This document shows positions 1 to 64,000 of a stretch of DNA of 64,000 nt, in pieces. The stretch comes from Allobosea sp. (GTDB lineage Bacteria > Pseudomonadota > Alphaproteobacteria > Rhizobiales > Kaistiaceae). The DNA lies in NCBI GenBank assembly GCA_017307955.1, contig JAFKFV010000009.1, positions 62,001 through 126,000 of the forward strand, read 5' to 3'. Made by a program: the position numbers and the translations under genes. The notes under the pieces are model-generated. The model made no database searches. It was not told where the DNA came from and saw nothing but the letters and a program-made list of their open reading frames with translations. Position 1 is the stretch's first letter, and each line of letters opens with the position of its first letter.

Positions 1-584
1 ATGCCATAGCCGCCCGCCTCCAGCACCGGCACGATATCGGACTTCAGCGAGTTGCCGACCATCGCCGCGCGCTCCGGCCCATCGGCGTGGCGGGCGAAGA
101 TGCGGCGATAGGTGTCCGGCGTCTTGTCGCTGACGATCTCGACGGCGTCGAAAAGGTCGCCGAGGCCGGAAGCCGCCAGCTTGCGCTCCTGATCGAAGAG
201 GTCGCCCTTGGTGATGAGGATGATGCGATAGCTGCCCGAGAGCCGCTCGATCGCCTCGCGGGCAAAGGGTAGCGTCTCGACGGGATGGGCGAGGAGCTCG
301 CGGCCGGCATCGAGGATTTCCTGGATGACGGAGGCATCGACACGGCCCTCCGTCACCTCGATCGCCGTCTCGATCATCGAGAGCGTGAAGCCCTTGATGC
401 CGAATCCGTAGAGCTTGAGGTTGCGCGTCTCGGCCTCGAAGAGGCGTCGACCGACATCGCCGGTCGCGCCGTGCTGCGCCAGCAGCGCCGCGAAGCGCTC
501 TTCCGTCAGGCGGTAGAAATGCTCGTTCTGCCAGAGCGTGTCGTCGGCGTCGAAACCGATCGCCGTCAGCGAGCGTTCCGTCAT
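1..584 (-). CDS. HAD-family hydrolase (3' end outside window)
   Basis: Start codon at 584; 194 codons are visible and the reading frame runs off the left edge. Residues 11-16 read FDADDT, the HAD motif I: Asp12 is the expected nucleophile and Asp14 the general acid. Motif II (ILITKGD) and a lysine motif (VSDKTPDTY) follow, and a GNSLKSDI stretch near the edge fits motif IV, so little of the enzyme is missing. HAD enzymes of this type dephosphorylate small metabolites in the cytoplasm; the substrate cannot be read from the sequence. A small gene lies 7 nt upstream on the same strand and is probably co-transcribed. Confidence 0.85.
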   Translation of the reverse strand, partial: MTERSLTAIGFDADDTLWQNEHFYRLTEERFAALLAQHGATGDVGRRLFEAETRNLKLYGFGIKGFTLSMIETAIEVTEGRVDASVIQEILDAGRELLAHPVETLPFAREAIERLSGSYRIILITKGDLFDQERKLAASGLGDLFDAVEIVSDKTPDTYRRIFARHADGPERAAMVGNSLKSDIVPVLEAGGYG

Positions 585-591
585 GCGGGGA

Positions 592-792
592 TCACGCCTT
601 CGGCTTGCGCGCCGCGGCCTTCGGCTTCGGCGGCTCGGCCGCCCGAGCGACGCGGTCCTCTTCTTCCTTGGCGAGGCGCAGCGCCTTCAGCCGGGCGGTA
701 CGCTCGCGCAAAGCGCGAGCGGGATCAGGAGAGCCAGACTTCTTGTCGGACTTCGAATCGTTCCTGTGCCGGGTGCCGGCGGATTCCGCCAT
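592..792 (-). CDS. Small basic hypothetical protein (66 aa)
   Basis: A strong Shine-Dalgarno sequence (GGGAGGA, about 5 nt before the ATG at 792) and tight spacing to the HAD gene downstream (7 nt) support this as a real gene. The protein is very rich in Lys, Arg, Ala and Glu, with a probable helical segment around residues 25-50 and an Ala/Lys/Pro tail (PKPKAAARKPKA). There is no signal peptide or membrane segment. No function is recognised. The charge and composition would suit a nucleic-acid-associated or unstructured cytosolic protein, but that is only inference. Confidence 0.6.
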   Translation of the reverse strand: MAESAGTRHRNDSKSDKKSGSPDPARALRERTARLKALRLAKEEEDRVARAAEPPKPKAAARKPKA

Positions 793-877
793 GATCGTCC
801 TCCCTGGTGGTATGAACCTCCGGAGTCAGTCGGCGCCCCCTCACGCCGACCGGACCGGCCCCTGGCAACCGGCCGCG

Positions 878-1138
878 TCAGCGGCGCGGGCCAGCCTTGC
901 CGGCTGCGACCTTCGGCTTGACCTTGGGCGCAGCAATCAGACCTTCGCGGATGGCCTGCTTGCGGGCGAGCTTGCGCGCGCGGCGCACCGCCTCGGCCTT
1001 TTCGCGAACGCGTTTCTCGGACGGCTTCTCGTAAGCCGTGCGCATCTTCATCTCGCGGAAGACGCCTTCACGCTGCAGCTTCTTCTTGAGAACCCGAAGC
1101 GCTTGATCGACATTGTTATCCCTGACCAGAACCTGCAA
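878..1138 (-). CDS. rpsU: 30S ribosomal protein S21
   Basis: Small-subunit ribosomal protein, about 86 aa. The N-terminus [13 protein letters not shown], the basic middle ([16 protein letters not shown]) and [12 protein letters not shown] are diagnostic of S21. In this family the protein begins right at (M)QVLVRDN, which here means a TTG start at 1138. An ATG four codons upstream (1150, giving MGNG before LQVL) is possible, but no good ribosome site precedes it, whereas AAGGA lies about 11 nt before the TTG. The C-terminal Lys/Pro/Ala tail is longer than in E. coli S21, as is usual in Rhizobiales. Apparently monocistronic. Confidence 0.93.
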
Positions 1139-1362
1139 GCCGTTTCCCATCCTTCGATTGCCCACGCGCCATCCCGGCGGACCGTCCGCCGAGACCCGTG
1201 GATCGTCACCAATAGCACGCGCCGCCCGCTCCTGCGAGACGCAGTGTTGGCTTCGCGCGGAGAGTTGAACGCAACGACCGGCCGCGGCGTTCCGCGACCG
1301 GCCGAAACCGTCGATCGAGTTGGCAACCGAAGCCGCCAACTTTCTGAAATACCAGAACTTTC

Positions 1363-2358
1363 TCAGCTCTCCTGGATCGCCGTAAGCACCCAGTCGCCGC
1401 CGGGGCGGCGCACGAACGTCCACAGCTCCGTCGTTTCGGTCGGCGCGGAAGCATCGCCCGAGACGACGGCGCCGGTGGCGCGGTCGCGCATGACGTCGCG
1501 ACTCTCGTAGCGCATCGCCACCGTCGCATAGTCCGTGTCGCCCTCGCGCCAGGCTTCGGCGAGATCGCCCTGCAGCAGCTTGACGTCGATGACCTCGTTG
1601 CGGACGCCCGAGGTCGCGTTCTGGCTCAGTTCCTCGGAGAGATAGGACATGATCTCCGGCGTCGTCAGGCGGCGAAGCTCGGCATAGTCCTCGCGCGAAA
1701 ACGCGGCCTGCACCTCGTCCAGGCGCTGCTGGAACATGTCGAGATCGCTGTCGAGGATGCCGACCTCGTCATGCGCGTTGCGGGCGTTCGCCGGGCGGGC
1801 CGGGCGAGCGTCGCCACCACCGAGGCCGAACCCACCGAGGCCGCCAAAGGCCGGACGCGGCGCGTCATTGCCAGCCGCTTCGCGGAGCGACGGACCCGAT
1901 GCGGACGCCATCGCGGGCGTCTGACGGCGGCCGGAGAAGAGGCGGAACAGCAGCATGGCGCCGAGTGCGAGCAGCGCGATCTGCAGGATCATGCCGAAGG
2001 CGCCGGCGAGACCGCCGAAGCCATGGCCGAGGAGGAGGCCGATCAGGCCGCCGATCGCGAGGCCGCGCAGCATGGAGCCGCCGAAGCCGCCCAGGAAGCC
2101 GCCGCGCTGGGCCGCCGCCGCGGGAGCCGCTTGCGAAGCCGCCGGATTGGTTGCCGAGGGCTGCGTCATGGAGCGCTGCACCGGCTGCGCGGCGGTCGGC
2201 GCGGTCTGCGTCGCCGGCGGCGCCTGGAAGGTGCGCGTGCCACGGCTGCCGAAACTGCCGCCACGGCGCGCCTCGGCATGGTCGACGAAAGCGAGGCTCG
2301 TCGAAAGAAGAATCGCCAGAACGGCCAGGGAGGTCGTCAGTCGGTTCCAGAATCGCAT
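1363..2358 (-). CDS. Tim44-like domain protein
   Basis: 331 aa from the ATG at 2358 (MRFWNRL); an upstream ATG would add nine residues before the signal peptide. A signal sequence ends near AEA, then comes a Gly/Ala/Pro/Gln-rich linker, two hydrophobic segments (about 90-110 and 113-135), and a C-terminal Tim44-like domain (about 190-330) with [19 protein letters not shown] and a closing [18 protein letters not shown]. Tim44-like domains occur in mitochondrial import motors and in bacterial inner-membrane proteins of unclear role. The protein is probably anchored in the inner membrane. It stands alone between rpsU and the divergent trhO. Confidence 0.85.
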
Positions 2359-2521
2359 GGGATCGTCCGTCGTCGGTGAAAACACGAGCGTGATATGGGA
2401 AGGCTTGGCGGCGATTTTGAGGGGCGCGCCGCAAATGAGCCGATGAAGATGGCCGCGAGGCTTGGGCGCCGGCCGGCCGGTGTGCTATCAGCGCCGCCGT
2501 TCCCGCAGTCTGGTCCCGCGC

Positions 2522-3289
2522 ATGTCCTTCACCGTCGCCGCCTTCTACCGTTTCGCCAGCCTTCCGGACTGCGCAGAGCTGCGCGCCGGCCTCGCGGCCT
2601 TCTGCGCGGCGCATGGAATCCGCGGCACGATCCTGCTGGCGGCGGAAGGCATCAACGGCACGGTCGCCGGCAGCGCCGAGGCCATCGACGCATTGCTCGT
2701 GCATTTCCGCGATGGCGAGGCCTTTGCCGGCCGCCTCGCGGGGATCGACGTCAAGCTGTCATCGGCGGCCGAGATGCCGTTCCGGCGCATGAAGGTGAAG
2801 CTGAAGCGCGAGATCGTAACGCTCGGCGTCGAGGGCCTCGATCCGGCGGCGAAGACCGGCACCTATGTCGAGCCCTCCGACTGGAATGCGCTCATCACCA
2901 GCGACGATGTGCTCGTCATCGACACCCGCAACCGTTTCGAGGTCGCCATGGGCAGCTTCGCGGGCGCGGTCGATCCGGAAACGCGGAAGTTCTCGCAGTT
3001 CCCCGACTTTGTCCGCCGCAGCCTGGATCCCGCAAAGCACAAGCGCGTCGCGATGTTCTGCACCGGCGGCATCCGCTGCGAGAAGGCGAGCGCCTTCCTG
3101 CTCGCCGAGGGCTTCTCGGAGGTCTACCACCTCAAGGGTGGCATCCTGCGCTATCTCGAGGAAATGCCGGCGGAAGACAGTCTCTTCCGCGGCGGCTGCT
3201 TCGTGTTCGACGAGCGCGTCGCGCTCGGCCATGGCCTCTCCGAACTCGGCGAGGCGGCTCACTCCGAGGAGTCGGCATCCCTCAGATAG
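2522..3289 (+). CDS. trhO: Oxygen-dependent tRNA uridine(34) hydroxylase, rhodanese-fold (UPF0176)
   Basis: 255 aa from the ATG at 2522 ([11 protein letters not shown]). The N-terminal half is the acylphosphatase-like UPF0176 domain with [11 protein letters not shown] near residues 40-50. The C-terminal half is a rhodanese domain with the active loop CTGGIRCEK, Cys180 being the catalytic residue. TrhO homologues form 5-hydroxyuridine at the wobble position of tRNA using molecular oxygen. The C-terminus is short (family members are often longer, with extra Cys residues). Its last 31 nt overlap the 3' end of the convergent DUF3297 gene. Confidence 0.92.
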
Positions 3290-3510
3290 GGCTCGACGGT
3301 TCCCGTCAGCTTGATCGTCAGAGGGTTGCCGAAGCGGTCGCGCGCCTTGCCGGCCGCGACGCGGATCCAGCCTTCGCTGACGCAATATTCCTCGACATTG
3401 GTCTTCTCGACACCCTTGAAGCGGATGCCGATGCCCCGCTCCAGCAGTTCGGCGTTGTGGTAGGGGCTGCGCGGGTCGCTCGACAGGCGGTCGGGAAGGG
3501 TGTCGGTCAT
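3259..3510 (-). CDS. DUF3297 family protein
   Basis: 83 aa small cytosolic protein with the conserved core [30 protein letters not shown] and [15 protein letters not shown] that defines DUF3297; function unknown. The start at 3510 is preceded by GGAG 8 nt away. Two further in-frame ATGs at 3522 and 3534 exist because a 12-nt unit encoding Met-(Asp/Glu)-Thr-Pro is duplicated just upstream. Without a ribosome site of their own these are less likely starts. The 3' end overlaps trhO by 31 nt, tail to tail. Confidence 0.85.
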
Positions 3511-3710
3511 GGGCGTCTCCATCGGCGTGTCCATCGGCGTGTGCTTGGCCGGCTCGAGGCGCGGCGATCGGCGCTTCAATAGAGCGCCGCGCCCCCGCTG
3601 CCAATGCCTGGCGCGTCGCTCTGCCGCGACGAACATTGTGTGCACCGCCCGCGATCTATCCTAAGCCGGCCTTATCGCGCAGGCTTTTCGATGAACAGGG
3701 AAATGCGGAC

Positions 3711-4295
3711 ATGGCCGGAAAACTGAAGCTTCACGTCATCACCGTCAGCACACGGCCCGGCCGCGTCGGGCCGAAGGTCGCGCAGTGGTTCACCGGCTTC
3801 GCGGCCGCACATGGCGCGTTCGAGGCGGTTCCGGTCGACCTCGCCGATTTCAACCTGCCCGTCTTCGACGAGCCGCATCACCCGCGGCTCCGCAAATACG
3901 AGCACGACCATACGAAGGCCTGGAGCGCCTCCGTGGACGCCGCCGACGCCTTCGCCTTCGTGACGCCGGAATACAATTACTTCGCGCCGCCCTCGCTCGT
4001 GAACGCGCTGACCTATCTCGCCGCCGAATGGGCCTACAAGCCAGTCGGCCTCGTCAGCTATGGCGGCGTCTCGGCGGGCCTGCGCGCCGCGCAGTCCGAG
4101 AAGCTCGTCATGACGACGTTGAAGATGATGCCGCTTCCGGAAGGCGTGGCGATCCCGATGGTCGGCACACTGATCGACAAGGAAGGCGTCTTCCGCGCCA
4201 ACGACCTCGTCGACGCCAGCGCGAAGTCGATGCTCGACGAGCTCCATCGCTGGGCCGGCGCGCTGAAGCCGCTGCGCGCGCCCGTCAGCGGTTGA
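3711..4295 (+). CDS. NADPH-dependent FMN reductase-family oxidoreductase
   Basis: 194 aa flavodoxin-fold protein. STRPGRVGPKVAQWF near the N-terminus is the phosphate-binding loop for FMN, and FVTPEYNYFAPPSLVNALTYL is the hallmark of the NADPH-dependent FMN reductase family (ArsH/ChrR/azoreductase-like). Such enzymes reduce flavins, quinones or xenobiotics in the cytoplasm; the physiological substrate is not evident. It ends 11 nt inside the convergent dgkA gene. No neighbour suggests a specific pathway. Confidence 0.88.
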   Translation: MAGKLKLHVITVSTRPGRVGPKVAQWFTGFAAAHGAFEAVPVDLADFNLPVFDEPHHPRLRKYEHDHTKAWSASVDAADAFAFVTPEYNYFAPPSLVNALTYLAAEWAYKPVGLVSYGGVSAGLRAAQSEKLVMTTLKMMPLPEGVAIPMVGTLIDKEGVFRANDLVDASAKSMLDELHRWAGALKPLRAPVSG

Positions 4296-4650
4296 CGAAG
4301 CTCACCGCCGTCAGACCTGCGAGATAGAGCCCGGCCGCCGTCAGCATGAAGAACACGGCGGCCGAGCCGAGATCCTTGGCGCGGCGCGCGAATTCCGAGC
4401 GGTGGGGCGAGATCTCGTCGACAATCGTCTCGATCGCGGTGTTCAGCGCCTCGACCGCGAGCACCGCCGCTGCGAGCAGCAGGAAGATGCCGATCTCGGC
4501 CGGCGAGCGGCGCAGCACGGCGAGCCAGGCGAGGCCGACGATGGCGCCAGCAAGCTCCATCCGCGCCGCCACCTCGCTGCGGAAGAGGTGGACGACACCC
4601 GCTGCCGACCATTGCCAGGCGGCGCCGAAATGCTCGATCCATGTGCGCAT
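4285..4650 (-). CDS. dgkA: Diacylglycerol kinase
   Basis: 121 aa integral membrane kinase that phosphorylates diacylglycerol to phosphatidate, recycling lipid left by membrane-derived glucan or LPS modification. It contains the family signature EALNTAIE at residues 67-74, with catalytic Glu and Asn, plus three hydrophobic helices and an amphipathic N-terminal helix. Length matches E. coli DgkA. It lies divergent from pgsA, another phospholipid gene, and overlaps the preceding reductase gene by 11 nt tail to tail. Confidence 0.95.
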   Translation of the reverse strand: MRTWIEHFGAAWQWSAAGVVHLFRSEVAARMELAGAIVGLAWLAVLRRSPAEIGIFLLLAAAVLAVEALNTAIETIVDEISPHRSEFARRAKDLGSAAVFFMLTAAGLYLAGLTAVSFVNR

Positions 4651-4850
4651 CGTTGCCCCGACTCCGAAGACGGCTGAGGGAAGCGGAGTGCCCGCTTAAC
4701 CGGCTTTCATGTGATTTGGATGTCGGTCGCCGCAATCCGGCTTCCAGCCCCCGCTGCAGGATCGTTTCACCCCTTCGCGCGTTCCGAAGCGCAGCCCAGC
4801 TTGTGACCTGCCCCCCGCAATGCGATATGAAGCAGGGGCGAGGACAAGAC

Positions 4851-5465
4851 ATGAGCGAGAGTCGCAGCATGGGCGCGAGACCACCGCAGCGGGCGCTTCT
4901 CCTGTCCCTGCCGAACATCCTCACCTATGGCCGCATCGTGGCCGTGCCGCTCGTCGTGTTCTGCGTGGTCGGCGGGCGCGACGCCTGGCGCTGGATCGCA
5001 CTGGCGCTCTTCATCGCCGCGAGCATCACCGATTATCTCGACGGCTATCTCGCGCGCATGTGGCAGCAGCAGTCGTCGATCGGCCGCATGCTCGATCCGA
5101 TCGCCGACAAGGTGCTTGTCGCCGCCTGCCTGCTGGCGCTCGTCTTCGAGCGCACCATCGGCGGTGTCTCCATCTGGGCGGCGGTCATCATCCTGTCGCG
5201 CGAAATCCTCGTCTCGGGCCTTCGGGAGTATCTCGCCGAGCTTCGCGTCAGCGTGCCGGTGACGCGGCTCGCCAAATGGAAGACGGCGACACAGATGGTC
5301 GCCATCGCCTTCCTGCTGGCCGGGCCGGCGGGCGACCTGATCTTCCCCTATACGACGACGATCGGCCTCGTGCTGCTCTGGCTGGCGGCGCTTGTGACGC
5401 TCTATACCGGCTACGACTATTTCCGGGCCGGCCTCGGTCATCTCCTGGACGACGACGAGCGATGA
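4851..5465 (+). CDS. pgsA: CDP-diacylglycerol--glycerol-3-phosphate 3-phosphatidyltransferase
   Basis: 204 aa inner-membrane enzyme making phosphatidylglycerol phosphate, the first committed step to PG and cardiolipin. The CDP-alcohol phosphatidyltransferase signature is complete: DYLDGYLAR, then eight residues, G, LD and AD (DGxxAR-x8-GxxxDxxxD). NILTYGRIVAVP near the N-terminus is typical of PgsA. Several membrane helices are evident. The start at 4851 gives a normal N-terminus. The stop overlaps the moaD start as ATGA, so the pgsA-moaD-moaE run is translationally coupled. Confidence 0.95.
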   Translation: MSESRSMGARPPQRALLLSLPNILTYGRIVAVPLVVFCVVGGRDAWRWIALALFIAASITDYLDGYLARMWQQQSSIGRMLDPIADKVLVAACLLALVFERTIGGVSIWAAVIILSREILVSGLREYLAELRVSVPVTRLAKWKTATQMVAIAFLLAGPAGDLIFPYTTTIGLVLLWLAALVTLYTGYDYFRAGLGHLLDDDER

Positions 5466-5713
5466 AGCTGCTCTATTTCGCCTGGGTGCGCGAACGCATC
5501 GGGCTGGCGGACGAAACGATCGAACGTCCCGCCGGCGTCGAGACCGTCGCCGATCTCATCGGCTGGCTCAAGGCGCGCGGCGACGGCTATGAGCTGGCCC
5601 TCGCCGAGCCCGAAGCCATCCGCGTCGCGCTCGACCGCGAACACGCGCTTCACGACGCCTCGCTCGACGGCGTGCGGGAGGTTGCGCTGTTTCCCCCGAT
5701 GACGGGCGGCTGA
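5462..5713 (+). CDS. moaD: Molybdopterin synthase sulfur carrier subunit
   Basis: 83 aa ubiquitin-like protein ending in the required Gly-Gly (FPPMTGG), which is thiocarboxylated and donates sulfur to precursor Z in molybdopterin synthesis. KLLYFAWVRERIG at the N-terminus is typical. It overlaps pgsA by 4 nt (ATGA) and is followed one nucleotide later by moaE, its partner subunit. Linking moaDE to pgsA is an arrangement commonly seen in alphaproteobacteria. Confidence 0.95.
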   Translation: MKLLYFAWVRERIGLADETIERPAGVETVADLIGWLKARGDGYELALAEPEAIRVALDREHALHDASLDGVREVALFPPMTGG

Positions 5714-5714
5714 G

Positions 5715-6182
5715 ATGGCCACGATCCGAACCGGCGTCAGCGGCGAGCCGCTCGACATGGCCGGCCTTGTGGCCTCGTTCGATCAGGGCCGGACCGATAT
5801 CGGCGCCGTCGTCACCTTCACCGGCCTCTGCCGCGACGAGGACGGCCGCCTCGATGCGCTGGAGCTCGAGCATTACCCGGGAATGGCGGAGGCCGAGATT
5901 GCCCGCATCGCCCATCTCGCCGCCGAGCGCTGGCCGGTCACCGATCTCACCGTGATCCACCGGCACGGCCGCGTGGCGCCGGGCGAGCCGATCGTTCTCG
6001 TCATCGCCGCCTCGAAGCACCGCCATGCCGCCTTCGAGGCCGCGGAATTCGTCATGGATTTCCTGAAGACGCAGGCGCCCTTCTGGAAGAAGGAGCATGC
6101 GCGCGACGGCACCGCCACGGGCTGGGTCGCAGCGCGCGATGCCGACGACGAGGCCGAGGCGCGCTGGGGCAAACCCTCGTGA
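5715..6182 (+). CDS. moaE: Molybdopterin synthase catalytic subunit
   Basis: 155 aa large subunit of molybdopterin synthase, which converts cyclic pyranopterin monophosphate to molybdopterin using MoaD thiocarboxylate. The family elements GAVVTFTGLCRDEDG, LELEHYPGMAE, IHRHGRVAPGE and the active-site lysine region LKTQAPFWKKE are all present. Starts one nucleotide after moaD stops. Its stop overlaps the GTG of the next gene (GTGA), extending the operon into the HD hydrolase. Confidence 0.95.
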   Translation: MATIRTGVSGEPLDMAGLVASFDQGRTDIGAVVTFTGLCRDEDGRLDALELEHYPGMAEAEIARIAHLAAERWPVTDLTVIHRHGRVAPGEPIVLVIAASKHRHAAFEAAEFVMDFLKTQAPFWKKEHARDGTATGWVAARDADDEAEARWGKPS

Positions 6183-6841
6183 GCATTCCGCGCGACGACC
6201 GGCTCGCCGAGCGGTTTGGCGAGCATGCGGCTTTGGCCGCGGCGCTGCTGCCGGAAGCGGTGCCGGCCGGCGACGGCGCCCATGACCTCGCTCATCTTCT
6301 TCGCGTCTACAAGGCGGCTGAGGCGATCCGCGCCGCTGAAGGCGGCGACGGCCGCATCCTCGCCGCCGCCGTGCTGCTGCATGACTGCGTCGCGGTGGAG
6401 AAGAACTCTCCCGAACGCCCCATGGCGTCACGGCTCGCCGCCGAGCGTGCGTCGAGGATATTGCGCCGGCTCGGCTGGGACGACGCCTCGATCGCCGCCG
6501 TCGCGCATGCGGTCGCCGCGCACAGTTTCTCCGCCGGCATCCGTCCCGAGACGCTCGAGGCCAAGATCCTGCAGGATGCCGACCGGCTCGACGCGATCGG
6601 GATGGTCGGCATCGCCCGCTGCTTCTACATCGCCGGGCGGCTCGGGAGCGCGCTCTACGAGCCCGTCGATCCCGAGGCTCGAGCGCGGCCGCTCGACGAT
6701 GCCGCCTATGCGCTCGACCATTTCCCGGCGAAGCTGCTGAAGCTCGCCGCTGGCTTCAATACCGAGGCAGGCCGGCGCATGGCGGCGGAGCGCCACCGTC
6801 GGCTGGAGACGTTCCTCGCCGGCCTCGCCGACGAGATCTGA
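6179..6841 (+). CDS. HD-domain phosphohydrolase
   Basis: 220 aa cytosolic protein with the HD metal-binding pattern: HDLAH at 35-39, the His-Asp pair at 68-69 (LLHDC), and a distal QDADRLDAIG that supplies the last Asp. It resembles the YedJ/YpgQ-like group that hydrolyses nucleotides or related phosphate esters; the true substrate is unknown. The GTG start at 6179 overlaps the moaE stop by 4 nt (GTGA), so it is expected to be translated with the moa genes, but a link to molybdopterin is not proven. Confidence 0.88.
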   Translation: MSIPRDDRLAERFGEHAALAAALLPEAVPAGDGAHDLAHLLRVYKAAEAIRAAEGGDGRILAAAVLLHDCVAVEKNSPERPMASRLAAERASRILRRLGWDDASIAAVAHAVAAHSFSAGIRPETLEAKILQDADRLDAIGMVGIARCFYIAGRLGSALYEPVDPEARARPLDDAAYALDHFPAKLLKLAAGFNTEAGRRMAAERHRRLETFLAGLADEI

Positions 6842-6889
6842 TCGCCCTCTAATGGGGGCAGAGTTCGATACCAGGAAGAGGATCGACCG

Positions 6890-7510
6890 ATGCTGAGAAT
6901 CTGGGGTCGCGAGAATTCCAGCAATGTGAAGAAGGTGCTCTGGTGCGCCGAGGAGCTCGAGCTCGCCTATGAGCGGATTCCGGCCGGCGGCAAGCATGGC
7001 GTCGTCGACGAGCCTGCCTATCGCGCGCTCAACCCGAACGGTCTCGTTCCGACCATCGAGGACGACGGCTTGGTCCTCTGGGAATCGAACGCCATCGTGC
7101 GCTATCTCGCCGCGCGCTACGGCGAAGGGGTGCTCTGGCAAGGCGATCCCGTCCGCCGTGCCGGGGCCGACCGCTGGATGGACTTCTCGAATTCCTCGCT
7201 GGCCGCGCCCTATCGCGATCTGATGGTCAATCTCGTGCGCTCGCCGCCGGAAAGGCGCGACATGGCCGTCGTCGAGGCCTCGGTCGCGCGGATGGGCCAT
7301 ATGCTCGGCCATGTCGACGCGGCGCTGGCCGAGCAGCCCTATCTCTCGGGCGAGACGCTCGGCATCGGCGACATTCCGGCCGGCACGCTCGCCCAGGCAT
7401 GGTTCGCGCTGCCCATAGCGCGGCCCGAGCTGCCGAATCTTGCGGCCTGGTTCGCCCGGCTGTCGGAACGCCCGGCCTATCGCAAGGCGGTGCTGATCCC
7501 GCTCACGTGA
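6890..7510 (+). CDS. Glutathione S-transferase family protein
   Basis: 206 aa. The N-terminal thioredoxin-like domain has NSSNVKKVLW (catalytic or glutathione-contact region), NPNGLVPTIEDDG (cis-Pro loop) and the ESNAI glutathione-binding motif near residue 65. The all-helical C-terminal domain contains LGIGDIPAGTLA, matching the N-capping motif of GSTs. The likely role is glutathione conjugation or thiol-dependent detoxification in the cytoplasm. It begins 48 nt after the HD gene and ends before a bidirectional terminator shared with ndk. Confidence 0.92.
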   Translation: MLRIWGRENSSNVKKVLWCAEELELAYERIPAGGKHGVVDEPAYRALNPNGLVPTIEDDGLVLWESNAIVRYLAARYGEGVLWQGDPVRRAGADRWMDFSNSSLAAPYRDLMVNLVRSPPERRDMAVVEASVARMGHMLGHVDAALAEQPYLSGETLGIGDIPAGTLAQAWFALPIARPELPNLAAWFARLSERPAYRKAVLIPLT

Positions 7511-7532
7511 CGCGCCGAGCCATCGCGACAGC

Positions 7533-7561
7533 AAAAAAGGCCGGGACATGCCCGGCCTTTT
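7533..7561. terminator. Bidirectional intrinsic terminator between GST gene and ndk
   Basis: An A-tract, the stem GGCCGGG, a loop of about five bases (ACATG), the complementary CCCGGCC and a T-tract. The symmetry means that it can end transcripts from both convergent genes. Confidence 0.85.
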
Positions 7562-7581
7562 GACATTCGATCAGGCTGAAG

Positions 7582-8004
7582 TCAGCCGACGATCTCGACG
7601 CCCGAGAACCAGTAGGCGATCTCCTGGGCAGCCGTCTCCGGCGCGTCCGAGCCATGCACCGAGTTCTCGCCGATCGAGACGGCGAATTCCTTGCGGATGG
7701 TGCCCTCGGCGGCATTGGCCGGGTTGGTGGCGCCCATGATCTCGCGGTTCTTCAGGATGGCGTTCTCGCCTTCCAGGACCTGAACGACGGTCGGGCCGGC
7801 GGTCATGGTGGCGACGAGCTCGCCGAAGAACGGCCGCTCCTTGTGAACTGCATAGAAGCCCTCGGCCTGCGCCTTCGACATCCACACGCGCTTGGAAGCG
7901 ACGACGCGCAGGCCGGCGTCCTCGAGCTTCGCGGTGATCTTGCCGGTCAGGTTGCGCTTCGTGGCATCGGGCTTGATCATCGAAAAGGTGCGTTCGATCG
8001 CCAT
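7582..8004 (-). CDS. ndk: Nucleoside diphosphate kinase
   Basis: 140 aa, the usual length. Transfers the terminal phosphate between nucleoside di- and triphosphates through a phosphohistidine. [16 protein letters not shown] at the N-terminus and ENSVHGSDA with the catalytic His117 are unmistakable. The start at 8004 matches the family; longer upstream extensions are not conserved. The gene stands alone, ending at a shared terminator. Confidence 0.98.
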
Positions 8005-8195
8005 GTCCGTCTCGTTCCTCGCTTGGGGGAAATTTCGCGCGCTGTATAGCCGTGCCACCGCATGGCGGCAAGGGCGGCCGGGGATAGCGAGCAAGGGCCG
8101 ATTGCCGCCGCGCTTCCCCCTGACCTAAGCTCGGCGCACAAAGCGCCGCGACGCGCCAGCCTCGCCCTCGCCGGGGATCGATCGGAAGACGAACC

Positions 8196-8711
8196 ATGAA
8201 GCAGCATCTCGTGATGATGGCCCACTACAACCGCTGGGCCAATGAACGCGTCTACCGCGCCGCCGCGGCGCTCCCGGAAGCGGACTGGCGCGCCGACCAG
8301 GGTGCGTTCTTCGGCTCGCTGATGGGCACGCTCAACCACCTCCTCGTCACCGACCGCATCTGGATGCGCCGTGTCTCGGGCGACGGCCCCGTGCAAACGC
8401 GTCTCGACGAAATCGTGACCGAGGATCTCCCCGAGTTGACGCGTCTTCGCGAAGCCGAGGACGCGCGGATCATCGCCTTTGTCGAGGGACTGGACGAGGA
8501 TGGGGCCGGCGCCCCCGTGACTTACGGCCCGCTGACGGCGTCCGGCTCGTTCACCCAGCCGCTCGCCGCGCTGCTCATCCACCTCTTCAACCACGAGACG
8601 CATCACCGCGGGCAGGCGACGGTGCTCCTGACACGTCTCGCCGGCCGCAACGCCTGCGAGCCGCTCGATCTCGTCGCTTTCCAGCGCGCAAGCGGCATGG
8701 GAATGGCCTGA
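8196..8711 (+). CDS. DinB-family protein
   Basis: 171 aa four-helix-bundle protein of the DinB/YfiT-like superfamily. A metal site is formed by His48 (LNHLLVTD) and the HETHHRGQ cluster at 133-140, the standard three-histidine arrangement. Members are often metal-dependent thiol-S-transferases or stress proteins; the reaction here is not known. A solitary gene divergent from ndk. Confidence 0.88.
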   Translation: MKQHLVMMAHYNRWANERVYRAAAALPEADWRADQGAFFGSLMGTLNHLLVTDRIWMRRVSGDGPVQTRLDEIVTEDLPELTRLREAEDARIIAFVEGLDEDGAGAPVTYGPLTASGSFTQPLAALLIHLFNHETHHRGQATVLLTRLAGRNACEPLDLVAFQRASGMGMA

Positions 8712-8805
8712 TCGCGCACGACTCGCGGCTGTGTGATCGCGATTGATGAAACCGCGAAAGGAAAGGCGCATTCATCCTGCACAGTTTCTTAAGGAGATGC
8801 GCAGT

Positions 8806-9123
8806 ATGAACCGCTCTTTGGCCAATGCCATACTCCCGATGGTCACTATGATGGCCTTCGAGGTCGCCGCGCTGGCGCTCGCCGCGCAGGCCTGGTTCTA
8901 TGTCACCGTCGGCAGCACTGTCATCGTGACGCTCGGCGGCGTGCTCGAAGCCGCGGGCATCCCCGCGCCTCCCGCCGAATGGATGGATGGCAGCGTCTAC
9001 GACATGGTCTGGAACGAGCCGCTCGCCCTGATCGCCATTGTCGTCGGTCTCCTCGGCGCCACCTATGCCGGCATCGCCCGATACGAGCGGGCCGAGCGCG
9101 AAGGCAACTACGTCTATCCGTAG
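8806..9123 (+). CDS. Small hypothetical membrane protein (105 aa)
   Basis: AAGGAG ends 9 nt before the ATG at 8806 and decides the start; an ATG at 8797 sits directly against this site and is unlikely. Two hydrophobic segments (about 5-45, probably one or two helices, and about 75-92) flank a segment with AGIPAPPAEWMDGSVYD, so the protein is predicted to sit in the inner membrane. The C-terminus YERAEREGNYVYP is charged. No family recognised, and no operon partner. Confidence 0.65.
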   Translation: MNRSLANAILPMVTMMAFEVAALALAAQAWFYVTVGSTVIVTLGGVLEAAGIPAPPAEWMDGSVYDMVWNEPLALIAIVVGLLGATYAGIARYERAEREGNYVYP

Positions 9124-9237
9124 TCAGCGCCTGCGACGATGGCGCATAGGGCGATCTTCACTCTCCTTCCGACCTTCGCTTGCTAACGAGCGCACCAGCA
9201 GCCAACACTCGTCTCAAGTGAAACAGACGAGTCCCCC

Positions 9238-10077
9238 ATGTCGCGGCTGCTCCCCCCGGCCATACTGGCGTCCCTCATGCTCTCGACGATGGTTGCCGCG
9301 GCCGCGGCGCCAATCGTCGAGCCGCGGACGCCGCGGGCCCTTACAGAGGACGACACGGCCGAGGTGGTCGACTTCATCGTCGGCAATGCCGTGTTCGCTC
9401 TCTATCACCAGGCTGGCCATCTGCTCATCAACCGCTATGGCGCGCAGCCGAAGGGCATGTCGGAGGAGCGCGCGGCGGATTTCTTCGCGATCCTGACATT
9501 GCTCGAACCCCGGTCGGGGACCGGCGACCAGACGCTCGTCGACGCCATTGACAGCAGGAAGCTCGGCGGACCGGGCACGCTGTCGATCGTCGCCGATGAG
9601 GCCGGCCGCCGCAATCCGCATGCGCTCGACGAGCAGAGGACCGACGCGCTCATCTGCGACATGGTCGGCGCCGATCCGGACGGCTTCGCCGACATCGCCG
9701 ACGCGGCCGGGCTCGACCCCGCAGCGCGGCGGCTCTGCGGCGCGACCTGGAAGCGCGAGCAGGCTGCCTGGGCGGCGGCTGCCAAGGGCCTGCCGCCGGC
9801 GCCCGCGAAGCCGCAGACCTTCGCCGTCGCCTATGAAACGGCTGCGCCCGAGGACGAGACGGCCGCGACCATCCTCGAGGACAACGGCGTCCTCGAAGAA
9901 GTCGCCGACAGCCTTGCCCAGCGCTTCGCCTTCAAGAACCCGCCGACGCTCAGGGCGCGCAATTGCGGCATCGCCACCACGCGCTTCGACGTCGAAGCCA
10001 ATGAGCTGGTGCTCTGCTACGAGCTATCGACGCTTCATGCGGAAATGATCATGCGCGATATCGAGCGGCGCAACTGA
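9238..10077 (+). CDS. DUF4344-type metallopeptidase homologue with altered active-site motif
   Basis: 279 aa with a signal peptide ending around AAAA-PIVEP, so exported. VDFIVGNAVFALYHQAGHLLI, EERAADFFAILTLLE and the later DEQRTDALICDMVGADPDGF segment match the DUF4344 family of putative zinc metallopeptidases. The family motif is HExGH; here residues 57-61 are HQAGH, so the glutamate expected to activate water is Gln58. The two histidines remain, so metal may still bind, but normal peptidase chemistry is doubtful. No other gene is co-oriented closely enough to suggest a pathway. Confidence 0.8.
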   Translation: MSRLLPPAILASLMLSTMVAAAAAPIVEPRTPRALTEDDTAEVVDFIVGNAVFALYHQAGHLLINRYGAQPKGMSEERAADFFAILTLLEPRSGTGDQTLVDAIDSRKLGGPGTLSIVADEAGRRNPHALDEQRTDALICDMVGADPDGFADIADAAGLDPAARRLCGATWKREQAAWAAAAKGLPPAPAKPQTFAVAYETAAPEDETAATILEDNGVLEEVADSLAQRFAFKNPPTLRARNCGIATTRFDVEANELVLCYELSTLHAEMIMRDIERRN

Positions 10078-10130
10078 CAGAGCGACGTCTTCCCTTGCAT
10101 GGCCGGCTCCGGCACGGCAGATAGCCGCTC

Positions 10131-12026
10131 ATGCTTCACGTCAACGACCTCACTTATCGCATCGCCGGCCGCACGCTTCTGGAAGGCGCCAGCATCGCAT
10201 TGCCCGATGGCGTGAAGGCCGGCTTCGTCGGCCGAAACGGCGCCGGCAAGACGACGCTGTTCAAGCTGGTGACCGGCGACATCGCGCCCGAGAGCGGATC
10301 GATCGGGCTGCCGCGCGGCGTCCGCATTGGCCAGGTGGCGCAGGAAGCTCCCGGCACCGAACAGGCGCTGATCGATTTCGTGCTCGCCGCCGATACCGAG
10401 AGGCTCGCCCTCCTCGCCGAGGCCGAGCATGCCACCGACGCGCACCGGATCGCCGAGATCCAGATCCGCCTCGCCGATATCGGTGCACACGCCGCCGAGG
10501 CGCGGGCGGCGACGATCCTCTCCGGCCTCGGTTTCGACTCCGAAGCACAGAAGCGGCCCTGCTCGGCGTTTTCCGGCGGCTGGCGCATGCGCGTCGCCCT
10601 CGCCGCGGTTCTCTTCGCCGAACCGGACCTGCTGCTTCTCGACGAGCCGACCAACTATCTCGACCTCGAAGGCACGATGTGGCTGGAAAGCTATGTCGCG
10701 CGCTATCCGCATACCGTCTTCCTGATCAGCCATGACCGCGACCTGCTCAACCGGGCGGTCGACATGATCGTGCATCTCGATAACGGCAAGCTCGTCGCCT
10801 ATCGCGGCGGCTATGACAGCTTCGACCGCCAGCGCCGCGAGAAACAGGCGCTGCAGCAGAAGCAGATGAAGAAGCAGGAGGACCAGCGCAAGCACCTGCA
10901 GTCCTTCATCGACCGCTTCAAGGCGAAGGCCTCCAAGGCTCGCCAGGCGCAGTCGCGCATGAAGGCGCTGGAGAAGATGCAGCCGATCGCGGCTCTGATC
11001 GACGAGGAAGTGACGCCGTTCTCGTTCCCGCCGCCGACGCGCACGCTGGCGCCGCCGATCATCGCCATGGACAATGTCTCGGTCGGCTACGAGGCAGGCA
11101 AGCCGATCCTCAAACGGCTCGACCTTCGCATCGACACGGAGGACCGCATCGGTCTCCTCGGCGCGAACGGCAACGGCAAGTCGACGCTCGCCAAGCTCAT
11201 CGCCGGCAGGATGGAGCCGTTGTCCGGTGCGCTCCGGCGCGCCGACCGCATGGACATCGCCTTCTTCGCGCAGCACCAGCTCGACGATTTGAGGCCCGCC
11301 GACAGCGCCGTGCAGCATGTCCGGCCGCTGATGGGCGATGTCGGCGAGGCGCAGGTGCGGGCGCGTGTCGGCGCCATGGGCTTTCCGACGGCAAAGATGG
11401 ATACGCCAGCGCGGGAACTCTCGGGCGGCGAGCGGGCGCGGCTGCTGCTCGGCCTCGCCACCTTCCGCGGCACCAATCTGCTGATCCTCGACGAGCCGAC
11501 CAACCATCTCGACATTGACAGCCGCGAGGCGCTGGTCCAGGCGCTCAACGACTATCCCGGCGCCGTCATCCTGATCAGCCACGACCGGCACCTGATCGAG
11601 GCATCGGTCGACCGGCTGCTTCTGGTCGGCAATGGCGGCGTCAGCGATTTCGATGGCGACATGGACGATTATCGCCGCCTCATCGTCTCCGGCCCCGATG
11701 CCGGCGAAGCGAAACGAGACGAAGAGGGCGAGCGCGGCCCCTCAGCGCAGGAGCGGAGGCGCGAGGCCGCCGAACGGCGCGCCGCGCTCGCGCCGCTCAG
11801 GAAGAAGATCAAGGATTCCGAATCCTTGATCGAGAAGCTTCAGAAAGAGATTCAGAAGCTGGATGGCGCGCTCGCCGACGGCGACCTCTATGTGAAGGAT
11901 GCTGCGCGCGCCACGAAGCTCGCCCGCGACCGCTCCGAAGCCGCCCGCCGCCTCGAAGCGGCCGAGGAGAACTGGCTGGAGATGTCGGCCGAATACGAGG
12001 CAGCCAATGTCGATCCGGCCGCGTGA
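10131..12026 (+). CDS. ABC-F family ATPase (Uup/EttA-type)
   Basis: 631 aa soluble protein with two ABC domains and no membrane segment. Domain 1: Walker A GRNGAGKTTL (about 35-43), signature FSGGWRMR, Walker B LLLLDEPTNYLD. Domain 2: Walker A GANGNGKSTL, signature LSGGERARLLLG, Walker B LLILDEPTNHLD. A charged linker (KQALQQKQMKKQEDQRKH) joins them, and a C-terminal coiled coil (about 560-625) resembles that of Uup. ABC-F proteins act on the ribosome or in replication-related processes. The C-terminal extension favours a Uup-like member over EttA, though the assignment is not certain. Confidence 0.92.
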   Translation: MLHVNDLTYRIAGRTLLEGASIALPDGVKAGFVGRNGAGKTTLFKLVTGDIAPESGSIGLPRGVRIGQVAQEAPGTEQALIDFVLAADTERLALLAEAEHATDAHRIAEIQIRLADIGAHAAEARAATILSGLGFDSEAQKRPCSAFSGGWRMRVALAAVLFAEPDLLLLDEPTNYLDLEGTMWLESYVARYPHTVFLISHDRDLLNRAVDMIVHLDNGKLVAYRGGYDSFDRQRREKQALQQKQMKKQEDQRKHLQSFIDRFKAKASKARQAQSRMKALEKMQPIAALIDEEVTPFSFPPPTRTLAPPIIAMDNVSVGYEAGKPILKRLDLRIDTEDRIGLLGANGNGKSTLAKLIAGRMEPLSGALRRADRMDIAFFAQHQLDDLRPADSAVQHVRPLMGDVGEAQVRARVGAMGFPTAKMDTPARELSGGERARLLLGLATFRGTNLLILDEPTNHLDIDSREALVQALNDYPGAVILISHDRHLIEASVDRLLLVGNGGVSDFDGDMDDYRRLIVSGPDAGEAKRDEEGERGPSAQERRREAAERRAALAPLRKKIKDSESLIEKLQKEIQKLDGALADGDLYVKDAARATKLARDRSEAARRLEAAEENWLEMSAEYEAANVDPAA

Positions 12027-12209
12027 GCAAGGCAATCCCGGTGTCATCACGGCGCCGTCGATGGCGCCAATGATCAAAGGTGGCGTTCGGCTGACGATCA
12101 CGCGTCCGACGGGCGATTGCGGTCTTTTCGAGCGGCGTGTCGCCGCCTAGTAGGAAGCGGCGCAACCTTCTTGGCGGCAGAACCGGTCGAGGCAAGGCGA
12201 GGAATAGTC

Positions 12210-13355
12210 ATGAGCGAGCACGCCGCCCTGCCGCAGTCGGCCGCACGACGCCGGACGGGCCTCATCGTCAAGCTGGGCTTCCCGCCGCTGGCGCTCGCGC
12301 TCGCGTTGCTCCTTCATGCCAGCCACACCGAGATCGGCTCGCTCCCGGCGGGACTCGCGATCGGCTTTCCGCTTTTCATCATCGCCATCATGGTGGTGAC
12401 CGTCTTTGTCGTTCTCCGCCATGCCGAAGCGGTGGCGCACCGGGTGGGCGAGCCTTTCGGCACGCTCGTCCTCACCATCGCGGTCACGGCGATCGAGGCA
12501 TCGGTCATCGTCTCGATGATGCTGCATGGGACCAACAATCCGACGCTGGCGCGCGAGTCGGTGTTCTCGACGGTGATGATCGTCTGCGCCGGCGTCGTCG
12601 GCATCTGCCTGACGATCGGCGGGCTGCGGCACCGCGAGCAGGACCTGAAGCGGCAGGGGACGAGCGCGCTCCTCGCAGTGGTCCTCGCGCTCTCGATGCT
12701 GACGCTCGTGCTGCCGGACTATACGCTCGCCGCTCCGGTCGGCAATTTCTCCGCCGTCCAGCTCGCTTTCGTCAGCCTCCTGTGCCTGCTGCTGTATGGC
12801 AGCTTCCTCTTCGCCCAGATGACGCGCCATCGCGAAGACTTCCTCGACAAGGTCACGACGGCGGAGCATGGCGGTCACGCCCATCAGGGCGCGCCGTCCA
12901 GCCTCGTCGTCAGCCTCGCGATGCTGGGCGTCGGGTTGCTCGGCATCGTGCTGCTCGCCGAATATGTCGCGGCCGGTATCGAGCAGGGCCTTGCCGCATT
13001 GGAAGTGCCGCAGGCGGATGCGGTGGTCGGCGCGTTCATCGCGACGCTCGTGCTGCTTCCCGAATCGATTGCGGCGATCAAGGCGTCGTATCGGAACGAG
13101 TTGCAGCGCAGCCTCAACATCGCGCTCGGCTCGGCCTGCGCCACCATCGGGCTCACGGTGCCGGTCGTGGCAATCGCCAGCCTCGTGACCGGCCGCGGCG
13201 TCACGCTCGGCCTTGCCCAGGGCGACATTGTCCTGCTCGCGGTCGCGCTGATCGTCAGCATGGTCAGCTTCGGCACCGGACGGACAAACGCGCTGACCGG
13301 CGGCGTCCATCTCGTGATCTTCGTCGCCTATCTGCTGCTGATCGCCGTTCCCTGA
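12210..13355 (+). CDS. Calcium/sodium:proton antiporter, ChaA-type
   Basis: 381 aa inner-membrane protein with about eleven hydrophobic segments, belonging to the cation/Ca exchanger superfamily. The two inverted repeats carry acidic motifs: LTIAVTAIEASVIVSMM in the first half and FIATLVLLPESIAAIKAS in the second, where the glutamates bind cation. This matches ChaA and rhizobial y4hA-like transporters, which export Ca2+, Na+ or K+ in exchange for protons. GAGG precedes the ATG at 12210. It ends 4 nt before the convergent holC. Confidence 0.88.
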   Translation: MSEHAALPQSAARRRTGLIVKLGFPPLALALALLLHASHTEIGSLPAGLAIGFPLFIIAIMVVTVFVVLRHAEAVAHRVGEPFGTLVLTIAVTAIEASVIVSMMLHGTNNPTLARESVFSTVMIVCAGVVGICLTIGGLRHREQDLKRQGTSALLAVVLALSMLTLVLPDYTLAAPVGNFSAVQLAFVSLLCLLLYGSFLFAQMTRHREDFLDKVTTAEHGGHAHQGAPSSLVVSLAMLGVGLLGIVLLAEYVAAGIEQGLAALEVPQADAVVGAFIATLVLLPESIAAIKASYRNELQRSLNIALGSACATIGLTVPVVAIASLVTGRGVTLGLAQGDIVLLAVALIVSMVSFGTGRTNALTGGVHLVIFVAYLLLIAVP

Positions 13356-13359
13356 AGCC

Positions 13360-13809
13360 TCAGGCGCGCTTTTCCCAGCGGCCGCTGGCGCCCTGCTGCC
13401 AGTAAGTGGCGGCGTGGCCTTCTGTCTTCGCCCGCCGCCAGTCCTGGCGCGCCTTCTCGATCGCATCCGGATCGCTGCCGTCGAAGATCAGAACGACGCG
13501 GTCGAACGGCGTCGCCGCGCCGAGCGGCGCGCCATCTACGGCGAAGCGGACGGTGGCGCCGTTCGGATTGGCGCCGTCGGTCGAAAGCACGATCGGGTGC
13601 AGCGGCGCGTTGGCGTCGCTGGCGAGGCCATGCGGCAGGAAGGATTCCTCCCGCCAGGTCCACAGCATCGCGTCGAGCGCCTCGACCCGCTCCCGCGAGC
13701 CGGCCTCGACGACCACCTTCCAGCCGCGTTCGAGACACTTCTCGAGCAGCGGCGGCAGCACCGCATCGAGCGGCTGCCTTTCGAGGTGGTAGAACAGCAC
13801 CTCGCTCAT
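13360..13809 (-). CDS. holC: DNA polymerase III subunit chi
   Basis: 149 aa. Chi links the clamp loader to single-strand binding protein during replication. The start VLFYHLERQPLDAVLPPLLEKCLERGW, the conserved LWTWREESFLPHGL and the closing segment EGHAATYWQQ are typical of alphaproteobacterial HolC. Lies 10 nt downstream of pepA on the same strand; a pepA-holC pair is common in proteobacteria. Confidence 0.93.
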   Translation of the reverse strand: MSEVLFYHLERQPLDAVLPPLLEKCLERGWKVVVEAGSRERVEALDAMLWTWREESFLPHGLASDANAPLHPIVLSTDGANPNGATVRFAVDGAPLGAATPFDRVVLIFDGSDPDAIEKARQDWRRAKTEGHAATYWQQGASGRWEKRA

Positions 13810-13819
13810 GGCGCCGCGC

Positions 13820-15340
13820 TCAGCCCTCGTGATTGTCGGCGACGAAGCGGTCGAGCAGCCGGACGCCCCAGCCCGACGCCCAGGACCGGTTGGTCTCGGA
13901 CTGCGGCGAGCCCATGGCCGTGCCGGCGATGTCTAGATGCGCCCAGGGCGTGCCGTCCTTCACGAAGCGCTTCAGGAACTGCGCTGCGGTCACCGAGCCG
14001 CCGTCGCGGCCGCCGGTGTTCTTGATGTCGGCGAATTTCGATTCGATCTGCTTGTCGTAGGCGGGGCCGAGCGGCATGCGCCATACCTTCTCGCCCGTCG
14101 CCAGGCCGGCCGCCAGAAGCTGGCCGGCGAGCGCGTCGTCGCTGGCGAAGAGGCCGGCATGGTCGTGGCCGAGCGCGACGATGATCGCGCCCGTCAGCGT
14201 TGCGAGATCCACGATGAGGCTCGGCTCATAGGTCTTCTGCACGTACCAGAGCGCATCGGCGAGCACGAGCCGGCCCTCCGCGTCGGTATTGATGATCTCG
14301 ATCGTCGTTCCCGAGGCCGCCTCGACGATGTCGCCCGGACGCTGCGCATTGCCGTCCGGCATGTTCTCGACGAGGCCGATGATGCCGACGACATTCGCCC
14401 TGGCCTTGCGGCTCGCCAGCGCATGCATGAGCCCGACGACCGCGGCCGCGCCGCCCATGTCGCCCTTCATGTCTTCCATGCCGCCGGCCGGTTTGATCGA
14501 AATGCCGCCGGTATCGAACACGACGCCCTTGCCGACGAAGGCGATCGGCTTCGACGCCGCGCCGTCGCCGGCCTTGCCGTCCTTCAGCCCGTTCCAGTGC
14601 ATCGCCACCAGCCGCGGCGGCCGCACGGAGCCCTGCGCGACGCCGAGCAGCGCTCGCATGCCGAGCTTCTTCATCTGCTTCTCGGTCAGCACCTCGATGG
14701 TGACACCGAGATCGGCCAGCGCCTCGGCCTTGGCCGCGAATTCCAGCGTGCCGAGCACATTGGCCGGCTCGTTGACGAGATCGCGGGCGAGGACGACGCC
14801 CCCGGCCACTGCCGCCCGCGCCGGCCAGAGCTTCTTCGCCTTGCCGGCTCCCGGGCCGACGATGGCGAGCGACGGCGCCGCCTTGGTCGCCGAATCATCG
14901 TCCTTCGGGCGGCTGCGATAGCGGTCGAAGGCATAGGCGCGCAGGCTCGCGCCAAGACCGATCTCGGTAAACTCGGCCGGCGACACATCGACGCCGTCCG
15001 GCCGCTCCGCGAGAAGCGTCGCCGCCTCGCCCTTCCGGAGCGCACCCATGATCGTGCCACCGAGGCGCGACCAGTCGAGTTCCTTGAGGTCCCCGGCCTT
15101 GCCGAGGCCGACCACGACCAGCCGAGCGGCGCCGACGCCCGCCGGCGCCAGGAGATCGAGCGTTCCGAGAAGCTTGCCCTTGTAATCGGCGGCGGCGGCG
15201 GCGCGCGCGACGAGATCGGCGATGCCGAGCCCGGTTGCGGCCGCGCCGAGGGCGAGCGTCTGGTCCGTCAGCACGACGAGCGTTCCGCCCTCGGCGGCGG
15301 GAAGGGATTTCGAGAATGTGATCGAGGGGCGGCTGGACAT
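13820..15340 (-). CDS. pepA: Leucyl aminopeptidase (M17)
   Basis: 506 aa cytosolic di-zinc aminopeptidase that removes N-terminal residues and also acts as a DNA-binding factor in some bacteria. The M17 signature [10 protein letters not shown] is at 351-360. [22 protein letters not shown] (from Lys271) carries the metal and catalytic residues, and the N-terminal macro-like domain precedes it. Forms a likely operon with holC. The 286-nt gap upstream separates it from lptF, transcribed the other way, and should hold both promoters; I could not pick out a convincing promoter there. Confidence 0.96.
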
Positions 15341-15626
15341 GCGGCGGGGCTTTCGCGAAGGCAGGGCGTCGCGGCAACACTTCGCCGCGCGATGAAGCCG
15401 GCACTTTGGCGCCGCGGCCGGCTCTCTGGCAAGAGCAGGCGGTTCAGGCTAGACGTTTACCTTTCGCTAAGGATGTTCCTTGTCCGATCATTTACCGCGA
15501 TGGTTCAGGCATGAGGATGATGGCAGGCGCGCCTATCGGGACCGGTTGCAATCCGGCTCAATTCCGCCGCGCTTCGCTCGATAGTGCGACCGTAAACCGT
15601 CCGGGACCGGAACGATCGATGCTGGA

Positions 15627-16799
15627 ATGACGCTGATCGGGCGATACATCTTCAAGCGGATGCTGGCGGCGGCGATGCTCAGCCTCGGCGGCCTCGCGGG
15701 CACCGTCTGGCTCAGCCAGGCGCTGCGCGAGCTCAACCTCGTCACGACGCAGGGCCAGAGCTTCGTCACCTTCGCGCAGGTCTCGGCGCTGATCTTCCCG
15801 GGGCTCCTGCTCATCGTCTGCCCGGTAGGCGTCCTCATCGGCGTCATCTACACGCTGAACCAGCTCAACGCCGATTCCGAGCTCGTCATCATCAATGCGA
15901 GCGGCGCCTCGCCGGTAACGCTGCTGAAGCCCGCGCTGCTTCTCGGCGCCATCGGCATGGTACTCGTCGGCACGATGTCGCTCTATCTCGTGCCGCGCTC
16001 GCTGCAGGCGGCGCGCGAGATGATCACCAACATCAACAGCGACTTCGTCTCCTCCTTCATCCAGGAAGGCACCTTCGTCCAGCTCGGCAACGACCTCGTC
16101 TTCCATATCCGCGACCGCAAGCCGGACGGCGTTCTGGAAGGGATCTTCATCCAGGACGAGCGCGACAAGACGCAGAGCACGGTCTATGTCGCCGGACAGG
16201 GCATTATCCTCAAGAACCCGCTCGGCACCTTCCTCGTGATGCGCAACGGCACGATCCAGCAGCGCTCTGTCGAGAAGGGCTCGATGTCGATCATCCAGTT
16301 CGAATCCTACGCCTTCGATATGTCGACCTTCGGCGGCGGCGGGGCCTTGCCGGCCTACAACGCCGCGGAGCGCAGCACGGCTTATCTGCTGTCGCCCGAC
16401 GTGAACGACGAGGAATATCAGAAGCGCCCCGGCGCCTTCACGGCGGAGCTGCACGACCGCCTCTCCTCCCCGCTCTATACGCTGCTCTTCGCCCTCCTCC
16501 CCGTCATGGCGCTCGGCCAGGCGCAAACGACGCGTCAGGGACGCGGGGTCCTGATTCTCTCGACCGTGCTGCTCGCGACCGGCATCCGGGTCGGCGGCCT
16601 CATCGTGGCGGGCATCGCCGCGAACAACGTGCTCCTGGTGCCGCTGCTCTACGTCATTCCGCTCGGCTCGATCCTGATTGCCCTGTTCGCGACGCTGAAG
16701 GGCTACCGCTTCGCGGCCTCGGAGGGCATCGGCTCTGCGGTGACTGAGCTGGCGCAGCGCCTCATGCCGCGGCGCCAGGCCGCCGGCGGGCGGGCGTGA
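15627..16799 (+). CDS. lptF: LPS export ABC transporter permease LptF
   Basis: 390 aa. LptF with LptG and the LptB ATPase extracts lipopolysaccharide from the inner membrane. The protein shows the YjgP/YjgQ layout: N-terminal helices (IGRYIFKRMLAAAMLSL; SALIFPGLLLIVCPVGVLIGVIY), a large periplasmic beta-jellyroll-like region (about 130-270), and three C-terminal helices. The start at 15627 gives MTLIGRYIFKR, as usual. lptG follows after 15 nt, then lptD; lptB and lptA are not in this window. Confidence 0.95.
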   Translation: MTLIGRYIFKRMLAAAMLSLGGLAGTVWLSQALRELNLVTTQGQSFVTFAQVSALIFPGLLLIVCPVGVLIGVIYTLNQLNADSELVIINASGASPVTLLKPALLLGAIGMVLVGTMSLYLVPRSLQAAREMITNINSDFVSSFIQEGTFVQLGNDLVFHIRDRKPDGVLEGIFIQDERDKTQSTVYVAGQGIILKNPLGTFLVMRNGTIQQRSVEKGSMSIIQFESYAFDMSTFGGGGALPAYNAAERSTAYLLSPDVNDEEYQKRPGAFTAELHDRLSSPLYTLLFALLPVMALGQAQTTRQGRGVLILSTVLLATGIRVGGLIVAGIAANNVLLVPLLYVIPLGSILIALFATLKGYRFAASEGIGSAVTELAQRLMPRRQAAGGRA

Positions 16800-16814
16800 C
16801 GCGATGGTGACGCC

Positions 16815-17918
16815 GTGACCAGCAACCACACGCTCGCGCTCTACTTTGCCCGGCGCTTCGCCAAGATGGCGCTCGTCATCTTCCTCGTCGTGTTCGTGCT
16901 CATCGCCTTCATCGACTATCTCGAGCTGGCGCGGCGCGCTGTGCAGAGGTCCAATTTCGATGCGCTGATCTATCTCGCCGTCTCGCTGACGCGCGTGCCG
17001 ACCGTTGTCGAGCGCGCCCTGCCCTTCACGGTACTCTTCGCGGCGATGGCGAGTTTCGTCCTCGCCAACCGCCAGCTCGAACTGGTGGTGGCGCGCGCCT
17101 CGGGCGTCTCGGCCTGGGGCTTCGTGCTGCCGGCGGCGCTGGTCGCGCTCCTCTTCGGCATCTTCGCGACGACGGTGTTCAATCCGGCTGCGACCGCGCT
17201 CAAGGAAGAATCGATCGCCATCCTCAACCGCGTCGGCGACGGACCGCTGACGCTCGAGGGCGCGACCAACCAGCAGAACAAGCCGATCTGGATCCGACAA
17301 TCGGGGCCGGACGGCAATTCGATTCTCGGCGCCAAGAACAGCTACAATCGCGGCCTGTCGCTTTCCGGCGTCTCCGCCTTCGTGTTCGGCGAGACCGGCG
17401 CCCTCGACCACCGCATCGACGCCCGCACTGCACAATATTCCGGTGGAGAGTGGATCTTCAGCAACGGTACGATCACCCGGTCCGGGGCCGTGCCGGAGAC
17501 CTTCGAAGAAACCCGGCTCGCCACCGATCTCGGGCCGACCCAAGTGTCGCAGCAGCTCGCCGACCCGCAGACGCTCTCCTTCTGGTCGCTGCCGCAATTC
17601 ATTGATATTTCTGAGAAAGCCGGCGTTCCGAGCAGCGGCTACGAGATGCGTTTCCAGTCGCTTCTCGCTCAACCGCTCCTGTTCATGGCCATGGTTCTCG
17701 TCGCCGCCACCGTGTCGCTCCGCTTCTCCCGATCGCGTGATCTGGGGCAGGTGATTCTGACTGGCGTGGTCGTGGGCTTCGTGCTTTATGTCGTCACTGA
17801 ACTGGCGATCGGCCTCGGTAGAAGCGGGGTCGTTGCACCGGTGATCGCGGCATGGTTTCCTTCCATCGTTGCGTCGCTGGCGAGTGTCACCGTGTTGTTG
17901 TATCGGGAGGACGGATGA
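16815..17918 (+). CDS. lptG: LPS export ABC transporter permease LptG
   Basis: 367 aa with a GTG start. Same architecture as LptF: N-terminal membrane helices (LALYFARRFAKMALVIFLVVFVLIAFIDYLE), a periplasmic domain with the insert around 180-260, and C-terminal helices ending SLASVTVLLYREDG. Partner of LptF in the inner-membrane LPS extractor. Its stop codon overlaps the lptD start (ATGA), indicating coupled translation of the LPS export and assembly genes. Confidence 0.95.
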   Translation: MTSNHTLALYFARRFAKMALVIFLVVFVLIAFIDYLELARRAVQRSNFDALIYLAVSLTRVPTVVERALPFTVLFAAMASFVLANRQLELVVARASGVSAWGFVLPAALVALLFGIFATTVFNPAATALKEESIAILNRVGDGPLTLEGATNQQNKPIWIRQSGPDGNSILGAKNSYNRGLSLSGVSAFVFGETGALDHRIDARTAQYSGGEWIFSNGTITRSGAVPETFEETRLATDLGPTQVSQQLADPQTLSFWSLPQFIDISEKAGVPSSGYEMRFQSLLAQPLLFMAMVLVAATVSLRFSRSRDLGQVILTGVVVGFVLYVVTELAIGLGRSGVVAPVIAAWFPSIVASLASVTVLLYREDG

Positions 17919-20314
17919 TCGGGGTTTCCGTTCCCTGCCGACGAACACGTCGTTTCGCGGGATTGTTCCCGCGCGTCGCCGCCGCGATCGCAATCGCAGC
18001 TGCGGCAACGTTCATCGCCGTCCCCTCGCCTGCCGAGGCGCAGACCAATCCGGGTTCGCTCGGCTTCGGCACCGATGAGAACTTCAAGGCGACGCCGGGC
18101 GCGCAGATGCTGCTCGAGTCGGACCAACTCATCTACGACTATGACAAGTCGACGGTCGCGGCCGTCGGCGGCGTCAAGATCTATTACGACGGCTATACGC
18201 TCGAAGCGAAGAAGGTCACCTACGACCAGAAGAACAAGACGATGGTCGCCGAAGGCGGCGTGAAGATCGTCGACCGCACCGGCGCCATCATCAATGCCGA
18301 GACGATCGACATCACGCAGGACTTCGCGAACGGCTTCGTCACGGCGCTGAAGCTCGATACGCCCTCGCAGACACATTTCGCGGCCGAGAAGGCGCTGCGC
18401 AAGGACGGCACGACGACGACCTTCTATCGCGGCGTCTATACAGCCTGCGAACCCTGCCGCGAAAAGCCCGAAAAGGCGCCGGTCTGGCAGGTGCGCGCGG
18501 CGCGCATCATCGTCGACCACAACGAGCACATGATCTATTTCCGCTCGGCGCGGCTCGAATTCCTGGGCATCCCGGTCGCCTATTTCCCGGCATTCTCGTC
18601 GCCGGACCCGACCGTGAAGCGCAAGAGCGGCTTCCTGTTCCCCTCGGCCGGCTACAAGTCGGCGCTCGGCGCCTTCGCCAAGGTGCCCTATTTCTGGGCG
18701 CTGGCGCCGAACTACGACCTGACCTTCTCGCCGGCGCTCTATACCAAGCAGGGCCTGCTGCTCGACGCCGAGTGGCGGCACAGGCTCGATACCGGCATCT
18801 ACACGCTGCACATGGCCGGCATCGCGCAGGCCGATCCAGATGCCTTCGTCGAATCGGGCACGCGCAACTCGGGTGATCAGGAATATCGCGGCGGCCTCAG
18901 GACCACCGGCCAGTTCTTCCTGAACCGGCTGTGGACCTTCGGCTGGGATGCGACGCTGCTCTCGGACCGCACCTTCACGCGCGACTACAACGTCCTTTAC
19001 GAATCGACCGATGTCGCTGTCTCGCAGGTCCACCTGACCGGTCTCAGCCAGACCAACTATTTCGACATGCGCGGCTATTATTTCCGCGTGCTCACCAACG
19101 ACCAGGGCGCCGAATACAATCAGGCCCGCCAGCCCTTTGTGGCTCCGGTCGTCGACCAGAACTATCTGTTCGACAAGGACGTGCTCGGCGGTCAGCTGAC
19201 GATGAAAAACAATGTCGTCAGCCTGACGCGCGATCAGACGGACTGCGTCGATTCCGGCGGCGACGGCATCTGCCGTCCCGGCGACGCCATCCTCGGCCTC
19301 AAGGGCAATTTCAACCGTGCCAGCACCGACTGGACCTGGCAGTCGCAGACGATCGGGCCGGCCGGCATGGTGCTGAAGCCCTTTGCCTATCTGCGCGCCG
19401 ACGCCTTCTACCTGTCGCAGGACGAGCAGCTGCTCGGCATCGACGACAACGGCCAGTACTACCGCGCGATGCCGGCCATGGGCCTCGAATGGCGCTGGCC
19501 GATCCTGGCCGCCGGCGGCGCATCGAGCGTGCTCATCGAGCCGATCGCGCAGATGATCGTCCGCCCTGACGAGCCGCTCGCCGGCCAGCTGCCGAACGAA
19601 GACGCACAGTCGCTCGTCTTCGACGATTCCTCGCTGTTCGATTGGGACAAGTTCTCCGGCTACGACCGCATCGAGGGCGGCACGCGCGCGAATGTCGGAT
19701 TCCGCTATGCCGCCGAGCTCGGCGCGATCGCGACCGTTTCCGGTGTCGTCGGCCAGTCCTATCAGATAGCCGGCCTCAACTCCTTCGCCGTCCAGGATCT
19801 GACGGAGACCGGCACCGTCTCGGGCCTCGAGGACGACGTCTCGGACTATGTCGGCAGCGCGACCATCGACTCCGGGCGCGGCTATTTCCTCACCGCGCGC
19901 GGACGGTTCGATTCGGCGACCTTCGACGTCAACCAGGCTCAGGTCACCGCGACCGGCAAGATGGGCGACGTGACGGCTTCCGCCTCCTATCTGTATCTCC
20001 GCGAGCAGCCGGCGATCGCCAGCACCAACAGCGGCACGCCGACCGATACGATCAGCGGCCGCGCCTCGTGGCAGTTCACGGAGACCTGGCGCCTGTTCGG
20101 CTCGATCGCCTGGGACTTCGCGGAGAAGCAGATGGCCGGCAACAGCATCGGCCTCGCCTATGACGACGAGTGCACGACGTTCTCGATTGCCTATAGCGAG
20201 ATCACGCAGGACTATACCGACCTGCAGACCTCGAAATCGCTCATCGTCAGCCTGCAGCTGCGCACGCTTGGCGGCACGCAGTTCCAGAGCAACTTCAGCG
20301 ACGGCAGCAATTGA
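17915..20314 (+). CDS. lptD: LPS assembly outer-membrane protein LptD
   Basis: 799 aa from the ATG at 17915, preceded by GGGAGG. The signal peptide ends at AEAQ. The N-terminal OstA/jellyroll domain (about 60-190) contains LESDQLIYDYDKSTVAAVGGVKIYY-type repeats; the rest is a C-terminal beta barrel with FLGIPVAYFPAF and KRKSGFLFPSAGYKS. LptD with the lipoprotein LptE inserts LPS into the outer leaflet. Cysteines occur in TACEPC and singly near the C-terminus (DDECTTF), fewer than in E. coli. Overlaps lptG by 4 nt and precedes surA, its folding chaperone. Confidence 0.96.
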   Translation: MIGVSVPCRRTRRFAGLFPRVAAAIAIAAAATFIAVPSPAEAQTNPGSLGFGTDENFKATPGAQMLLESDQLIYDYDKSTVAAVGGVKIYYDGYTLEAKKVTYDQKNKTMVAEGGVKIVDRTGAIINAETIDITQDFANGFVTALKLDTPSQTHFAAEKALRKDGTTTTFYRGVYTACEPCREKPEKAPVWQVRAARIIVDHNEHMIYFRSARLEFLGIPVAYFPAFSSPDPTVKRKSGFLFPSAGYKSALGAFAKVPYFWALAPNYDLTFSPALYTKQGLLLDAEWRHRLDTGIYTLHMAGIAQADPDAFVESGTRNSGDQEYRGGLRTTGQFFLNRLWTFGWDATLLSDRTFTRDYNVLYESTDVAVSQVHLTGLSQTNYFDMRGYYFRVLTNDQGAEYNQARQPFVAPVVDQNYLFDKDVLGGQLTMKNNVVSLTRDQTDCVDSGGDGICRPGDAILGLKGNFNRASTDWTWQSQTIGPAGMVLKPFAYLRADAFYLSQDEQLLGIDDNGQYYRAMPAMGLEWRWPILAAGGASSVLIEPIAQMIVRPDEPLAGQLPNEDAQSLVFDDSSLFDWDKFSGYDRIEGGTRANVGFRYAAELGAIATVSGVVGQSYQIAGLNSFAVQDLTETGTVSGLEDDVSDYVGSATIDSGRGYFLTARGRFDSATFDVNQAQVTATGKMGDVTASASYLYLREQPAIASTNSGTPTDTISGRASWQFTETWRLFGSIAWDFAEKQMAGNSIGLAYDDECTTFSIAYSEITQDYTDLQTSKSLIVSLQLRTLGGTQFQSNFSDGSN

Positions 20315-20413
20315 CCCTGCCATAACGCCGCGCTTTCATCCTTTTGCCGGAATTTGAGGCTCTAGCCTCGTTCAGGTTCGGGTCGGGCGGCCAAGACATC
20401 GAAAGGGGAGCGG

Positions 20414-21358
20414 ATGCGGTCTCATCGGATGCGGAGCATGATCGGAGCGGCAGCCATCGCCGTTTCGGCCGTCGCCGCCGGCAGCTTCGCAACGGACGTC
20501 GCGCAGGCGCAGCAGGCTGTGAAAGCCTCCGTCAACGACCAGCCGATCACGAGCTATGACGTGCAGCAGCGCGTCAAGATGATGACGCTGTTCCGCCAGA
20601 AGACGAGCGAAAAGATCGCGCTCGACGACCTCATCGACGAGACGCTGGCCGAGCAGGTCGCCAAGCGCGCCAAGCTGACGCTGCCGAGCGACGCCGAGAT
20701 CAACCAGCGTGTCGCGGGCATCGCCAAGCAGGTCAAGCTCACCCTTCCGCAGTTCGAGCAGGCGCTCAATCAGCAGGGCGTGCAGCTCGCGACGCTGAAG
20801 CGTTTCTTCCGCGGCCAGGCGACCTGGGCGGCGGTGATGCGCGCCAAGGCATCGAGCCTCAAGGCCGACGTCTCGGAGGCCGACATCCAGGCCGAGATGC
20901 AGAAGGAGGGCGTTTCGCCCGACACGGCCACGATCAAGGAATTCAAGCTGCAGCAGATCGTCTTCGTGATTCCGAAGGGGTCGCCGCCCGGCATGGTCGG
21001 CAAGCGCACCGCCGAGGCCGAGTCGTTCCGCAAGCGCTTCCCCGGCTGCGCCGGCAGCCTGGCGCTCGCGCAGACGATGAAGGGCGTGGTGGTGCTCGAT
21101 ATCGGCCGGCGCGATTCGACACAGGTCAGCGGCGAAGGCGCCGAGGCGCTGATGAAGACGCCGGTCGGCGGCACGCTGAAGCCCGATGTCACCGATCGCG
21201 GCGTCGAGGTCGTTGCGGTGTGCGCCGTCAAGGAAGTGCAGAGCACGGCCGGCGTCCGCGCCGCGGCCGAGCGGCGGCTGCTGGAGAGCGAGACGAAGGA
21301 TCTCGAGACGAAGTTCAAGGCCGAGCTTCGCCAGAACAACAAGATCGTCTATAATTGA
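20414..21358 (+). CDS. surA: SurA-type periplasmic chaperone/peptidyl-prolyl isomerase
   Basis: 314 aa with a signal peptide ending AQA. The SurA N-terminal domain (VKASVNDQPITSYDVQQRVKMM onward, about 35-150) is clear. The following rotamase-like segment (KEFKLQQIVFVIPKGS..., about 175-280) is divergent and has no obvious parvulin active-site signature, so isomerase activity is uncertain. SurA escorts barrel proteins such as LptD through the periplasm. Position between lptD and pdxA-rsmA matches the classical lptD-surA-pdxA-rsmA order of proteobacteria. Confidence 0.92.
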   Translation: MRSHRMRSMIGAAAIAVSAVAAGSFATDVAQAQQAVKASVNDQPITSYDVQQRVKMMTLFRQKTSEKIALDDLIDETLAEQVAKRAKLTLPSDAEINQRVAGIAKQVKLTLPQFEQALNQQGVQLATLKRFFRGQATWAAVMRAKASSLKADVSEADIQAEMQKEGVSPDTATIKEFKLQQIVFVIPKGSPPGMVGKRTAEAESFRKRFPGCAGSLALAQTMKGVVVLDIGRRDSTQVSGEGAEALMKTPVGGTLKPDVTDRGVEVVAVCAVKEVQSTAGVRAAAERRLLESETKDLETKFKAELRQNNKIVYN

Positions 21359-21363
21359 TCGCC

Positions 21364-22437
21364 ATGGATCGATCGAAGGCGACACGTCCGCTCGTTCTGA
21401 CGATGGGCGAGCCTGCTGGCATTGGACCCGACGTGACGCTCGCGGCCTGGTCGGCGCGCCGCGATCGTGACCTTCCCTATTTCTACTGCCTGGCGGACCC
21501 CGACGCTCTCGCGGCCCGCGCGGCGCTCATCGGCATCGACGTGCCGATCGAAGTCGTCACGCCCGCCGAGGCCGCCGACGCCTTCGAGCGGGCGCTGCCC
21601 GTCGTGCGGCTGGAGACGCGCACCCATGCCGAGCCGGGACGGCCCGACCGCGCCGCAGCTCAAGGCGTGATCGAGGCGATCGCCCGTGCCGTGGCGGATG
21701 TCCGGGCCGGGTCGGCCGCCGCCGTGGTCACCAACCCGATCAACAAGAAGGCCCTGGTCGAGGCCGGTTTCCAGCATCCGGGTCACACCGAGTTTCTTGG
21801 CATGCTCTCCGCGGCGTGGAGCGGGCAGCCCGCCCGCCCGGTCATGATGCTCGCCGGCCCCGGCCTTCGCTGCGTCCCCGCCACGATCCATGTCCCGATC
21901 TCGGCGGTGCCAGGGCTTCTGACTGAAGAGGTCCTGCTCGCAACGGGCCGCACGATCGATCGCGACATGCGCCGCCGCTTTGGCTATCCGCGGCCGCGGA
22001 TCGCCGTCGCCGGCCTCAATCCGCATGCCGGCGAAGGCGGTGTGATGGGAACCGAGGACGATGCCGTGATCCGGCCGGCGGTGGAGCGGTTGAAGCAGGA
22101 AGGCATCGACGCCTTCGGACCGCTCGCGCCCGACACGATGTTCCACAGCGCCGCCCGCGCCCGCTACGACGTCGCGCTCTGCATGTATCACGACCAGGCG
22201 CTGATCCCGACCAAGACCGTCGCCTTCTCCGAAACGGTCAACGTCACGCTCGGCCTGCCCTTCGTCCGCACCTCGCCCGACCATGGCACGGCCTTCGACA
22301 TCGCCGGGACCGGAACGGCCGACTTTTCCAGCCTGGCGGAAGCGCTCCGCCTCGCAGACGAACTCGCGGCGCATGAGGCGGCCTATATAGCCGCGCAGAC
22401 CGCGTCAGGCACCGAAGCGCCGCGGATGAGCGCGTGA
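21364..22437 (+). CDS. pdxA: 4-hydroxythreonine-4-phosphate dehydrogenase
   Basis: 357 aa. Oxidises 4-phosphohydroxy-L-threonine in the DXP-dependent pyridoxal phosphate pathway, using NAD and a divalent metal. Motifs seen: [40 protein letters not shown] (metal-binding His) and [16 protein letters not shown] three codons upstream (21355) would overlap the surA stop, but ATG 21364 gives a normal N-terminus. The stop overlaps rsmA as GTGA. Confidence 0.95.
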
Positions 22438-23267
22438 ACGCTGCCGACGGGCTGCCGCCGCTACGCGACGTCATCGCCGCGCATGGCCTCAACGCGCTGA
22501 AATCGCTCGGCCAGAACTTCCTGCTCGATCTCAACCTGACCGGCCGCATTGCGCGCGCGGCCGGGCCGCTGGAAGGCGTCACCGTGATCGAGGTCGGTCC
22601 AGGCCCGGGAGGACTGACGCGGGCCCTGCTCAGCGAGGGCGCGACGCGCGTGATCGCCATCGAGCGCGACCGCCGCTGCATCGCCGCGCTCGAGGAGATC
22701 GCCGCCCGCTATCCGGGCCGGCTCGAGATCATCGAAGGCGATGCGCTGGCGACCGACATGCAGGCGCTCGCGAGCGGCCGCGTGAAGATCGTCGCCAACC
22801 TACCCTACAACATCGCGACGCCGCTGCTCATCGGCTGGCTGCAGGCCGAGCCGTGGCCGCCGTTCTATGAGAGCCTGACGCTCATGTTCCAGCGCGAGGT
22901 CGCCGAGCGCATCGTCGCGACGCCGGACGACGACGCCTATGGCCGGCTCGGCGTGATGGCCGGGTGGCGGACCGAGGCGCATATCCTGTTCGACATCTCG
23001 CCGAAGGCCTTCACGCCGCCGCCGAAGGTCACCTCGTCGGTCGTCCAATTGATCCCGCGCCCGAGCCCCCTCCCCGCCAACCTCAAGGCCGTCGAGCGTG
23101 TCACGGCCGCGGCCTTCGGCCAGCGGCGCAAGATGCTGCGCCAGAGCCTCAAGACCCTCGGCACCGACCCGCTGCCATTGCTCGCCGCGGCCGGCATTCC
23201 CGAGACGGCCCGGGCCGAGGAGATCGATGTGGCCGGCTTCGTCCGCCTCGCCAACGCGCTCGGCTGA
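22434..23267 (+). CDS. rsmA: 16S rRNA (adenine1518/1519-N6)-dimethyltransferase
   Basis: 277 aa (KsgA). Dimethylates two adjacent adenines in helix 45 of 16S rRNA during small-subunit assembly. [11 protein letters not shown] precedes the SAM-binding [15 protein letters not shown], and the catalytic NLPYNI motif lies near residue 122. The C-terminal domain has [15 protein letters not shown]. The GTG start overlaps pdxA by 4 nt. The stop TGA directly abuts the reverse-strand stop of the next gene, so the two convergent genes share the sequence TGATCA. Confidence 0.96.
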
Positions 23268-24251
23268 TCAGACCGCCTCGCCTTCGATGAGCGCCGTGCC
23301 TGACGGGGTCGGCGTCGCTGCGATCCAGCGGAAGCCCGTCGCTTGAAGGAGCGAGTGGTATTCGTCCAGCGTCCGTTCCCGCCCCCCGACCACGGCCAGC
23401 ATGACGATGTCCAGACCCTTGGCGGGATGGGGCTCGTTCCCCTCGGGCAATGGCGCCTCGACGATGAGCACGCGGGCGCCGGGCATGGCTGCGGCTCGGA
23501 TGGCCGTGAGGATGCGGCGCGCCTCGGCGTCCTGCCAGTCGTGCAGGATACGGCGCAGCAGGTAGGCGTCGGCCTGCGGCAGGGAATCGTCGAAGAAACT
23601 GCCGCTGACCACTTCGATGCGCTCGTGCGGCGGCGCGACGCCCGCGACATGTGGCAGGTCGAAGAGAATCCCTCGACTTCTCGACGCGACATCGAGAACG
23701 GCGCGGAGCAGCGAACCGTTGCCGCCGCCGATATCGGCGATGACGGGAAAGCGCGAGAACGCCCCCGCCTCGACGATGCTCTCGACATCGAGGGCGGCGC
23801 GGCTCGCCATCGCCGCGTCGAAGATCGCCGACGCCGCCGGATGGGCCGAGAGATAGTCGAAACTCTCGATGCCAAAGATGTACCGCATGCCCGTCTCGCC
23901 CGTCGCCAGCGAATGACCGAGCGAACCGACCGCTCGCCACTGCCAATCGGCGCCCATCATGCGCGCATAGGCCCTCAGCGAGCGGGGATGATCGGACCGG
24001 AGAAGGCGCGAGGCGTCGGTGTGGCGATACCCCTCGGGCGAGGCGTTGAAGACGCCGTGGGCGACGAGCAGTCTCAGGATGCGGTTGAGCGCATCCGCAT
24101 CGACGCCGGCTGGAGCAGCCAGCATCTCGGCGCCTTGCGGGTCATCCCCGAGCTGATCGGCGATCCCGGCCTCGGCGACGACTTGGATGCAGCGGGCCAC
24201 GAGATGGCCGGATATGGCCCGCATGGCGATGTCGATGGCGGTTGCTTGCAT
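23268..24251 (-). CDS. SAM-dependent O-methyltransferase (Methyltransf_2 type)
   Basis: 327 aa. The N-terminal winged-helix dimerisation domain (about 10-90) and C-terminal Rossmann domain are the two-part layout of plant- and Streptomyces-like O-methyltransferases and hydroxyneurosporene methyltransferase. VIADIGGGNGSLL is the SAM-binding glycine loop and RRILHDWQDAEARRIL the conserved family motif. GGGAGGGG 3-10 nt before the ATG at 24251 supports the start. The methyl acceptor is unknown; no carotenoid or polyketide genes lie nearby. It sits between rsmA and gmk, where most relatives have nothing. Confidence 0.87.
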   Translation of the reverse strand: MQATAIDIAMRAISGHLVARCIQVVAEAGIADQLGDDPQGAEMLAAPAGVDADALNRILRLLVAHGVFNASPEGYRHTDASRLLRSDHPRSLRAYARMMGADWQWRAVGSLGHSLATGETGMRYIFGIESFDYLSAHPAASAIFDAAMASRAALDVESIVEAGAFSRFPVIADIGGGNGSLLRAVLDVASRSRGILFDLPHVAGVAPPHERIEVVSGSFFDDSLPQADAYLLRRILHDWQDAEARRILTAIRAAAMPGARVLIVEAPLPEGNEPHPAKGLDIVMLAVVGGRERTLDEYHSLLQATGFRWIAATPTPSGTALIEGEAV

Positions 24252-24317
24252 CGTCCCCTCCCGACAAAGAGGCGGTGACAACCATAGCATGCCGGACGGC
24301 ATCCGCGATATCTGCGG

Positions 24318-24956
24318 TCAGGTCTCGGCGAGCAAGCCGGCGACGAAGCTTTCGAGATAGGTGTCGCGGGCGCGGCGCATGCGCTCGGCGTAGAGGATGG
24401 CGCGGGCCTTCTCCAGTGAGGTCTGGAGGTCCTTGTTGATGATCACATAGTCATAGTCGCGCCAGTGCTCGATCTCGGCGCGGGCATTGGCGAGGCGCTT
24501 GGCGATGACCTCGGCCGTGTCCTCCGCGCGCCGCTCCAGCCGCGCCGCCAGTTCGCGCATGGTCGGCGGCAGCACGAAGATGCGCACGAGGTCCTCCGGC
24601 ATCGCACGGGCGACCTGGTCGGCGCCCTGCCAGTCGATGTCGAAAAGCACGTCCTTGCCGCCCGAGAGCGCCTGTTCGACGGGCTCGCGCGGCGTGCCGT
24701 AGCAGTTGCCATGCACCTCGGCCCATTCCAGCAGGTCGCCCTGATCGCGCATCCGCTCGAACTTCTTCTTGTCGATGAAGTGGTAGTGCACGCCGTCGAT
24801 TTCGCTCGGCCGGCGGCCGCGCGTCGTCACCGAGACCGACAGGACGATGTCCTTGTCCTCCATCAGATGGCGCGCGATCGTCGACTTGCCGGCGCCCGAG
24901 GGCGAGGAGAGCACGAGCATCAGGCCGCGACGCTGCGGCTTGGCGGGGGCGGACAT
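24318..24956 (-). CDS. gmk: Guanylate kinase
   Basis: 212 aa. Phosphorylates GMP to GDP. The P-loop [10 protein letters not shown] is at about 18-27; [18 protein letters not shown] is the GMP-binding region, and [10 protein letters not shown] follows. Normal length. Lies 18 nt downstream of yicC; gmk next to yicC is a widely conserved pairing. Confidence 0.97.
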
Positions 24957-24974
24957 CGGGACGCGGCCTCTTTC

Positions 24975-25862
24975 CTATTCGAGGTTCTGGATCTGCTCGC
25001 GCAGCTGGTCGACCGCCGATTTGAGATCGAGGCCGACGGCCGTCAGCGACCGGTCATTGGCCTTGGCGCAGAGCGTGTTGGTCTCGCGGTTGAATTCCTG
25101 GGCCAGGAAGTCGAGCTTGCGGCCGACCGGACCGCCCTCGGCGAGAAGCGCCGAGGCGGCGGCGACATGCGCAGCCAAGCGGTCGAGCTCCTCGCGGATA
25201 TCGGCCCGCGTGGCGATAAGCGCCGCCTCCTGATGCAGGCGATCTGGGTCGAAAGCCGGCGACGCTTCCATCAGCGCGGCCACCTGCTCCGCCAGGCGGC
25301 GGCGGATCGCCTCTACGGTGCGCGCCGGCGACTCCTCCGCCATCTGGCGGAGGCGGTCGATCTCGGCGAGTCGCGCCGCAAGGACAGCGCCGATCGCGGC
25401 GCCTTCGCGGGCCCGCGCCGTCACGAGATCGTCCAGCGCGCGATCGAAATCAGCCGTGAGGAGGCGGCCGAGTTCGGCCAGCTTTTCGGGATCGTCCTCG
25501 GCATCGACGACCTCAAGCACGCCGCGGATCGCCAACAATCCGTCGACGCTCACAGGAGCGGCATCGATGCGGCTGCCAATTCGCTTCGCGAGCGCCATCA
25601 CTTGCTCGAGCAGCGGTTCGTTCACGCGGAGCTGCGAGGCGGTCTCCTCGGCCTGCAAGGAGAGCGCGACCTGGATGCTGCCGCGCTGCAGGCGGGCGCC
25701 GAGCCGCTCGCGCAGCGCCGGCTCGATGGTGTCGATGCCAGCCGGCAGGCGCAGGCGGATGTCGAGCCCCTTGCCGTTGACGCTGCGAATCTCGAACGTC
25801 CAGCGATAGCCGAGGCCGGCGCCCGTGCTGCGGGCGAAGCCGGTCATGCTCATCAGCGTCAT
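24975..25862 (-). CDS. yicC: YicC family endoribonuclease
   Basis: 295 aa. Begins with SMTGFAR and contains EIRSVNGKGLDIRLRLP, then an acidic helical middle and a C-terminal half ending KLDFLAQEFNRETNTLCAKAND and LKSAVDQLREQIQNLE, all diagnostic of YicC/YloC. Family members are endoribonucleases; E. coli YicC promotes decay of the small RNA RyhB. The start at 25862 (MTLMSMTGF) could be three codons later. Same strand as gmk and mltG. Confidence 0.93.
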   Translation of the reverse strand: MTLMSMTGFARSTGAGLGYRWTFEIRSVNGKGLDIRLRLPAGIDTIEPALRERLGARLQRGSIQVALSLQAEETASQLRVNEPLLEQVMALAKRIGSRIDAAPVSVDGLLAIRGVLEVVDAEDDPEKLAELGRLLTADFDRALDDLVTARAREGAAIGAVLAARLAEIDRLRQMAEESPARTVEAIRRRLAEQVAALMEASPAFDPDRLHQEAALIATRADIREELDRLAAHVAAASALLAEGGPVGRKLDFLAQEFNRETNTLCAKANDRSLTAVGLDLKSAVDQLREQIQNLE

Positions 25863-25956
25863 GCGATCATCCCGATCCGCTCGCCCCTGCCCCGAAAGCG
25901 GCGACCATAGTCGCAGCCGCTGCCGGCCTCAAGGGAGCCGCCGGCACCGGATGGGC

Positions 25957-27270
25957 TCAGTTCTGCTGCGTGTTCGCCTTCGGCTTCTTCGCGCCGCCAT
26001 TGGCGGGCGGCTGCGGCGCGGCGTCGGCGGCAGGATCCGCCTCCTGGTCGCCCGGTCCCGTTCCGGCTGGAGCGGCATCGCCGTCGGCGGCATCGGCTCC
26101 GGCCTTCTGATCGGCCCGCAGCGCGCGATAGCGGGCAACGTTCTTGCGGTGGTCCTGGTAGTTCTCGGCGAAGGCGTGGCCGCCGGTGCCATCGGCGACG
26201 AAATAGAGATCCTTCGTCCGCGAGGGATTGGCCGCAGCGGCCAGCGAGGCGCGTCCGGGATTGGCGATCGGCCCCTTGGGCAAGCCGGCGATCTTGTAGG
26301 TGTTGTAGTCGTTCTCGGCGTCGAGATCGCTGCGCTTGATCGCGGCACCTTGCGGAAGCCCGGCCCCGCCATAGACGCCATAGATGACCGTCGGGTCCGA
26401 TTGCAGGCGCATGTTCTGCTTGAGGCGGTTGATGAAGACGGCTGCGACGCGGCTGCGCTCGTCGGCGATGCCGGTTTCCTTCTCGACGATCGAGGCGAGT
26501 GTCACGAGCTCTTCCGGCGTCTCGACCGGCAGGTCCTTGTCGCGTCCGGCCCATACCGTCGCGACGACGCGGTCATGCTCGCGCTCCATGCGGTCGAGAA
26601 TGCCCTGGCGGCTGTCGCCGCGCGTGTAGCGATAGGTGTCGGGCAGCAGCGTGCCTTCGGGCGGCACGGTCTCAATGGTGCCGATGAGGACCGGGTCGGC
26701 ATTGAGCTTGTCGACGATCTGCCGGCTTGTCAGCCCTTCGGGAATGCTGATCGAGTAGACGATTCCCTTGCCGCTCACGAGCGCGTTCATGATGTCGCGC
26801 ATGCTGGCATGGGCGGGGATCAGATATTCGCCGGCCTTGAGATTGTCGCGCTCGCGCGAGAATTCGACGCCTGCGACGAAGATCCATTTCGACGAGATGA
26901 GGCCGCGCTCATGCAGGATCTCGGCGATGTCGCGCAGGCCCGTGCCGCGATCGATCAGGACCGTGCGCGGCTGGTCGAAATGGCTGCGCTCCTCGAAGCG
27001 CATCTTGCCGAAGAAGAAGAGCCCGGCCGCGCCCAGCACGCTGACGACGATGATCGTCATCGCGAAATTCATGATCATGACGATCGGGTGGCGCGCCTGC
27101 TGCGAACGAGGCGGCGGACCAGGCGCCCGCTCGGGACGGAGCGCGTCGCTGGGGCTTTTCGGATTGATCCGGCTGGACCCTGCGGCCCGCGACTTTGCCT
27201 TGGCCGGCTCGGCGGCCTTGTCGGCGCCCTCGCCTGTCGGCTGCGCGTCGTTCATCACACCCCGCACCAT
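25957..27270 (-). CDS. mltG: Endolytic peptidoglycan transglycosylase
   Basis: 437 aa. A cytoplasmic Pro/Ala-rich N-terminus, one membrane helix (about 64-88) and a periplasmic YceG domain. Catalytic Glu lies in ASIVEKETG; AAVFINRL, LQSDPTVIYG and YNTYKIAGLPKGPIANPG complete the signature. MltG cuts nascent glycan strands and sets their length. The C-terminal 60 residues are an Ala/Pro/Lys-rich tail of no clear role. Start 27270 has GGGAG 11 nt upstream; ATG at 27255 is an alternative. It follows fabF in the usual alphaproteobacterial order. Confidence 0.94.
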   Translation of the reverse strand: MVRGVMNDAQPTGEGADKAAEPAKAKSRAAGSSRINPKSPSDALRPERAPGPPPRSQQARHPIVMIMNFAMTIIVVSVLGAAGLFFFGKMRFEERSHFDQPRTVLIDRGTGLRDIAEILHERGLISSKWIFVAGVEFSRERDNLKAGEYLIPAHASMRDIMNALVSGKGIVYSISIPEGLTSRQIVDKLNADPVLIGTIETVPPEGTLLPDTYRYTRGDSRQGILDRMEREHDRVVATVWAGRDKDLPVETPEELVTLASIVEKETGIADERSRVAAVFINRLKQNMRLQSDPTVIYGVYGGAGLPQGAAIKRSDLDAENDYNTYKIAGLPKGPIANPGRASLAAAANPSRTKDLYFVADGTGGHAFAENYQDHRKNVARYRALRADQKAGADAADGDAAPAGTGPGDQEADPAADAAPQPPANGGAKKPKANTQQN

Positions 27271-27363
27271 GATTGCCGGCCGCTCCCACCCCTATCGGCC
27301 GATCGGGCGACTTTAGGGAGGAATATGGCGAAAGCGCGGGCGATCGCCGCCGCGCCGTCCGGC

Positions 27364-28626
27364 TCAGGCATCATGCCGGCGGAAAACGAGCGACGCATTG
27401 GTGCCGCCGAAGCCGAAGGAATTCGACAGCGCAACGTCGATCGTGCGCTTGCGCGCGACCTTCGGGACGAGGTCGATCGGCGTCTCATAGGCAGGATTGT
27501 CGAGATTGATCGTCGGCGGCGCGACATTGTCGCGAATGGCGAGCAGCGAGAAGATCGCCTCGATCGCACCCGCCGCACCGAGCAGATGGCCCGTTGCCGA
27601 CTTGGTCGACGACATGGACACCTTGGACGCGGCATTGCCGAGAACACGCTCCACAGCGGCGAGCTCGATGCCGTCCGCCATGGTCGACGTGCCATGCGCG
27701 TTGACATAATCGATGTCGGACGGACCGATGCCGGCCCGCTTCAGCGCCGCCTGGACGCAGCGATACGCGCCGTCGCCATCGGGCGCCGGTGCGGTGATGT
27801 GATAGGCGTCGCCCGACAGGCCATAGCCGATCACTTCGCCATAGATCTTGGCGCCACGGGCGAGCGCATGCTCGCGTTCCTCGAGCACCACGACGCCGGC
27901 GCCTTCGCCCATCACGAAGCCGTCACGATCCTTGTCGTAGGGGCGCGAGGCTTGTTCGGGACGATCGTTGTAGCCGGTCGACAGCGCCTTGCAGGCGGCG
28001 AAGCCGGCAAGCGAGATGCGCGAGATCGGGCTTTCGGTGCCGCCGGCGATCATGACGTCGGCATCGTCGAGCGCGATCAGCCGGGCCGCGTCGCCGATCG
28101 CGTGGGCGCCGGTCGAGCAGGCGGTGACCACCGCGTGATTCGGACCCTTGAAGCCGAAGCGGATCGAAATCTGGCCGGAGGCGAGATTGATCAGCCGGCC
28201 GGGGATGAAGAAGGGGCTGACGCGGCGGGGGCCGCGGTCGCGCAGGATATAGCCCGCCTCGACGATGCCCTCGATGCCGCCGATGCCGGAGCCGACCAGC
28301 ACGCCGGTACGGATCTGGTCTTCGTATTCGGTCGGGAGCCAGCCCGAATCGCGCACGGCCTGATCGGCGGCGGCCATCGCAAAGACGATGAACTCGTCGA
28401 CCTTGCGCTGCTCCTTCTCCTCCATCCAGTCGTTCGGATCATAAGCGCCGTCCGCGAGCGCGCCGCGCGGAATGCGGCAGGCGATCTGGCAGGCGAGATC
28501 ATCGACCTCGAAGGAGGTGACGCGCGAGGCGCCGCTCTTGCCGGCGAGCAGGTTCGACCATGTGACGTCGACACCGCAACCGAGCGGCGTGACCATACCC
28601 ATCCCGGTGACGACGACACGTCTCAT
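27364..28626 (-). CDS. fabF: Beta-ketoacyl-[ACP] synthase II
   Basis: 420 aa condensing enzyme that elongates acyl-ACP with malonyl-ACP. Cys170 in VTACSTGAHAIG, His311 in NAHGTST and His347 in TKSATGHLLG form the Cys-His-His triad of the KAS II family. GGAG stands 6-7 nt before the ATG at 28626. Located 76 nt after acpP, whose product carries its substrates. Confidence 0.97.
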   Translation of the reverse strand: MRRVVVTGMGMVTPLGCGVDVTWSNLLAGKSGASRVTSFEVDDLACQIACRIPRGALADGAYDPNDWMEEKEQRKVDEFIVFAMAAADQAVRDSGWLPTEYEDQIRTGVLVGSGIGGIEGIVEAGYILRDRGPRRVSPFFIPGRLINLASGQISIRFGFKGPNHAVVTACSTGAHAIGDAARLIALDDADVMIAGGTESPISRISLAGFAACKALSTGYNDRPEQASRPYDKDRDGFVMGEGAGVVVLEEREHALARGAKIYGEVIGYGLSGDAYHITAPAPDGDGAYRCVQAALKRAGIGPSDIDYVNAHGTSTMADGIELAAVERVLGNAASKVSMSSTKSATGHLLGAAGAIEAIFSLLAIRDNVAPPTINLDNPAYETPIDLVPKVARKRTIDVALSNSFGFGGTNASLVFRRHDA

Positions 28627-28702
28627 GCACAACTCCCGAACCGGACCCCGAGGGTCCGGTCGCCGTTTCTTTTTGTCTGCGGGGAAACTGGATGACGCCG
28701 GA

Positions 28703-28939
28703 TCAGCCGGCGTTCTTCTCCAGGAAGCTGACCGCGTCGCCGACGGTCAGGATCGTCTCGGCGGCATCGTCGGGAATCTCGACGCCGAATTCTTCCTCGA
28801 AAGCCATGACGAGCTCGACGGTGTCGAGGCTGTCCGCGCCGAGGTCGTCGATGAAGCTCGCGCCTTCCGTCACCTTGTCGGCGTCGACGCCGAGGTGCTC
28901 GATCACGATCTTCTTAACCCGGTCAGCGATATCGCTCAT
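28703..28939 (-). CDS. acpP: Acyl carrier protein
   Basis: 78 aa, acidic, four-helix. Ser37 in the GADSLD motif receives 4'-phosphopantetheine and carries growing fatty acyl chains. The N-terminus [18 protein letters not shown] is typical of alphaproteobacterial AcpP. Nearly 300 nt separate it from fabG upstream and no gene is apparent there, so acpP probably has its own promoter in that gap, although I could not identify a clear one. Confidence 0.98.
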
Positions 28940-29237
28940 TTTGTCCTAACCTCGACTGTTCGTGTCACTTCACTCGACGCGATTTCTCGCACGCGGGAGA
29001 CCGGCCGCAAAGCCCACTCCCGGAAAACGCACCGCGATATCGTCACGAGGACCCCGCCCTTGGCCAGGAGAGCCTCTTCTGCCCGCGATCGTCAACTCAC
29101 CGCTTCCCCGCCGCAACCGCCACGGAGAACCCGTCCATCAGAGGGCGGTCCTAACATAGTTTCCAACCCTTGACCAGCGGCGCGGGAGGCTGCCGAAGGC
29201 GCTTGGAACAGGCTAGGACCGACCGCCGATTCGCTTT

Positions 29238-29975
29238 TCAGATCATAGCCATACCGCCGTTGACATGCAGCGTCTGGCCGGTCACGTAAGCCGCCTCGTC
29301 GGAGGCGAGATAGACGACAGCCGCGGCGATGTCCTCGCCGCTGCCGAGCCGCTTCGCCGGCACGCGCTCGAGGATGCCGGCGCGAATCTTCTCATTGAGG
29401 ACGTCGGTCATCGCCGTCTCGATGAAACCGGGCGCGACGCAGTTCACCGTGATGTTGCGGCCGGCGACTTCCTGCGCGAGCGATTTCGACATCGCGATCA
29501 GGCCCGCCTTCGATGCGGTGTAGTTGCCCTGGCCGGCATTCCCGGTCACGGCGACGACCGAAGTGATGTTGACGATGCGGCCGGAGCGCTGGCGCATCAT
29601 GCCGCGCAGCGCGGCGCGGGTCAGGCGGAACGGCGCCGTCAGATTGACGTCGAGCACGTCGCCCCAGGCCTCGTCGGAGAGGCGGGCGAACAGCATGTCG
29701 CGCGTGATGCCGGCATTGTTCACGAGGATGTCGAGCCCGCCGAGCGTCTCCTCGACCGCGGGGACGAGGCTCTCGACATCCTCCGCCTTGGAGAGATTGC
29801 AAGCGCGGACATGAACGCGCTCGCCCAGCTCCGTCGCCAGCGTGTCGAGGGCCTCCTGGCGGGTGCCGGAAATCGCGACGGTGGCGCCCTGGCGATGCAG
29901 CGCCACGGCGATGGCGCGGCCGATGCCGCCGCTCGCGCCCGTCACGAGGGCACGCTTGCCGGTGAGATCGAACAT
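29238..29975 (-). CDS. fabG: 3-oxoacyl-[ACP] reductase
   Basis: 245 aa SDR enzyme that reduces beta-ketoacyl-ACP with NADPH. TGASGGIGRAIA is the cofactor loop, NNAG the structural motif, and Ser139, Tyr152 and Lys156 (YTASK) the catalytic residues. The C-terminus VTGQTLHVNGGMAMI is characteristic. AAGGAG is 7 nt before the ATG at 29975. Located 32 nt downstream of fabD on the same strand. Confidence 0.97.
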   Translation of the reverse strand: MFDLTGKRALVTGASGGIGRAIAVALHRQGATVAISGTRQEALDTLATELGERVHVRACNLSKAEDVESLVPAVEETLGGLDILVNNAGITRDMLFARLSDEAWGDVLDVNLTAPFRLTRAALRGMMRQRSGRIVNITSVVAVTGNAGQGNYTASKAGLIAMSKSLAQEVAGRNITVNCVAPGFIETAMTDVLNEKIRAGILERVPAKRLGSGEDIAAAVVYLASDEAAYVTGQTLHVNGGMAMI

Positions 29976-30007
29976 CGCAGAACTCCTTTGCGCGTGTGCT
30001 GCCGCCG

Positions 30008-30949
30008 TCAGGCGAGAAGCGGCAGGGCTGCCGCGATGTCGTCGGGCGTACCGACCGAAACCGTGCGGGCGGAGGGTGCGATCCGCTTGGCGAGACCGGA
30101 CAGAACCTTGCCGGCGCCGATCTCGACGAAGAGATCGGTCCCGGCCTGCTCGAGCCAGCCGATCGACTCGCGCCAGCGCACCATACCCGTCACCTGCTCG
30201 ACCAGCCGCGCGCGGATCTCGTCCGGATCGCTGATCGGAGCCGCGAGGACATTGGCGACGAGCGGCACCACCGGCGGCGCGATAAGGACGCTTGCCAGCG
30301 CCTCGCGCATCGCATCGGCGGCAGGCTGCATCAGGGCGCAATGGAACGGAGCGCTCACCGGAAGCAGCAGCGCGCGCTTGGCACCCTTGGCCTTGGCGAT
30401 CTCCACCGCGCGCTCGATGGCGGCGCGCGAGCCGGAAATGACGACCTGGCCGGGGCCATTGTCGTTGGCCGCCTGGCAGACATCGCCTTCGGCCGCCTCG
30501 GTGGCGACTTCGACGGCCGCCTCGAAATCGAGGCCGAGCAGCGCCGCCATGGCGCCCTCGCCGACCGGCACCGCGGCCTGCATCGCCGACCCGCGAATTC
30601 GCAGCAGCCGCGCAGCTTCGGCGATGGAGAGGCTACCCGCGGCCGCCAGCGCCGAATACTCGCCGAGCGAATGGCCGGCGACATAGGCGGCAGATCCCGC
30701 AACGCTGACGCCGTTCGCCTCAAGCGCCCGCATCGCCGCGAGGCTCACGGCCATCAGCGCCGGCTGGGCATTGGCGGTCAGAGTCAGCGTCTCGATCGGG
30801 CCTTCGAAGATGATCGCGGAGAGCTTTTCGCCCAGCGCGTCGTCGACCTCGTCGAAGACGGCGCGAGCTTCCGGATAGGACTCGGCCAGAGCCTTGCCCA
30901 TGCCGACGGCCTGGCTGCCCTGGCCCGGAAATGTCAGAGCTGTCGTCAC
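30008..30949 (-). CDS. fabD: Malonyl-CoA--ACP transacylase
   Basis: 313 aa. Loads malonyl groups from CoA onto AcpP. TFPGQGSQAVGMGK at the N-terminus, the nucleophile Ser94 in GHSLGEYSAL, and VSAPFHCALM with the catalytic His identify it. First gene of the fabD-fabG-acpP-fabF series. The 318-nt region upstream separates it from the divergent DUF1344 gene. Confidence 0.97.
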   Translation of the reverse strand: MTTALTFPGQGSQAVGMGKALAESYPEARAVFDEVDDALGEKLSAIIFEGPIETLTLTANAQPALMAVSLAAMRALEANGVSVAGSAAYVAGHSLGEYSALAAAGSLSIAEAARLLRIRGSAMQAAVPVGEGAMAALLGLDFEAAVEVATEAAEGDVCQAANDNGPGQVVISGSRAAIERAVEIAKAKGAKRALLLPVSAPFHCALMQPAADAMREALASVLIAPPVVPLVANVLAAPISDPDEIRARLVEQVTGMVRWRESIGWLEQAGTDLFVEIGAGKVLSGLAKRIAPSARTVSVGTPDDIAAALPLLA

Positions 30950-31267
30950 GCGATGCGCTCCCGGCTCGTTGGTCGCCGGCGATGCCCGCCCGGCCTTTGG
31001 CGGCGGCTAATCGCGCCTTCGTGAAGCGAAGTCAAGCCCGACAGGAGCCCGCCACGGCGCGCCGTGAGCCTTCCGTCGCTGTCGCGGAAACGTGATAGTA
31101 TGTTGAGCTTATTAAATTTCGTTCATCCGGCCAAAAGTCGCTTGCGTGCCCCAATCCGGGCCTCTGATCACAATTGTCCACACGCCATCCTGGGCCGCCC
31201 GCCCCACCTCCGCGGCGGCCGCACCCCAGATGACGCGACGGGATGGATGGATGATTGGAGAACCATC
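30950..31267. other. Intergenic region between divergent fabD and DUF1344 gene
   Basis: About 320 nt with no credible gene. Contains an AT-rich patch near 31096-31125, unusual for this genome, which may be part of a promoter for one of the divergent genes; its best -10-like hexamer (TACTAT, minus strand) lacks a matching -35. A perfect 14-bp palindrome CACGGCGCGCCGTG is at 31053-31066. No RNA gene was recognised. Confidence 0.5.
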
Positions 31268-31546
31268 ATGAAGACCCTCGCTCTCGCACTTCCCTTGGCA
31301 GGTTTCATCGCTTCGGCCGGCGCCGCCTATGCGGTTGACGTGGACTCGGGGACGGTGCGACAGCTCGATTCCCGCAGCGGCGCGATCACGCTCATGGACG
31401 GCCGCTCGTTCAAGGTCAGCAACCCGATCCTGCTCGATGGCGTCATCCCCGGCGAGAAGGTGATCATCACCGTCAATGACGACAAGACGATCGGCTTCTC
31501 CGAGGACCCCTCGCAGTGGGAGAGCACCACGTCCTACGACAACTGA
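31268..31546 (+). CDS. DUF1344 family exported protein
   Basis: 92 aa. Signal peptide of about 22 residues (MKTLALALPLAGFIASAGAAYA) and then a small beta-rich domain: SGTVRQLDSRSGAITLMDGR and VIITVNDDKTI fit DUF1344, a rhizobial periplasmic family of unknown function. GGAG lies about 8 nt before the ATG at 31268. Single gene; a strong hairpin just past its stop (31572-31594) probably ends the transcript. Confidence 0.85.
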   Translation: MKTLALALPLAGFIASAGAAYAVDVDSGTVRQLDSRSGAITLMDGRSFKVSNPILLDGVIPGEKVIITVNDDKTIGFSEDPSQWESTTSYDN

Positions 31547-31558
31547 GCCCGCGCGCGA

Positions 31559-32587
31559 TTATTTGACGACCGGGGCCGGCTCCGTGCCGGCCCCATTCGT
31601 TTTCGGGGCGGTAGAGGCCTTGCGGCCATAGCGCGCGGTATCGCCGGGATGCTCGATGAAGCAGGCCGAGGCGGTCACCGGCTTTCCCGACGCGATCAGA
31701 TCGCTGACCGTGACGAAGCGGTAGCCGCGCGCCTTCAGCGCCGGAATGATCGTCGCCAGAGCCTCGGCCGTGTGCTTGCCGCGGCCATTGGCGTGCATCA
31801 CCACGATCGAGCCCGGTTTGACCTCGGCGAGAACCGCCTTTGCCATCGGCGCGGCGGCGATGCCCGACGGATCGCCCGACACGACATCCCACTGAACCGG
31901 CGTGAGCCCCGCTGCCCGCACCGCCGCCGGACCGTCGGCGCCGCAGGCACCATAGGGGAAGCGGAAGAGCGTGGTCGTCGACGCGGGCGCGGCCGGACAG
32001 ACCGAGGCGAGCTTGCCGCGAAGAGCGCCGAGCACCGCTTCCGTGCGCGCAATCTCTTCGGCGATCTTCGCGGCGTCGGCGTGATCGAGATCGGCATGGT
32101 CATAGGTGTGATCGCCGACTTCGAACAGCGGATCGGCAAGGAGCTGCATCGCCCGCTGCTCATGGCTCTGCGCCCAGCGCCCACCCATGAAGAAGGTCGC
32201 CGGGACCGAGGCGGCGCGGAGGCGGTCGACGATCGCCCCGTCATAGCCGGCGACCTCGCCGCTCCCCTCGCAGAGATCGAAGGTCAGCGCGACGAGTTTC
32301 GCGCCTCCGGCAGGTACCACGCGACGCAGCACGCCCTCGCCAACCGCCGCCGGGGCGATCATGGCGAGCGCCGCGGGAACCGGTAGTCGGTCGGACGGGC
32401 CGGCATGGCGCTTCGCGGCCTCCTCCGACCGCCCGGCCAGCGCCGCCGGTGGCCAGCAGGCGGCCGGCGGATCGGCCAGAGCCTTTCCGGCCAGCAGAAC
32501 AGCGCAGGCGACGAAGGCGAGACGAAAGAGCTGACGTGGCATTCGCAGAAGGATCCGGCGGGCGATGCGCCGAAGCCAAGCCGCCAT
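31559..32587 (-). CDS. Polysaccharide deacetylase (CE4/NodB-like)
   Basis: 342 aa with an N-terminal signal or anchor (about 16-38, ending ALADPP). NodB-domain motifs: LTFDLCEG (motif 1), GDHTYDHADLDH (motif 2, metal-binding His pair), RFPYGA (motif 3) and IVVMHANGRG near the C-terminus. Motif 1 has TFDL instead of the usual TFDD, so one metal-ligand Asp is absent; this variant needs checking. Predicted to remove acetyl groups from an envelope or exported polysaccharide in the periplasm. An ATG at 32542 is an alternative start directly before the signal sequence. Confidence 0.85.
   Translation of the reverse strand: MAAWLRRIARRILLRMPRQLFRLAFVACAVLLAGKALADPPAACWPPAALAGRSEEAAKRHAGPSDRLPVPAALAMIAPAAVGEGVLRRVVPAGGAKLVALTFDLCEGSGEVAGYDGAIVDRLRAASVPATFFMGGRWAQSHEQRAMQLLADPLFEVGDHTYDHADLDHADAAKIAEEIARTEAVLGALRGKLASVCPAAPASTTTLFRFPYGACGADGPAAVRAAGLTPVQWDVVSGDPSGIAAAPMAKAVLAEVKPGSIVVMHANGRGKHTAEALATIIPALKARGYRFVTVSDLIASGKPVTASACFIEHPGDTARYGRKASTAPKTNGAGTEPAPVVK
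31572..31603 (+). terminator. Intrinsic terminator of the DUF1344 gene
   Basis: Perfect 9-bp stem GGGGCCGGC, loop TCCGT, GCCGGCCCC, followed by ATTCGTTTT. It lies 26 nt past the DUF1344 stop and inside the 3' end of the convergent deacetylase gene, where it encodes an Ala/Gly/Pro-rich tail. Confidence 0.65.
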
Positions 32588-32626
32588 CGAGGCGGAAGCG
32601 TGGCAGTGATCCGCGACGAAACGCCC

Positions 32627-33850
32627 TCAGCGGCGTTTCGGCGGTTCGATATTCGGCAGGAACGCCGTCAGCAGGCCGATCAGCGGCAAGAAGGCGCAGA
32701 TCTGGAAGACGAAGGCGATCGAGGTGCGGTCTGCCAGTTCGCCCAGCGCGGCGGCACCGATGCCGCCCATGCCGAAGGCGAAGCCGAAGAAGAGACCCGA
32801 GACGAGGCCGACTTTCCCCGGGATCAGCTCCTGCGCATACACGATGATCGCCGAGAAGGCGGAGGAGAGGACGAGGCCGATCACGATGGACAGGATCACT
32901 GTCCAGGCGAGATTCACATGCGGCAGCAGGAGCGTGAACGGCAGCACGCCGAGGATCGAGAACCAGATCACGAATTTGCGGCCGAAGCGGTCGCCGATCG
33001 GGCCGCCCGCGATCGTGCCGGCCGCGACGGCGCCGAGGAAGACGAAGAGCAGCAGCTGCGAATCGCGCACCGACACCCCGAAAGTGTCGATGAGATAGAA
33101 GGTGTAGTAGCTCGACAGCGCGGCCATGTAGAAGAACTTGGAGAAGATCAGCGCCGCGAGGATCAGGATCGAACGGACGATGATCGGCCGCGGCAGCATG
33201 ACATGCGCCGTCGTGCCGCCCTTGCGGTGGACGCCGGATGCGTGCTGGGCGCGATACCAGAAGCCGACCCGCGACAGGATGATGATGCCGGCGAGCGCGG
33301 CGAGGGCGAACCAGGCGACGGCGCCCTGCCCGCGCGGCAGCACGATGAAGGCGGCGAGGAGCGGCCCGATCGCCGATCCGAAATTGCCGCCGACCTGAAA
33401 CAGCGACTGCGCGAGGCCGTGGCGGCCGCCGGAGGCCATTCGGGCGACCCGCGAGGACTCCGGATGGAAGATCGAGGAGCCAAGACCGATCAGCGCGACC
33501 GACAGCAGGATCACGGAGTAATGCGCAGCGGTGGCGAGCAGCACGAGGCCGACCAGCGTGCAGCCCATGCCGATCGGCAATGAGAAGGGCATCGGCTTCT
33601 TGTCGGTATAGATGCCGACGATCGGCTGCAGGATCGAGGCCGTGCACTGGAAGACGAGCTGGATCAGACCGATCTGGCTGAAGTCGAGCGCGAACTCGTC
33701 CTTCAGGATCGGATAGATCGCCGAGATTACCGACTGCATCAGGTCGTTCAGCATATGCGACATGCTGATGGCGACCAGGATGCCGAAGGACGTGCGCTGC
33801 GCGAGCGTACTGCCCGCCGAGGTGGGAACGGCGGCAACCCTGTCGGTCAC
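32627..33850 (-). CDS. MFS transporter, fosmidomycin-resistance (Fsr) type
   Basis: About 407 aa with twelve hydrophobic segments. ISMSHMLNDLMQSVISAIYPILKDEF at the start, LVFQCTASILQPIVGIYTDKKP, and IFHPESSRVARMASGGRHGLAQSLFQVGGNFG are characteristic of the Fsr subfamily of drug/proton antiporters. The GTG at 33850 has GAGG 8 nt upstream and gives an N-terminus of family length; the ATG at 33907 would add 19 residues and has no ribosome site. Exported compound unknown. The gene is isolated from its neighbours by ~40-160 nt gaps. Confidence 0.88.
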   Translation of the reverse strand: MTDRVAAVPTSAGSTLAQRTSFGILVAISMSHMLNDLMQSVISAIYPILKDEFALDFSQIGLIQLVFQCTASILQPIVGIYTDKKPMPFSLPIGMGCTLVGLVLLATAAHYSVILLSVALIGLGSSIFHPESSRVARMASGGRHGLAQSLFQVGGNFGSAIGPLLAAFIVLPRGQGAVAWFALAALAGIIILSRVGFWYRAQHASGVHRKGGTTAHVMLPRPIIVRSILILAALIFSKFFYMAALSSYYTFYLIDTFGVSVRDSQLLLFVFLGAVAAGTIAGGPIGDRFGRKFVIWFSILGVLPFTLLLPHVNLAWTVILSIVIGLVLSSAFSAIIVYAQELIPGKVGLVSGLFFGFAFGMGGIGAAALGELADRTSIAFVFQICAFLPLIGLLTAFLPNIEPPKRR

Positions 33851-34010
33851 GATCAAATCCTCGAACTGAAGCGTCGATCGGCGGGATGGCGTCGGGGGAA
33901 GCGCCATGGCGATCGGCCGGAAGGAACGGCACTATGCCGCCGGCCGAACCGATTGAAAAGACGGGTTCGCGTGATGAGTTCATCAGGTCTCCTGATGAGA
34001 CCCAAACTCC

Positions 34011-35279
34011 TCAGTCGCGCAGCGCCGCCGCCGGCGGCTGTCGATAGGCCATGATCGCCGGCAAGGCGGAGACGACGGCCGCGGCGATGACAAGGATTGC
34101 CGCTCGTCCGAGATCCTCCCATTCGAAGACGACGGGCAGCGCCACTCCGTTCGCAGCCGTGAGCATCTGCGAGAGGATCAGCGTCGCGCCATAGCCGATC
34201 GCGATGCCGAGCGCGATGCCGAGGCCGACAATGGCGAAGATCTCGCCCCAGACGATACCGAATACGGCCAGCCGCGGGGCGCCGAGCGCGCGCAGGGCTC
34301 CAATCTGCCGCCGCCTCTGGCCGACATGGGCGATCGCAACCAGCGCGACAGCGGCGGCCACCAGCGCCTGCGCGCCCGTCGCCACGGCGGTGAGAATGCG
34401 CCGCGCATCGCCGAGCGTGGAATAAAGCCGTGTCAGCACCTCCCCGGGGAAGACCGCGAGCGTCGCCGCGGTCCGGTATTCGCCGCGCAGCCTATAGGCG
34501 TCGGCGATCGACTTGGGCTTCACGATGATCGCCGGAACGCCGGGCGTCTCCTCCGACCACGGCCCGCCGAGCGCCACCGGTTCAGCGTGAACCCCGCTAT
34601 CGTGATCCGAGTCGCCGGTCCCACGATCGGCTGCCTCGGCGGCATGGTCATGCTCGTGGCCATGCTCATGATCATCCTCGTCCATGCCATGCACGTGCCA
34701 GACGGCCTCGATCGGCACCAGGATGGCGCGATCCCAGGGCGTGCCGCTGCGCGGCATGCGCCCGACCACGTGATAGCTCGCACCCTCGTGGACATGGCCG
34801 CCCTCGCCGACGGCGCCATGCATGGGCTTCACCTCGGCACCGATCGCCAGCGTCACCGCACTGCCCACGACCGCGTCCTCGTGATCTTCGAAGCCATGGC
34901 CCTCGGTGAGCGCGCCCGCTGCCAGGACGAGCGGCATGGTCGTGCCGACGATCGGATAGCCGAAGGACGAATCACCGAAGCCCACAGGCGCCGCCCATGC
35001 GACACGCGGATCGGCGGCGAGCTTGGCCAGAACGGCGCCGGGAATGAGCGGCAGGGGCGCCGCCTGCAGGAAGACAGAGGAGAGGATCAGCTGCGTCTCG
35101 CTCCCCGGAGCCCCGATCACGAGGTCGAACCGGTCGGCGGCGCGAGCGCTGCCGAGCCGGAGGGCCCGTTCCTGCAAGGTGACGGCCACGCCGAGAGCGG
35201 TCGCGAGCGCGACGATCAGCATGATCACCGCGGAGCCGAGCCAGAGGCGGCGAAGATCGGCGACGATGAAGCGGATCAT
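34011..35279 (-). CDS. MacB/FtsX-type ABC permease with histidine-rich loop
   Basis: 422 aa. One N-terminal helix (about 13-35), a large periplasmic domain (about 40-270) and three C-terminal helices with the FtsX pattern (RRRQIGALRALGAPRLAVFGIVWGEI). The periplasmic domain contains a stretch at 195-231 with nine His and many Asp/Glu (for example DDHEHGHEHDHAA), a likely metal-binding loop. It overlaps the ATPase gene upstream by 4 nt. This resembles MacB-like permeases of zinc-linked systems, so transition-metal handling is a reasonable inference, but the substrate is not shown by the sequence. Confidence 0.85.
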   Translation of the reverse strand: MIRFIVADLRRLWLGSAVIMLIVALATALGVAVTLQERALRLGSARAADRFDLVIGAPGSETQLILSSVFLQAAPLPLIPGAVLAKLAADPRVAWAAPVGFGDSSFGYPIVGTTMPLVLAAGALTEGHGFEDHEDAVVGSAVTLAIGAEVKPMHGAVGEGGHVHEGASYHVVGRMPRSGTPWDRAILVPIEAVWHVHGMDEDDHEHGHEHDHAAEAADRGTGDSDHDSGVHAEPVALGGPWSEETPGVPAIIVKPKSIADAYRLRGEYRTAATLAVFPGEVLTRLYSTLGDARRILTAVATGAQALVAAAVALVAIAHVGQRRRQIGALRALGAPRLAVFGIVWGEIFAIVGLGIALGIAIGYGATLILSQMLTAANGVALPVVFEWEDLGRAAILVIAAAVVSALPAIMAYRQPPAAALRD

Positions 35280-35959
35280 GCGGCATCGCCTTTCCGGTCA
35301 TCGACGATCCGCCCGTCGCGCAGCGCGACGACGCGCTGCATGCGCGCGATCAGCCTGTCGTCATGCGAGACCGCAATGAGCGTCGCCCGTTCTTCGGCGG
35401 CCAGCGCCAGCAAGAGGCCGATGACGGCCTCGCCGCTTTCGCGGTCAAGGCTCGCGGTCGGTTCGTCGGCGACGATGACGCCGGGTCTTGCGAGCAGCGC
35501 CCGCGCGACCGCGACGCGCTGCTGCTCGCCGCGCGACATGGTGGCGATGTCCTGCGCCGGCCGGCCGATGCCCACCCGGACGAGCAGTGCCTCGGCGCGC
35601 GTCGCCTTGTCCGCGCTGGCGCGACGGCGAAGACGCGCCGGCAGCAGCACGTTGTCGAGCGCCGACAGCCCGGCGAAGAGGTGGAAATCCTGCATGACGA
35701 GGCCGACATTGTCGGAGCGCCAGCGGTCGCGCGCGCTCTCGCCGAACCGGGCGATGTCGGTCTCGCCCCAGACGACGCGGCCGGAGGCCGGCCGTGCGAG
35801 CCCGGTCACGATGTTGACGAGCGTCGATTTGCCCGATCCGGAAGGCCCGGTCACCGCAAGCTGCTCGCCGGGCGCCACCGCGAGATTCCCGATCGCGAGG
35901 ACCGGCGCCGCGAGGCCCGCGACGGTCACGGTGATTTCCGCAAGCCGCAAGCCCAGCAT
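35276..35959 (-). CDS. ABC transporter ATP-binding protein (MacB/LolD type)
   Basis: 227 aa. Walker A GPSGSGKST (about 39-47), Q-loop QDFHLFAG, signature MSRGEQQRVAVARALL (variant of LSGGQ), Walker B VIVADEPTASLD and the switch His (AVSHD). The start at 35959 lies 5 nt after the previous gene stops. Powers the FtsX-type permease next to it. The family includes LolD, FtsE and MacB, which drive mechanotransmission rather than classical transport. Confidence 0.92.
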   Translation of the reverse strand: MLGLRLAEITVTVAGLAAPVLAIGNLAVAPGEQLAVTGPSGSGKSTLVNIVTGLARPASGRVVWGETDIARFGESARDRWRSDNVGLVMQDFHLFAGLSALDNVLLPARLRRRASADKATRAEALLVRVGIGRPAQDIATMSRGEQQRVAVARALLARPGVIVADEPTASLDRESGEAVIGLLLALAAEERATLIAVSHDDRLIARMQRVVALRDGRIVDDRKGDAA

Positions 35960-35964
35960 TGCGA

Positions 35965-36414
35965 TCAGACCGGCCGGAACGAGGCGTTGCGCAGGCGGAG
36001 CAGGCTGACGAAGCCAGTATCCGGATCCGTCCACGATCCGTATTCGAGCGTCCCCTCGACCTCGATCACGGCGTTGAACTGGACGAAGGTCTGCTTGGCG
36101 CCGAGATAGACGACAACAATGTTGTCGGGCCAGTCTGCGTCGGAGGAGCAGAACGGGCACAGCGACATCGGAATCTCTGTGAGAACAAAGAAGTCCGCTT
36201 CTGCCTTGAGCGGCGGCGCCATGAAGCCGCGCATCACGACATCCTGGCCGGCGAGCGCCTTGACCTTGTCGGAGAACTCGAGACCGAGCACGCCGATCTT
36301 GCCGTAGAGCTCGTCGAAGGTCAGCGTCGCCTGCGCCGCCTTGGCTCTGCCGGCGGCCATGAAGGTCGCAAGGGCGGCAAGCATGGTGCGCCGGGTCGGC
36401 TGGTAAGCGGCCAT
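35965..36414 (-). CDS. Exported DUF3299-like protein of the ABC operon
   Basis: 149 aa. Twin-Arg signal-like start (QPTRRTMLAALATFMAAGRAKA), then a beta-rich domain with KVKALAGQDVVMRGFMAPP and the CPFCSSDADWPDNIVVVYL motif with two Cys, which resembles DUF3299. Genes of this type sit next to MacB-like ABC genes, including a zinc-responsive operon (zrg) described in Vibrio; here it is the first gene of the three-gene unit. Function unknown; a periplasmic accessory or metal-related role is inference. Confidence 0.75.
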   Translation of the reverse strand: MAAYQPTRRTMLAALATFMAAGRAKAAQATLTFDELYGKIGVLGLEFSDKVKALAGQDVVMRGFMAPPLKAEADFFVLTEIPMSLCPFCSSDADWPDNIVVVYLGAKQTFVQFNAVIEVEGTLEYGSWTDPDTGFVSLLRLRNASFRPV

Positions 36415-36479
36415 GGTCCGGTCTCCGGTATGAGGTGCCGCCCCGGCCCTTCGGTCGAGGCGGCTGGCGTCAAAGGGCT

Positions 36480-38234
36480 TCAGTTGGCCTGCGGCGCGAG
36501 CGCGAACGCGTCGGCGAGGACGCGGTAGATGTCGCTCTGCTCCATATAGCCATGGAAGCCTTCCGCGCCGGGGCCGTCGGCCTGCAGCACGACGTCATCC
36601 ACCGCATGGACGGCGGTGTCCGAGCTCTTCGGCAGGTTGCCGATGCGCAGCACGGCACCGGGCACGTCCTTGTAGGCTTCGTTGGCCACGTATTCCTTCT
36701 TCTCGTTTTGCACGGCCGGAACGAAGGGGCCGTCGAGCTTCGGGCGGAAGGTCTCGTAATAGTCCGGGAAGTTGTTCGCGAAGATCGCCAGACGACGCGA
36801 AACGTCGACGCTGTCAGGATAACCGTCGCCGTTCTTGTCCTCGTAGTTCGGGAAGCCGGCCTTGTCGTAGACGCCGACCTTCTCGCGCATTTCCGGCCCC
36901 GGCTTGTTGTCGTCGATCGTGCCGATGATCGAGACACCATGCGTGTGGTCGCCGGTGACGACGATCAGCGTGTCGGGATTGTTCTTCTGGAACTCACGCG
37001 CGACGCCGATCGCCTTGTCGAACTCGATCGTCTCCACCATCGCCCGCTCCCAGTCCATGGGATGGGACATCTTGTCGATCGAGGCACCTTCGACCATCAG
37101 GAAGAAGCCGTCGGGGTTCTTGGCGAGCTGCTCGAGCGCCGCGGAGGTCATCTCGACGAGGCCCGGCTGGTTCGGGAACTCGGCGACGGTGCCCTTCTTC
37201 AGGAATTCGCGATCAAGCAGCGTGTCCATATTGCCGGGATGGAACAGGCCGAGGATCTTGCCGGTATTGGTGCCGGAAGCTGCGGCCAGCTCGTTCTTGT
37301 CGGTCGCGAGCGTGTAGCCGGCATCCTTGAACAGCTGGATATAGTCCTTGTCGTCCTTGCGCTTCGAGCCGGGCCTTTCCTTCGAAAGGAAATAGGCCGA
37401 GCCGCCGCCGAGCACGATCTCGGGCTTCACGTCATAGATCATGCCCACGATCTCGGCCTTGTCGGCGCGTCGACGCGTGTGGGAGACGAGGGCGGCCGGG
37501 GTCGCATCCTCGATCTCGGCGGTCGAGACGATGCCGACCGACTTCTTGCCGGTGCGGCGCAACGCTTCGGCGATGGTCTCGACGCGCGGGTCGTCGAGGC
37601 TGTCGGGCGTGCGGTCGGCATAGACGCCGAGCGCGTTCACCGCCGTCTTGTGGCCGGTCATATAGGCCGACATGGTGTTGGCGCTGTCGGTTGCGACGGC
37701 ATCGGTGGCCGAGGTGCCGACAAAGGCGCGCAGGTCAACGTCGTCGAGATTGAGACGGCCGTCGGCCTTGCCCTCGTGCATGCCCTTCGACATCAGGCGG
37801 GCGCCGGTGCGATGCGCCATCGAGAGGCCGTCGCCAAGCAGGAAGATGACATTCTTCGCCTTCGCAGCGGCCGGGGTGCCGTAGACGGTCCAGGTCACGG
37901 TCCTGGTGTCGTTGCCGGCCGTGGCCTCGACCTTGTAGTCGCCGGGCTTCGCCAGGACGAGCTTGCGCAGGATCAGCGCCGAGCCCAGCGCCTTGTCGTC
38001 CTTGCCCTTCTCGGTCTCGACGAAGGCCGCCTCGGAGCCAAAGACGGCCTTGTAGTCCTGGCCGTTGACAGTGACCTTGACGTCTTCGGGCTTCACGGTC
38101 TCGGCGAACTCGACCTTGAAGTCGAAGGGCGAGCCGGCGAGAATCGTGGCGCGGTCGAGCGGATAGACGGTCGCGGCCTCGGCCGCTCCGGCGAGGATGG
38201 TCGATGCCGCGAGGGCAGCGAGCAGCGTGCGCAT
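36480..38234 (-). CDS. Alkaline phosphatase
   Basis: 584 aa with a signal peptide ending AEA. Residues 25-118 form an Ig-like domain. The catalytic domain has IFLLGDGLSMAHR (metal Asp135), ATDSANTMSAYMTGHKT with the nucleophile Ser184, EGASIDKMSHP, and VTGDHTHG. It releases phosphate from organic esters in the periplasm. The start at 38234 is the first ATG with a signal peptide and a ribosome site (AAGGA). A PHO-box-like repeat at 38304-38321 suggests induction by phosphate starvation through PhoB. Confidence 0.92.
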   Translation of the reverse strand: MRTLLAALAASTILAGAAEAATVYPLDRATILAGSPFDFKVEFAETVKPEDVKVTVNGQDYKAVFGSEAAFVETEKGKDDKALGSALILRKLVLAKPGDYKVEATAGNDTRTVTWTVYGTPAAAKAKNVIFLLGDGLSMAHRTGARLMSKGMHEGKADGRLNLDDVDLRAFVGTSATDAVATDSANTMSAYMTGHKTAVNALGVYADRTPDSLDDPRVETIAEALRRTGKKSVGIVSTAEIEDATPAALVSHTRRRADKAEIVGMIYDVKPEIVLGGGSAYFLSKERPGSKRKDDKDYIQLFKDAGYTLATDKNELAAASGTNTGKILGLFHPGNMDTLLDREFLKKGTVAEFPNQPGLVEMTSAALEQLAKNPDGFFLMVEGASIDKMSHPMDWERAMVETIEFDKAIGVAREFQKNNPDTLIVVTGDHTHGVSIIGTIDDNKPGPEMREKVGVYDKAGFPNYEDKNGDGYPDSVDVSRRLAIFANNFPDYYETFRPKLDGPFVPAVQNEKKEYVANEAYKDVPGAVLRIGNLPKSSDTAVHAVDDVVLQADGPGAEGFHGYMEQSDIYRVLADAFALAPQAN

Positions 38235-38270
38235 GGGAGCTTTCCTTGTTCGCTTGGGTGTCCGGATGTT

Positions 38271-38290
38271 CGGGAACCTGCCTGTTCCCG
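38271..38290. repeat. 20-nt perfect inverted repeat in phoA-like leader
   Basis: CGGGAAC, six-base spacer CTGCCT, GTTCCCG. It lies 37 nt upstream of the alkaline phosphatase start, between the PHO-box candidate and the start codon. Could be an operator or a 5'-UTR hairpin; the sequence does not decide. Confidence 0.6.
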
Positions 38291-38303
38291 GTAGTGCGAA
38301 GAC

Positions 38304-38321
38304 GTGACGCCCATGTGAAGC
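38304..38321 (-). promoter_or_regulatory. Candidate PHO box for alkaline phosphatase
   Basis: On the minus strand GCTTCAC, four bases, GCGTCAC: two 7-mers with the TCAC core spaced by 11 nt, the layout of a PhoB site (consensus unit CTGTCAT). About 70 nt before the start codon. The match is imperfect, so the call rests on spacing and context. Confidence 0.35.
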
Positions 38322-38363
38322 AGCCCTCCGGCGGGCCCGAGCATGCAAATCGCTTCGCCAGCC

Positions 38364-38392
38364 TTGAGTTTCCCGGCGATCCGCTGTATGGA
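38364..38392 (+). promoter_or_regulatory. Candidate sigma-70 promoter of rpsF operon
   Basis: TTGAGT, exactly 17 nt, TATGGA (4 of 6 matches in each hexamer). The start of transcription would fall near 38399, giving a leader of about 160 nt before rpsF, long enough for a regulatory structure. It lies back to back with the alkaline phosphatase regulatory region. Confidence 0.4.
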
Positions 38393-38559
38393 CCGCGCGT
38401 CGCATGACACCCGGCCGGGGGTTGAACGGAAGGCGGCGCTTGCCGCAGGGATCGCAGGATCCCGTCTTCCCGTGTCTCCGCTCTCGAAGTACGACCGACT
38501 GCCTTCCTTCCGGAGGCTTCGGTGAGGCTTGGCGCCGGGGCCAACAGGGAAAGGCGAAT

Positions 38560-39036
38560 ATGCCTCTTTACGAGCACGTGTTCCTGTCGCGTCAGGACGT
38601 GTCGGCCCAGCAGGTCGAGACGCTGACGGAGACGTTCAAGGGAATCATCGAGGCCAATGGCGGCTCGATCGGCAAGATCGAGCAGTGGGGCCTCAAGTCG
38701 GTTGCGTTCCGCATCCGCAAGAACCGCAAGGCGCACTACACGCTGATGAACATCGACGCCCCGGCCGCCGCTGTGGCCGAGCTCGAGCGTCAGCAGCGCA
38801 TCAACGAGGACGTCCTCCGCGTCCTCACCATCCGCGTCGACGCGCTTGAGGAGGGCCAGTCGGCCATGCTCCAGAAGCGTGACCGCGACGACCGCGACGG
38901 TGATCGCGGCGGCCGCTTCGGCGACCGTGGCGACCGTCCTCGCGGCGGTTTCGGCGGTGATCGTGGCGGCGACCGCGGCGGCTTCCGCGGCGAGCGTCGT
39001 CCGCGCAACGAAGACAGCGAAGGTGGAGCTGAATAA
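38560..39036 (+). CDS. rpsF: 30S ribosomal protein S6
   Basis: 158 aa. The first ~95 residues are the S6 domain ([40 protein letters not shown]). The remaining ~60 form an Arg/Asp/Gly-rich tail with repeated RGG and GDRG units, longer than usual. S6 pairs with S18 on the 30S platform. AAAGG is 5 nt before the ATG at 38560. Its stop overlaps the rpsR start (TAATG). Confidence 0.96.
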
Positions 39037-39308
39037 TGTCTGAGTTCGGTGGTTCCAGCGCTCCCCAGAGCACCGGTGGCGGCGCGCGCCGTCCCTTCTT
39101 CCGTCGTCGCAAGACGTGCCCGTTCTCGGGCCCGAACGCGCCGAAGATCGACTACAAGGACGTGCGGCTGCTGCAGCGCTACATTTCCGAGCGCGGCAAG
39201 ATCGTTCCCTCGCGCATCACCGCCGTCTCGGCGAAGAAGCAGCGCGAGCTGGCCCAGGCCATCAAGCGTTCGCGCTTCCTCGGCCTGCTGCCCTACGTGA
39301 TCAAGTAA
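39036..39308 (+). CDS. rpsR: 30S ribosomal protein S18
   Basis: 90 aa. [67 protein letters not shown] is S18 throughout. Binds next to S6. The start overlaps the last base of rpsF. Followed after 127 nt by a DUF2232 gene and then rplI. Confidence 0.98.
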
Positions 39309-39343
39309 GCCTTTCGGCCGCGTGACGGCCGACGCGAGACTGT

Positions 39344-39364
39344 CTCCCGGCGCAAAGCCGGGAG
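39344..39364. other. Stable hairpin after rpsR
   Basis: CTCCCGGC, loop GCAAA, GCCGGGAG: 8-bp perfect stem, 36 nt after the rpsR stop. No T-tract follows, so it may be a processing or stability element, or an attenuator between rpsR and the DUF2232 gene. Confidence 0.5.
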
Positions 39365-39435
39365 GCGAGACCTGGTTGGGGCGGGCGCCTGGTGCGATCC
39401 GCCTCTAACCGCTCGAGGAGCGGGACAGCGAAACG

Positions 39436-40386
39436 ATGACGATGCGCAATATCCTGATCGGCCTCGGCGCCGGCCTCGCGGCCGCGCTGTTGTTCGCCGG
39501 CATCGCGACGGGAACGTCGCTGGCGCTGCCGCTCTATTTCCTCTCCCCCCTCCCGATCGCCATTGCCGGGCTCGGCTTCGGCACCTGGGCCGGCGCCGCT
39601 GCCGCCGCGACGGCCGCCGTTGTGATCGCCGCGCTGTTCGGACCGCTGTTCGGCGGCGTCCAGCTCGCGATGTTCGGCATTCCCGTCGCATGGGGCGCCC
39701 ATCTCGTCGGCCTGTCGCGTCCCGCGGACGAAGACGGCAAGGTCGAGTGGTTCCCGCTCTCGCAGGTTCTGGTGCGCGTCGCCGTGGTCGTCGCCGCCGG
39801 CGTCGTGGTGCTGATGCCGCTGATGGGCATGAACCCGGCCGACTTCTCGAAGCAGCTGATGGCGGCGATCGAGGAATGGATGAAGTCCGGCGGCGATCCG
39901 CTCGATGCCACGACGCGCGCCGAGGCAGCCCAGGTCATCGACATCATGGTGGCGCTGCTCCCGGCGATCAGCGCCTTCAGCGCCCTCACCTTCACCGTCA
40001 TGAATCTCTGGCTGGGCGGCCATGTTGCCCGGATGTCGGGCCATCTGCCGCGTCCCTGGATGCCGATGTGGACCGTGACGCTGCCGAAGCACGCCGTCAC
40101 GGTCCTCGGCATCGCGATCCTTGCCGCCTTCGTGCTGCCGGGCATCGGCAGCCAGATCGCCGTCGCGATTGCAGGCGCCTTCACGCTCGCCTTCGCCCTT
40201 TCGGGCTATGGCGCGCTGCATGCGCTGCTGCGGGGCCGTCCAGGCCGCGTCCCGCTGCTCATCCTCGTCTACGCCACGAGCTTCATCTTCGCCCCGGCCA
40301 TCATCGCCGCGGCGCTGATCGGCATCGCCGATACCCTTCTCCAATTCCGGTTCCGCAACGTGAGCGGCGCCGGCCCCGCATCCTGA
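39436..40386 (+). CDS. DUF2232 membrane protein
   Basis: 316 aa with about eight hydrophobic segments and almost no large soluble loop. It lies between rpsR and rplI, the conserved place for the DUF2232 (YybS-like) membrane protein in alphaproteobacteria; features such as LYFLSPLPIAIAGLGFGTWAG and the TLPKHAVTVLGIAILA segment agree. Function unknown. The S-component-like fold suspected for the family is not provable here. Confidence 0.88.
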   Translation: MTMRNILIGLGAGLAAALLFAGIATGTSLALPLYFLSPLPIAIAGLGFGTWAGAAAAATAAVVIAALFGPLFGGVQLAMFGIPVAWGAHLVGLSRPADEDGKVEWFPLSQVLVRVAVVVAAGVVVLMPLMGMNPADFSKQLMAAIEEWMKSGGDPLDATTRAEAAQVIDIMVALLPAISAFSALTFTVMNLWLGGHVARMSGHLPRPWMPMWTVTLPKHAVTVLGIAILAAFVLPGIGSQIAVAIAGAFTLAFALSGYGALHALLRGRPGRVPLLILVYATSFIFAPAIIAAALIGIADTLLQFRFRNVSGAGPAS

Positions 40387-40416
40387 CTTCAAACCACTCG
40401 ATCAAGGAGACCTGAC

Positions 40417-40974
40417 ATGGACGTCATTCTGCTGGAACGCGTCGCCAAGCTCGGCCAGATGGGCGAGATCGTGCACGTCAAGAACGGCTATGCGCGCAAC
40501 TTCCTGCTGCCGCAGGGCAAGGCCCTCCGCGCCACCGAGGCCAACAAGAAGCATTTCGAGAGCCAGAAGGTGCATCTCGAGGCGCGTAACCTCGAGCGCA
40601 AGAAGGAAGCCGACGTCGTCGCCGAGAAGCTGAACGGCCAGAGCTTCATCGTCGTCCGCCAGGCGGGCGAGACCGGCCAGCTCTACGGCTCCGTGTCGAG
40701 CCGCGACATCGCCGACCTGGTCGCCGAGGCCGGCTTCGGCGTCGCCCGCAACCAGGTGGTGCTCGACCATCCGATCAAGACGATCGGCCTGCACGAGGTG
40801 GTCATCGCCCTGCATCCGGAAGTCGAATCGACCGTCACCATCAACGTCGCGCGCAGCGCCGACGAGGCCGAGCGCCAGGCTCGCGGCGAGGATCTCACCG
40901 TCCGCGAGACCTTCGAGCTGGAGCCGCTCGAGGACGAGGAGGTTCTGGAAGTCGAGGGCGAGAGCGAGGAGTAA
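40417..40974 (+). CDS. rplI: 50S ribosomal protein L9
   Basis: 185 aa. The N-terminal domain ([36 protein letters not shown]) binds 23S rRNA; a long helix leads to the C-terminal domain ([15 protein letters not shown]). An acidic tail ([17 protein letters not shown]) extends beyond the E. coli length, as in other Rhizobiales. Last gene of the rpsF block, ended by a strong terminator. Confidence 0.97.
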
Positions 40975-41010
40975 TCCTCGCCAAACCCAAAGGACGCCTT
41001 ACCTTTTGGA

Positions 41011-41042
41011 GGGGCGCGCGGCGACGGCCGGGCGCCCCTTTT
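41011..41042 (+). terminator. Intrinsic terminator after rplI
   Basis: GGGGCGC, 14-nt loop that can fold further, GCGCCCC, then TTTT. 36 nt past the rplI stop; ends the rpsF-rplI operon. Confidence 0.75.
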
Positions 41043-41082
41043 CGCATTGTCACGGCCTTCGCCGGCTGTGTCGCCTAGCAGC

Positions 41083-41112
41083 TTGTAATCGTGGCAAAAT
41101 CGGGGCTAACAT
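41083..41112 (+). promoter_or_regulatory. Candidate promoter of cfa
   Basis: TTGTAA, 18-nt spacer, TAACAT (4 of 6 in each hexamer), ending 85 nt before the cfa start. The only promoter-like pair found in this gap. Confidence 0.3.
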
Positions 41113-41196
41113 TCGACAGGGGAAGCAATTACGCCCACTCCCCAAGTCAAAACCGACCCCGGCGAACGGGGCCGCCTAGGCAACGGATCCCCCGCC

Positions 41197-42456
41197 ATGA
41201 ACCGGTTGCTCGCCAACTACATCGACCGCGTGCTGAAAAAGGGCTCGCTCGAGCTCATCGATGCCAAGGGCCGCCTGCACCGCTTCGGCGACGGCACCGG
41301 CGAAACGGTCCGGGTACGAATCAAGTCGTCCTCGGCCGAGCTCGCCGTTTTCCTCAATCCCGAGCTCAAGCTCGGCGAGGCTTTCATGGATGGCGACTTT
41401 GTCGTCGAACAGGGGACGATCTACGACTTCCTGGCCGTCGTCCTGCAGAACATCGGCTCCGGCGGGCGATCCTTCATCGCGCAGGCCATCTATCAGGCCC
41501 GCGTCGCGACGCGCCGCTTCCGCCAGTGGAACACGCCCTTCCGGGCACGGCGGAACGTCGCCCACCACTATGACCTCGACGGACGGCTCTATTCGCTGTT
41601 CCTCGATCCGGACCAGCAATATTCCTGCGCCTATTTCGAGACGGCCGACTCCTCGCTCGAGGAGGCGCAGATCGCCAAGAAGCGGCATCTCGCGGCGAAG
41701 CTCGCTCTGGGGCCCGGCCAGAAGGTGCTGGATATCGGCTCCGGCTGGGGCGGTCTCGGCCTCTATCTCGCCGACCATGCCGATATCGACGTCACCGGCG
41801 TGACGCTCTCGGAGGAGCAGCACAAGGTCTCCAATGCCCGCGCCGCGGAGCGCGGCCTCGCCGACCGGACGCGCTTTCTGCTCAAGGACTACCGCCATCT
41901 GGCGACCCGCTTCGACCGCATCGTCTCGGTGGGCATGTTCGAGCATGTCGGTGTCGGGCATTATCGCGAGTTCTTCGAGCAGGTGCGCAATCTCCTGACC
42001 GATGACGGCGTCATGGTGCTGCACTCGATCGGCCGCTTCGACATGCCGGGCGAGACCAATTCCTGGATTCACAAATACATCTTCCCGGGCGGCTACATCC
42101 CTGCCCTCTCGGAAGTTCTGCCGGAGATCGAGCGGGCGGGCCTCAAGGTCACCGATATCGAGATCCTGCGTCTCCACTATGCCGAGACACTTCGCGAGTG
42201 GCGCCTGCGCTTCATGGCGCGGCGCGACGAGGCGCTGAAGCTCTATGACGAGCGCTTTTGCCTGATGTGGGAGTTCTATCTCGCCGCCTCGGAGACCGCG
42301 TTCCGCTATCAGGACATGATGAACTTCCAGATCCAGCTCGTGCGCGACCAGCATGCGCTGCCGATGACGCGCGACTATATCTGGCATGCCGAGGAGGCGC
42401 TCCGCCGCCGCGACAATGCCGGCCAGCGGCCTTCGCTGAAGATAGCCGGCGAATAA
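41197..42456 (+). CDS. cfa: Cyclopropane-fatty-acyl-phospholipid synthase family methyltransferase
   Basis: 419 aa. The SAM-binding motif VLDIGSGWGGLGLYLA spans about 177-191. The N-terminal half (residues 1-120) is the lipid-handling domain of the CFA synthase family; YSCAYFE, EHVGVGHYREFF and HKYIFPGGYIP are further signatures. It adds a methylene bridge to unsaturated acyl chains of membrane phospholipids, usually in stationary phase or acid. Monocistronic, followed by dnaB on the same strand after 189 nt. Confidence 0.9.
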   Translation: MNRLLANYIDRVLKKGSLELIDAKGRLHRFGDGTGETVRVRIKSSSAELAVFLNPELKLGEAFMDGDFVVEQGTIYDFLAVVLQNIGSGGRSFIAQAIYQARVATRRFRQWNTPFRARRNVAHHYDLDGRLYSLFLDPDQQYSCAYFETADSSLEEAQIAKKRHLAAKLALGPGQKVLDIGSGWGGLGLYLADHADIDVTGVTLSEEQHKVSNARAAERGLADRTRFLLKDYRHLATRFDRIVSVGMFEHVGVGHYREFFEQVRNLLTDDGVMVLHSIGRFDMPGETNSWIHKYIFPGGYIPALSEVLPEIERAGLKVTDIEILRLHYAETLREWRLRFMARRDEALKLYDERFCLMWEFYLAASETAFRYQDMMNFQIQLVRDQHALPMTRDYIWHAEEALRRRDNAGQRPSLKIAGE

Positions 42457-42645
42457 TCGCGAAGGCCGGCCATACCTGAGGCCGGCCTGTCGCGATTCGG
42501 CCACGGACAAGCGCATGCCGCGCCTTTATCGGCATACTGTTAATTGCGAGGGAATCGGGGCGCGGCCCGCGGGAATGACTCATCTTGCGGGCGCCCACCG
42601 CCGATCCCGCCTATGAATCGCCTGGGGAAGAACGAGGGCGAGGCA

Positions 42646-44136
42646 ATGAACAGTCCGGCACGGGCGCTCCAGCAGCAGGCGACCGAATTCTATCGCCAGC
42701 CGCCGCACAATATCGAGGCCGAGCAGGCGCTGCTCGGCGCGATCCTCGTCAACAACGAGGCGTTCTACCGCGTCTCGGATTTCCTCGAGCCGGTGCATCT
42801 CTTCGAGCCGATCCACCGCCAGATCTTCGAAGTCGCCGGCAGCCTGATCCGTGCCAACAAGGTGGCGACGCCGGTCACGCTCAAGACCTTCCTGCCGGCC
42901 GATCTCGCGATCGGCGACATGAATCTCGCCCAGTATCTGGCGCGCCTCGCTGCCGAGGCGACGACGATCATAAATGCCGAGGACTATGGCCGCGCGATCT
43001 ACGATCTCGCCCTGCGCCGCGCGCTGATCGGCATCGGCGAGGACGTGGTCAACATCGCCTTCGATGCGCCGATCGACATGCCGCCCAAGGCCCAGATCGA
43101 AGATGCCGAGCGGCGGCTGTTCGCCCTCGCCGAGACGGGCCGCTATGATGGCGGCTTCCATTCCTTCGAGGAGTCGCTGAAGACCGCCATCGACATGGCG
43201 AGCGCCGCCTATCAGCGCGACGGCCACCTCTCCGGCCTCGCCACCGGCCTCGACGACCTCGACCGCCAGATGGGCGGGTTGCAGCCCTCGGACCTCATCA
43301 TCCTCGCCGGACGACCAGCGATGGGCAAATCCTCGCTCGCGACCAATATCGGCTTCAACATCGCCAGGGCCTATCGCGGCGAGGTTCAGCCCGACGGCTC
43401 GACCAAGACGGTGGACGGGGGCATTGTCGGCTTCTTCTCGCTGGAAATGTCCGCCGAACAGCTGGCGACGCGTATGGTGGCCGAACATTCGGGCGTGTCC
43501 TCCTCGCGCATCCGCCGCGGCGCGATCGACGAGCACCAGTTCGCGCGCATCGTCGCCGCCTCGCGCGAGATGGCGCGCATCCCGTTCTATATCGACCAGA
43601 CCGGCGGTCTCTCGATCGCCCAGCTCGCGGCGCGGGCGCGGCGGCTGAAGCGTCAGCGCGGCCTCGACCTCCTGATCATCGACTACCTCCAGCTCCTGCA
43701 GGGCTCATCGAAGCGGGGCTCGGAGAATCGCGTTCAGGAGATCACCGAGATCACCACCGGGCTCAAGGCGCTCGCCAAGGAATTGAGCGTCCCGGTGCTG
43801 GCGCTGTCGCAGCTTTCGCGCCAGGTCGAGACGCGCGACGACAAGCGGCCGCAGCTCTCGGACCTCCGCGAATCGGGCTCGATCGAGCAGGACGCCGACG
43901 TGGTGATGTTCGTCTATCGCGACGAATACTACCTGAAGGGCAAGATGCCGAAGGAAGGCACCGAGGAGTTCTTCAAGTGGCAGGCCGAGATGGAGCAGGT
44001 GGCCGGCATCGCCGAAGTGATCGTCGGCAAGCAGCGTCACGGCCCCACGGGTACCGTCCAGCTGCAGTTCGAGGCCGAGCTGACGCGCTTCTCCAATCTC
44101 GTCCGCCGCGACCAGCTGCCCGAGGCCTATGAATAG
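42646..44136 (+). CDS. dnaB: Replicative DNA helicase
   Basis: 496 aa. The DnaB N-terminal domain (PPHNIEAEQALLGAILVNNEAFYRVSDFL) and C-terminal RecA-like domain with Walker A GRPAMGKS at 222-229, Walker B LLIIDYLQLLQ, LSQLSRQVETRDDKRPQLSDLRESGSIEQDADVV and QRHGPTG. Hexameric helicase that unwinds the fork and recruits primase. The start at 46 (42646) has GAGGG 7 nt upstream; ATG 42613 would add 11 residues. Confidence 0.97.
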   Translation: MNSPARALQQQATEFYRQPPHNIEAEQALLGAILVNNEAFYRVSDFLEPVHLFEPIHRQIFEVAGSLIRANKVATPVTLKTFLPADLAIGDMNLAQYLARLAAEATTIINAEDYGRAIYDLALRRALIGIGEDVVNIAFDAPIDMPPKAQIEDAERRLFALAETGRYDGGFHSFEESLKTAIDMASAAYQRDGHLSGLATGLDDLDRQMGGLQPSDLIILAGRPAMGKSSLATNIGFNIARAYRGEVQPDGSTKTVDGGIVGFFSLEMSAEQLATRMVAEHSGVSSSRIRRGAIDEHQFARIVAASREMARIPFYIDQTGGLSIAQLAARARRLKRQRGLDLLIIDYLQLLQGSSKRGSENRVQEITEITTGLKALAKELSVPVLALSQLSRQVETRDDKRPQLSDLRESGSIEQDADVVMFVYRDEYYLKGKMPKEGTEEFFKWQAEMEQVAGIAEVIVGKQRHGPTGTVQLQFEAELTRFSNLVRRDQLPEAYE

Positions 44137-44142
44137 AGCGAC

Positions 44143-44355
44143 TCACGTCTCGCCGGGCTCGTAACGGAGCAGGTCGCCCGGCTGGCAGTCGAGGAAGTCG
44201 CAGATGCGCTCGAGCGTTTCGAAGCGCACGCCTTTCACATGCCCGTTCTTGAGCAGTGAAAGATTGGCTTCCGTGATGCCGACATGTTCGGCGAGCTCCT
44301 TCGACGTGACATTGCGCTCAGCGAGCATGACGGCGAGCCGGACCTGAATGGGCAT
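44143..44355 (-). CDS. Small HTH regulator (Xre/YozG-like)
   Basis: 70 aa, nearly all one Cro/CI-type helix-turn-helix: LAVMLAERNVTSKELAEHVGITEANLSLLKNGHVKGVRFETLERICDFLDCQPGDLLRYE. GGGGAGG stands 6 nt before the ATG at 44355. Regulators of this size usually accompany a DUF2975 membrane protein; here only the C-terminal end of that partner remains 12 nt upstream, so the regulator may have lost its normal promoter. Confidence 0.9.
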   Translation of the reverse strand: MPIQVRLAVMLAERNVTSKELAEHVGITEANLSLLKNGHVKGVRFETLERICDFLDCQPGDLLRYEPGET

Positions 44356-44367
44356 GCCCGGCCTCCC

Positions 44368-44475
44368 CTAGACGAATTGCTCGTTTTCAGCAGCGATGTC
44401 GGCCGCTTCGGCGAGCACCGAACCGATGATCGCCACCATCGCCGCAAAGAGCAGCGTGAGAAGCGGACGTCCGAT
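44368..44475 (-). pseudogene. Remnant of DUF2975 membrane protein (C-terminal end)
   Basis: The last ~33 codons read RPLLTLLFAAMVAIIGSVLAEA and end DIAAENEQFV, the closing helix and tail of DUF2975 proteins, which are encoded just upstream of YozG-like HTH genes. The start and at least the first three-quarters of the gene are missing. Right of about 44475 the sequence reads instead, on the other strand, as a piece of a serine hydrolase gene. Exact junction not resolvable by eye. Confidence 0.6.
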
Positions 44476-44477
44476 CA

Positions 44478-44965
44478 ACGAGGCGATCACCGCCCGGATC
44501 ATCGCGCCGCTCGGCCTCGGATCGATGCGGGCCCTGTCACCAGGCAAGAGCCCGAGCGATGTTGCGCCGGCGCCGGGCGGCCGCGAAAGCATCGATCCGA
44601 GTTGGGCGGGCGCGGCCGGACCGATCGCGAGCGACGGCCGCGACCTGGCAATGGCCTGGGCGGCGCTGCTTGAGGGACGGCTGCTCGACCGCGCCCTTCT
44701 CAAAGAGATGACCGCGACGCTCTATCCGATGTTCGACCCAGGCACCTTCTATGGGCTTGGCATCATGGTCTTCGAGGTGCCGGACGGCCGATCGACGCTT
44801 CGCTGGGTCGGCCATGCCGGGGGCGCGCCGGGCGTCAGCGCGCTCGCCGCCTATTCCCGCGCCGACGATGCGATCGTGGCGGTCGCGCTCACGGGCGGTG
44901 GCTCCGCAACGGCGGCGGCGAACCTCCTGTTGAAGTCGGTTGCGCCCGCAGGCCGCCGACCCTGA
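44478..44965 (+). pseudogene. Remnant of beta-lactamase-family serine hydrolase (C-terminal part)
   Basis: About 160 codons with IIAPLGLGS, AAGPIASDGRDLAMAWAAL, YGLGIMVFEVP and LRWVGHAGGAPGVSALAAYS: the C-terminal half of class C beta-lactamase-like hydrolases, including the distal HAGGAPG motif. The catalytic SxxK and YxN motifs that should lie upstream are absent, and no family-like N-terminus or ribosome site exists. Non-functional as a hydrolase. Joined head to head with the DUF2975 remnant. Confidence 0.7.
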
Positions 44966-44973
44966 CTTCGCGC

Positions 44974-45369
44974 CTATCCCTTCGGCTGCAGAAGATCCCA
45001 GAGATTGCCGTAGAGATCCTCGAACACCGCGACGGTCGCATAGCTCTCGTGGCGGGGGTGCTCGCGGAAGACGACGCCGCGGGCGAGGAAGACGGCGTGA
45101 TCGCGGGCGAAGTCGTCTGTCTCGAGGAAGAAGCCGACGCGGCCACCCGTCTGGTCGCCGACCCGCTCTGCCTGGCGCGCGCCATCGGCCTTTGCCAGCA
45201 GGAGCCGCGCACCGGCATCGGCCGACGGCGCGACCAGCACCCAGCGCTTGCCGGCTCCAAGCGGCGTATCGGCGAGCAGCGCAAAGCCGAGCTTCTCCGT
45301 GTACCAGGCGATGGCGCGGTCATAGTCGTCCACGACCAGCGTGACGGTGGCGATGCGGGCATTCGGCAT
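44974..45369 (-). CDS. VOC-superfamily (glyoxalase-like) protein
   Basis: 131 aa with two beta-alpha-beta-beta-beta units: VTLVVDDYDRAIAWYTEKLGF in the first and FLETDDFARDHAVFL then EDLYGNLWDLLQP in the second, typical of glyoxalase/bleomycin-resistance/dioxygenase proteins. Probably binds a metal, but the substrate is unknown. Divergent from alr; its tail faces the hydrolase remnant, 8 nt away. Confidence 0.9.
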   Translation of the reverse strand: MPNARIATVTLVVDDYDRAIAWYTEKLGFALLADTPLGAGKRWVLVAPSADAGARLLLAKADGARQAERVGDQTGGRVGFFLETDDFARDHAVFLARGVVFREHPRHESYATVAVFEDLYGNLWDLLQPKG

Positions 45370-45468
45370 GATGGCGGGCGTTCCGATGAGACCTACAAGC
45401 GGGGCGAAATTCGCCGGCCGCGAGACCGGCGCAATAATGTCGCCGGAAATTCGCGTAAAGTCTCGGCC

Positions 45469-46602
45469 ATGGAATCATCGAATTTCGTCACGGCCGGGCG
45501 GGCGCCCGGCGAGGACTGGCGCTGCGGCGGCCGGCTGCTGGTCGACCTCGCGGCGCTCGCCGACAACTGGCGCGCCACGGCGCGGCTCGCGGGGCGCGCC
45601 GAAGCCTCTGCCGTGGTCAAGGGCGACGCCTATGGCATCGGCATCGAGGCGGCGGCGACGGCGCTGGCGGCGGCCGGGTGCCGGACTTTCTTTGTCGCGC
45701 TGCCGTCCGAGGGTCTGCGGCTCCGCCCGCTGCTTCCCGAGGCGCCGATCTATGTGCTGAACGGCCTTCCGCCCGGAGCGGCGGCCGATCTCGCGGAGGC
45801 CGGCCTGCAGCCCGTGCTGGGATCGGCGGAGGAGGTGGACGAATGGGCCACCTACCGTGCCGCGGGCGGAACCGGCGCCGCCGCGCTCCACGTCGATACC
45901 GGCATGCAGCGGCTCGGCGTCACCATCGAGGAGGCGGCGGCGATCGCGCCGAGCGCCAAGGCACTCGGTCTTTCGCTCGTCATGAGCCATCTCGCCGCCG
46001 CCGACCAGCCGGATCATCCGCTGAACGCCGCGCAGCTCGCCCGCTTCCGGTCGGTCGCGAGCGCCTTCGCGGGTTTGCCCGCCTCGCTCTCCAACTCCGC
46101 CGGCCTCCATCTCGGCGAGGATTTCCTGTTCGATCTCGTGCGGCCGGGCATCGCGCTCTACGGCGCACGCTCCACCGCCGCCGCGCCGCCGCTCGCGACC
46201 GTCGTCACCGCCGAGGCGCGGATCGTGCAGGTGCGCGATGTCGCGGCGGCAACCGCGGTCGGCTATGGCGCCAGCGAGCATGTGCGGCGGGCGAGCCGAA
46301 TCGCCATCCTCGGCGCCGGCTATGCGGATGGCTATCACCGCCGTGCTGGTTCGGCCGACGATCGGCCGGGCGCGAGTGTCCATCTGCATGGCCGCCGGGC
46401 GCCGCTGGTCGGGCGGATTTCGATGGACCTGATCGCAGTCGATGTGACGGACATCCCCGAGGTGCGGCGCGGCGATCATGCCGAGCTGTTCGGGCCCCAT
46501 ATCGCGATCGACGAGGTCGCCGAGCGGGCCGAGACGATCGGCTACGAACTGCTCACCGGCCTTGGCCGCCGTTATGAGCGCCATTATCGCGGAGGCGCCT
46601 GA
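45469..46602 (+). CDS. alr: Alanine racemase
   Basis: 377 aa PLP enzyme producing D-alanine for peptidoglycan. SAVVKGDAYGIG contains Lys51, which binds PLP (more commonly VKANAYGHG). HVDTGMQRLG, MSHLAAAD, SNSAG and GYGASEH follow, with VGRISMDLIAVDVTD in the C-terminal beta domain. The start at 45469 is the first ATG that gives a family-like N-terminus. Its stop overlaps the radA start (TGATG). Confidence 0.93.
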   Translation: MESSNFVTAGRAPGEDWRCGGRLLVDLAALADNWRATARLAGRAEASAVVKGDAYGIGIEAAATALAAAGCRTFFVALPSEGLRLRPLLPEAPIYVLNGLPPGAAADLAEAGLQPVLGSAEEVDEWATYRAAGGTGAAALHVDTGMQRLGVTIEEAAAIAPSAKALGLSLVMSHLAAADQPDHPLNAAQLARFRSVASAFAGLPASLSNSAGLHLGEDFLFDLVRPGIALYGARSTAAAPPLATVVTAEARIVQVRDVAAATAVGYGASEHVRRASRIAILGAGYADGYHRRAGSADDRPGASVHLHGRRAPLVGRISMDLIAVDVTDIPEVRRGDHAELFGPHIAIDEVAERAETIGYELLTGLGRRYERHYRGGA

Positions 46603-48059
46603 TGGCCAAGGCGCGCGTTCAGTATATCTGCCAGAACTGCGGCGCGGTCAGCCCGCGCTGGCAAGGCCGCTGCGAGGCCTGCGGCGAGTGGAACACGCTC
46701 GTCGAGGAGAACACCGCCGGCGGCATCGGCGGCGGTCCCGGCCGGGCGCCGCAGAAGGGCCGCGTGGTCGAGCTTCATGCGCTCGCCGGCGAGAGCCGCA
46801 CCCCGCCTCGAATCGCCTCGGGCATCGCCGAGCTCGACCGCGTCACGGGCGGCGGCTTCGTCCGCGGCTCTGCGATCCTGATCGGCGGCGATCCCGGCAT
46901 CGGCAAGTCGACGCTGCTGCTGCAAGCCTCGGCGGCGCTGGCGAAGCGCGGCGAACGGGTCGTCTACATCTCCGGCGAGGAGGCCGTGGCGCAGGTGCGG
47001 CTCAGGGCCGAGCGCATGGGCGTCGCGGCGGCTCCGGTGGCGCTGGCGGCGGAAACCAGCGTCGAGGACATTCTCACCACGCTCGAAGCCGACCGTGCGC
47101 CGGCGCTTGTGATCCTCGATTCCGTGCAGACGCTGTGGACCTCGACCGTCGAGGCGGCGCCGGGAACGGTAACGCAGGTGCGCGCCTCGGCGCAGGCGAT
47201 GATCCGCTATGCCAAGCAGTCGGGCGCCACCGTCATCCTCGTTGGCCATGTGACCAAGGATGGGCAGATCGCAGGCCCGCGCGTCGTCGAGCACATGGTC
47301 GATGCCGTGCTCTATTTCGAGGGCGAGGGCGGTCATCATTTCCGCATCCTCCGCGCGGTGAAGAACCGCTTCGGCGCAACCGACGAAATCGGCGTCTTCG
47401 AGATGACGGGTGGCGGCCTTCGCGAGGTGCCAAACCCGTCGGAACTCTTCCTCGGCGAGCGCAACGCCGCCGCGCCCGGCGCCGCTGTCTTCGCCGGCAT
47501 GGAGGGGACGCGCCCGGTCCTTGTCGAGATCCAGGCGCTGGTCGCGCCCTCCCCGCTCGGCACGCCGCGCCGCGCCGTGGTCGGCTGGGACGGCGGGCGG
47601 CTCGCCATGGTCCTCGCGGTGCTCGAATCGCATTGCGGCGTGAAGCTCGGGCCGCACGACGTCTATCTCGCGGTCGCCGGGGGGCTGCGGATCAACGAGC
47701 CGGCCGCCGATCTCGCGGTCGCGGCGGCGCTGGTCTCGTCGCTCTCCGGTATTGCCCTGCCGGCCGATTGCGTCTATTTCGGCGAAGTCAGCCTGTCCGG
47801 CGCGGTGAGGCCCGTCGTGCATGCCGCGCAGCGCCTCAAGGAGGCGCAGAAGCTGGGTTTCGCCAAGGCCGTCCTGCCCCTCCAGTCGTTGGACAAGGAT
47901 CAGGGCGCCGCCGCGGGGCTGGTCGGGATCGATCAGCTCGCGGGGCTCGTGGCCGCCATCGCCGCATCCGGTCCGCCCACGGGGCGTCCCGCGCAGCGCG
48001 AGACGGGCGGCCGACCGGCGGAACGGCGGCGCGCGGCGATCGTTGCCGACGAGCCGTGA
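46602..48059 (+). CDS. radA: DNA repair protein RadA
   Basis: 485 aa. N-terminal C4 zinc finger (Cys10, 13, 24, 27), RecA-like domain with Walker A GGDPGIGKST (95-104), the RadA-specific KNRFG motif, and a C-terminal Lon-protease-like domain. Acts as a branch-migration helicase in recombination repair. The last ~50 residues are a disordered basic tail. Overlaps alr by 1 nt; cvpA follows 51 nt later. Confidence 0.96.
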   Translation: MAKARVQYICQNCGAVSPRWQGRCEACGEWNTLVEENTAGGIGGGPGRAPQKGRVVELHALAGESRTPPRIASGIAELDRVTGGGFVRGSAILIGGDPGIGKSTLLLQASAALAKRGERVVYISGEEAVAQVRLRAERMGVAAAPVALAAETSVEDILTTLEADRAPALVILDSVQTLWTSTVEAAPGTVTQVRASAQAMIRYAKQSGATVILVGHVTKDGQIAGPRVVEHMVDAVLYFEGEGGHHFRILRAVKNRFGATDEIGVFEMTGGGLREVPNPSELFLGERNAAAPGAAVFAGMEGTRPVLVEIQALVAPSPLGTPRRAVVGWDGGRLAMVLAVLESHCGVKLGPHDVYLAVAGGLRINEPAADLAVAAALVSSLSGIALPADCVYFGEVSLSGAVRPVVHAAQRLKEAQKLGFAKAVLPLQSLDKDQGAAAGLVGIDQLAGLVAAIAASGPPTGRPAQRETGGRPAERRRAAIVADEP

Positions 48060-48110
48060 CAAGACTGGATTGGTCCGCTTGGCAGGGCGGTTCTGGGGGT
48101 AGGCGGAGCG

Positions 48111-48836
48111 ATGTCGGTCACCATCCTTGATGGCGTGGTCGTGGTTGTGGTGCTGATCTCGGCGCTGCTCGCGATGGTGCGCGGCTTCGTCCGAGAAGTG
48201 CTCTCGGTCGTCTCCTGGGTGCTGGCGGCCGTGGCCGCCTTCTATCTCTACAAGCCGCTGTTGCCTTACGTTGAGCCCTATATCGCCAACCGCAACATCG
48301 CGATCATCGCCACCGCCGCGGCGATCTTCTTCATCACGCTGATCGTCGTCAGCTATGTCGCGATGCGGATCTCCGACTTCGTCGTCGACAGCCGGGTCGG
48401 CCTGCTCGACAGGACGCTCGGTTTCGTCTTTGGCGCGGCGCGCGGGCTGCTGATCGTCGTCATCGCCTTCTCCTTCCTCAGCTGGATTCTGTCGGACAAG
48501 CAGCCGGACTGGGTTGCGAATGCGCAGACGGCCCCCATGTTGAAGCGGCTCGGCGAGCGGCTCGTCGCGGCGTTGCCCGAGGATGTCGAGAAGACCATCC
48601 AGGAGCGCCTGCATGGCGCCACCGAGGATGCGGCCCCGACGATCGACGCACCCGCGGATTCGCCGGAGGCTCCGACGCCGCCCGCCGCTGTTCCGCAGGG
48701 CGGCGCCGATCAGCAGGCGCCCAATTACGGCGGCGCAGCCCGCCAGGGCCTCGACCAGCTGATCGACAATGGCGACGGCCCGGCGCAAGAACCGGCCGCG
48801 CCGCAGGGGACGACCGGAGGACAGGCGAAACCGTGA
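48111..48836 (+). CDS. cvpA: CvpA family membrane protein
   Basis: 241 aa with four hydrophobic segments in the first ~125 residues (DGVVVVVVLISALLAMVRGFVREVLSVVSW, IIATAAAIFFITLIVVSYVA, LGFVFGAARGLLIVVIAFSFLSWIL) that match CvpA, followed by a Pro/Ala/Gln/Asp-rich soluble tail. CvpA is needed for colicin V production in E. coli and its true role is in envelope homeostasis. cvpA-purF adjacency is ancient; here the purF frame even overlaps its stop by GTGA. Confidence 0.92.
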   Translation: MSVTILDGVVVVVVLISALLAMVRGFVREVLSVVSWVLAAVAAFYLYKPLLPYVEPYIANRNIAIIATAAAIFFITLIVVSYVAMRISDFVVDSRVGLLDRTLGFVFGAARGLLIVVIAFSFLSWILSDKQPDWVANAQTAPMLKRLGERLVAALPEDVEKTIQERLHGATEDAAPTIDAPADSPEAPTPPAAVPQGGADQQAPNYGGAARQGLDQLIDNGDGPAQEPAAPQGTTGGQAKP

Positions 48837-48871
48837 GGCGCGCGGCCGGCGTATCGGCCGAAGAGGATGGA

Positions 48872-50338
48872 ATGGACGATTTCTCTCTGCTGCCTGCCCA
48901 GCCCGACGACGATCGCTTCCACGAGGAATGCGGCGTCTTCGGTGTTTTCGGCCATCCTGACGCCGCCGCGCTGACGGCGCTCGGCTTGCACGCGCTCCAG
49001 CATCGCGGTCAGGAAGCCGCCGGCATCGCTGCCCATGACGGGCGCCAGTTCTCGATCGAGCGCCATATCGGCCTCGTCGGCGACAACTTCACGCGAAAGG
49101 CCGTGATCGACCGCCTGCCCGGCCACCGCGCCATCGGCCACAACCGCTATTCGACCACCGGCGGCGCCGGACTGCGCAACGTGCAGCCGATGTTCGCCGA
49201 ATTCGCCGGCGGCGGCTTCGCGGTCGCGCATAACGGCAATCTCACCAACGCAATGACGCTGAAGCGCGAGTTGCAGCGCCGCGGCTCGCTATTCCAGTCG
49301 ACGTCGGACACCGAGACGATCATCCATCTGATCGCGACCTCGAACCATGGCCGGCTCCTCGACCGCTTCATCGATGCCATCCGCCGCATCGAGGGCGCCT
49401 ATTCGCTGGTGGCCCTTTCCGAGAAGAAGATGCTCGGCTGCCGCGATCCGCTCGGCGTGCGCCCGCTCGTGCTCGGCCGGCTGGACGACGCCTATATCCT
49501 CGCCTCGGAGACCTGCGCGCTCGACATCATCGGCGCCAGCTATGTCCGCGACATCAATGCCGGCGAGGTGGTGATCATCACGGATGAGGGCATCGAGAGC
49601 CTCTATCCGTTCGAGCGCCAGGCCTCGCGCTTCTGCATCTTCGAATATGTCTATTTCGCGCGGCCGGATTCGGCCGTCGATGGCCGCGGCGTCTATGCCG
49701 TGCGCAAGAATATCGGCGCGGAGCTGGCGCGCGAGAGCGGCATCGCCGCCGACATCGTCGTACCGGTACCCGATTCGGGCGTGCCGGCAGCGATCGGCTA
49801 TGCCGAGGAAGCGGGCATTCCGTTCGATCTCGGCATCATCCGCAACCATTATGTCGGCCGCACCTTCATCGAGCCGACCGATGCCATCCGCCATATGGGC
49901 GTCAAGCTGAAGCACAATGCCAACCGCGCCATCCTGGCCGGCAAGCGCGTCATCCTTGTCGACGATTCCATCGTGCGCGGCACGACCTCGATGAAGATCG
50001 TGCAGATGGTGCGCGACGCCGGCGCGGCCGAAGTGCATATGCGCATCGCCAGCCCGCCGACGACCGACAGCTGCTTCTATGGCGTCGATACGCCGGAGAA
50101 GTCGAAGCTGATCGCCGCGCAGATGAGCGTCGAGGAGATCGGCCGCTACATCAAGGCAGATAGCCTCGCCTTCATTTCGATCGACGGACTCTACCGCGCC
50201 GTCGGCGAGGCGAAGCGCAATGGCGACCTTCCGCAATTCTGCGACGCGTGTTTCACCGGGGAATATCCGACACGCCTCTCCGACTTCGACGACCGCGGCA
50301 AGATCCGCCCGCTGCCGCTGCTCGCCGAGGCGAGCTGA
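48872..50338 (+). CDS. purF: Amidophosphoribosyltransferase
   Basis: 488 aa. First step of purine synthesis: PRPP plus glutamine to phosphoribosylamine. A short propeptide precedes Cys20 (FHEECGVFGVFGH), the N-terminal nucleophile that must be exposed by cleavage. The glutaminase half contains ALQHRGQEAAGI and GHNRYSTTG, and the transferase half has the PRPP loop VILVDDSIVRGTTS. Start 48872 has GAGG 5 nt upstream; a GTG at 48833 overlapping cvpA would add 13 residues. Confidence 0.97.
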   Translation: MDDFSLLPAQPDDDRFHEECGVFGVFGHPDAAALTALGLHALQHRGQEAAGIAAHDGRQFSIERHIGLVGDNFTRKAVIDRLPGHRAIGHNRYSTTGGAGLRNVQPMFAEFAGGGFAVAHNGNLTNAMTLKRELQRRGSLFQSTSDTETIIHLIATSNHGRLLDRFIDAIRRIEGAYSLVALSEKKMLGCRDPLGVRPLVLGRLDDAYILASETCALDIIGASYVRDINAGEVVIITDEGIESLYPFERQASRFCIFEYVYFARPDSAVDGRGVYAVRKNIGAELARESGIAADIVVPVPDSGVPAAIGYAEEAGIPFDLGIIRNHYVGRTFIEPTDAIRHMGVKLKHNANRAILAGKRVILVDDSIVRGTTSMKIVQMVRDAGAAEVHMRIASPPTTDSCFYGVDTPEKSKLIAAQMSVEEIGRYIKADSLAFISIDGLYRAVGEAKRNGDLPQFCDACFTGEYPTRLSDFDDRGKIRPLPLLAEAS

Positions 50339-50352
50339 GGGGCCTCCTCCAG

Positions 50353-50518
50353 AAGGCCCTCACCCCAGCCCTCTCGCAAAGGGAGACGGGGTCTCTCTGA
50401 GTGTGTCCCCCGGTCCGAGCGCCTCCGGCCCGACCGGAGTGTCAGTTTGCCGGTTGCGCGAGGCCACCGAAGGTCATGTCCCCCTCTCCCCTTGGGAGAG
50501 GGCCGGGGTGAGGGCCTT
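50353..50518. repeat. REP/MITE-like palindromic element after purF
   Basis: Two arms, 50353-50375 and 50496-50518, are inverted copies of a 23-bp sequence (AAGGCCCTCACCCC...) with one mismatch, 120 nt apart. The right arm is extended by a perfect 9-bp hairpin (CCCTCTCCC-CTT-GGGAGAGGG). This GC-rich 'CCCTCACCCC...CCCTCTCCC' family is a common dispersed non-coding repeat in proteobacteria. Its 3' location behind purF suggests it acts as, or has landed near, a transcript end. Confidence 0.8.
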
Positions 50519-50618
50519 CACTTCACCTCCTGTCCCACCGGTACCTGACCCCGTTTGCCGCGCCGGGCCGTCATGCTAGAGCCTCAGCCGACACCGCTCA
50601 CCAGCCTGCGAGACGCTC

Positions 50619-51353
50619 ATGACCACCCCTGACTTTTCCGGCCGCCTCGTCGTCGTGACCGGGGCCTCGCGCGGCGTCGGCTGGCAGGTGGCGACGGCGC
50701 TCGGCGCGGCCGGCGCCCATGTCATCGCCATCGCGAAGACGGTGGGCGCGCTGGAGGAGCTCGACGACGCGATCAAGGCCAAGGGCGGCAGCGCGACGCT
50801 GGTGCCGCTCGATCTCCGCGATCTCGACGCGATCGACCGCCTCGGCCTCTCGATCTACGAGCGTTGGGGAAAGCTCGACGCGCTGGTTGGCAATGCCGCT
50901 CTGCTCGGCCTCATCACGCCGGTGACCCATCTCGACCAGAAGGACTGGAACGATGTGATGACGGTCAATGTCACGGCGAACTACCGGCTGATTCGCTCGC
51001 TCGATCCCCTGCTGCGCCTCTCGGATGCCGGCCGAGCGCTGTTCATGACCTCGTCGGTCGGATCGAGCCCGCGCCCGTTCTGGGGCGCCTATGCCGCCTC
51101 CAAGGCGGCGCTGGAGGCGCTGGTGCGCGTCTATGCCGGCGAAGTCGCCTCGACGACGATCCGCGCCAACCTTTTCGATCCGGGCCGGTTGCGCACGCAG
51201 ATGCGCGCCAAGGCGGCGCCGGGCGAGGATCCCGAGACGGTCGCGCTGCCCGCCGTCGTCGTGCCCGATATCCTGAGGATGATCGCGCCCGATTTCACGG
51301 ACAACGGAACGCGCTTCGAGTTCCCGACCCGCACCGTCACCCGGCTCCTCTGA
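50619..51353 (+). CDS. SDR-family NAD(P)-dependent oxidoreductase
   Basis: 244 aa. Cofactor loop TGASRGVGWQVA (about 14-25), Ser145/146 (TSSVGSSP) and YAASK at 158-162, the catalytic triad of classical SDRs. NAALLGLITPV replaces the usual NNAG motif. Substrate unknown. Close to purF but separated by the REP-like element, and convergent with the arylsulfatase. No operon partner. Confidence 0.92.
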   Translation: MTTPDFSGRLVVVTGASRGVGWQVATALGAAGAHVIAIAKTVGALEELDDAIKAKGGSATLVPLDLRDLDAIDRLGLSIYERWGKLDALVGNAALLGLITPVTHLDQKDWNDVMTVNVTANYRLIRSLDPLLRLSDAGRALFMTSSVGSSPRPFWGAYAASKAALEALVRVYAGEVASTTIRANLFDPGRLRTQMRAKAAPGEDPETVALPAVVVPDILRMIAPDFTDNGTRFEFPTRTVTRLL

Positions 51354-51357
51354 AAAC

Positions 51358-51388
51358 GAAAAAGGACGGCCCCGCGGGACCGCCCTTC
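51358..51388. terminator. Imperfect bidirectional terminator between SDR and sulfatase genes
   Basis: AAAAAGGACGGCCCC, GCGGGACCGCCCTT: a long stem with two mismatches, A-rich on one side and T-containing on the other, located between two convergent stops. Weak T-tract, so the efficiency is uncertain. Confidence 0.5.
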
Positions 51389-51412
51389 ATCTCCATCCCG
51401 CCTGCGTGAGAG

Positions 51413-52978
51413 CTACTGGTTGCCCTGCGACCCGGCGGAGACGGCTTCCATCACGCGATCGAGATTGAAGCTGCCGGGCTTCTGGCGCGGCGGGAACTCG
51501 CGGAAGCTCTGCAGCCACTGGGCGACATAGGCGCCGGCCGGCGCGATCGCGAACATGCGATCCATGTACCAGCGTTGGTAGCCCATCGCGTTCTCTTCCT
51601 CGGCGCGCTCGAACGGATCCATGCGCAGATTGGTCAGGAGAGGCGCGCGCAGTTCCTTGAACGGATCCTGCCAGACGCGCAGGCCCTTGGCGTCCTGCTC
51701 GAGGAAGGTCACCTTCCAGTTGTCGTAGCGCAGCGCCGCGACGCTGCCGTCGTCCGTCCAGTAGATGAATTCGTGCCGCGGCCAGGGCGCCTCGCCGCGG
51801 AAGGCCGGGCCGAGGTCATAGCCGTCGAGATGCACCTTGTAGTCGCGGCCACCGATCGTCCGGCCCTTGAGCAACTCTTCCTTGGCCTTCGGATCGCCGG
51901 CGGCGGCGACGAGCGTCGGCAGCATGTCCTCATGCGCGCCGATATCGTTGATCACCGTGCCGGGCTTGATCACGCCCGGCCAGCGGATCACCGTCGGGAC
52001 GCGGTAGCCGCCTTCCCAGTTGGTGTTCTTCTCGCCGCGGAACATGGTCGTGCCGCCGTCGGGCCAGGTGAAGGTCTCGGCGCCGTTGTCGGTCGAGTAC
52101 ATCACGATCGTGTTGTCCTCGATGCCGAGCTTCTTCAGCTCGTCGAGGAGTTCACCGACCATTCCATCATGTTCGACCATGCCGTCGGCATAGACGCCGA
52201 GGCCCGTCTTCCCCTCGGATGAGGGCTTCAAATGCGTGAAGACATGCATGCGGGTGGAATTCCACCACACATAGAAAGGCTTGCCGTCCTCATGCGCCTT
52301 GCGCATGAAATCGAGCGCCGACTTCGTCACTTCCTCGTCGACGGTCTCCATGCGCTTGCGCGTCAGAGGGCCGGTATCGACGATCTTCTGGGTGCCGTCC
52401 GGCAGCGCCCAGGAATGGATGACGCCGCGCGGGCCGAACCTCTTCTTGAAATCCGGCGATGCAGGATAGTCGACGTTCTCGGGCTCTTCCTCTGCATTCA
52501 GATGGTAGAGATTGCCGAAGAACTCGTCGAAGCCATGCGCCGTCGGCAGCATCTCGTCGCGGTCGCCGAGATGATTCTTGCCGAACTGGCCGGTGGCGTA
52601 GCCGAGCGGGCGCAGCAGCGTCGCGATGGTCGGATCCTCGGGGCGCATGCCTTCCGGCGTCCCCGGCAGGCCGACCTTGGTCAATCCGGTGCGGATCGGC
52701 GATTGGCCGGTGATGAAGGCGGCGCGGCCGGCGGTGCAGCTCTGCTGGCCGTACCAGTCGGTGAACAGCGCGCCGTCATGGGCGATCTGGTCGATATTGG
52801 GCGTGCGATAGCCCATCATGCCGTTGTTGTAGGCGCTGATGTTGAAGCCGCCGATGTCGTCGCCCCAGATCACCAGGATATTGGGCTTCCCGGACGCGGC
52901 CTCGGCATCCAGGGGCATCATCGCGGCTCCGCCGGCAATGCAGATTCCGGCCAGCGCCGAAGCGATCAGGCGTCTCAT
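51413..52978 (-). CDS. Arylsulfatase (formylglycine type)
   Basis: 521 aa with a signal peptide ending AEA, so periplasmic. PNILVIWGDDIGGFNIS is the metal site, CTAGRAAFITG (Cys81) the formylglycine motif C-x-A/P-x-R that must be oxidised by a maturase, and GQFGKNHLGD the conserved catalytic block. It hydrolyses sulfate esters, probably as a sulfur source. The maturase gene is not in this window. GGGGAG stands 7 nt before the ATG at 52978. Divergent from a Crp-type regulator that likely controls it. Confidence 0.92.
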   Translation of the reverse strand: MRRLIASALAGICIAGGAAMMPLDAEAASGKPNILVIWGDDIGGFNISAYNNGMMGYRTPNIDQIAHDGALFTDWYGQQSCTAGRAAFITGQSPIRTGLTKVGLPGTPEGMRPEDPTIATLLRPLGYATGQFGKNHLGDRDEMLPTAHGFDEFFGNLYHLNAEEEPENVDYPASPDFKKRFGPRGVIHSWALPDGTQKIVDTGPLTRKRMETVDEEVTKSALDFMRKAHEDGKPFYVWWNSTRMHVFTHLKPSSEGKTGLGVYADGMVEHDGMVGELLDELKKLGIEDNTIVMYSTDNGAETFTWPDGGTTMFRGEKNTNWEGGYRVPTVIRWPGVIKPGTVINDIGAHEDMLPTLVAAAGDPKAKEELLKGRTIGGRDYKVHLDGYDLGPAFRGEAPWPRHEFIYWTDDGSVAALRYDNWKVTFLEQDAKGLRVWQDPFKELRAPLLTNLRMDPFERAEEENAMGYQRWYMDRMFAIAPAGAYVAQWLQSFREFPPRQKPGSFNLDRVMEAVSAGSQGNQ

Positions 52979-53067
52979 GGCGTTTCTCCCCTCTCGGTGA
53001 GGCGGGTGCAGCACGGCGCGCCGGTCCCCCGACGAGCGACAGCCATGCCTCGCACCCGCCCCTGGCG

Positions 53068-53096
53068 TTGCCTAGCACGCGTCAGGATGGGAGACT
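53068..53096 (+). promoter_or_regulatory. Weak candidate promoter of the Crp-type regulator
   Basis: TTGCCT, 17 nt, GAGACT. The -10 coincides with the first bases of the inverted repeat at 53091-53116. Only three to four of six positions match in each hexamer, so this is tentative. Confidence 0.25.
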
Positions 53097-53116
53097 GTCC
53101 GCCGACGGACAGTCTC
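53091..53116. promoter_or_regulatory. 26-nt inverted repeat, probable operator of Crp/sulfatase pair
   Basis: GAGACTGTCCG, spacer CCGA, CGGACAGTCTC: a perfect 11-bp inverted repeat in the 151-nt gap between the divergent arylsulfatase and regulator genes, ending 13 nt before the regulator's start. Its position suits an operator for autoregulation or a leader hairpin that could block the GGGGAG ribosome site just after it. Confidence 0.6.
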
Positions 53117-53129
53117 GGGGGAGATTGCT

Positions 53130-53828
53130 ATGACGACGCTGGATGCGGCGCGCGAACTCGCCGGCCGTTCCGCCTGGCTCGTAGGTGCCGAACCGCAGTT
53201 CCGGCGCGCGGTGCTGGAACGCTGCGTGCTGCAGCATTTCGAGCCGCATCAGGTGATCTATGCCGTCGGCGATGGTCCAGGCGGCATTCACTGCCTGATA
53301 TCGGGCAGCGTCCGGGTCAGCCTCGCCTCGGCGGAAAGCGGGCCGTTCTTCAGCCATCTCATGCGGCCGGGAACCTGGATCGGCGAGGGGCCGCTTATCA
53401 CGCGTCAGCCGCGACTGGTCGGCCTTTCGGCAGGGCGCCGCAGCGCGGTGATGCTGCTGCCACTGCCGGCGATCCAGTCGCTGCTCGATACCTATCCGGC
53501 CGGCTGGCATGCCATCGCCATGCTGACCTTCGTCAATCTGCAGACGGCGGTGATGGTGCTCAACGATCTGATGATCCGCGACGACACCAAGCGGCTCATC
53601 GCGACGCTCTTGCGGCTGTCGGGCCACCGCTTCGTCAGTCCCGCGGAATCAGACCCGATCGCTCTCGATCTCAGCCAGGACGACCTCGCCACGATGGCGA
53701 ATCTGGCCCGCTCGACGACGCTCGCGATCCTGCACCGCTTGGCCGAGGCCGAACTCATCCGCCTCGACTATCGCCATATCGTCGTCCTGGAGCCGGAGCG
53801 GCTGCGCCGGATGCTCAAGACGGACTAG
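53130..53828 (+). CDS. Crp/Fnr family transcriptional regulator
   Basis: 232 aa. The N-terminal cyclic-nucleotide-fold domain (about 20-135: CVLQHFEPHQVIYAVGDGPGGIHCLISGSVRVSL) lacks the glycine-rich phosphate loop of true CRP, so it may sense another ligand or none. The C-terminal winged helix is DLSQDDLATMANLARSTTLAILHRLAEAELIRL. GGGGAG lies 7 nt upstream. Divergent from the arylsulfatase, with a perfect palindrome between them; it probably regulates the sulfatase and itself. Confidence 0.9.
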   Translation: MTTLDAARELAGRSAWLVGAEPQFRRAVLERCVLQHFEPHQVIYAVGDGPGGIHCLISGSVRVSLASAESGPFFSHLMRPGTWIGEGPLITRQPRLVGLSAGRRSAVMLLPLPAIQSLLDTYPAGWHAIAMLTFVNLQTAVMVLNDLMIRDDTKRLIATLLRLSGHRFVSPAESDPIALDLSQDDLATMANLARSTTLAILHRLAEAELIRLDYRHIVVLEPERLRRMLKTD

Positions 53829-53831
53829 AGC

Positions 53832-55238
53832 TCAGCGCTTCCTGGCCTTGTCCTCGTAGGGATTCTCGCCCTTGCGCAGCATCAGCCGCAGCGGCACCGC
53901 ATCGAGGTCGAAGGCCTCGCGGAGGCCGTTAACCAGATAGCGCGTATAGGCCTCGGGCAGCGCCTCGGGTCGCGAGCAGAAGGCGACGAAGGTCGGCGGG
54001 CGCGCCTTGGGCTGCGTCATGTAGCGCAGCTTGATTCGGCGACCGGACACGGCTGGCGGAGGATGATGTTCCAGAACGCCCGCCAGCCAGCGATTGAGCG
54101 CGGCGGTCGGCACGCGGCGGTTCCAGATGGCGTAGATGCGCAGCACTTCGGCCATCAGCTTGTCGATACCGGCGCCGGTGAGTCCCGAAAGCGTGATGAG
54201 CGGTACGCCACGCACCTGCGGCAACAGCCTTTCGGCCATCTCGCGCAGTTCCGCCATCGCCTTCTGGCGGTCCTCGATCAGGTCCCATTTGTTGATCGCA
54301 ATCACCAGCGCCCTGCCCTCGCGGGCGACCAAATCGGCGATCTGCAGGTCCTGCTTCTCGAAGGGCATCGTCGCGTCGAGCATGAGCACGACGACTTCGG
54401 CGAAGCGGATCGACCGCAGCGCGTCGCCAACCGAGAGCTTTTCGAGCTTCTGCTCGACACGCGCCTTCTTGCGCATGCCGGCGGTGTCGAACAGCTTGAA
54501 GCTGCGGTCGCGCCAGCTCCAGTCAACGGAGATCGAGTCGCGCGTGATGCCGGCCTCCGGGCCGGTCAGCAGCCGCTCCTCGCCAAGCATCGTATTGATC
54601 AGCGTCGACTTGCCGGCATTGGGGCGGCCGACGATCGCGACCTTGATCGGCTTCGTCGTGTCGAGCTCCGGGAAGATCTCCTCGCCATCGGGGCCGATCA
54701 CGACCTCGGCCTCGCCTTCGTCCTCGGCGTCCTCTTCCTCGTCCAGCCGCTCGAACGGCAGCAGCGCATTGAAGAGGTCGGCCATGCCCTGGCCGTGCTC
54801 GGCCGAGATCGCCACCGGCTCGCCGAAGCCGAGGCTGTAAGCCTCCATCACGCCGTCCTCGCCAATCTTGCCCTCGGCCTTGTTGGCGACGAGGACGACC
54901 GGCTTGCCGACGCGGCGCAAGAGATCGGCGAAATGCTCGTCGACGGGCGTGACGCCGACTCGCGCGTCGATCAGGAACAGCGAGACGTCGGCTTCAGCGA
55001 TCGCGGCCTCGGTCTGGGCGCGCATGCGGCCTTCGAGGCTGGCGGGATCGGCCTCCTCGAGGCCTGCGGTATCGATGATGGTGAAGTGGAGATCGCCGAT
55101 ACGCGCCTCGCCGGGGCGGCGATCGCGCGTCACGCCCGGCGTATCGTCGACCAGCGCGATCTTCGAGCCGACGAGACGGTTGAAGAGCGTCGACTTGCCG
55201 ACATTGGGGCGTCCGATGATGGCGGCCGTGAACGACAT
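53832..55238 (-). CDS. der: Ribosome biogenesis GTPase Der (EngA)
   Basis: 468 aa with two tandem GTPase domains: GRPNVGKST with DTAG and NKAE in the first, and GRPNAGKST with DTAG and NKWD in the second, then a KH-like C-terminal domain ([17 protein letters not shown]). An acidic linker ([12 protein letters not shown]) joins the G domains. Required for 50S subunit assembly. Start 55238 is MSFTAAIIG; earlier ATG codons give unconserved sequence. Follows a TPR gene on the same strand. Confidence 0.97.
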
Positions 55239-55351
55239 GGCTGGGACTTTCGGTTCGATCGAGCACCGATGATAGCGCGGCGGGCCGGCGGCAGCCACGC
55301 ATCCGCTGCGCCGGTCATCGAGTGCCGTCGGCGCCTGTCGCGCCGGGAAGA

Positions 55352-56029
55352 TCAGGTTTTGGCGGGTTCGGCGGCCGCACCGATCTTGGAGCGGATCAGC
55401 TCCAGCATCAGGTTGGCGCGTGCCTTGGTGGATTCGACCGCGCTCGGATCCTGCGCGATCTCGTTGAAATAGCCGCGAGCCGCTTCAAGATCGCCGGCCC
55501 GCCAGGCCGAAAGGCCGAGCAACTCGCGGGCCGCGTTACGCCAGGGGCCGCCGGTCGCAGCGAGATCATCGAGCCGGGCCTTCATGGCCGGCAGATCGGC
55601 CGTGTCGACCAGCAGCATCGCCGCCCTGAGCCGCGCCATTGCCTTGAACAGCGGCGGCGTCGATGCCTCGGCGGCGAGCGTGTCGAAGGCCTTGACAGCA
55701 TCGTCGGTCTTGCCGGCCGCGGCGAGCTCGGCCGCCGAGCGGAAGCGCGCGATCATGGGATAGCCGCCGCTGCCGGTGTTCGAGAGGTCCTCGAGCGCCT
55801 TGAGCGCCTCGTCGCGCTTGCCCTCTTCGGCGAGCTGGAGCGCGGCGACGAAGCGGTCGCCCGTGGCCGCCGCCTGCTGCTCGCGCCAATAGAGCCAGCC
55901 GCGCCAGCCGGCCGTGCCGACAACGATGAGGACCGCGAGGAGAATCACATAGGGCCCGAAGCGGCGCCACAGCCTCTTCGCCTGCTCCTTGCGCAGATCC
56001 TCTTCGACTTCATGAAAGATATCGGTCAT
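55352..56029 (-). CDS. TPR-like inner-membrane protein (YfgM type)
   Basis: 225 aa: a short cytoplasmic N-terminus, one membrane helix (about 27-48, [22 protein letters not shown]), then a periplasmic helical repeat domain with tetratricopeptide-like units ([43 protein letters not shown]). This is the architecture of YfgM, a periplasmic chaperone-network partner, which commonly lies next to bamB and der. bamB is not found in this window. Upstream of der by 113 nt. Confidence 0.88.
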
Positions 56030-56157
56030 CGTTCCCCGTCCGGTCGCCGGTCAGCGGCCGGCACCATATAGAAGCGCCATGATGGTGGCAAATGGCCGGA
56101 ATCCGCTGAAATGTGGATCGCGGCGCCCGTTCCCCGCGCTGGCTCTGGCAAGCCGGC

Positions 56158-56976
56158 TCAGGCTTTCGGCTTGTAGACGTTCTCTTCGCCGGGGAAGGAG
56201 CGATCGCGCACGGCCTCGGCATAGGCCGAGACCGATTCCTCGATCATGCCGGCCAGCGATCCGAAGCGCTTCACGAATTTCGGCACGCGCGGCGAGAGGC
56301 CGAGCATGTCCTCGAGCACCAGGATCTGCCCGTCGCAGGCGGGCGACGCGCCGATGCCGATCGTGGGGATCGGCACGCGCTCGGTGATGGCGCGGGCGAG
56401 CGGCTCGACGACACCCTCGACCACCATGGCGAAGGCGCCGGCGGCGGCGATCGCATCGGCATCGGCGAGCACGGCCTCGGCACTCGCCTCGCTGCGGCCC
56501 TGCACCTTGAAGCCGCCCATGGTGTTGATGGCCTGCGGCGTCAGGCCGACATGTCCCATCACCGGCACGCCGCGATCGACGAGGAAGCGCACTGTCTCCG
56601 CCATCTGGCGGCCGCCTTCCATCTTCACGGCGCCGCAGCCCGTTTCCTTCATGACACGCACCGCCGAGCGGAAGGCCGCAGCCGGGCTCTCTTCATAGGA
56701 ACCGAAGGGCAGGTCGACGACGACGAGCGCCCGCTTCGAGCCGCGCATGACCGCCTGGCCTTGCAGGATCATCATGTCGAGCGTGACGGGAATGGTCGTC
56801 TCCATCCCATGCATCACCATGCCGAGCGAATCGCCGACCAGCATGAAGTCGACAAAGGGATCGATGATCGCGGCGGTATGGGCGTGATAGGACGTCAGCG
56901 AGACGATCGGCGCCCCACCCTTCCTCGCGCGAATATCGACCGCCGTCACGCGGCGGATGGTGGCCTCGACGGACAT
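56158..56976 (-). CDS. panB: 3-methyl-2-oxobutanoate hydroxymethyltransferase
   Basis: 272 aa. Transfers a hydroxymethyl group from methylene-THF to alpha-ketoisovalerate, first step of pantothenate synthesis. [25 protein letters not shown] holds the metal-binding Asp; [17 protein letters not shown] and GHVGLTPQ are family motifs. GGGAGAG lies 8 nt before the ATG. panC is not adjacent. Confidence 0.95.
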
Positions 56977-57217
56977 CAGCGTCTCTCCCGGTGCGGCCGT
57001 GCCGCTCGTTGCCGTTTTCCTAGAGCGAATATGGCCGCGTCAGAAGCGTTTTCTCACCCTGGCGCCGGCATGGCTGCCTCAAGCAACGCGCATGGCTTGC
57101 CGTCGGTTCGCCTCGGCGAGACTTTGCCTGCTTACCAGTTGTTCAGCAGTCACGCGCATCCTTCGAGCGTCGATGTGTGCTCTCATGCGGACTTGTACTT
57201 CCATGCGCTTGCCGTCC

Positions 57218-57646
57218 ATGCCTCGCCGACTGAAGATCCTCGCCCTTCTCGCGGCGCCGTTCGTCCTCTTGCCCGGAGGAGCGGAAGCCGAGGTCGTGGC
57301 ACGCGTCAGCCTCTCCTCGCAGGCGATGGTGGTCTATGTGGACGGCGTGCCCGTCTATGACTGGGCGGTGTCGACGGCGCGACGCGGCTTCCGCACGCCG
57401 ACGGGCTCCTATCGCCCGACCCGGATGCATCGCATGTGGTATTCGAAGAAATACGACAACGCGCCGATGCCGAATTCGATCTTCTTCACCGGCGGCTATG
57501 CGGTACATGGCACCCCGCATGTGCGGGCGCTCGGCCGGCCCGCCTCTCATGGCTGCATCCGCCTTCATCCCGACAACGCGCGCACGTTCTACAGCCTTGT
57601 CAAGGATCAGGGCATGGGCAATGCGCGCATTGTGATCACACGTTGA
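57218..57646 (+). CDS. L,D-transpeptidase (YkuD), first of a tandem pair
   Basis: 142 aa with a signal peptide ending AEA. The YkuD domain fills the rest: YAVHGTP with His97 and RPASHGCIRLHPDN with the catalytic Cys113. Such enzymes make 3-3 cross-links in peptidoglycan or link lipoproteins to it. Short for the family because no LysM or PG-binding domain is attached. No clear ribosome site precedes any of several in-frame ATGs (57185, 57203, 57218); 57218 gives the best signal peptide. A paralogue follows 137 nt on. Confidence 0.88.
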   Translation: MPRRLKILALLAAPFVLLPGGAEAEVVARVSLSSQAMVVYVDGVPVYDWAVSTARRGFRTPTGSYRPTRMHRMWYSKKYDNAPMPNSIFFTGGYAVHGTPHVRALGRPASHGCIRLHPDNARTFYSLVKDQGMGNARIVITR

Positions 57647-57783
57647 GAAAATCGACGTGGCCCGGCTTTCGCTGTGACGAATGCCACTGACCGGCGCCGC
57701 CCGCTTCGCTTAAGAAGATCACCACGGCCGCCGGGGGAACGCGCGGCCATTCCCTCAACCGTCGAGCCCGACAAAGCCGCGCC

Positions 57784-58254
57784 ATGTCCGTCCGCACCGC
57801 TCTCGCCGCCCTTTCCGTTTCCGCCGCCCTCCTCGTCGCCGCCGCGGCGCCTGCCTCGGCCAATCTGCTCTTCCCGGGGCCGGCGAGCGTCTATGCCAAG
57901 GTGTCGATCTCCGATCAGCGCATGGAGGTCGTGATCAATCGCGGCAATGGCAAGAAGGAGACCTATTCCTGGAAGGTCTCGACGGGCCGAAAGGGCTTCG
58001 AGACGCCGCCGGGCAAGTTCCGCCCCGACTATATCGACGAGCTGCACCACTCGACGAAATATGAGAACGCGCCGATGCCGTTCTCCGTCTTCTTCAATGA
58101 CGGCATCGCCGTGCATGGCACCACCGAGCTGAAACGTCTCGGCTCGCCCGCCTCGCATGGCTGCGTGCGCCTCGATCCTCAGAATGCCGAGGTGTTCTTC
58201 CGCGCCGTCGCCGATATCGGCATGGAGCGCACGGCGATCATCGTCGAGAAGTAG
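57784..58254 (+). CDS. L,D-transpeptidase (YkuD), second of a tandem pair
   Basis: 156 aa. Signal peptide ending ASA, then the YkuD domain with GIAVHGTTELKRLGSPASHGCVRLDPQN and Cys127 as nucleophile. About 40% of visible core positions match the upstream paralogue in motif blocks (KYDNAPMP/KYENAPMP; RPASHGC/SPASHGC), pointing to an old duplication. Periplasmic peptidoglycan cross-linking is the expected role. Confidence 0.9.
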   Translation: MSVRTALAALSVSAALLVAAAAPASANLLFPGPASVYAKVSISDQRMEVVINRGNGKKETYSWKVSTGRKGFETPPGKFRPDYIDELHHSTKYENAPMPFSVFFNDGIAVHGTTELKRLGSPASHGCVRLDPQNAEVFFRAVADIGMERTAIIVEK

Positions 58255-58267
58255 CCGCCGCGCCGCT

Positions 58268-59350
58268 TCAGCCGCCGCCCGGCCCGCCGCCTCCGTTCTG
58301 CGAACGCCATTGCTGGATACGACTGCCAAGGCCGGAGGGGCCATCGCCGCCGGCGAAGCCGCCGGGGCCGGATGGCGGCGTTCCCTGGGGCACGGCGCCC
58401 TGACCGGGCCTCACGCCCTGCAGCCGCGCGGGCAGGTCCCCCTGCCCATCGCGCAGTGCGCGGATCGCGGCGGCGCGCTGGGCCGCCTGCCGGCTGACAT
58501 CGATGTCGACGACCGACGGACTGCCATCGTCGGGCGGGGCGGGTGAAGCGGACGTCTCGTTCACGACGATACCCGAGCCGAGCTGCAGCTGACTGCCGCG
58601 CCGCTCGACATAGGCCTCGACGGAAAGCCGTGTGACGCCCGGCCCTTCCGGCAGGCCGTCAATCGCAATTGTCTTCACCATCAGCCCACGCGGCGTCGCG
58701 CGGCCACGGACGATGACCCGCTGGCCATCGAATCGCGCGTCCGGACCGAACAGAGACACTCCGCCGATCGAGAGCAGCCAGCCGCGGTAGATTGCCGGCC
58801 CGACGACTTGGTCCATTCGGTTGCCGGCCGGTTCCACGAGGCGCGCCTCGATGACGCCGTCGAGGCGGCGGATGCCGCTGATCGCGACGCGCTCGCCGAG
58901 GACGAAGCTGCTTGTCCCTGTCGTGCCCAGATCCACGGTCTGCCCGAGCACCACCATGCGGGCGCCATCCAGCGCCGCGATCGCGCCGACGACCTCGCTG
59001 TCGATGGTGATGCGATCGGTGACGAGCCGTCCGTCCTGCGGAATGGCCACGGTCTTGACGACCTGGCCGATCATGAGATCGCGGACCGAGCGGCGACGTC
59101 CGTCGATCCGCACGTCGGCATCGGCCGGATAGGAAATACGGTCGCCATTCACATAGATGCTGCCGAAACGCTGGATCGAGCCGAGGAAGCCGATCGCGCC
59201 GCCGCCGGGCAGAGAGGTGATGCCCGTGCCGCCGATGCCCCGGTCGGAGGGCGGCGTTCCGTCCGCAAGGCCCGGCAGGATGCGCATGCCGACACCCGCG
59301 ACAAGCGCCCGCAGGAAGCCGCGCCGGCTGATCTTCACCAACCCGCTCAC
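58268..59350 (-). CDS. Tat-exported DUF5666 protein
   Basis: 360 aa. The GTG start at 59350 overlaps the DUF6502 stop as GTGA. The N-terminus has a twin-arginine signal (SRRGFLRALVAGVG). Repeated beta-rich OB-like units (ITIDSEVVGAIAALDGARMVVLGQTVDLG; VVGPAIYRGWLLSIGGVSLFGPDARFDGQRVIVRG) are DUF5666. The C-terminal ~60 residues are a Gly/Gln/Pro-rich tail. Function unknown; the folded repeats and export route suggest a periplasmic or outer-surface binding role. Co-translated with DUF6502. Confidence 0.8.
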   Translation of the reverse strand: MSGLVKISRRGFLRALVAGVGMRILPGLADGTPPSDRGIGGTGITSLPGGGAIGFLGSIQRFGSIYVNGDRISYPADADVRIDGRRRSVRDLMIGQVVKTVAIPQDGRLVTDRITIDSEVVGAIAALDGARMVVLGQTVDLGTTGTSSFVLGERVAISGIRRLDGVIEARLVEPAGNRMDQVVGPAIYRGWLLSIGGVSLFGPDARFDGQRVIVRGRATPRGLMVKTIAIDGLPEGPGVTRLSVEAYVERRGSQLQLGSGIVVNETSASPAPPDDGSPSVVDIDVSRQAAQRAAAIRALRDGQGDLPARLQGVRPGQGAVPQGTPPSGPGGFAGGDGPSGLGSRIQQWRSQNGGGGPGGG

Positions 59351-60210
59351 GCCCTGCCCTCCCTGCTTCCCGGCTCGTCGCCGTCGGTACCGCCAACCTT
59401 CTCGGCATAGACATAGACGCCGAAATTCCAGCGCCACGGTCCGGCATTGTCCTCGCCGGCCGCGGCGTGCGCCTCGCGATTGGCGGTCGTCAGCGCGTCC
59501 ATGGCGATCTCGCGCGAACGCCGCTCAAGCGTCTCGGCCACCTCGCGCGTCAGCCCGTCATAATGAACGGCGCGCTCGAGGAAGCGGGGCGTCTCGGCTT
59601 CGACATTTGCCACGGCCGCCGCGATGTGGTCGTGCAGGTTGCGCCCGAAATAATAGAGCTGCTGATCGCTGCCGCCTTTCGGCACGAAGGCCTGCTCGAC
59701 AAGCGTGATCCGATCGTCGTCATCCTGGACGACCAGTCCGCGGTCGATCCATTCATCCAGCACGACACGGGGCCGCACATCGCGGGTCACCGATTCGACG
59801 AGCTGTTCGAAGGAGGCTTCGTCGCCGCTTCCGATGCGTGGAAGCGGCCGAGGGCGGCCGGCGCCATCTCCGAAAGCGGGATCGGCCAGCCAGCGCGCGA
59901 GGATGCGGCTTGTGCGTGAGATGGAGGCCGGCACGACATTGACCGGCGCACCGGCGCCGCGCAGGCGGCTGACTTCCTTGCGATGGATGCCGGTGAGGAG
60001 GCTGACGCGGCTGTCGGTCTGGCTCTTGGTGGTCAGCGCGAAATCGTTCTCGGCAACGTTCACGTAAAGCTCGCGCAGGAGATCGACGAGGGCCGGAAAG
60101 GTCAGCCCGCTGCGAATGGCGATGCGCACCAGGGGCCTCAACAGGCGCGCGAGCGGCGCCTGCAGGCGGCCGGCGTCGAGGGCGGTGCGGTCGCGGTCGC
60201 GGTCGTTCAT
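59347..60210 (-). CDS. DUF6502 family protein, possible DNA-binding regulator
   Basis: 287 aa soluble protein. Residues 20-90 (LLRPLVRIAIRSGLTFPALVDLLRELYVNVAE, then SRVSLLTGIHRKEVSRLR) look like a winged-helix module in which the second segment would be the recognition helix region; the rest is helical with YFGRNLHDHIAAAVANVEA. DUF6502 has no established function. Coupled by GTGA to the DUF5666 exported protein. A promoter-like sequence with an internal palindrome lies about 90-115 nt upstream. Confidence 0.8.
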   Translation of the reverse strand: MNDRDRDRTALDAGRLQAPLARLLRPLVRIAIRSGLTFPALVDLLRELYVNVAENDFALTTKSQTDSRVSLLTGIHRKEVSRLRGAGAPVNVVPASISRTSRILARWLADPAFGDGAGRPRPLPRIGSGDEASFEQLVESVTRDVRPRVVLDEWIDRGLVVQDDDDRITLVEQAFVPKGGSDQQLYYFGRNLHDHIAAAVANVEAETPRFLERAVHYDGLTREVAETLERRSREIAMDALTTANREAHAAAGEDNAGPWRWNFGVYVYAEKVGGTDGDEPGSREGRA

Positions 60211-60296
60211 TCCTCATCCCCGGCAGGCAGCGACCCCAGCGGTTTCGCATGCCACCGAACTCCGTCCCGGCCGTTCGGCAATCCGTTCACGCGCCG

Positions 60297-60325
60297 GTTC
60301 TAGCGCATGTGAAATTTTCCCACAA
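60297..60325 (-). promoter_or_regulatory. Candidate promoter of DUF6502-DUF5666 pair, spacer holds palindrome copy 1
   Basis: On the minus strand TTGTGG, exactly 17 nt, TAGAAC. The spacer carries the AT-rich copy 1 of the palindrome. Expected start of transcription near 60290, about 80 nt ahead of the DUF6502 start. The -35 is weak (3 of 6), the -10 4 of 6. Confidence 0.45.
60309..60323. promoter_or_regulatory. AT-rich palindromic operator, copy 1
   Basis: GTGAAATTTTCCCAC, same right half (AAATTTTCCCAC) as copy 2 49 nt downstream but lacking two G on the left, so a less perfect dyad. AT-rich in a GC-rich genome and inside a promoter spacer. Confidence 0.55.
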
Positions 60326-60350
60326 TGGCGTGATCGCATCGACCGGACGA

Positions 60351-60379
60351 TTGACGTGGGAAATTTTCCCACTTACTAG
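60351..60379 (+). promoter_or_regulatory. Candidate promoter of glycosyltransferase, spacer holds palindrome copy 2
   Basis: TTGACG (5 of 6), exactly 17 nt, TACTAG (3 of 6). The palindrome GTGGGAAATTTTCCCAC fills the spacer, touching the -35. Expected start of transcription near 60386. Confidence 0.5.
60356..60372. promoter_or_regulatory. AT-rich palindromic operator, copy 2
   Basis: GTGGGAAATTTTCCCAC, perfect 8-bp arms around one central base. Lies between the -35 and -10 of the glycosyltransferase promoter, where a bound protein would exclude RNA polymerase. No known operator with this sequence is recognised by me. Confidence 0.65.
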
Positions 60380-60437
60380 ATTCAACAGCGGCGGCGCGAT
60401 GCGCGGCCTCGGAAGCGAACCCACCGGAGTATCCGCC

Positions 60438-61925
60438 TTGAGCAAGCTCTACATCGACGCCACGGTGCCCCTGCGCTGGGGACCTCACCCGCCGGTCGGC
60501 ATTCCGCGCGTCGAGAGCGCGATCGTCCGGCAGGCGCTGCGCAGCATCGGAACCGGGCGCAATGCGCGGCAGGTCCGCTTCTTCATGATCAACCGCAACG
60601 GCGAGGCGCGCTTCCTCGACCGGCGCGAACTGACCTATCTCGGCGACCTCGTCGAGGGGCGTGCCGCCGCCGTCGAATCGGGCGCCGGCGAGAGCGTGCT
60701 CTCGCGGACGCGGCTGGTGCTGAAGTCGATCCGCGCCGGCGCAGCGACGACCGGCAAGGAGTTCGACCGCGTCTCAGCCTCCTACATCTCCGGCCGCAAC
60801 GACCGTCGCGGGTTCGGCTACCAAGCCGCGAAGACGTTCATCCGCGCGGCGAAGCTCGTCGCCGGCCGCAGGGCGCCGGTCTTCGCCAAGCCCGGCCCCG
60901 ATCCGCTGCTCGATGCCGACGCCGCATGCTTTCTCTCGACGGCGGGCCTGCATGCGCTGGCAAGCAACGGGCGCGGCAGCGGCATCGCGGCTCGGCTCGC
61001 GACCATCCTTCATGACCTCATTCCCCTCGACCATCCTTCGCTGGTCGACCGCAGCCATGCCCGCAACTTCGAAAAGGATGTCGCCTGGATGTTCCGCCAC
61101 TGCGAGCGGATCATCACCGTCTCCGCGCACACTGCCGAGACTGCGCGGCGCTATGCCGAGGAGAACGGCGTCGAGGCGCCGCCCTCGGTCGCCGTGTCGC
61201 GGCTCGGCTCGTTCCTGAAGGAGGGGTTGCGCCACAAGCCACTCGAGCCGGTCGCCGCGCTCGCCGGGCGCCGCTTCGCGCTCTATTGCTCGACCATCGA
61301 GATCCGCAAGAACCACATCCTGCTGCTCAAGGTGTGGTCACGGCTCATTCCGATCCTCGGCGAGCGGCTGCCAAAGCTCGTCTTGTGCGGCCGCTGGGGC
61401 TGGATGACCGACGAGGTTGAAGCCTTTCTGGCGGAACATCGCGAACTCGCCAGCCATCTCGTCGTGCTCTCGGATATGAGCGACGCGGAGCTCGGCTGGC
61501 TCTATGCCCATGCCGATTTCGGGCTCTACCCCTCCCGCGCCGAGGGCTGGGGTCTCGGCGCCGTCGAATGCCTCGATTTCGGCCTGCCGGTCCTCATCTC
61601 CGAAACGCCATCGCTGTCCGAGGCGACGCAGGGTCTGATGCCGATCACCGGCATGGACGACGAGGACGGATGGACGGCACTGGTGCTCCGCGCGGTCGAG
61701 GACCCGCGCTTCCTGCAAGAGCTGACGGCCCGCATCGCGACCGGCTATCTGCCGGTCAGCGAAACCCGCTTCAGCAGCCGCGTGCTGTCGCTGGTCGCCG
61801 GCGAGGCGGCGGATCGCGCCGTCCTTCCTGCTGTGCCGAAGGCTTTGCTGCCGCGGCTCACGCCCTGGCGCCCGGCGCGACGGACGGAAACTTCGCCCGG
61901 CATGGAGACCCTGGCTGGAACCTGA
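60438..61925 (+). CDS. Glycosyltransferase family 1 (GT-B fold)
   Basis: About 495 aa. The C-terminal half has the GT1 pattern: FALYCSTIEIRKNHILLLKVW and DFGLYPSRAEGWGLGAVECLDFGLPVLIS with the E-x7-E donor-binding motif. The N-terminal half begins SKLYIDATVPLRWGPHPPVGIPRVE, like other rhizobial polysaccharide transferases. I chose the TTG at 60438 because GGAG precedes it by 8 nt and it gives a family-like start; the ATG at 60399 would add 13 residues without a ribosome site. Acceptor and sugar unknown. The gene stands alone, divergent from DUF6502. Confidence 0.87.
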   Translation: MSKLYIDATVPLRWGPHPPVGIPRVESAIVRQALRSIGTGRNARQVRFFMINRNGEARFLDRRELTYLGDLVEGRAAAVESGAGESVLSRTRLVLKSIRAGAATTGKEFDRVSASYISGRNDRRGFGYQAAKTFIRAAKLVAGRRAPVFAKPGPDPLLDADAACFLSTAGLHALASNGRGSGIAARLATILHDLIPLDHPSLVDRSHARNFEKDVAWMFRHCERIITVSAHTAETARRYAEENGVEAPPSVAVSRLGSFLKEGLRHKPLEPVAALAGRRFALYCSTIEIRKNHILLLKVWSRLIPILGERLPKLVLCGRWGWMTDEVEAFLAEHRELASHLVVLSDMSDAELGWLYAHADFGLYPSRAEGWGLGAVECLDFGLPVLISETPSLSEATQGLMPITGMDDEDGWTALVLRAVEDPRFLQELTARIATGYLPVSETRFSSRVLSLVAGEAADRAVLPAVPKALLPRLTPWRPARRTETSPGMETLAGT

Positions 61926-62186
61926 TCAGCCGAACAGGGTCGACAGACGCTCCGGCGTCCAGCCGAGATAGGCATAGGCATAGTAGAAGCCGCCGACGAG
62001 GATGGCCGCGACGATCGAGGTTGCGATCGCCTTCTTGACCAGCATCGGCTTCCATGGGGCGCTCGGCGTCGTGCCGAGCGTCACCTCGCCCTGTTCTTCC
62101 TGCGTCCGGATGCCGAAGGGCAGGATCATGAAGATCACCAGCCACCAGACGACGAAATAGATGGCGATCAGGCTGTAGATGCGCAT
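61926..62186 (-). CDS. DUF1467 membrane protein
   Basis: 86 aa with two membrane helices (about 3-25, SLIAIYFVVWWLVIFMILPFG, and 55-76, IATSIVAAILVGGFYYAYAYL) joined by the conserved RTQEEQGEVTLGTTPSAPWKPMLVKK loop. This is DUF1467, unknown function, always found in Rhizobiales beside mce and rnj. Convergent with the glycosyltransferase; the two stops are adjacent (1 nt apart). It begins 6 nt after the mce stop. Confidence 0.9.
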   Translation of the reverse strand: MRIYSLIAIYFVVWWLVIFMILPFGIRTQEEQGEVTLGTTPSAPWKPMLVKKAIATSIVAAILVGGFYYAYAYLGWTPERLSTLFG

Positions 62187-62192
62187 GGCGTC

Positions 62193-62597
62193 TCAGGCCT
62201 CCTCGAGTTCGACCAGCGTGCCGGCAAAATCCTTGGGATGAAGGAAGAGGACAGGCTTGCCGTGGGCGCCGATCTTCGGACGGCCATCGCCGAGCACGCG
62301 CGCGCCGTCCGCCTTCATCCGCTCCGCCGCCGCCGCGATATCCGCGACCTCATAGCAGAGATGGTGCACGCCGCCCTCCGGGAACCGCGCCAGAAACGCC
62401 GCGATCGGCGAGGCATCGCCGAGCGGCGCGATCAGCTCGATCTTGGTGTTCGGCAGTTCGACGAAGACCGTCGTCACGCCATGCTCCGGCAGATCGAGCG
62501 GCGCCGAGACGGTGGCGCCGAGCCGATCGCGGTAGATAGCGGTGGCGGCGCCGAGATCCGGCACGGCGATGGCGACATGGTTGAGGCGGCCGATCAC
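62193..62597 (-). CDS. mce: Methylmalonyl-CoA epimerase
   Basis: 134 aa VOC-fold metalloenzyme: GRLNHVAIAVPDLGAATAIYRDRLGA, EHGVTTVFVELPNTKIELIAPLG, GVHHLCYEVADI and KPVLFLHPKDFAGTLVELEEA. The His and Glu ligands are in place. Interconverts (R)- and (S)-methylmalonyl-CoA in propionate degradation. The mutase gene is not in this window. Between rnj and DUF1467 as usual. Confidence 0.95.
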   Translation of the reverse strand: MIGRLNHVAIAVPDLGAATAIYRDRLGATVSAPLDLPEHGVTTVFVELPNTKIELIAPLGDASPIAAFLARFPEGGVHHLCYEVADIAAAAERMKADGARVLGDGRPKIGAHGKPVLFLHPKDFAGTLVELEEA

Positions 62598-62642
62598 GAG
62601 CCCATCCTTCAGAGAACGCCGCCGGGGCGGCTTCAGGAAGGC

Positions 62643-64000
62643 TCATACGGCGGCGACGAACACCGTGCAAACGGGCTTTTTGCCCCACGCCTCGCGCACG
62701 GCTGCTCGGACAGCCCGGCGGAGCGCGTCGCGCACCATCTCGCCGTCGCGCCGGCGGGCCCGCGGAATGCTCTCGATCGTCCCGAGCACGGCGCTCATGA
62801 CAAGCGCCTCGAACGGCTCGCCGGTCGGTCCTTGCATCGGCAGCCCGACGAGACCGATCTCGGGATCGCTGGCGAGGGAGCCCTTGGCGTCGAGCACTAC
62901 CGAGACGGCGACATGGCCGGCAAAGGCGAGACGCTTACGCTCGGGGACGCCGACGGCATCGAGATCGCCAATGATGGTGCCGTCCTTGTAGAGGCGGCCG
63001 GCGGCGACATCGTCGATCTCCTCGGCCGGCCCCGGCGCGAGGCGGACCATGGCACCGTCCTCGATCTCGACCACCTCGCGGACGCCGTGCGCACGCGCAA
63101 AGGCGGCATGGGCTGCGAGATGCATCGCCTCGCCATGGACGGGAATGGCGATCTTCGGCCGCGTCCAGCGATACATCTCGGCGAGTTCGTCGCGCCGAGG
63201 ATGGCCGGAGACATGCACCAGCCGCTCGCGGTCGGTCACGACATCGACGCCGAGTTCGGCGAGCTGGTTGATGATGCCGTTGATCGCCTTCTCGTTGCCA
63301 GGGATCGGCCGCGCCGAGAAGACGACCGTGTCGCCGGGCGCGAGGCCGATGAACTTGTGATCGTCGGAGGCGATGCGGGCCAGCGCGGCGCGCGGCTCGC
63401 CCTGGCTTCCGGTCACGATGGCGACCACCTTGTCACGCGGCAGATAGCCGTAGGACTCCTCGTCAAGGAACGGCTCCAGCCCATCGAGGTAGCCGAGTTC
63501 GTGCGCAACCTGGCAGGCACGATGCAGTGCGCGCCCAACCAGCACCACCTGGCGGTCGTTCGCCGCCGCGGCTTCGGCGATCGAGCGAATGCGCGCGATA
63601 TTGGAAGCGAAGGTCGTGAAGAACACCCGGCCCGTCGCCTCGGCGATGACCGATTTCAGCTCGCGGGCGACCTCGCTCTCGGAAGGGCTGCGCCCCGGCC
63701 GCATCGCATTGGTCGAGTCGCAGACGAGCGCCAGCACGCCCTCGTCGCCAATCGCGGCGAAGCGTTCGGCATCCGTGACCGGCCCGATGACCGGGGTCGG
63801 ATCGAGCTTCCAGTCGCCGGTATGGACGACCGTGCCGAGAGGGCTGCGGATCGCGAGCGCCATGGGCTCGAGGATGGAATGCGCGACGGCGATGAACTCG
63901 ACCTCGAAGGGGCCGACCCTGCGCCGCTCGCCGGGCCTGACGATCGTCACCGGCACTTCGGGAGCACCGGGATGCCCGGCCCGCTTGGCGGCGAGCAGCC
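62643..64000 (-). CDS. rnj: Ribonuclease J (5' end outside window)
   Basis: About 452 codons are visible; roughly the first 100 residues, including the metallo-beta-lactamase HxHxDH motif, lie beyond the right edge. Visible elements: VAHSILEPMALAI, VVHTGDWKLD, CDSTNAM, the beta-CASP region VSGHPRRDELAEMYRW and IPVHGEAMHL, and a C-terminal domain. RNase J has 5' exo- and endonuclease activity and acts in mRNA and rRNA processing. First of the rnj-mce-DUF1467 run, transcribed leftward. Confidence 0.95.
   Translation of the reverse strand, partial: LLAAKRAGHPGAPEVPVTIVRPGERRRVGPFEVEFIAVAHSILEPMALAIRSPLGTVVHTGDWKLDPTPVIGPVTDAERFAAIGDEGVLALVCDSTNAMRPGRSPSESEVARELKSVIAEATGRVFFTTFASNIARIRSIAEAAAANDRQVVLVGRALHRACQVAHELGYLDGLEPFLDEESYGYLPRDKVVAIVTGSQGEPRAALARIASDDHKFIGLAPGDTVVFSARPIPGNEKAINGIINQLAELGVDVVTDRERLVHVSGHPRRDELAEMYRWTRPKIAIPVHGEAMHLAAHAAFARAHGVREVVEIEDGAMVRLAPGPAEEIDDVAAGRLYKDGTIIGDLDAVGVPERKRLAFAGHVAVSVVLDAKGSLASDPEIGLVGLPMQGPTGEPFEALVMSAVLGTIESIPRARRRDGEMVRDALRRAVRAAVREAWGKKPVCTVFVAAV

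What the first reader, a model, noticed from the sequence alone, without database searches (positions are those of the whole stretch)
60297..60379. Two back-to-back promoter-like sequences, each with the same AT-rich palindrome in its spacer
Seen: TTGACG-N17-TACTAG on the plus strand and TTGTGG-N17-TAGAAC on the minus strand, each spacer 17 nt, each holding a copy of the palindromic sequence AAATTTTCCCAC (copy 2 perfect, GTGGGAAATTTTCCCAC). Known: proteins binding between -35 and -10 usually repress. Inference: the glycosyltransferase and the DUF6502-DUF5666 pair are co-repressed by one regulator, which could be DUF6502 itself if its N-terminal winged helix binds DNA. I do not recognise this operator from any described regulon, which makes it the best candidate for something new here.
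Basis: partly seen in the sequence, partly recalled or inferred. Interest (0 to 1): 0.82.

Follow-up and report, generated by a model that had tools for sequence, protein, structure and literature searches.

The report
Operator of an uncharacterised DUF6502 repressor
The two matching palindromes are very probably DNA docking sites of the neighbouring, never-studied protein DUF6502, which appears to be a widespread bacterial gene repressor that shuts off its own gene and surface-sugar genes, so an unknown protein family gains a likely job and a readable DNA code.

Summary
In detail: two copies of a 17-bp palindrome (consensus GTGGGA-N5-TCCCAC) lie in the 17-nt spacers of divergent promoter-like sequences at 60297-60379. 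It is not chance. Both copies are conserved in all seven Kaistia genomes that carry DUF6502; the seven that keep only the glycosyltransferase lack it. In 80 of 80 DUF6502 loci from other Hyphomicrobiales the operator lies upstream of DUF6502, usually twice. One copy fills the spacer of the divergent promoter (70/80). The other holds the -35 element of a DUF6502-ward promoter (68 of 70 with that core). In distant DUF6502 relatives the operator changes symmetrically, together with the recognition helix of a predicted helix-turn-helix. Perfect operators occur in 23/36 DUF6502-positive versus 24/361 DUF6502-negative genomes. DUF6502 is therefore most likely an autorepressor that binds this operator, in an operon with DUF5666, and also represses envelope and surface-polysaccharide genes. 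I found no paper on DUF6502 or on this operator. Binding and repression are inferred, not measured.

The parts
60356..60372 (.). Operator copy 2, GTGGGAAATTTTCCCAC, in the spacer of the glycosyltransferase promoter
   Evidence: invariant TTGACGTGGGAAA-TTTCCCAC-TA block in four Kaistia species
60307..60323 (.). Operator copy 1, ATGTGAAATTTTCCCAC, in the spacer of the DUF6502 promoter
   Evidence: TGTGA-n-A-nn-TTCCCACAAT conserved in four Kaistia species; a second copy present in all 7 DUF6502+ Kaistia genomes
60351..60379 (+). Promoter-like TTGACG-17-TACTAG towards the glycosyltransferase
   Evidence: sequence; TTGAC directly before the operator and nTA directly after it recur at 70/80 DUF6502 loci
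60297..60325 (-). Promoter-like TTGTGG-17-TAGAAC towards DUF6502
   Evidence: sequence; TTGTGG-17-TATAGG/TATAGA in G019, G023 and G025
59347..60210 (-). DUF6502 protein (287 aa), proposed repressor; predicted HTH residues 66-83 and winged-helix-like part 134-170
   Evidence: Pfam PF20112, E 2e-38; AF2 model pLDDT 81; recognition-helix covariation
58268..59437 (-). DUF5666 protein, probable operon partner; the true start is probably the internal MVKISRRGFLRALVAG region (Tat-like signal by eye)
   Evidence: PF18914 E 1e-4, below the curated cut-off; a DUF5666 gene on the same strand in 78/80 DUF6502 loci
60438..61925 (+). GT4-type glycosyltransferase (TTG start, GGAG 7 nt upstream), proposed repressed target
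   Evidence: PF00534; start placed by homologues that begin MSKFYFDATQPLRWG; operator absent in GT-only Kaistia genomes

Best explanation
The palindromes are operators of DUF6502. A DUF6502 dimer would bind GTGGGA-N5-TCCCAC through an N-terminal helix-turn-helix. It would block RNA polymerase at the divergent promoter, where the operator fills the -35/-10 spacer, and at its own promoter, where the operator overlaps or contains the -35 element. This makes DUF6502 an autorepressor of the DUF6502-DUF5666 operon and a repressor of the divergent envelope or surface-polysaccharide genes: here a glycosyltransferase, and elsewhere in the genome a small membrane protein. Shown by computation: operator conservation, its position in promoter-like sequence, co-occurrence and covariation with DUF6502, and a predicted HTH. 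Inferred: dimeric binding, repression rather than activation, and the surface-glycan theme. The inducing signal is unknown; DUF5666, predicted by eye to be exported, is a candidate part of the sensing side.
For: Chance is excluded: 0.03 expected against two places in the window. All 7 DUF6502+ Kaistia genomes have two copies upstream of DUF6502, including G016, which lacks the GT; the 7 GT-only Kaistia loci have none. All 80 DUF6502 loci in genome contigs have at least 12/14 arm matches within 350 bp, against about 1.3% of background windows. Spacer spectrum: TGGG-Nk-CCCA at 78/80 loci for k=7 and at 0-1 for every other k; 20/35 in the distant set at k=7. Position: TTGAC directly before the operator in the divergent direction at 70/80; for the TTG-core copy, TA 16-18 nt after TTG at 68/70, background 2.6%. 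Perfect sites in 23/36 DUF6502+ against 24/361 DUF6502- genomes, Fisher p about 1e-15, with cores 86% A+T in the first group and 44% in the second. Covariation: HRK with NTGGG-N7, QRK with ATGGG-N7-CCCAT, TRK with [AT]TGGG-N8-CCCAA, QRR/TRR with ATGTG-N7-CACAT. The operator persists where no DUF5666 was found (L096, L106, L162, L164, L240, L242, L243, L245). HTH in the model: helices 66-73 and 77-83, pLDDT 81 overall. Prediction that held: operators at the end of a contig of a genome scored DUF6502-negative (G063) precede a cut-off reading frame MAEPVIMQRPGEPPPALLRA, which resembles DUF6502 N-termini.
Against: No binding or expression data exist here. L136, L156, L237, L238, L244, L254 and L255 are DUF6502 members without a recognisable operator, so the rule does not hold for the whole family. 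The 80 loci were drawn with the peptides RELYVNVA and LTGIHRKE, so they are close relatives and not independent. The sigma-70 scan finds no promoter here. 24 DUF6502-negative genomes hold a perfect motif, mostly with GC-rich cores as chance would give. TRR and QRR are single lineages each, and HRR members do not show the GTG change on both sides, so the residue-base link rests on few events.
Confidence: 0.85

Rival explanations
1. DUF6502 binds the operator but activates, or switches between activation and repression, rather than simply repressing.
For: Only geometry speaks for repression. MerR-type activators act from within long spacers.
Against: The spacers are a normal 17 nt, not the 19-20 nt of MerR promoters (MerR spacing from general knowledge), and the second copy contains the -35 element itself at 68/70 loci; both favour occlusion.
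Confidence: 0.08
2. Another regulator, encoded elsewhere, binds the palindrome, and DUF6502 is only one of its targets.
For: No binding data; DUF6502 members without an operator exist.
Against: The motif is rare in genomes without DUF6502. It changes symmetrically in step with DUF6502's own recognition helix. The only gene conserved beside DUF6502 in most loci is DUF5666, which has no HTH match, and the operator persists where no DUF5666 was found.
Confidence: 0.06
3. Chance, or a conserved non-regulatory element such as a repeat family.
For: Some perfect motifs occur in DUF6502-negative genomes.
Against: 0.03 expected in the window; few sites per genome; spacer spectrum peaked at 7; fixed place within promoter-like sequence.
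Confidence: 0.01

Closest known systems
Classical autoregulated HTH repressors (for example TetR, MarR and LexA-type operators inside promoters)
   Same: Palindromic operator in the -35/-10 region of divergent promoters; regulator gene beside its operator; small regulon
   Different: DUF6502 matches none of these families by sequence (only PF20112 is convincing), and its model has an HTH followed by a second winged-helix-like domain
HetR, the heterocyst regulator of cyanobacteria
   Same: Nearly full-length but low-scoring structural match (Z 6.1-6.4, 203-217 residues aligned, rmsd about 11 A); a 17-bp palindrome with G-triplet half-sites, and Lys73 contacting the G triplet (PMC4649674); Lys78 of DUF6502 occupies a similar place by eye
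   Different: No sequence-profile similarity; the HetR site is GGG-N5-CCC (PMC4192349, PMC4649674), here GGG-N7-CCC; HetR's flap and hood are described as novel folds; Z below 8 can be a common arrangement
Pfam DUF6502 (PF20112) with DUF5666 (PF18914)
   Same: The regulator is a clear member of PF20112
   Different: No function is recorded for the family and no open paper names it

Membership tests
Pfam DUF6502 (PF20112) | Match above the curated cut-off | tested here: met
   132 bits against 27
Autoregulated operator-binding repressor (functional class) | Conserved palindrome in its own promoter region | tested here: met
   80/80 loci
Autoregulated operator-binding repressor (functional class) | Operator overlaps core promoter elements | tested here: met
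   70/80 divergent, 68/70 own promoter, by sequence only
Autoregulated operator-binding repressor (functional class) | DNA-binding domain | tested here: met
   predicted HTH 66-83 in the AF2 model, pLDDT 81; a prediction, not a solved structure
Autoregulated operator-binding repressor (functional class) | Binding and derepression in a mutant | not testable with these tools
   needs EMSA and a deletion strain
HetR | Sequence-profile similarity to HetR | tested here: not met
   hhalign probability 0.1% against two HetR sequences
HetR | Site GGG-N5-CCC | tested here: not met
   spacing here is GGG-N7-CCC; HetR site from PMC4192349
HetR | HetR three-domain fold (DBD, flap, hood) | tested here: inconclusive
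   Z 6.1-6.4 over 203-217 residues, rmsd about 11 A; not among strong Foldseek hits
MarR/SlyA | MarR winged-helix dimer fold | tested here: inconclusive
   weak Foldseek hits, E 0.2-1; Z 5.0 for SlyA

The most novel reading that the evidence does not exclude
DUF6502 is a distant structural relative of HetR living outside Cyanobacteria, which kept the G-triplet palindrome recognition through an equivalent lysine (Lys78, HetR Lys73) and changed the half-site spacing.
Probability: 0.07. Interest if true: 0.88.

Novelty: new variant of a known kind. Interest (0 to 1): 0.72.

Why it matters
It assigns a testable function to a DUF family found in the window's order, in other orders of its class and in other classes of Pseudomonadota, gives its operator, and offers residue-to-base covariation that predicts specificity. 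It turns an anonymous conserved DUF6502-DUF5666 operon into a regulator with a short list of targets that look like envelope and glycan genes, in genera such as Methylobacterium, Bradyrhizobium and Microvirga where surface polysaccharides matter to plant association. The mechanism, promoter occlusion by an autorepressor, is ordinary; the family and the operator are what is new.

Tried and rejected
First AF2 run with 7 near-identical sequences gave pLDDT 47 and was replaced by a 66-sequence alignment. No solved structure by sequence. No clear fold match in the PDB; HetR was followed up by profile comparison and not supported by sequence. The sigma-70 scan finds nothing here. NCBIfam gives no name for DUF6502 or for the DUF5666 protein. 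Chance and a repeat family were rejected on the shuffle, spacer-spectrum and co-occurrence tests. DUF5666 as the binder was rejected because operators persist where no DUF5666 was found and it has no HTH match.

Full report
1. The observation. The sequence at 60297-60379 is as described: TTGACG-17-TACTAG on the plus strand and TTGTGG-17-TAGAAC on the minus strand, each spacer holding a copy of a 17-bp palindrome. Copy 2 (60356-60372) is GTGGGAAATTTTCCCAC; copy 1 (60307-60323) is ATGTGAAATTTTCCCAC. Shuffles give 0.03 matches on average. The genome holds one further place, C24:322246.

2. Close relatives. Among same-genus genomes, seven carry DUF6502 and all seven have two operator copies in the intergenic region upstream of it, including G016, where no glycosyltransferase is found. 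The seven genomes with the glycosyltransferase but no DUF6502 have no operator there. In a four-species alignment the blocks ATTGACGTGGGAAA-n-TTTCCCAC-n-TA and TGTGA...TTCCCACAAT stand out from a diverged background.

3. Across Hyphomicrobiales. The search for related loci gave 80 DUF6502 loci from Methylobacterium, Microvirga, Bradyrhizobium, Bosea, Lichenibacterium and others. All 80 have at least 12 of 14 arm matches within 350 bp of the DUF6502 start, usually in two or three copies; about 1.3% of background windows do, and several of those are further likely sites in the same loci. TGGG-Nk-CCCA occurs at 78 of 80 loci for k=7 and at 0 or 1 for every other k from 2 to 15. These loci were found with peptides from close relatives, so they are not independent; the Pfam-based searches below are the less biased test.

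4. Promoter geometry. At 70 of 80 loci one copy is directly preceded, in the direction away from DUF6502, by TTGAC, and is nearly always followed by nTA, that is TTGACG-17-TA. The other copy often has the core TTG: at 70 loci with GTGGGATTGnnTCCCAC, 68 have TA 16-18 nt after TTG, against 2.6% background. So one operator would fill the spacer of the divergent promoter and the other would hold the -35 element of the regulator's own promoter. This points to repression by occlusion. It is inferred from sequence; a generic sigma-70 scan does not call the window promoters.

5. Which protein binds. In 397 genomes of the order, a perfect GTGGGA-N5-TCCCAC is present in 23 of 36 with a PF20112 match and 24 of 361 without (Fisher p about 1e-15). 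Central bases are 86% A+T in the first group and 44% in the second, as expected if the latter are mostly chance. One exception proved informative: G063, scored negative, has operators at the end of a contig followed by a cut-off reading frame with the residues PGEPPPALLRA, resembling the N-termini PGEPHPAL of other DUF6502 proteins. In DUF6502 relatives from elsewhere in Pseudomonadota the operator changes symmetrically, and with it the predicted recognition helix: HRK goes with (G/A/T)TGGG-N7-CCCA, QRK with ATGGG-N7-CCCAT (L162, L164), TRK with [AT]TGGG-N8-CCCAA (L229-L231), QRR or TRR with ATGTG-N7-CACAT (L240, L239). Members without a recognisable operator exist (L136, L156, L237, L238, L244, L254, L255). 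The operator persists beside DUF6502 genes where no DUF5666 was found.

6. Structure. A 66-sequence AF2 model has pLDDT 81. Helices 66-73 and 77-83 form an HTH that carries the covarying residues 76-78; helices 134-141 and 147-157 with strands 160-170 look like a second, winged-helix domain. No chain in the PDB matches by sequence or strongly by fold. In the second-look alignment HetR appears four times near the top with nearly full-length but loose alignments (Z 6.1-6.4, rmsd about 11 A). HetR also binds a 17-bp palindrome with G triplets, contacted by Lys73 (PMC4649674), but its spacing is GGG-N5-CCC (PMC4192349), and profile comparison finds nothing. The HetR query for one search was written from memory; the two sequences used are those printed by that call for 3qod and 4hri. 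HetR is recorded as a lead only.

7. The regulon. The one partner conserved beside DUF6502 is DUF5666, on the same strand in 78 of 80 loci. The divergent or distant genes behind operators vary but many look like envelope or glycan genes: GT4 glycosyltransferase (window), a GT4-ABC2 protein in Bradyrhizobium, OMP beta-barrel in Methylobacterium loci, acyltransferase-3 in Lichenibacterium, HlyD-type and histidine-kinase genes, a GDSL lipase, and DUF6894. In Kaistia, a protein search with the small membrane protein next to the C24 site found relatives in G019, G015, G025 and G023, each within 300 bp of that genome's second operator; the shared segment is RRFxPxLAxGF...DGLxxFDR. In G015 this segment is fused to a large multi-pass membrane protein. 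Matches outside these genomes are weak: G013 and G005, both interrupted by stops.

8. Verdict. DUF6502 is most likely a new family of autorepressor, and the finding is its operator. What is shown is conservation, position, co-occurrence and covariation. What is inferred is binding, dimerisation, repression and the glycan theme. No paper was found for DUF6502 or the operator, and the four open papers that mention DUF5666 have it in neither title nor abstract (I did not read them). Most subscription journals are not in the library searched.

Noticed in passing
L002:1501-1517 (genome C24:322246-322262): Third operator in the genome, TTGAC directly before it, 68 bp upstream of a ~100-aa single-pass membrane protein with the segment RRFRPRLAAGF...DGLRSFDR; relatives in four other Kaistia genomes also lie behind an operator.
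   Followed up: partly
L260 (G015:C2:527818-527973): The same segment is fused to a ~600-aa multi-pass membrane protein without a Pfam match, possibly a membrane glycosyltransferase by eye.
   Followed up: no
L201, L204 (Lichenibacterium minor, G038): This genome has 11 perfect operators and two DUF6502 genes, more operators than any other genome searched.
   Followed up: partly
L039-L060 (Methylobacterium and relatives): The predicted -10 of DUF6502 lies only about 10-20 nt before the start codon at several loci, which suggests leaderless transcripts.
   Followed up: no
L228 (G063:C418, contig end): Operators at a contig end precede a cut-off DUF6502-like N-terminus in a genome the Pfam search had scored negative.
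   Followed up: yes
window 56957-58254: Two adjacent plus-strand genes with HGT...SHGCIRL-type motifs, likely L,D-transpeptidases (YkuD), end just downstream of the DUF5666 gene; identified by eye only.
   Followed up: no
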